This document shows, piece by piece, positions 1 through 13,844 of a stretch of DNA of 13,844 nt. A program made the translations under genes and the position numbers. Below the pieces are notes generated by a model that worked only from the letters and a program-made list of their open reading frames with translations, was not told the DNA's origin and ran no database searches. The DNA comes from Desulfobacteraceae bacterium. Its GTDB lineage: Bacteria; Desulfobacterota; Desulfobacteria; Desulfobacterales; ETH-SRB1. Numbering within the stretch: the stretch's first letter is position 1; the number at the start of each line of letters is the position of its first letter. The stretch is taken from assembly GCA_030638305.1 (NCBI GenBank), contig DAOWEW010000004.1, positions 1 to 13,844 on the forward strand, given 5' to 3'.

Positions 1-2
1 TG

Positions 3-128
3 CGCTCTGAGCATAACTTCTGGATTAGAGACGATATGTATCAAAAAGTTTTGTATATAGCTCGCGAAAAAACATAACAAAAGCTGAAAACAGGTGATGT
101 GGACATCTATAAAAGCCTGAAGAGATAA
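3..128 (+). pseudogene. 3' remnant of an unidentified gene, entering from the left edge
   Basis: From position 3 one frame reads a plausible C-terminal sequence (RSEHNFWIRDDMYQKVLYIA then REKT) to a TAA at 75-77. The same frame then continues with an equally protein-like stretch (QKLKTGDVDIYKSLKR) to a TAA at 126-128. This pattern fits either a gene that truly ends at 77 or a longer gene with a premature stop at 75-77 (one base change from a lysine codon). I do not recognise the family. It directly precedes repeat-rich DNA and a broken deacetylase gene, so decay is plausible. The two other frames look less protein-like. Confidence 0.35.
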
Positions 129-160
129 AATCCAAGCTTCCTGGCTTTCAAGCTTTTAAT

Positions 161-198
161 CTATCAGCTACCAGCTATGAGCTGCTATCAGCTATTTG
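161..198. repeat. heptamer repeats of the CTATCAG family
   Basis: Consecutive 7-bp units CTATCAG (161), CTACCAG (168) and CTATGAG (175), a 3-bp slip, then CTATCAG (185) and CTATTTG (192). The same heptamer appears at 2244-2257 and 11987-12000. It lies between the remnant ending at 128 and the repeat module that starts at 185. Confidence 0.75.
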
Positions 199-367
199 TG
201 TTTGCAGCTAATTTAAAATAATTTGAAGAGCAAAGCGACATCATTATTCGACATTCGATGGTCGACGTTAATCTTTTCACCTATCACCTATCACCTATCA
301 CCTATCACCTATCACCTATCACCTATCAGCTATGAGCTTTTTATGTCTGCGTCCGTCTGCGGCTAAT
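185..367. repeat. composite intergenic repeat module, copy 1
   Basis: This stretch matches 1997-2174 in order and orientation. The shared layout is a conserved lead (about 185-245), a heptamer block RTTSGAY (246-273, four units), TTTT, a second heptamer block CANCTAT (278-340), and a right arm of the palindromic element (GTCTGCG units ending in GGCTAA, near 345-367). The two copies differ in whole heptamer units (4 versus 6 in the first block, 9 versus 5 in the second), which points to slippage within an otherwise kept module. No reading frame is evident. Confidence 0.8.
278..333. repeat. tandem heptamer array (CACCTAT)7 plus one variant
   Basis: Seven perfect head-to-tail copies of CACCTAT occupy 278-326, followed by CAGCTAT at 327-333 and GAGCTTT at 334-340. 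The corresponding block in the second module (2104-2138) has only degenerate units, so this array has probably expanded recently. It is a candidate variable-number locus about 60 bp upstream of a pseudogene. Confidence 0.9.
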
Positions 368-395
368 TAAAATCCTGTGGTGAATAATTATAATT

Positions 396-728
396 ATGAT
401 TGAATGTATCTTCACCATTGATTACGAAATATATGGAAATGGCCAAGGCTCTTTGAGGGAACTGGTCTACGAGCTGGCAGAGAGATTGAAGGCTATCTTC
501 AAAAAATGGAATAAGCGTTTCGTGCCTTTCGTTGAAGTTGCTGAACTGGAGATGATAGAAGCTAAGGGCTCGGACCCGGCCATCGACCTGGTAAAACACC
601 AGTTGCGGGATTTCTACAGGCATGGATTTGAATTAGGACTTCACTTGCATCCGCAGTGGTACAAAGCACGGTACGAGAACGGAAAATGGCTATTTTTTCT
701 ATCAAAAAAAGAGATATTACAAAAATAG
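396..728 (+). pseudogene. 5' fragment of a polysaccharide deacetylase-like gene
   Basis: The 110-codon frame starts with a NodB-type opening (IECIFTIDYEIYGN) and continues through ELGLHLHPQWY. The IDYE and HLHP elements resemble the Asp and His metal-site motifs of carbohydrate esterase family 4-like deacetylases, which normally run to 250-350 residues. After the codons for ENGKW (about 678-689) the sequence stops looking like this family and becomes LFFLSKKEILQK before TAA. From the same point another frame carries the end of a different protein (688-825). I infer a deletion that joined two genes out of frame. A good Shine-Dalgarno is lacking: the leader is a GGCTAA repeat arm followed by AT-rich DNA. 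Confidence 0.65.
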
Positions 729-825
729 AATTCCTTATATGAGATGGTCACAGGCCTGGATGCTATACGCATTGTCGATTCTCGCGCAGGCTTTGTACTC
801 TGAGGGCTTTATCTCATCCCGATAA
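688..825 (+). pseudogene. 3' fragment of a second gene fused to the deacetylase fragment
   Basis: Codons from 688 read GYFFYQKKRYYKNRIPYM followed by RWSQAWMLYALSILAQALYS and a short tail to TAA at 823-825. This is compositionally a normal C-terminus with an aromatic, helical character. The RWSQAW...YAL ending resembles proteins next to such deacetylases in exopolysaccharide loci that are often mis-annotated as delta-aminolevulinic acid dehydratase, with a squalene-cyclase-like fold. That identification is from memory and weak. No start codon belongs to it. It overlaps the deacetylase fragment in a different frame, with the junction in about 684-693. Confidence 0.5.
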
Positions 826-1067
826 TGCAACGCTTTGAAAAGAATCCTCCCGTTAAACTCCCCCTTTGAAGGGGGATAAAAGGGATGTAACGCGCAATTG
901 TAAAAGAAAAAAAGAATGTCTGCGCCTGTCCGCGGCTAAATAAAGTAATCTAAAAAAGTAATCTAAAAATGTCTGCGTCTGTCTGCCCCGTTAAATTCCT
1001 AAGGACCATTTATCTGGGGCGGCTAATTAATATCCTGCTAATCCTGTCAAAAGAAAAAAGGAATTTG
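826..1067. repeat. repeat-filled spacer with palindrome and right-arm fragments
   Basis: No credible gene. Contents in order: CCCGTTAAA (849-857); a GC palindrome TCCCCCTT-TG-AAGGGGGA (859-876); a right-arm fragment of the palindromic element (918-939); a direct repeat AAGTAATCTAAA (near 946-968); another right arm (971-986) interrupted by a 34-bp segment (987-1020) and closing with GGCTAA at 1021-1026; then ATCCTG-type units (1031-1049). A 75-codon frame across 969-1196 is composed of these repeats and is not a gene. Confidence 0.7.
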
Positions 1068-1147
1068 CCCAAAGGGCACGATAGTTTTTTCTCTGCCAGG
1101 TCGGCAGAGGAAAGTGTCCGCGTCCGTCTGCGTCCGTCTGCGGCTAA
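1068..1147. repeat. palindromic element, left-truncated copy
   Basis: This copy contains the internal block CCCAAAGGGCACGATAG, the hairpin CTCTGCC-AGGTC-GGCAGAG, and a right arm of three 10-bp units ending GTCTGCGGCTAA at 1136-1147. The same internal block occurs in the full copy at 9228-9339. The left arm TTAGCCGCGGAC is absent. It ends about 80 bp upstream of the small gene at 1228. Confidence 0.75.
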
Positions 1148-1227
1148 GAGAAACAATTCAAAATATTATGATAAAGTTTTTTTAAAGTTTGCATAGTTTT
1201 TTCACAAGAGCAAGAAGGCGGTAAAAA

Positions 1228-1446
1228 ATGATGCGATTAAACTTAAAAATGGTAGAGGATAAGCTGAAGAAGGTGGAGGCGGAAGTGGTTGACCTAAGGG
1301 AGGTTGTTAGGAAGGCTATTTCTGAAGAGGTTGATCTAGATGATTTGGCCTCATCAATTGCCAGTCATGCTATTACAAAAGAAGATAGTACGGAGATACT
1401 TATGAAGATGAGAAGGCAAAGAGAGGACTGGTGTCGTCAGTGGTAA
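1228..1446 (+). CDS. small putative antitoxin of a PIN-toxin pair
   Basis: A 72-residue charged, helical protein. An AAGGCGG Shine-Dalgarno lies about 8 bp before the ATGATG start, so either ATG may be used. The sequence has coiled-coil-like Leu/Val/Glu/Lys spacing over the first 35 residues (VEDKLKKVEAEVVDLREVV), an acidic middle (EEVDLDDLASSI) and a basic, Trp-containing end (KMRRQREDWCRQW). No known antitoxin DNA-binding domain is recognisable. The antitoxin role is inferred from small size and from the 16-bp overlap with the downstream PIN-domain gene, the usual arrangement of VapB-VapC type pairs. Translation of the toxin is probably coupled to it. Confidence 0.6.
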   Translation: MMRLNLKMVEDKLKKVEAEVVDLREVVRKAISEEVDLDDLASSIASHAITKEDSTEILMKMRRQREDWCRQW

Positions 1447-1901
1447 GATATACGATTGATACGTCTTTTGCTGTAAAGGGGATAGTTCCCCCTCGAAGAC
1501 AGAAGCTGGATGATATACTGGAAAAACAACAGAAGATGCATAAAATAGCCCGCTCATACTTGGATAAAGTCAGGGATAAACATGCTGAGATGTATATTCC
1601 TGCAGTTGCCTTGATTGAGACTGCAATAGTCATATCCCGCATTACTAATAATGAAAAGGACTCAAGAAAAGGGATATCCTTTCTTAGAAGAAATGCCGCT
1701 CATATGTTTTATGAACATGAGATACTGGAGGAGGCCATCTCTTTCGGCATCGAGTCAAAGGCGAGTGGCTACGATACCATATTTTTGACCATAGCTATGA
1801 TTACGCAATCTGAATTATTAACTGACGATTCGCTTCAGCATAAAATTGCCCTGAGCCGGGGGATCGTTAGTCATCTCTTGAGAGATATGGTTGAAGAATG
1901 A
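1431..1901 (+). CDS. PIN-domain ribonuclease toxin (VapC-like)
   Basis: A 156-residue protein with the PIN acidic set in order: Asp10 in YTIDTSFAVK, Glu63 in ALIETAIV, Asp115 in SGYDTIFLTIA and Asp132/Asp133 in LLTDDSL. PIN toxins are Mg-dependent RNases that cleave tRNA or rRNA. The length (usual 130-150) and hydrophobic strand spacing fit. The start is a GTG at 1431 with GAGAGG just upstream (4-bp gap); a second GTG at 1440 is possible. It overlaps the small gene at 1228-1446, supporting one toxin-antitoxin operon. The pair lies between repeat blocks rather than inside a larger operon. The call to PIN is firm; the RNA target is unknown. Confidence 0.85.
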   Translation: MSSVVRYTIDTSFAVKGIVPPRRQKLDDILEKQQKMHKIARSYLDKVRDKHAEMYIPAVALIETAIVISRITNNEKDSRKGISFLRRNAAHMFYEHEILEEAISFGIESKASGYDTIFLTIAMITQSELLTDDSLQHKIALSRGIVSHLLRDMVEE

Positions 1902-1948
1902 TTGAAGTTTCATGGATTGTCCCCATCGAACGTCTTGCGTCATCAGCC

Positions 1949-1991
1949 ATGCTCTATGCCCCGTGCCCTTAACCACCAACCAGTAACCAGT
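1949..1991. repeat. two adjoining heptamer families (ATGCCCC and AACCAGT)
   Basis: Units ATGCTCT (1949), ATGCCCC (1956) and GTGCCCT (1963), one extra base, then AACCACC (1971), AACCAGT (1978) and AACCAGT (1985). Both series keep a strict 7-bp step although they share no sequence. They lead straight into the composite module at 1997. The bases between the PIN gene stop (1901) and 1949 show nothing I can identify. Confidence 0.65.
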
Positions 1992-1996
1992 ATGAC

Positions 1997-2174
1997 CTAT
2001 CAGCTATTTGTGTTTGCGGCTAATTTAAAATAATTTGAAGAGCTGAGCGACATCATTATTCGACATTCGATGTTGGACGTTCGATGTTCGACGTTCATCT
2101 TTTCCCCTTTCAGCTTTGAGCTATCATCTATGAGCTTTTTATGTCTGCGTTTGTCTGCGTCCGTCCGCGGCTAA
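1997..2174. repeat. composite intergenic repeat module, copy 2
   Basis: Second copy of the module at 185-367. It contains the conserved lead with TTTGCGGCTAATTTAAAATA, six RTTSGAY heptamers (2058-2099), TTTT, degenerate CANCTAT heptamers (2104-2138) and a right arm of 10-bp GTCTGCG units ending GGCTAA at about 2169-2174. The two copies bracket the region holding the chimeric pseudogene and the PIN pair, so recombination between them could delete or duplicate about 1.8 kb. Confidence 0.8.
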
Positions 2175-2208
2175 GAAAAACAATTTCTGTGTTTTCCGTG
2201 CTCTCATC

Positions 2209-2257
2209 TGACTTCTGATCCCTGACCTCTGAATCTTTCACCTATGAGCTATCAGCT
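2209..2257. repeat. heptamer repeats TGACYTC then ATSAGCT
   Basis: Units TGACTTC (2209), TGATCCC (2216), TGACCTC (2223) and TGAATCT (2230), followed without a gap by TTCACCT (2237), ATGAGCT (2244) and ATCAGCT (2251). A change of family occurs with no loss of the 7-bp phase. Confidence 0.65.
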
Positions 2258-2260
2258 TTC

Positions 2261-2380
2261 GCAATTTATATTCGCCAGATTATCTGCAATCTCAAGGATT
2301 CGAATATTTTAGTATCGGGAGACCGACTTAGCATTAACATTGCAAAGGGTAAAATTATAGGCCTTGCAGGGTACAATTGA
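2261..2380 (+). pseudogene. possible 3' remnant of a gene upstream of the deacetylase
   Basis: From 2261 a frame reads AIYIRQIICNLKDSNILV then SGDRLSINIAKGKIIGLAGY and ends at TGA 2378-2380, overlapping the TTG start of the next gene (TTGA). Such a stop/start overlap is the normal form of translational coupling. The sequence begins exactly where the heptamer repeats end and has no start or Shine-Dalgarno of its own. I infer a gene whose 5' part was replaced by repeats. The family is not recognised and the frame is short, so chance is possible. Confidence 0.3.
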
Positions 2381-4065
2381 TCGGTGTAATTGCTAAAGAA
2401 TTTGAGAAAAAAGCTGCTACGGAGTTTTTTCAATTGTTTAAAACTCCCTGGGAATTTTTTCAGGAAAATCGAAGGTATGATGTTGTTATCGTTGCTGCAG
2501 ACAAACTGCCCTCAATCGACACCGAACTCACATTATTCTATAACAGTAACCCCACCCGCTTTGATTTCGAAGAAGCGCTTGAACCAAAAGTTTCAAGTAA
2601 AAGCAACCCCTTTGAATATCAAAATCTATCTTTCCCAATCTATGGTCAGGCGCTAACGTTCCACAAACAAGAACAAGCACGGTTTACATTAGAACAGTCA
2701 AAAGAGTCCGTAGTAATAGAAGTTGAACGTGAAGATAAGAAAGTTATCCGTATCGGTTATGACTTGTTTGTTGAAATTAACTTTTTATTATCCAAAGGAC
2801 AGCCGCTCGAATTTGCACAGATTCCTACAATTGAGCGTCACATAGCCATTCTACGCAAGCTTATTCTCAATGCAGGATTGTATCTTATTGAAATACCGCC
2901 TGCTCCAAAGGGGTATGATTTTACTGTCTGCCTCACCCATGATGTGGATTTCGTTGGTATCCGCAGGCATCTATTTGACCACACAGTTTTCGGCTTTATT
3001 TATCGAGCGATTATCGGCTCAATCGTTGGGATTCTAAAGCAACGCATCCCCATAAAAAACCTGATCCGCAACTGGTACTCGGTTTTATTGTTGCCAGGAG
3101 TTTTTTTCGGCCTGGTGAAAGATTTTTGGGTTCAGTTCAAGCGCTATATCGAACTCGAAGAACCCTTGCCATCGACTTTTTATTTTATTCCTGCCAAGAA
3201 CTATGAAGGCTTAAATGAAAAAGGCAAAGCGCCCAGGATTAGAGCAGCCAGGTATGATGTTAATGATATTCATGATCAAATAAAGCTTTTGATTGACCAC
3301 GGCTGCGAGATCGGACTCCATGGGATTGATGCCTGGGTTGATCATAAACAGGGGCACAGGGAGTTTGCAGTAATCGCAAAAATTGCCGGCAGTTCAGATA
3401 TCGGCATTCGTATGCACTGGTTGTATTTTAATGAAAAATCACCCCGACATCTAACAAAAGCAGGCTTTCTATATGACTCCACTCTGGGCTATAATGAAAC
3501 AATAGGCTTTCGCAGTGGAACGGTACAGGCATTTTGCATGTTGGGGGCTGGAGGAATAATCGAACTGCCGATGAACGTTATGGATACGGCCTTGTTTTAT
3601 CCGGATCGCATGAATTTAACTGAGGCTCAGGCATGGTGTGAGGTGCAAAAGATTATCACGAGTGTGGCGCATTTCGGAGGGGTGCTGACCATTAATTGGC
3701 ACCATCGGAGCCTTGCTCCCGAGAGGTTGTGGGACAGTTTTTATGTGCGCTTGTTAAAAAATTTAAAACAAAGAAAGGTTTGGTTTGCAACTGCAACGCA
3801 GGCAGTTCACTGGTTTCAGAAAAGGCGGGAGATCGAATTTTGTAAACCCGTCGTTACCAACAATTCCATCTCAATTGAACTCCGGCATCTGAATGGTGCC
3901 CCGAGCCCCGGTATGGCCATGAGAGTCTATAAACCTCGAAACACAAACCAGCGAGACGAAAGTGGCGCTTATGAATATGTCGATTTAGAAATACCGGATA
4001 AAAACGGGGATATTACTCTGGAAATAAATAATCCTGACAATCCTGTCAATCCTGTCAAAAATTAA
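2377..4065 (+). CDS. DUF7033-type polysaccharide deacetylase-like protein
   Basis: A 562-residue protein with an N-terminal region of about 180 residues typical of this exopolysaccharide-locus family and a NodB-like region starting at THDVD (residues 187-191), whose Asp and His positions match the metal and catalytic elements of carbohydrate esterase 4 enzymes. Later motifs are GLHGIDAW (His315), RMHWLYF, ELPMNVMD and NWHHRSLAPERLW. Hydrophobic stretches near 200-250 fall between motif 1 and the rest, and may contact the membrane. The family is expected to remove acetyl groups from a polysaccharide or its intermediate; the substrate is unknown. The start is TTG with AGGG 5 bp upstream; an in-frame stop at 2350 rules out a longer protein. 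The last residues (NNPDNPVNPVKN) come from a 9-bp repeat and look acquired. Confidence 0.8.
   Translation: MIGVIAKEFEKKAATEFFQLFKTPWEFFQENRRYDVVIVAADKLPSIDTELTLFYNSNPTRFDFEEALEPKVSSKSNPFEYQNLSFPIYGQALTFHKQEQARFTLEQSKESVVIEVEREDKKVIRIGYDLFVEINFLLSKGQPLEFAQIPTIERHIAILRKLILNAGLYLIEIPPAPKGYDFTVCLTHDVDFVGIRRHLFDHTVFGFIYRAIIGSIVGILKQRIPIKNLIRNWYSVLLLPGVFFGLVKDFWVQFKRYIELEEPLPSTFYFIPAKNYEGLNEKGKAPRIRAARYDVNDIHDQIKLLIDHGCEIGLHGIDAWVDHKQGHREFAVIAKIAGSSDIGIRMHWLYFNEKSPRHLTKAGFLYDSTLGYNETIGFRSGTVQAFCMLGAGGIIELPMNVMDTALFYPDRMNLTEAQAWCEVQKIITSVAHFGGVLTINWHHRSLAPERLWDSFYVRLLKNLKQRKVWFATATQAVHWFQKRREIEFCKPVVTNNSISIELRHLNGAPSPGMAMRVYKPRNTNQRDESGAYEYVDLEIPDKNGDITLEINNPDNPVNPVKN
4026..4059. repeat. 9-bp tandem repeat AATCCTGTC inside the 3' end of the deacetylase gene
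   Basis: Three units (AATCCTGAC, AATCCTGTC, AATCCTGTC) encode the last residues of the protein as NPD/NPV/NPV. Related ATCCTG units sit in non-coding spacers at about 1031-1049 and 12309-12329, so this is an intergenic repeat that has entered, or been captured by, the reading frame. Confidence 0.75.
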
Positions 4066-4073
4066 TTTTTCTT

Positions 4074-5264
4074 ATGAAACCGACCAATGTTTGCATGATT
4101 GCATACACCATTTATCCCTCGGACGCCCGGGTCAGACGTGAAGCTGAAACTATTGCTTCACAGCCCGGGTTCCAGGTGACCTTTTTAACGCTTAAAGAAG
4201 GAAAGGATTCCAAAGTTTATCGTAAAAAGGGAGTAATTGTCCGGGAATTGGATATTCATAAGTATCGGGGTAAAAATAAAATTAAGTATATACTATCTTA
4301 CCTCGGTTTTTTACTAACTGCTTTTACGGTTGTAAACAGACTGGTTTTTGCAAAAAGCCTGGATATAGTGCATGTGCATAATATGCCTGATTTTCTCGTA
4401 TTTGCCGCGTTTTTACCGAGACTGATCGGGAAAAAAGTAATTTTGGATATTCATGATTCCATACCGGAGACCTATCTAACGAAGTTTAGCCACAGCAGCA
4501 AACAACTTTTATTTAAACTTTTATGTTACGAAGAATCAATCAGTTGTCGGATTGCCCATAAGATCATTTGCGTTAACCACGTTCAAAGAGATATTCTAAT
4601 TTCCAGAGGTTTAGAGCCGGACAGGATACTGATTTCGATGAACGTTCCTGATCATAGAATTTTTAAGCAGGATGAAAGGGTTCTTTCAGTTAAAAAAGAG
4701 AGCAATCCGTTTAACCTGATTTACCATGGAACAGTGACCAGGAGGCTTGGGATAGATCAGGCCATTCGGGCAGTCTCTGTATTGAAACGTGACATACCCC
4801 AGTTAAATTTTTATATTCTGGGTTTGGGCGATGATATTGACGACTTTATTGAGTTGAGCAAAGCATTGGGGGTTGAAGGCAGTATTCATTTCAACAAAAG
4901 GATGGAGCCGGTTGAGAAAATCGTTGAAATGATCAGGGAGATGGATATCGGTGTTATTTCAAATCGGAAAAACATAGCTACCGAACTTATGCTGCCGGTA
5001 AAAATGCTGGAATATATGGCTCTCGCCATCCCTGTAGTGGCACCCAGGCTAAAAACTATCCAATACTACTTTGACGAAAAAATGATCCAATATTATGAAC
5101 CGGAAAATGTTGATTCTTTGGCCAAAGCCATCCTAAACCTGTATAAAGAAAAAGAACAACGAAGGCTTCAGGTTCAAGCGGCAGGCAAATTTTTTGAGGT
5201 CTATGGCTGGGAAAAACACCGGCTTGATCTGCTTAACCTATATCAGGAATTCAGAGAGGCTTAA
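4074..5264 (+). CDS. GT4-family glycosyltransferase
   Basis: A 396-residue GT-B fold transferase, the usual length for GT4. The N-terminal domain has the acceptor-side pattern MIAYTIYPSDARVRREAET, HVHNMPDFLVF (His100, His102) and DIHDSIPETY. The C-terminal nucleotide-sugar domain has YHGTVTRRLGIDQAI (His218) and LPVKMLEYMALAIPVVAP (Glu313), the conserved donor-binding loop. These enzymes transfer a sugar, with retention, from a nucleotide donor to a lipid-linked or glycan acceptor at the inner face of the membrane. The ATG lies 8 bp after the deacetylase stop with no clear Shine-Dalgarno, so it may rely on coupling. The dehydrogenase start follows 4 bp after its stop. Donor and acceptor cannot be told from sequence. 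Confidence 0.9.
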   Translation: MKPTNVCMIAYTIYPSDARVRREAETIASQPGFQVTFLTLKEGKDSKVYRKKGVIVRELDIHKYRGKNKIKYILSYLGFLLTAFTVVNRLVFAKSLDIVHVHNMPDFLVFAAFLPRLIGKKVILDIHDSIPETYLTKFSHSSKQLLFKLLCYEESISCRIAHKIICVNHVQRDILISRGLEPDRILISMNVPDHRIFKQDERVLSVKKESNPFNLIYHGTVTRRLGIDQAIRAVSVLKRDIPQLNFYILGLGDDIDDFIELSKALGVEGSIHFNKRMEPVEKIVEMIREMDIGVISNRKNIATELMLPVKMLEYMALAIPVVAPRLKTIQYYFDEKMIQYYEPENVDSLAKAILNLYKEKEQRRLQVQAAGKFFEVYGWEKHRLDLLNLYQEFREA

Positions 5265-5268
5265 TATC

Positions 5269-6333
5269 ATGAAGAAATGGCGGTTTGCGTTAGTCGGATG
5301 CGGCAATATTGCCAAAAAGCATTCACATGTCATTCAAAATATATTAAAAAATGCGGAGATTGTATGCTGTTGTGACACCATAGCCGAACGCGCCGAAAAA
5401 TTCGCCAAAGAGCATGGGATTCGGCATGTTAACAGCATAAGTGAAATGATGGAGAAAATGGGTGATGAGATTGACATCATAAATGTCTTAACACCAAGCG
5501 GGATTCACCATCAGAATGTACTTGAGCTTGTTAAATATCAAAAGCCGATTGTGATCGAAAAGCCCATTGCCCTGCGCCTTCAGGAGGCTGATGAGATTAT
5601 CAAAGCTTGTGACAGGCATGGCACCAGGATTTTTGTTGTTCATCAGAATCGGTACAATGCCCCGGTGATAAAGGCTCAGGAGGCGTTGCAGCAAGGCCGC
5701 TTTGGAAAAATGGTCATGGGAACGGTGCGACTCCGCTGGAAACGGGATCAGAAGTACTATGATTCCGCGGAATGGCGCGGCACCTGGGCCTATGATGGCG
5801 GTGTTTTTACCAATCAGGCCAGCCATCATATAGACATGCTCACCTGGTTTATGGGAGATGTCGAAAGTGTTAAAGCCGTGGGCGTCACCCGGCTGGTCAA
5901 CATCGAATGTGAAGACACAGGAGCCGCTATTCTTCGTTTTACCAATGGCGCCATAGGGATTATCGAAGTCACAACTGCTGCCAGGCCAAAGGATCTTGAG
6001 GGCTCAATCAGTATTCTTGGTGAAAAAGGGAGTGTTGTCATCGGCGGATTTTTCATGAATGAGCTAACTACCTGGGAATTTGAAGAACCTCTGCCTGATG
6101 ATGAAACAGTTTTTGAAAAATACGGCAAAAACCCTGAAGGGTGGGGATATAATCTAAGCGAGTATTTAAAAGGGGTTATTTCCTCGTTAAAGGACAACAA
6201 AGCAGGTTTAGTGGATGGTCTTGAAGGCAGGAAATCTCTTGAATTGATCAGCGCAATTTATGAGTCAATAGAAACAGGAAGAGAGATTCAATTGCGCTTC
6301 AAACCGGAAAGGTGTAAATTGGGGGTTACGTGA
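5269..6333 (+). CDS. wlbA: WlbA/WbpB-like UDP-sugar 3-dehydrogenase (Gfo/Idh/MocA family)
   Basis: A 354-residue NAD-dependent oxidoreductase. The Rossmann motif is VGCGNIA (residues 9-15); EKP (97-99) carries the catalytic-site lysine of the family; NQASHHIDML (His186, His187, Asp189) is the usual substrate-side histidine motif; the end reads GLEGRKSLELISAIYESIETG. The RWKRDQKYYD...WRGTWAYDGGV segment resembles WlbA/WbpB, which oxidises C3 of UDP-GlcNAc-uronic acid. This role is backed by WlbB- and WlbC-like genes nearby. An upstream frame extension to 5194 exists, but ATG 5269 is preferred: it follows GAGAGG about 10 bp upstream and starts right at the Rossmann strand. Its TGA overlaps the GTG of the next gene (GTGA), so translation is coupled. 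Confidence 0.8.
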   Translation: MKKWRFALVGCGNIAKKHSHVIQNILKNAEIVCCCDTIAERAEKFAKEHGIRHVNSISEMMEKMGDEIDIINVLTPSGIHHQNVLELVKYQKPIVIEKPIALRLQEADEIIKACDRHGTRIFVVHQNRYNAPVIKAQEALQQGRFGKMVMGTVRLRWKRDQKYYDSAEWRGTWAYDGGVFTNQASHHIDMLTWFMGDVESVKAVGVTRLVNIECEDTGAAILRFTNGAIGIIEVTTAARPKDLEGSISILGEKGSVVIGGFFMNELTTWEFEEPLPDDETVFEKYGKNPEGWGYNLSEYLKGVISSLKDNKAGLVDGLEGRKSLELISAIYESIETGREIQLRFKPERCKLGVT

Positions 6334-7310
6334 AGAACAAGAAAATTAACCTTGCCCTGATATGCACATCAGGCGGCCATTTTGAACAAATGACAAATCT
6401 ATCTGACTTCTATAATCGTTATGATCATTTTTGGATTACAAACAAAAACAATCAGACGCTCAGCACGCTAAAAAACGAGAAGAAATATTTTGTCAGCTCA
6501 GCACATTTTAAAAAACCATGGACATATTTATTTCAGGTTCCCCTGTTTATAAAAGTATTTGCCAAAGAAAGGCCAACCTGCATTCTCAGCACAGGTTCCG
6601 GCAGGACAGCTTTTGTTCCATTTCTCCTTGCAAAAATATTGCGGATTAAGTTTATCTATATTGATACCTTTTCCCGGGTGAATGGTTATTCAAAGTTCGG
6701 CACGTTTTTGCTAAAAATCGGGCACAGGTTTCTCACTCAATGGAAGGATGATGAAAACCCAAAGGCTGTATACATTGGGCCTGTATTTAAAAAAGCAAAT
6801 TCCGGTCTCAAAAATCCTGATTCAGACTATATATTTATTACCCTGGGAACCAGAGGAGAGGCTTTCACGAGGCTGATATTTGCTGTTGAAACACTGAAAA
6901 GGCAAGGCGCGATAAAGGAAAGAGTTGTTGTCCAGGCAGGGCATACAAAATATACCTCAAAACATCTTGAATTGTTTGATTTTTGTACCCCCAAAAAGAT
7001 TGATGATTTGATCATGAACGCCAAATACGTAATTACCCAGGAAAGTGCAGGTATTGGAACAATATGCCTAAAACATAAAACCAAATTTCTGGTAATGCCG
7101 AGGGACTACAAGTATGGAGAGTTACCGGCTGCAAGCGATATGAAAGAGGATCTGCATTTAAAACTGGAAGAAATGGGTTATACGAAAGTGGTTAAAAACG
7201 ATTCGGAATTGCAAAACACAATAAGGCAAATAGATAATTTAAAAACCGGTTTTGATTTTGATAATGAACTTGCGATTACTACGTTAAATGATATTTTAGC
7301 CGCGGACTGA
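6330..7310 (+). CDS. fused Alg14-Alg13-like glycosyltransferase (PssD/PssE-like)
   Basis: A 326-residue protein joining two halves that are separate genes in many bacteria. Residues 1-155 are Alg14/PssD-like: TSGGH (13-17), STGSGR (87-92) and DTFSRV (112-117). Residues 165-310 are Alg13/PssE-like, of the GT28 donor-binding type: TLGTRGEAF (171-179), QESAG (237-241) and MPRDYKYGE. In the usual form the last two blocks read HGGAG and PR...GE; here the His is replaced by Glu. Such pairs add the second sugar (GlcA, GlcNAc or Gal type) to a lipid-linked repeat unit at the inner membrane. Start GTG overlaps the dehydrogenase stop; GGGGG lies just upstream. The last four residues (LAAD) are encoded by the left arm of the palindromic repeat, so the natural C-terminus was probably altered. 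Confidence 0.8.
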   Translation: MKNKKINLALICTSGGHFEQMTNLSDFYNRYDHFWITNKNNQTLSTLKNEKKYFVSSAHFKKPWTYLFQVPLFIKVFAKERPTCILSTGSGRTAFVPFLLAKILRIKFIYIDTFSRVNGYSKFGTFLLKIGHRFLTQWKDDENPKAVYIGPVFKKANSGLKNPDSDYIFITLGTRGEAFTRLIFAVETLKRQGAIKERVVVQAGHTKYTSKHLELFDFCTPKKIDDLIMNAKYVITQESAGIGTICLKHKTKFLVMPRDYKYGELPAASDMKEDLHLKLEEMGYTKVVKNDSELQNTIRQIDNLKTGFDFDNELAITTLNDILAAD

Positions 7311-7359
7311 CGCGGACAAACGCAGACTTTAGAAAGTATCCGCGTAAGTCTGCAGCTAA
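7296..7359. repeat. palindromic element, copy A (64 bp)
   Basis: Left arm TTAGCCGCGGAC (7296-7307) and right arm GTCTGCAGCTAA (7348-7359) are inverted repeats (10 of 12 match); pairing extends inward (GACGCGGA with TCCGCGTAAGTC). It overlaps the last codons and stop of the preceding glycosyltransferase gene and ends 18 bp before the next start. As RNA it would form a long hairpin, so it may act as a 3' stabiliser or attenuator. Confidence 0.85.
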
Positions 7360-7377
7360 TTTCAAAGGAAAAATTGG

Positions 7378-7968
7378 TTGATATATGAGAACGTAAAGAT
7401 AGGCACAGGGGCAATCATAGAAGACTATTGTATTATAGGCATTCCCCCTCTGGGTCAACAAGAGGGGGATTTTGAGACGGTTATTGGCCGCAATGCCTGC
7501 ATACGCTCTCACACTGTCATATATGCCGGCAACCGGATCGGAAATAGTTTTGCAACCGGAAACAAGGCAAATATAAGAGAACTTAATACAATCGGCAATA
7601 ATGTCAGTATTGGCACGCTAACTACAGTTGAACACCATATCAGCATCGGAGACAATGTCCGAATTCATAGCCAGGCCTTTATATCTGAATATTCGGTTCT
7701 TGAGGATCATGCCTGGATCGGCCCCAATGTTGTTCTGACAAACGCCCGCTATCCATTATCTTTGGATGCAAAAGAAACTCTCATTGGCCCTACAATTAAG
7801 AAAGGAGCAAAAATTGGTGCGAACAGTACCATATTGCCGGGTTTAACCATCGGTGAAAATGCATTTGTCGGGGCAGGTTCCGTAGTTGTCAAAAATGTTC
7901 CTGATGGCGCAGTTGTAGTTGGCAATCCCGCTAAAATAATAAAAAACATTACAGAATTGCCTTATTAA
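7378..7968 (+). CDS. wlbB: hexapeptide-repeat N-acetyltransferase (WlbB/WbpD-like)
   Basis: A 196-residue left-handed beta-helix protein built of [LIV]-G-x4 hexapeptides, for example [41 protein letters not shown]. It closes with the common [12 protein letters not shown] end. His86 and His87 (TVEHHISIG) are candidates for the catalytic base. The fold uses acetyl-CoA as donor and works as a trimer. Next to a WlbA-like dehydrogenase and a WlbC-like aminotransferase, the likely job is acetylation of the C3 amino group of the UDP-sugar. The segment at residues 25-70 is longer than in the simplest WbpD proteins, so specificity may differ. Start is TTG with AAAGGA 7 bp upstream; the nearby ATG is out of frame. 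Repeat elements flank it on both sides. Confidence 0.75.
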
Positions 7969-7970
7969 AT

Positions 7971-8106
7971 TTAGCCGCGGACACTCGCCGACAAACGCAG
8001 ACTTTATTGTTGTATTATAAATTTTCAGATAAGGGGAAATATCAAGAAAGTATCTGCGTGAGTCCGCGTCCGTCCGCGGCTAAATTTATTTTCAGTCTGC
8101 AGCTAA
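7971..8106. repeat. palindromic element, copy B, plus an extra right arm
   Basis: Left arm TTAGCCGCGGAC (7971-7982) starts 2 bp after the acetyltransferase stop. The right arm GTCCGCGGCTAA (8072-8083) is a perfect 12-bp inverted match. The centre (about 8005-8047) is AT-rich and differs from other copies. A second right arm GTCTGCAGCTAA follows at 8095-8106, just before the Shine-Dalgarno of the next gene. Confidence 0.9.
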
Positions 8107-8127
8107 ACTTATTTAAGGAGAACAAAA

Positions 8128-9231
8128 ATGAACATTCCATTTGTTGATTTGAAAAGCCAGTATGAAAATATAAAAAACGAAATTGATCAAGCCATTGCCG
8201 AAGTAATCTCCAAAACCGCATTTATCGGTGGTCCCTTTGCCAAAACTTTTGAAACAAACTTCGCAAAATTTTGTAACGTCAAACATTGTGTAGGAGTTGG
8301 AAACGGCACCGATGCCCTGTTTATTGCCCTTAAAGCCCTTGGAATTGGAAAGGGTGATGAAGTCATAACTGCTGCAAACAGCTTCATTGCAACCTCAGAA
8401 GCAATAACAATGACCGGTGCAAAAGTAGTATTTGTGGATATAAATCCGCAAACTTATAATATTGATGTCACAAAACTGGAAGAATATCTAAAAACAAGCC
8501 TCCAGGCTAAACCCAAGGCCGTAATCCCAGTTCATCTTTATGGACAGCCGGCTGACATGGATCCAATTTTAGACCTTGCAAAAAAATATAATCTAAAAAT
8601 AGTCGAAGACGCTGCACAGGCTCATGGATCAGTCTACAAAGGACGGCAAATCGGTTCAATCGGTGATATGGCATGTTTCAGCTTTTATCCTGGAAAAAAC
8701 CTGGGAGCCTATGGAGATGCGGGCGCTATTGTTACAAATGATGAAGGCTTGGCGATAAAAGCAAGAATGATTGCCAACCATGGCAGGATTGAGAAATACA
8801 ACCATGAAATTGAAGGTGTAAACAGCCGACTGGATGGCATTCAGGCCGCAATTCTTGATGTTAAATTAAGACATCTTCCTGAGTGGACGGAAAGTAGAAG
8901 AAAAAATGCTTATCTGTACAATAAATATTTGAAAGATACGGATCTTGTCACACCAATTGAAATCAACGATGTCAAAGCAGTTTATCATCTTTATGTGGTC
9001 AGGGTAAAAAAAGAGTTACGCCAGAAACTTCAGGACAACTTAAAGTCAAAAGGCATAGCCTCTGGTATCCATTATCCCATTACCCTGCCAAACTTAAAAG
9101 CATACAAATATCTAATTCACAGTGAAACTGATTTTCCGGAAGCAACCAGAGCGTCTCAAGAAATTCTTTCGTTACCAATGTTCCCTGAGTTAACCGAATC
9201 ACAAATAGCATACATCTCTAAGGAAATTTAG
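8128..9231 (+). CDS. wlbC: PLP-dependent sugar aminotransferase (DegT/DnrJ/EryC1, WlbC/WbpE-like)
   Basis: A 367-residue fold type I aminotransferase. Seen motifs are FVDLKSQY at the start, GVGNGTDAL (phosphate binding), PVHLYGQPADM, EDAAQAHG (Asp161, which contacts the PLP ring nitrogen), SFYPGKNLGAYGDAG (Lys190, Schiff-base lysine) and GVNSRLDGIQAAIL. The family moves an amino group from glutamate to a 3-keto or 4-keto UDP-sugar. With the WlbA-like enzyme the expected substrate is UDP-3-keto-GlcNAc-uronic acid. The ATG has a strong AAGGAG 8-9 bp upstream, the best ribosome site in the cluster. The stop codon TAG lies inside the left arm of a palindromic repeat, and the protein ends at ISKEI, slightly shorter than many relatives, suggesting loss of a few residues. 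Confidence 0.88.
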   Translation: MNIPFVDLKSQYENIKNEIDQAIAEVISKTAFIGGPFAKTFETNFAKFCNVKHCVGVGNGTDALFIALKALGIGKGDEVITAANSFIATSEAITMTGAKVVFVDINPQTYNIDVTKLEEYLKTSLQAKPKAVIPVHLYGQPADMDPILDLAKKYNLKIVEDAAQAHGSVYKGRQIGSIGDMACFSFYPGKNLGAYGDAGAIVTNDEGLAIKARMIANHGRIEKYNHEIEGVNSRLDGIQAAILDVKLRHLPEWTESRRKNAYLYNKYLKDTDLVTPIEINDVKAVYHLYVVRVKKELRQKLQDNLKSKGIASGIHYPITLPNLKAYKYLIHSETDFPEATRASQEILSLPMFPELTESQIAYISKEI

Positions 9232-9339
9232 CCGCGGACACCCGCAGACAAGCGCAGACTTTTTTTTAACCCAAAGGGCACGATAATTTTTTCTCTGCCA
9301 GGTCGGCAGAGAAAAGTGTCCGCGTAAGTCCGCGGCTAA
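9228..9339. repeat. palindromic element, copy C (112 bp, complete)
   Basis: Left arm TTAGCCGCGGAC (9228-9239) and right arm GTCCGCGGCTAA (9328-9339) are perfect inverted repeats. The aminotransferase stop TAG (9229-9231) is part of the left arm. The centre carries an inner hairpin, TTTCTCTGCC (9290-9299) with GGCAGAGAAA (9305-9314), loop AGGTC, preceded by CCCAAAGGGCACGATAA. Confidence 0.92.
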
Positions 9340-9356
9340 TTAAAAAATTAAAAAAC

Positions 9357-10229
9357 ATGAAAACTTATCTCAAATATGTCCTAATAACTCCTGCACGTAA
9401 TGAGGAAGCCTATATAGAGAAAACAATTCAATCCGTTATCTCACAAACCGTGTTACCCGAAAAATGGGTGATTGTCAGTGATGGCTCTACTGACCGAACA
9501 GATGAGATAGTAAAACAATATATAGTTGAAAACACCTGGATTGAATTAATACGGATGCCTGAGCATAGAGATCGTACATTTGCAGCCAAGGTACATTGTT
9601 TTAATGCCGGCTATGAAAAGCTTACAGATGTCAAATATGGTATTATCGGGAATCTTGATGCAGACATTTCTTTTGAAAAAAATTATTTTGAATTTCTTCT
9701 TGGCAAATTTGCTGAGATTCCTGAACTCGGCGTAGGCGGAACCCCATTTGTTGAAGGTTCTTCTCATTATGATTACAAATTTACTAATATTGAGCATGTA
9801 TCAGGCGCTTGCCAGTTATTCAGGCGTGAATGCTTTGAAGCAATCGGAGGATACATTCCAATAAAAGGCGGTGGTATTGACTGGACTGCCGTTACAACAG
9901 CAAGAATGAAAGGCTGGAAGACAAAAACATTTACAGAAAAAGTATGCTTTCATCACAAAAAAATGGGAACCGGCAACACCAGTGCCCTGATGACATCCTT
10001 TAGGCAAGGATACAAGGATTATTTCCTGGGTGGTCACCCTTTATGGCAACTTTTTAGAACTGTTTACCAGATGTCAAAAAAGCCTTATATTATAGGAAGT
10101 CTTCTATTGTTTTTTGGATATAATTGGGCATATATAAGCAGAGTTGAAAGACCTGTCTCACAGGAACTTATGGAATTCCATAGAAAAGAACAAATGCAGA
10201 GGCTGAAACAGCGTTTTTTAAAGTTGTGA
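9357..10229 (+). CDS. GT2-family glycosyltransferase
   Basis: A 290-residue GT-A fold transferase. The N-terminus reads LITPARNEEAYIEKTIQSV; SDGSTDRTDEIV holds the nucleotide-binding Asp; NLDADISF is the DxD-type metal site; FRRECFEAIGGY and GGGIDWTAV (Asp near the end) are the acceptor/base region of GT2 enzymes. A hydrophobic stretch near 245-262 (KPYIIGSLLLFFGYNWAYI) may tether it to the membrane. It probably adds a sugar to the lipid-linked repeat unit made by this cluster. No Shine-Dalgarno is visible: the 17 bp after the preceding repeat arm are almost only A and T, so the element may have displaced the original leader, or initiation relies on an unstructured AT-rich site. Confidence 0.88.
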   Translation: MKTYLKYVLITPARNEEAYIEKTIQSVISQTVLPEKWVIVSDGSTDRTDEIVKQYIVENTWIELIRMPEHRDRTFAAKVHCFNAGYEKLTDVKYGIIGNLDADISFEKNYFEFLLGKFAEIPELGVGGTPFVEGSSHYDYKFTNIEHVSGACQLFRRECFEAIGGYIPIKGGGIDWTAVTTARMKGWKTKTFTEKVCFHHKKMGTGNTSALMTSFRQGYKDYFLGGHPLWQLFRTVYQMSKKPYIIGSLLLFFGYNWAYISRVERPVSQELMEFHRKEQMQRLKQRFLKL

Positions 10230-10247
10230 AAAAGGGAAAAAGGAAAT

Positions 10248-10425
10248 TTAGCCGCGGATTTACGCGGACAAGCGCGGACTTTATTTTTACCCAAAGGGCA
10301 TGATAGTTTTTTCTCTGCCAGCAAACCGCAACATATCTATAATAAAATTAATTAGTTAGGTGGCTTCATCCAATGTAATCCAGGGGGCGGAGCTATCATC
10401 TGCGTCCGTCTGCGTGTATCCGCGG
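10248..10425. repeat. palindromic element, copy D, with an inserted 79-bp block
   Basis: The left arm TTAGCCGCGGAT begins 18 bp after the GT2 stop. It is followed by the CCCAAAGGGCATGATAG block and CTCTGCCA, after which the inner hairpin is replaced by a block at 10327-10405 that recurs at 12202-12280 with one mismatch (78 of 79). The right side has GTCTGCG units but its GGCTAA end is degraded (ATCCGCGGTG). It ends about 50 bp before an antitoxin gene. Confidence 0.85.
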
Positions 10426-10473
10426 TGTTCCACCCAATTCGCAACCCAATAAACCCAATCATTGGAAGATATG

Positions 10474-10746
10474 ATGTCTACTGAAGTATGCACTTTTAAC
10501 ATTCCTGATTCTTTAGCGCGGGAGCTGGAAACAGCCAACCAGAAATTCTTAGTTGAGCTATTGGAGCGCGGGCTCCAAGCTTTAAAAATCGAACGTGCCT
10601 TGGAGCAGTATGCTCGCGGTGGTATCTCATTTGGTGCAGCCGCTCATCAAGTGGGCACTTCCCAATCAGAGCTGGCCAATCACGCTTACGCGCGAGGCAT
10701 GGAGCCACCCTTTAGCGCTGAAACATTAGCAGAAGAGCTCAGTTGA
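10474..10746 (+). CDS. antitoxin, UPF0175-like, of a DUF3368/PIN pair
   Basis: A 90-residue protein. The region FNIPDSLARELETANQKFLVELLERGLQALKIERALEQY is followed by GGISFGAAAHQVGTSQSELAN, a helix-turn-helix-like stretch characteristic of UPF0175 proteins, which are usually encoded just before DUF3368 PIN-like toxins. ATG 10474 is chosen because GGAAG ends 5 bp upstream; ATG 10471 and a TTG at 10462 are alternatives. It would bind and silence the toxin and may repress its own operon. Its stop TGA overlaps the TTG start of the toxin gene (TTGA). GC content appears higher than in the polysaccharide genes, consistent with separate acquisition. Confidence 0.75.
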   Translation: MSTEVCTFNIPDSLARELETANQKFLVELLERGLQALKIERALEQYARGGISFGAAAHQVGTSQSELANHAYARGMEPPFSAETLAEELS

Positions 10747-11264
10747 GCGCCGGGCCAGTCGTCCTTTGCAACGCAGGTCCACTGATCTCACTCGGTAAGC
10801 TCAACCGACTGGAACTTCTCTCCGAGCTATATGATGAAGTTCAGATTCCACACACTGTATACGATGAGGTTGTCACATATGGACTGGCAAAGGGTACTCC
10901 GGATGCCCTAACTGTGCGTTTGTTCTGGCAACATCAAAAGTGGCCAGTGGTGGATGTACCACCAGATGTTTTATCCGCATATATACCATCTGTGATTCTG
11001 GATCCTGGTGAAAGAGCAGTAGTGGCGCTGGCACAAACAATGATGCATCCTTTGTTACTTTTAGACGATGAGGTTGCCCGCGGTGAGGCCCGCCGGTTGA
11101 ACCTGCAATTGCGCGGCACATTAGGTATTATGGTTCAAGCTTACCGTGAACATATGTTAACTTTAGCCCAAATTGAGTTATTAATGAGAGAAATCTCTGC
11201 CAGACGAGATATTTGGATCAGTACAAAGTTGTGCGAACAAGTGTTGGCTTCGTTGCAAGGATAA
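10743..11264 (+). CDS. DUF3368 PIN-like ribonuclease toxin
   Basis: A 173-residue protein of the DUF3368 type. The opening CNAGPLISLGKL has Asn10 where VapC has Asp, which is normal for DUF3368. Then follow VYDEVV (Glu42), LDPGERAVVALA (Asp87, Glu90), LLLLDDEVARGEARRLN (Asp108, Asp109) and RGTLGIMVQAY. The acidic residues fit a metal-dependent RNase site. Start TTG overlaps the antitoxin stop; AGAAGAG upstream could serve as ribosome site. The family is thought to act as toxin of a type II pair, although activity is shown for few members. A stray GGCTAA follows the stop (11269-11274). Confidence 0.8.
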   Translation: MSAGPVVLCNAGPLISLGKLNRLELLSELYDEVQIPHTVYDEVVTYGLAKGTPDALTVRLFWQHQKWPVVDVPPDVLSAYIPSVILDPGERAVVALAQTMMHPLLLLDDEVARGEARRLNLQLRGTLGIMVQAYREHMLTLAQIELLMREISARRDIWISTKLCEQVLASLQG

Positions 11265-11288
11265 CAGCGGCTAAAAACAAACAATTAT

Positions 11289-11312
11289 TTGCATAGGCAT
11301 CTCCATATGCGA
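11289..11312. promoter_or_regulatory. imperfect inverted repeat upstream of the HicB-like gene, possible operator
   Basis: TTGCATA (11289-11295) and TATGCGA (11306-11312) match as inverted arms in 6 of 7 positions and are separated by 10 bp. They lie 29 bp before the start codon. HicB-type antitoxins often bind inverted repeats in their own promoter. This is suggestive only. Confidence 0.3.
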
Positions 11313-11340
11313 AGAAAAGGATTTTTAGGAGGAAATAATT

Positions 11341-11688
11341 ATGAAGCCAATAAGGGCAGAAAAATGCTATATTTCCAATAAAGTATCGCCATTACATATC
11401 CTTTTAACTGAGGAAGATTCTGTTATAGTCATTAGGTGTCTTGACTTCAGCATCTCAAGTCATGGAGATACTATTGAAGAAGCAAAACAGTCTATGAACA
11501 GTATATTAATGGATTATTTGAAATATGCTATTGAAAATAACAATCTGGACAACTTGTTTGATTCTGATCTGAAAGAATATTGGGATATATATCAAAAGTT
11601 AGCAATTGAAGCTGAAAAACATATCTTCCAGGCAAATTTTGACAAGATTAAGGGGGACATTATAAGCAAAGGATTAACCTATGCTTAA
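11341..11688 (+). CDS. HicB-like antitoxin
   Basis: A 115-residue protein. The section IRCLDFSISSHGDTIEEAKQS followed by hydrophobic helix MNSILMDYLKYAI has the shape of the HicB partial RNase H fold (strand, G-x-T-x-E-E-A helix). The C-terminal half is helical and charged without a clear helix-turn-helix. ATG 11341 is preceded by a strong AGGAGG at about 11328. A HicA-like reading frame starts at 11681, overlapping its end by 8 bp, which supports the pairing, here in HicB-then-HicA order. As the toxin frame is broken, the antitoxin may be an orphan. Confidence 0.65.
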   Translation: MKPIRAEKCYISNKVSPLHILLTEEDSVIVIRCLDFSISSHGDTIEEAKQSMNSILMDYLKYAIENNNLDNLFDSDLKEYWDIYQKLAIEAEKHIFQANFDKIKGDIISKGLTYA

Positions 11689-11883
11689 GCCAATGAAGTT
11701 GAGAAAGGTGATCAAGATCCTGTCCGATTATGGCATACGATTTGATTACACAAGCGGAGGTAAACATACTGGAAAGTTTTATAATGGTCCCAAATCTGTG
11801 TGCCTACTTGGTGAAGTTAATTCGTCCACGTTCCTTATGCCTTAAAGGGGCTTATTAAGAAGTTTGATCTTCCCAAAAAGTAA
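11681..11883 (+). pseudogene. frameshifted HicA-like toxin gene
   Basis: From ATG 11681 the frame reads MLKPMKLRKVIKILSDYGIR followed by FDYTSGGKHTGKFYNGPKS, a plausible HicA start with the G-x-H motif that carries the catalytic histidine, and ends at TAA 11843-11845. A second frame picks up at about 11824-11827 as HVPYALKGLIKKFDLPKK and stops at 11881-11883. This is the kind of C-terminal helix expected for the family. A 1- or 2-base indel near 11820-11830 explains both halves. HicA proteins are small dsRBD-like mRNA interferases; this copy would be inactive unless frameshifting occurs. Overlap with the HicB-like gene fixes the pairing. Confidence 0.6.
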
Positions 11884-12118
11884 ACAAAGTACACATGTTC
11901 TTAAATGCGATGACATATAATGCCTATAAAGAAAGGTTGCAAGGATTGAGGCGATGGCGCGACCTTTGAGTCTCCAAGCTTTTTATCTGTGAGCTATCAG
12001 ATTTTTGCGTTTCCAAGCCTTTTTATCCAGCTATCGTCCGCGCGTGTTTGTTTACCCCCGTTAAATTTCGAAGAACCATTTATCTGGGGCGGCTAATTTA
12101 AAATAAATTTAAAAAAGA
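11884..12118. other. spacer with repeat fragments, no gene
   Basis: Nothing with coding support. A 24-codon frame at 11895-11969 is too short to call. Heptamers CTGTGAG/CTATCAG lie at 11987-12000, CCAAGC(C/T)TTTTTATC occurs twice (about 11974 and 12014), and the 34-bp segment seen at 987-1020 recurs at 12057-12090 in front of GGCTAA. Confidence 0.6.
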
Positions 12119-12121
12119 AAA

Positions 12122-12314
12122 TTTAGCCGCGGACACCCGCAGATAAGCGCAGACCTTATTTTTGCCTGAAGGGCATGATAGTTTTTTCTTTGCAAGCCAA
12201 TCGCAACATATCTATAATAAAATTAATTAGTTAAGTGGCTTCATCCAATGTAATCCAGGGGGCGGAGCTATCATCTGCGTTTGTCCGCGTAAGTCCGCGT
12301 GCGTCTGCGGCTAA
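12122..12314. repeat. palindromic element, copy E, with the same inserted 79-bp block
   Basis: Left arm TTAGCCGCGGAC starts at about 12123, followed by the GGGCATGATAG block and the 79-bp block (12202-12280), 78 of 79 identical to 10327-10405. The right side keeps GTCTGCGGCTAA at about 12303-12314. Copies D and E each lie upstream of an antitoxin/DUF3368 pair. Confidence 0.88.
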
Positions 12315-12386
12315 TTAATATCCTGTTAATTCTGCTTGCCCTCCTCTGGAAGGTCTAATAAAAACAGAAACTTATAAACTAAGGAA

Positions 12387-12425
12387 CGAAAGTACTCCCG
12401 CGTCCCGAAAGTGCTCGAAAGTACT
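12387..12425. promoter_or_regulatory. three direct repeats CGAAAGTACT before an antitoxin gene, possible operator
   Basis: CGAAAGTACT at 12387-12396, CGAAAGTGCT at 12406-12415 and CGAAAGTACT at 12416-12425. The core AGTACT is itself palindromic. The last copy ends immediately before the AGGAG ribosome site, so a bound protein would block initiation. Autoregulation by the antitoxin is the natural guess, but no promoter boxes could be assigned. Confidence 0.45.
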
Positions 12426-12439
12426 TAGGAGATACGACA

Positions 12440-12697
12440 ATGAATGAACCTATTCTGTCCCGTGAGTTGGCTTTTGTAGCTGCTCAACGCGGGCTTGACG
12501 AGACAACGGTGCTTGCCCAAGCCGTTCGTGAGGGGATATGTGTGCTCTACCGTGACACTATAATTGATGCCTATCTGTCTGGTAGCATTTCACGCGAGCA
12601 TGCGCTGAAGGAACTTGGTACAGAAGCATTGGAAAAGGTTGAATATCAGCGTGATGCTCTGGAGGGCGACGTTGCCTGGGGTTTCGGAAATGCTTGA
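12440..12697 (+). CDS. putative antitoxin of a DUF3368/PIN pair
   Basis: An 85-residue protein preceded by AGGAG about 8 bp before the ATG. The first half (LSRELAFVAAQRGLDETTVLAQAVREGI) is helical; the second (IIDAYLSGSISREHALKELG) resembles the UPF0175 segment Y..G.IS...A....G, though less closely than the gene at 10474. It overlaps the downstream DUF3368-like gene by 8 bp. Antitoxin function is inferred from size, order and overlap. It and its toxin are too diverged from the 10474-11264 pair to be a recent duplication, although the repeat in front of both pairs is nearly identical. Confidence 0.65.
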   Translation: MNEPILSRELAFVAAQRGLDETTVLAQAVREGICVLYRDTIIDAYLSGSISREHALKELGTEALEKVEYQRDALEGDVAWGFGNA

Positions 12698-13202
12698 AGC
12701 TATCAGTGACACCGGTCCCATCTTGCATTTACACGAAATCGGTAAATTGTTCACACTGAATGTTTTTGAGCGTCTGTATATACCCAGGTTAGTTGCTGAG
12801 GAACTGGGTCGTTACAGTCTGGACGCTGAAACTATTGATTTGAGTTCATCTATATTGATAGTACCAATCAAGAGGGAACAGCGTGACAGAGTGCTCGGAG
12901 AAATCGGTCAACTACCCATTCATCCAGCTGATATTGAAGTTTTTATCCTGGCGCATGAGGACGGCTTCTCAAAACCGATATTAACGGATGACATGGCCTT
13001 GAGGCGAGAGCTCGAATTTCGTGGCGCACTGGTGATTGGTTCAGTAGGGTTGCTTGTTCGCGCATATAACAAGGCTTTGATGGCACGCGAAGATCTTGAT
13101 CACGCGATTGATGCCCTGTTTGATGAGAGTACACTGCATTTGAGTTCGGCTTTTCGAGGGTATGTTCGCAAATTAATTAATGAGTTAGGCAAAGTATGCT
13201 AA
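12690..13202 (+). CDS. DUF3368 PIN-like ribonuclease toxin (second locus)
   Basis: A 170-residue protein with SDTGPILHLHEIG (Asp7), LVAEELGRYSL (Glu37/38), HPADIEVFILA (Asp81, Glu83), LTDDMALRRELEFRG (Asp100, Asp101) and IGSVGLLVRAY, the DUF3368/PIN order of acidic residues. Unlike the gene at 10743, it keeps the first Asp. The frame is open upstream to 12615, but that part lies in the antitoxin gene in another frame. ATG 12690 is preferred because it begins directly at the first beta strand and gives the normal 8-bp overlap. Probably a metal-dependent RNase toxin; target unknown. Confidence 0.78.
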   Translation: MLEAISDTGPILHLHEIGKLFTLNVFERLYIPRLVAEELGRYSLDAETIDLSSSILIVPIKREQRDRVLGEIGQLPIHPADIEVFILAHEDGFSKPILTDDMALRRELEFRGALVIGSVGLLVRAYNKALMAREDLDHAIDALFDESTLHLSSAFRGYVRKLINELGKVC

Positions 13203-13208
13203 AAAATT

Positions 13209-13240
13209 GTCTGCGTAAGTCCGCGTGTGTCCGAGGCTAA
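13209..13240. repeat. right-arm fragment of the palindromic element
   Basis: GTCTGCG, GTCCGCG and GTCCGAG units end in GGCTAA at 13240. It starts 6 bp after the toxin stop and ends 7 bp before the start of the truncated nuclease-like gene; the TAA at 13242 (just after GGCTAA) is the in-frame stop that bounds that gene. Confidence 0.75.
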
Positions 13241-13247
13241 ATAAAAA

Positions 13248-13844
13248 ATGACAATCTATAAATTGCTGCGTTATACAACAGACCTGATGGAAGCCCATCC
13301 CCAGGCACTGGTAATACCGACGGTTTTATTTACTGATCGCACAAAATGGCGCAAAGGTGTTCTACGAAAGCTGGAAACAAGATTAAACGACCGATTGTTT
13401 CTTCATTTCGAATATATATTTTTCAAACTGTTTGATTTTAACACCCGAGATTATTACAATATAAACAATCCTGTGGTTAAAATATTATTGCCGAAAATGA
13501 ATTATAAAAAGGATGAACGAATAGAGGTAATAAGGCATGCATACTCAGGATTGTTTCAACTTGCATCCCGTATGCTTTTTGATAAATATGTCGATTTTAT
13601 AGATGTGTATGCGCAAATAAGTGAACAAGAACAGAAAAGCCTATATCATGAAATAATTCAGCATAAGGAGACTGCCATGTTAGCACAATATATTAGAGAT
13701 AAAGGAATGCAGCAGGGAATGCAGCAGGGGATAATTCAAACTACAAAAGAAAATATCATAGAGGCTCTTGAATTACGTTTTGGGAAAATTTTACCTGAAA
13801 TCATTGATAGAATAAATCAAACGAATGACCCCACAAAGTTAAAA
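13248..13844 (+). pseudogene. 5'-truncated Rpn/PD-(D/E)XK nuclease-like gene, open at the right edge
   Basis: The 199-codon frame has no stop to the end of the window. It starts at MTIYKLLRYTTDLMEAHPQA, LVIPTVLFTDRTKWRKGV, which matches the middle of Rpn-type proteins (the M..R.L.Y and IP.VL segments). It ends in the typical GMQQGMQQGIIQ linker and helix (IIEALELRFGKILPEII) of these proteins. Rpn proteins (recombination-promoting nucleases, PD-(D/E)XK superfamily, related to Transposase_31) normally have about 80-100 residues before this point that hold the catalytic acidic residues. Here that part is missing and a repeat arm takes its place. No good Shine-Dalgarno is present. I infer an inactive remnant; a short family member is the alternative. 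Confidence 0.6.
13704..13727. repeat. 12-bp tandem duplication coding for GMQQ twice
   Basis: GGAATGCAGCAG is present twice in a row in frame, giving GMQQGMQQG. Rpn-like proteins often have variable numbers of such units, so slippage in a linker is likely. Confidence 0.8.

Follow-up and report, generated by a model that had tools for sequence, protein, structure and literature searches.

Palindromic intergenic repeats of a Desulfobacteraceae bacterium as probable deletion derivatives of very small GxxExxY nuclease-encoding mobile elements

The palindromic elements found in a 13,844-nucleotide stretch of a Desulfobacteraceae genome (positions 1 to 13,844 of contig DAOWEW010000004.1; hereinafter the window) are real, and they are probably non-autonomous copies that arose by internal deletion from very small mobile elements coding for a GxxExxY protein. 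The full version of such an element spans about 450-600 bp and is comprised of a left arm with three iterons, a gene for a ~125-aa GxxExxY protein and an inverted right arm; between the gene and the inverted right arm, elements of the window's branch additionally have a subterminal hairpin. The architecture of a gene enclosed by such arms, the covariation of arm and protein sequences, the gene fragments found in short copies and the variable occurrence of whole elements at equivalent junctions are jointly best explained by this origin, and we therefore read the window copies as GxxExxY deletion derivatives.

The four elements that a prior sequence-only reading had placed at 7296, 7971, 9228 and 10248 were recovered with the same starts, and the window contains 16 occurrences of the arm sequence TTAGCCGCGGAC (≤2 mismatches), as against a mean of 0.49 and a maximum of 3 in 200 dinucleotide shuffles. 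They occupy 7296..7359 (64 bp; left arm TTAGC+(CGCGGAC/CGCAGAC)x3) and 7971..8083 (113 bp), both without an assigned strand, and 9228..9339 (112 bp) and 10248..10425 (178 bp), both on the + strand. The total of four has to be raised, since a fifth complete copy is present at 12123..12314 (+ strand, 192 bp), with 88% identity to the fourth over 188 nt. The window further contains right-arm-only or interrupted copies on the + strand, viz., lone right arms at 345..366, 918..939, 2143..2174 (with three iterons) and 13209..13240 (behind the second candidate toxin-antitoxin gene pair), a right arm divided by a palindrome of 34 bp (971..1026; palindrome at 986-1019), another interrupted by a CCCC...GGGG palindrome (12036..12096) and the copy at 1062, together with an extra right-arm fragment GTCTGCAGCTAA on the - strand (8095..8106). 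Each arm is formed by TTAGC followed by three ~10-bp iterons (CGCRGAC-NNN); the 12-bp arms recognized earlier are present, but constitute only the outer part of ~32-bp arms with three iterons at a 10-bp period, and at 7359 and 10425 the right end is imperfect (GTCTGCAGCTAA, and no CTAA). When the 12-base pattern was counted in the first seven genomes, only G002, G004 and G007 were clearly above the reversed control, with no excess in G003 (3 vs 4) or G005 (2 vs 3).

The centers of several copies preserve parts of a GxxExxY gene. Its C-terminus is still partly readable on the + strand in four of them, at 1062, 9228, 10248 and 12123 (best E 1e-8), so that these short copies share both their ends and internal pieces with the gene-bearing element. 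In the copy at 9228 the remnant PKGHDNFFSARSAEKSVRVSPR (9270..9335, + strand) spans the subterminal hairpin TTTTCTCTGCC-AGGTC-GGCAGAGAAAA (9289..9315, + strand) and the right arm, whereas the elements at 10248 and 12123 retain the tails LPKGHDSFFS (10287..10316, + strand) and LPEGHDSFFFA (12162-12194, + strand), respectively. The copy at 1062 represents the 3' end of an element, NLPKGHDSFFSARSAEESVRVRLRPSAAK (1062..1148, + strand), with a single frame running through the hairpin (1087-1113) and the right arm (1116-1147); the protein P0004, which scored best among about 340 queries, matches at 1008-1145 with an E-value of 1.3e-8 when the window alone is searched. No such tail was seen in the copies at 7296 and 7971. 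The shared orientation attributed to the four initial copies can be read from the center alone, which in those at 9228 and 10248 has a + strand tail. It speaks against the proposed origin that the window copies carry remnants of the GxxExxY gene only.

In other genomes, the same type of arms flanks complete GxxExxY genes. Inverted ends were detected at 66 of the 100 GxxExxY genes examined (from 116 domains, those near full length with 120 bp flanks), whereas mismatched pairs of flanks gave them in 242 of 9,684 cases and genes of other kinds in 7 of 212; the remaining 34 GxxExxY genes were without ends by this test. At the eight plasmid loci, ends scored above the cut-off in two (Bernardetia, 18.0; Bacteroides finegoldii, 22.5) and below it in six (9.0-12.0), some of which show weak or one-sided iterons by eye. 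Further, the arm sequence covaries with the GxxExxY protein sequence (Mantel r 0.52; reached in 0 of 2000 permutations) across 60 loci that share no flanks. An initial test, enlarged by 21 genes drawn from 22 loci not previously included (8 further loci were repeats), was redone without orthologous, vertically inherited loci because those had inflated it. Some GxxExxY loci are indeed orthologous and vertically inherited. The loci without ends above the cut-off count against the proposed origin, as do the arm-rich genomes G153, G166 and G004, which yielded no match to the G003 GxxExxY protein at E≤1e-20; G004 does carry a GxxExxY gene of a different dialect.

The comparison of orthologous sites points to mobility. 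At two orthologous gene junctions, one compared across 29 genomes (loci with one flank or duplicates set aside) and the other at 15 of 30 loci, some genomes carry whole elements and others just 5-65 bp, these intergenic lengths resting on crude start calls. Full elements are thus polymorphic for insertion at orthologous sites, and one element was found nested inside another. In L373, an element directly follows the radA stop codon. The sites in the window differ in its relatives: in locus L057, the site equivalent to 7971 holds, between a left and a right arm, a small gene together with one for a ParE-like toxin, and that equivalent to 9228 is occupied by a different repeat family, with the DegT orthologue being about 5 codons longer, while the syntenic position of 10248 in G003 (L065) carries a full GxxExxY gene. 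The earlier suggestion of a non-autonomous mobile repeat is accordingly supported by the remnants of larger elements in the copies and by presence or absence at orthologous junctions. At the junctions compared, including those between the window and L057, there was no clear target-site duplication, and no excision product could be resolved.

The relationship of the copies to stop codons was reproduced for all four initial elements: that at 7296 codes for the L-A-A-D-stop end of the upstream gene (TGA at 7308-7310), that at 7971 begins 2 bp after the acetyltransferase stop (TAA, 7966-7968), the TTAG of the arm at 9228 gives the DegT aminotransferase its stop TAG (9229-9231), and that at 10248 begins 18 bp after the glycosyltransferase stop (TGA, 10227-10229). 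Two window copies supply stop codons because the element begins with TTAG or places a TGA after its first iteron. The proposal of insertion at TTAG or stop sites holds in part: 28 of the 53 full elements preceded by a codirectional ORF of ≥100 codons (from 82 loci, some of them orthologous) start within 25 bp of its stop, but short copies are mostly not near stops (2 of 25 arms in G004 and 1 of 13 in G007), so that neither TTAG nor stop codons appear to be targeted strictly. Arms with a called neighbor face the 3' end of a gene in 17 of 21 cases in G004 and 6 of 12 in G007. The TTAG itself reads as the element's own end.

The organization of these elements is reminiscent of known repeat systems. 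As in the REP/RAYT systems (related to IS200/IS605) described in PMC2817692, one gene lies between inverted repeats, gene-less copies are dispersed elsewhere, repeat and protein coevolve, and repeat abundance is tied to the gene. The two differ in that the RAYT protein is an HUH tyrosine transposase rather than a PD-(D/E)XK nuclease (PF13366), and in that REPs have a GT(A/G)G head and palindrome in place of three iterons, to which the window's branch adds a hairpin. Like the Correia and RUP MITEs (IS630 derivatives), the window elements have terminal inverted repeats, are short, palindromic, intergenic and gene-less with ends as in a larger gene-bearing element, and appear to originate by internal deletion; however, those MITEs have a DDE transposase partner where GxxExxY is seen here. 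No clear target duplication was seen for the present elements. One may ask if the arms are REP/MITE-type ends moved in trans by a conventional transposase (Y1/RAYT or DDE), with GxxExxY as a frequent passenger. Y1_Tnp genes do occur in all 10 genomes searched (83 matches, fragments included), 15 of the 23 tested are flanked by their own inverted ends, and window-type arms also enclose or adjoin toxin-antitoxin pairs. Nevertheless, CRCNGAC arms were found at none of these 23 loci (from 30 fetched in ten genomes; the seven set aside include the sole G166 locus), and the 14 of their ends examined are of another type unlike the GxxExxY arms, whereas GxxExxY genes have the window arms. A RAYT-type partner is thus not supported by the Y1_Tnp loci tested, and as arm-protein covariation is unexpected for a passenger, we consider trans-mobilization by a conventional transposase unlikely.

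It is still less probable that the arms spread by homologous recombination and gene conversion among existing repeats, with no dedicated enzyme: similar arms at the same site enclose different cassettes in the window and L057, and GGCTAA marks the homology break in L066/L057, but elements also occupy junctions that are armless in most relatives, and the covariation extends across genomes. The least probable account we consider holds that the arms are operators, terminators or mRNA 3' hairpins under selection, with GxxExxY as a resident regulator or defense nuclease. The inverted pairs with strong predicted hairpins (computed without a shuffle control), the residue changes paired across the hairpin and the location of arms behind stop codons would fit such a role; it does not account for whole elements being present or absent at orthologous junctions, for pieces of the nuclease gene within short copies or for an element sitting within another. 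A selected 3' RNA hairpin, as raised earlier, could be a side effect that leaves the nuclease remnants unexplained. A known structured RNA is not indicated (no Rfam match in the window above the gathering score), nor is a defense-system nuclease, with PADLOC assigning no defense family to the one protein scanned (from L057). Likewise, a phage or viral origin finds no backing in exact searches of viral_contigs with the arm and center patterns, and tblastn of one GxxExxY protein against phages gave no match.

The gene within the full elements belongs to the GxxExxY family, with the L057 protein scoring 147 bits against TIGR04256 (curated cut-off 35) and P0001 150 bits against PF13366 (cut-off 22); at least 7,975 of 7,999 scored candidates belong to this family at E≤0.001. 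Its predicted core fold is that of Cas4 and lambda-type exonucleases, with conserved D..ExK..QxxxY residues, and fold and catalytic residues together identify it as a predicted Cas4-like PD-(D/E)XK nuclease. Sequence searches returned no convincing solved structural relative. In contrast to Cas4, GxxExxY is the sole gene of its element, with no room for a Cas1 or recombinase gene between the ends. The papers found to name GxxExxY do not appear to concern repeats or mobility, and no paper on the arm repeats was among the matches listed; the family seems not to have been previously recognized as part of a mobile element.

We propose that the nuclease catalyzes the movement of the element. It would recognize its own iteron dialect and cleave or process element and target DNA, perhaps at hairpins, following which host repair would complete integration; this would frequently take place in junctions directly after a stop codon, and some target sequence would at times be lost. 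Short and gene-cassette copies might be mobilized in trans or spread by arm-arm recombination. We know of no precedent for a lone PD-(D/E)XK nuclease as a transposase. It appears to us an evenly balanced question whether GxxExxY elements represent a new class of transposable elements that, at about 450-600 bp, would rank with the smallest autonomous kinds, in which a single Cas4-like PD-(D/E)XK nuclease, without transposase or recombinase, reads lineage-specific iteron dialects and achieves integration through cleavage, processing of the ends and repair by the host, and from which, across several bacterial phyla, many of the iterated repeats between genes (CCACAGAG, CCACGAAG, CCGCAGAT and the like) originated. 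A function would thereby be assigned to a family of thousands of proteins, and an origin to a class of hitherto unexplained repeats between genes. The natural arm-protein pairs in many dialects would lend themselves directly to investigating DNA recognition by a small nuclease, and, if the nuclease alone indeed moves DNA, these elements would embody a new mode of transposition.

Four elements, starting at 7296, 7971, 9228 and 10248, had been placed by the sequence-only reading at the 3' ends of consecutive genes, and this placement is borne out beyond chance (16 arm matches with at most two mismatches versus a shuffle mean of 0.49); the upstream genes, ending at 7310, 7968, 9231 and 10229, match the Alg14-like, hexapeptide transferase, DegT aminotransferase and family-2 glycosyltransferase families, respectively. 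The 12-bp arms of that reading are present but too short: read along the sequence, the real arms extend further, comprising TTAGC followed by three CGCRGAC-NNN units of 10-bp period, with the inverse at the opposite end. The window additionally holds a fifth complete copy (12123–12314) and several solitary right arms. Within the right arm at 986–1019 and 12056–12089, and also in loci L057 and L066 of related genomes, a 34-bp CCCC...GGGG palindrome separates GTCTG from CGGCTAA and seems to be an independent nested repeat. Heptamer arrays (CTATCAG/CTATCAC and TTCGATG types) adjoin right arms at 150–345 and 1980–2260 and recur in genome G007, and a 70-bp sequence (GCAACATATCTATAATAAAATTAATTAGTTA...GGCGGAGCTATC; 10327–10397 and 12202–12272) is dispersed in G007, G208, G030, G256 and G172 at 77–84% identity. 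Toxin-antitoxin candidates near the arms include PIN-domain and UPF0175/DUF3368-like ones (1431–1901 and 10462–11264, both weak family matches) and a pair at 12440–13202, a candidate by eye alone without a family match; capture of such cassettes near arms is possible.

A pattern scan of GTDB contigs returned seven loci, six titled Deltaproteobacteria, Desulfobacteraceae or Desulfobacterales and one Gemmatimonadetes, from genomes G001–G007. The 12-base arm pattern is present in all seven, clearly exceeding its reversed control only in G002 (19 versus 2), G004 (28 versus 3) and G007 (14 versus 0); G003 and G005 show no excess over the control. One of these loci, L057 (contig 160 of G007), is syntenic with window positions 7379–13414, with about 81–91% identity across matched stretches, and differs at all six shared sites compared. 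In place of the window's 113-bp element at site 7971, L057 carries a small gene and a ParE-like toxin gene between a left and a right arm. At site 9228, the aminotransferase stop TAG is supplied in the window within the element's TTAG, and in L057 the aminotransferase is about five codons longer and another repeat family takes the site. L057 and L066 share a two-gene block whose homology starts at GGCTAA, the arm end.

L057 also encodes a GxxExxY protein (TIGR04256, 147 bits versus a cut-off of 35), whose stop codon falls within a different iterated arm. TIGR04256 exceeds the cut-off in 7/7 of G001–G007 versus 0/14 control genomes, G007 alone having 20 matches, fragments included, and GxxExxY proteins are likewise above the cut-off in 32 of the 58 genomes of the order and 27 of the 81 of the Gemmatimonadetes genome's phylum. 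Their flanks, when read, show inverted iterated ends with many unit sequences (CACGAATGA, CACTAATCT, CACGAAG, CGCAAAGA, ACAGGATT, CCGCGGACGAG and others). When the 260 bp upstream of 100 near-full-length genes from 56 genomes were aligned with the reverse complement of the 260 bp downstream, 66/100 true pairs scored 13.5 or higher (45/67 in the Desulfobacterota set and 21/33 in the Gemmatimonadetes set), versus 242/9,684 pairs mismatched across genomes and 7/212 other genes of the same loci; this flank-alignment test found no ends for the remaining 34. The best repeat lag is 8, 9 or 10 in 48 of the 51 arms tested, with periodicity above the 95th percentile of their own shuffles in 27. A second repeat family, TTAGACAGGATT...AATCCTGTCTAA (L057 5640–5990; L064 6520), likewise provides stop codons, and in L084 it brackets a GxxExxY gene with a score of 13.0, slightly below the cut-off. 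Y1_Tnp genes of the same genomes (L311–L333) have their own inverted ends, many starting GGGGTC or GGGGAC.

The arms follow the protein. With 21 genes added, arms were available for 82/121, and arm similarity correlates with protein identity (Mantel r 0.697, reached in 0/2,000 permutations). Outside the arms, flank similarity remains close to background up to 70% protein identity (mean 9.1 versus 8.1) and reaches 11.4 beyond that, owing to several orthologous loci; with one locus per flank-sharing group (60 loci), r falls to 0.52, again reached in 0/2,000 permutations. The mean arm score is 15.5 for protein pairs 60–70% identical (n=28) and 6.9 below 40% (n=1,015). Twenty-six genomes encode a relative of the G003 protein at about 62% identity or above; in 18 of them, by reading, the scored arms are of CRCAGAC type, the iteron dialect of the window. 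The CGCRGAC arm pattern (at most one mismatch) occurs in 75/389 genomes of the order versus 3 for the reversed control, and, by hand count, in 15/26 genomes with such a relative versus 60/363 others. The arm-rich G153, G166 and G004 have no relative of the G003 protein at E≤1e-20; G004 has a GxxExxY of another dialect.

Remnants of the gene persist in the window itself. In tblastn with about 340 GxxExxY proteins, 1062–1148 reads NLPKGHDSFFSARSAEESVRVRLRPSAAK in a single frame that crosses the hairpin and the right arm, and corresponds to the C-terminal end of GxxExxY protein P0004 (alignment 1008–1145, E 1.3e-8 with the window alone as database), and shorter tails lie at 9270–9335, 10287–10316 and 12162–12194; the same search found no tail in copies 7296 and 7971. 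Behind the glycosyltransferase, the syntenic site of G003 carries a complete GxxExxY gene that terminates inside the right arm. Ahead of it lies a deleted copy in which the frame start, the LPEGHD tail and both arms are retained, as would be expected from internal deletion. In L377 (contig 32 of G030), a second element, of a different dialect, interrupts a GxxExxY element whose gene interior is deleted, which is one route to the short, gene-less copies. Across the hairpin before the right arm, the tail is readable in 19/221 proteins, and the two residues whose codons would pair form an Ala/Ala combination in ten of them, Val/Thr in eight and Thr/Val in one, mixed pairs being absent; this suggests that selection may act on the nucleic-acid hairpin, as judged from protein sequences of 19 mutually related proteins.

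Presence and absence alternate at orthologous junctions, whose genes we take to be Qrc-like and UDP-glucose dehydrogenase genes. At the first, between the two conserved genes flanking L133, simple start-codon calls (which underestimate the longest spacings) give 5–44 bp in 17 of the 29 genomes compared and 95–460 bp without GxxExxY in seven more; G021, G160 and G035 have full GxxExxY genes, G035 in a dialect differing from that of the other two, G308 has the first part of the gene and G334 iterated inverted arms without it. The arm of G021 directly follows TGA; next come two gene-less copies in tandem. At the second (the L235 locus, 15 genomes read), four genomes (G172, G300, G325 and G190) carry a GxxExxY element and two, G309 and G007, short elements of the CCACGAAG dialect, and gaps of 15, 31 and 65 bp separate fixed points near the gene ends in G281, G204 and G272. 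G030 has the same element as G172, but split by a second one in a different dialect, and the sequence in between is lost; the remaining five have spacers of 73–153 bp, one of them, G038, having CCACGAAG iterons on one side.

In a set of 53 full elements that follow a codirectional gene, some at orthologous loci, the left arm starts within 25 bp of the upstream stop in 24 and holds that stop in 4, and the right arm lies a median of 27 bp, by a lenient measure, from the next possible start. As both arms are close to neighbouring gene ends, the elements mostly fill junctions. The short copies of G004 and G007 are more distant. Neighbours are codirectional in 78/105 cases upstream and 80/113 downstream, as raw counts.

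The family has thousands of members: at least 7,975 of 7,999 scored candidates pass in one protein search and at least 7,998 of 7,998 in a second, Planctomycetes and Chloroflexota being among the sources of the matches listed. Plasmid records include Bacteroidota, Fusobacteriota, Spirochaetota, Gemmatimonadota and Alphaproteobacteria; ends exceed the cut-off at 2/8 plasmid loci, and in L373, a Bacteroides finegoldii plasmid, an element with CACAGAG-type iterons lies directly behind radA. Bacteroides is culturable. In the literature searched, which lacks many subscription papers and bioRxiv, two papers name GxxExxY and one PF13366, and none of them appears to deal with mobility. The nearest known system is REP/RAYT, in which genes are reported to lie between inverted REPs and coevolve with them, REP abundance tracking the gene (PMC2817692). 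GxxExxY elements work alike; however, both their enzyme and their ends differ, and they are therefore not members of the REP/RAYT system.
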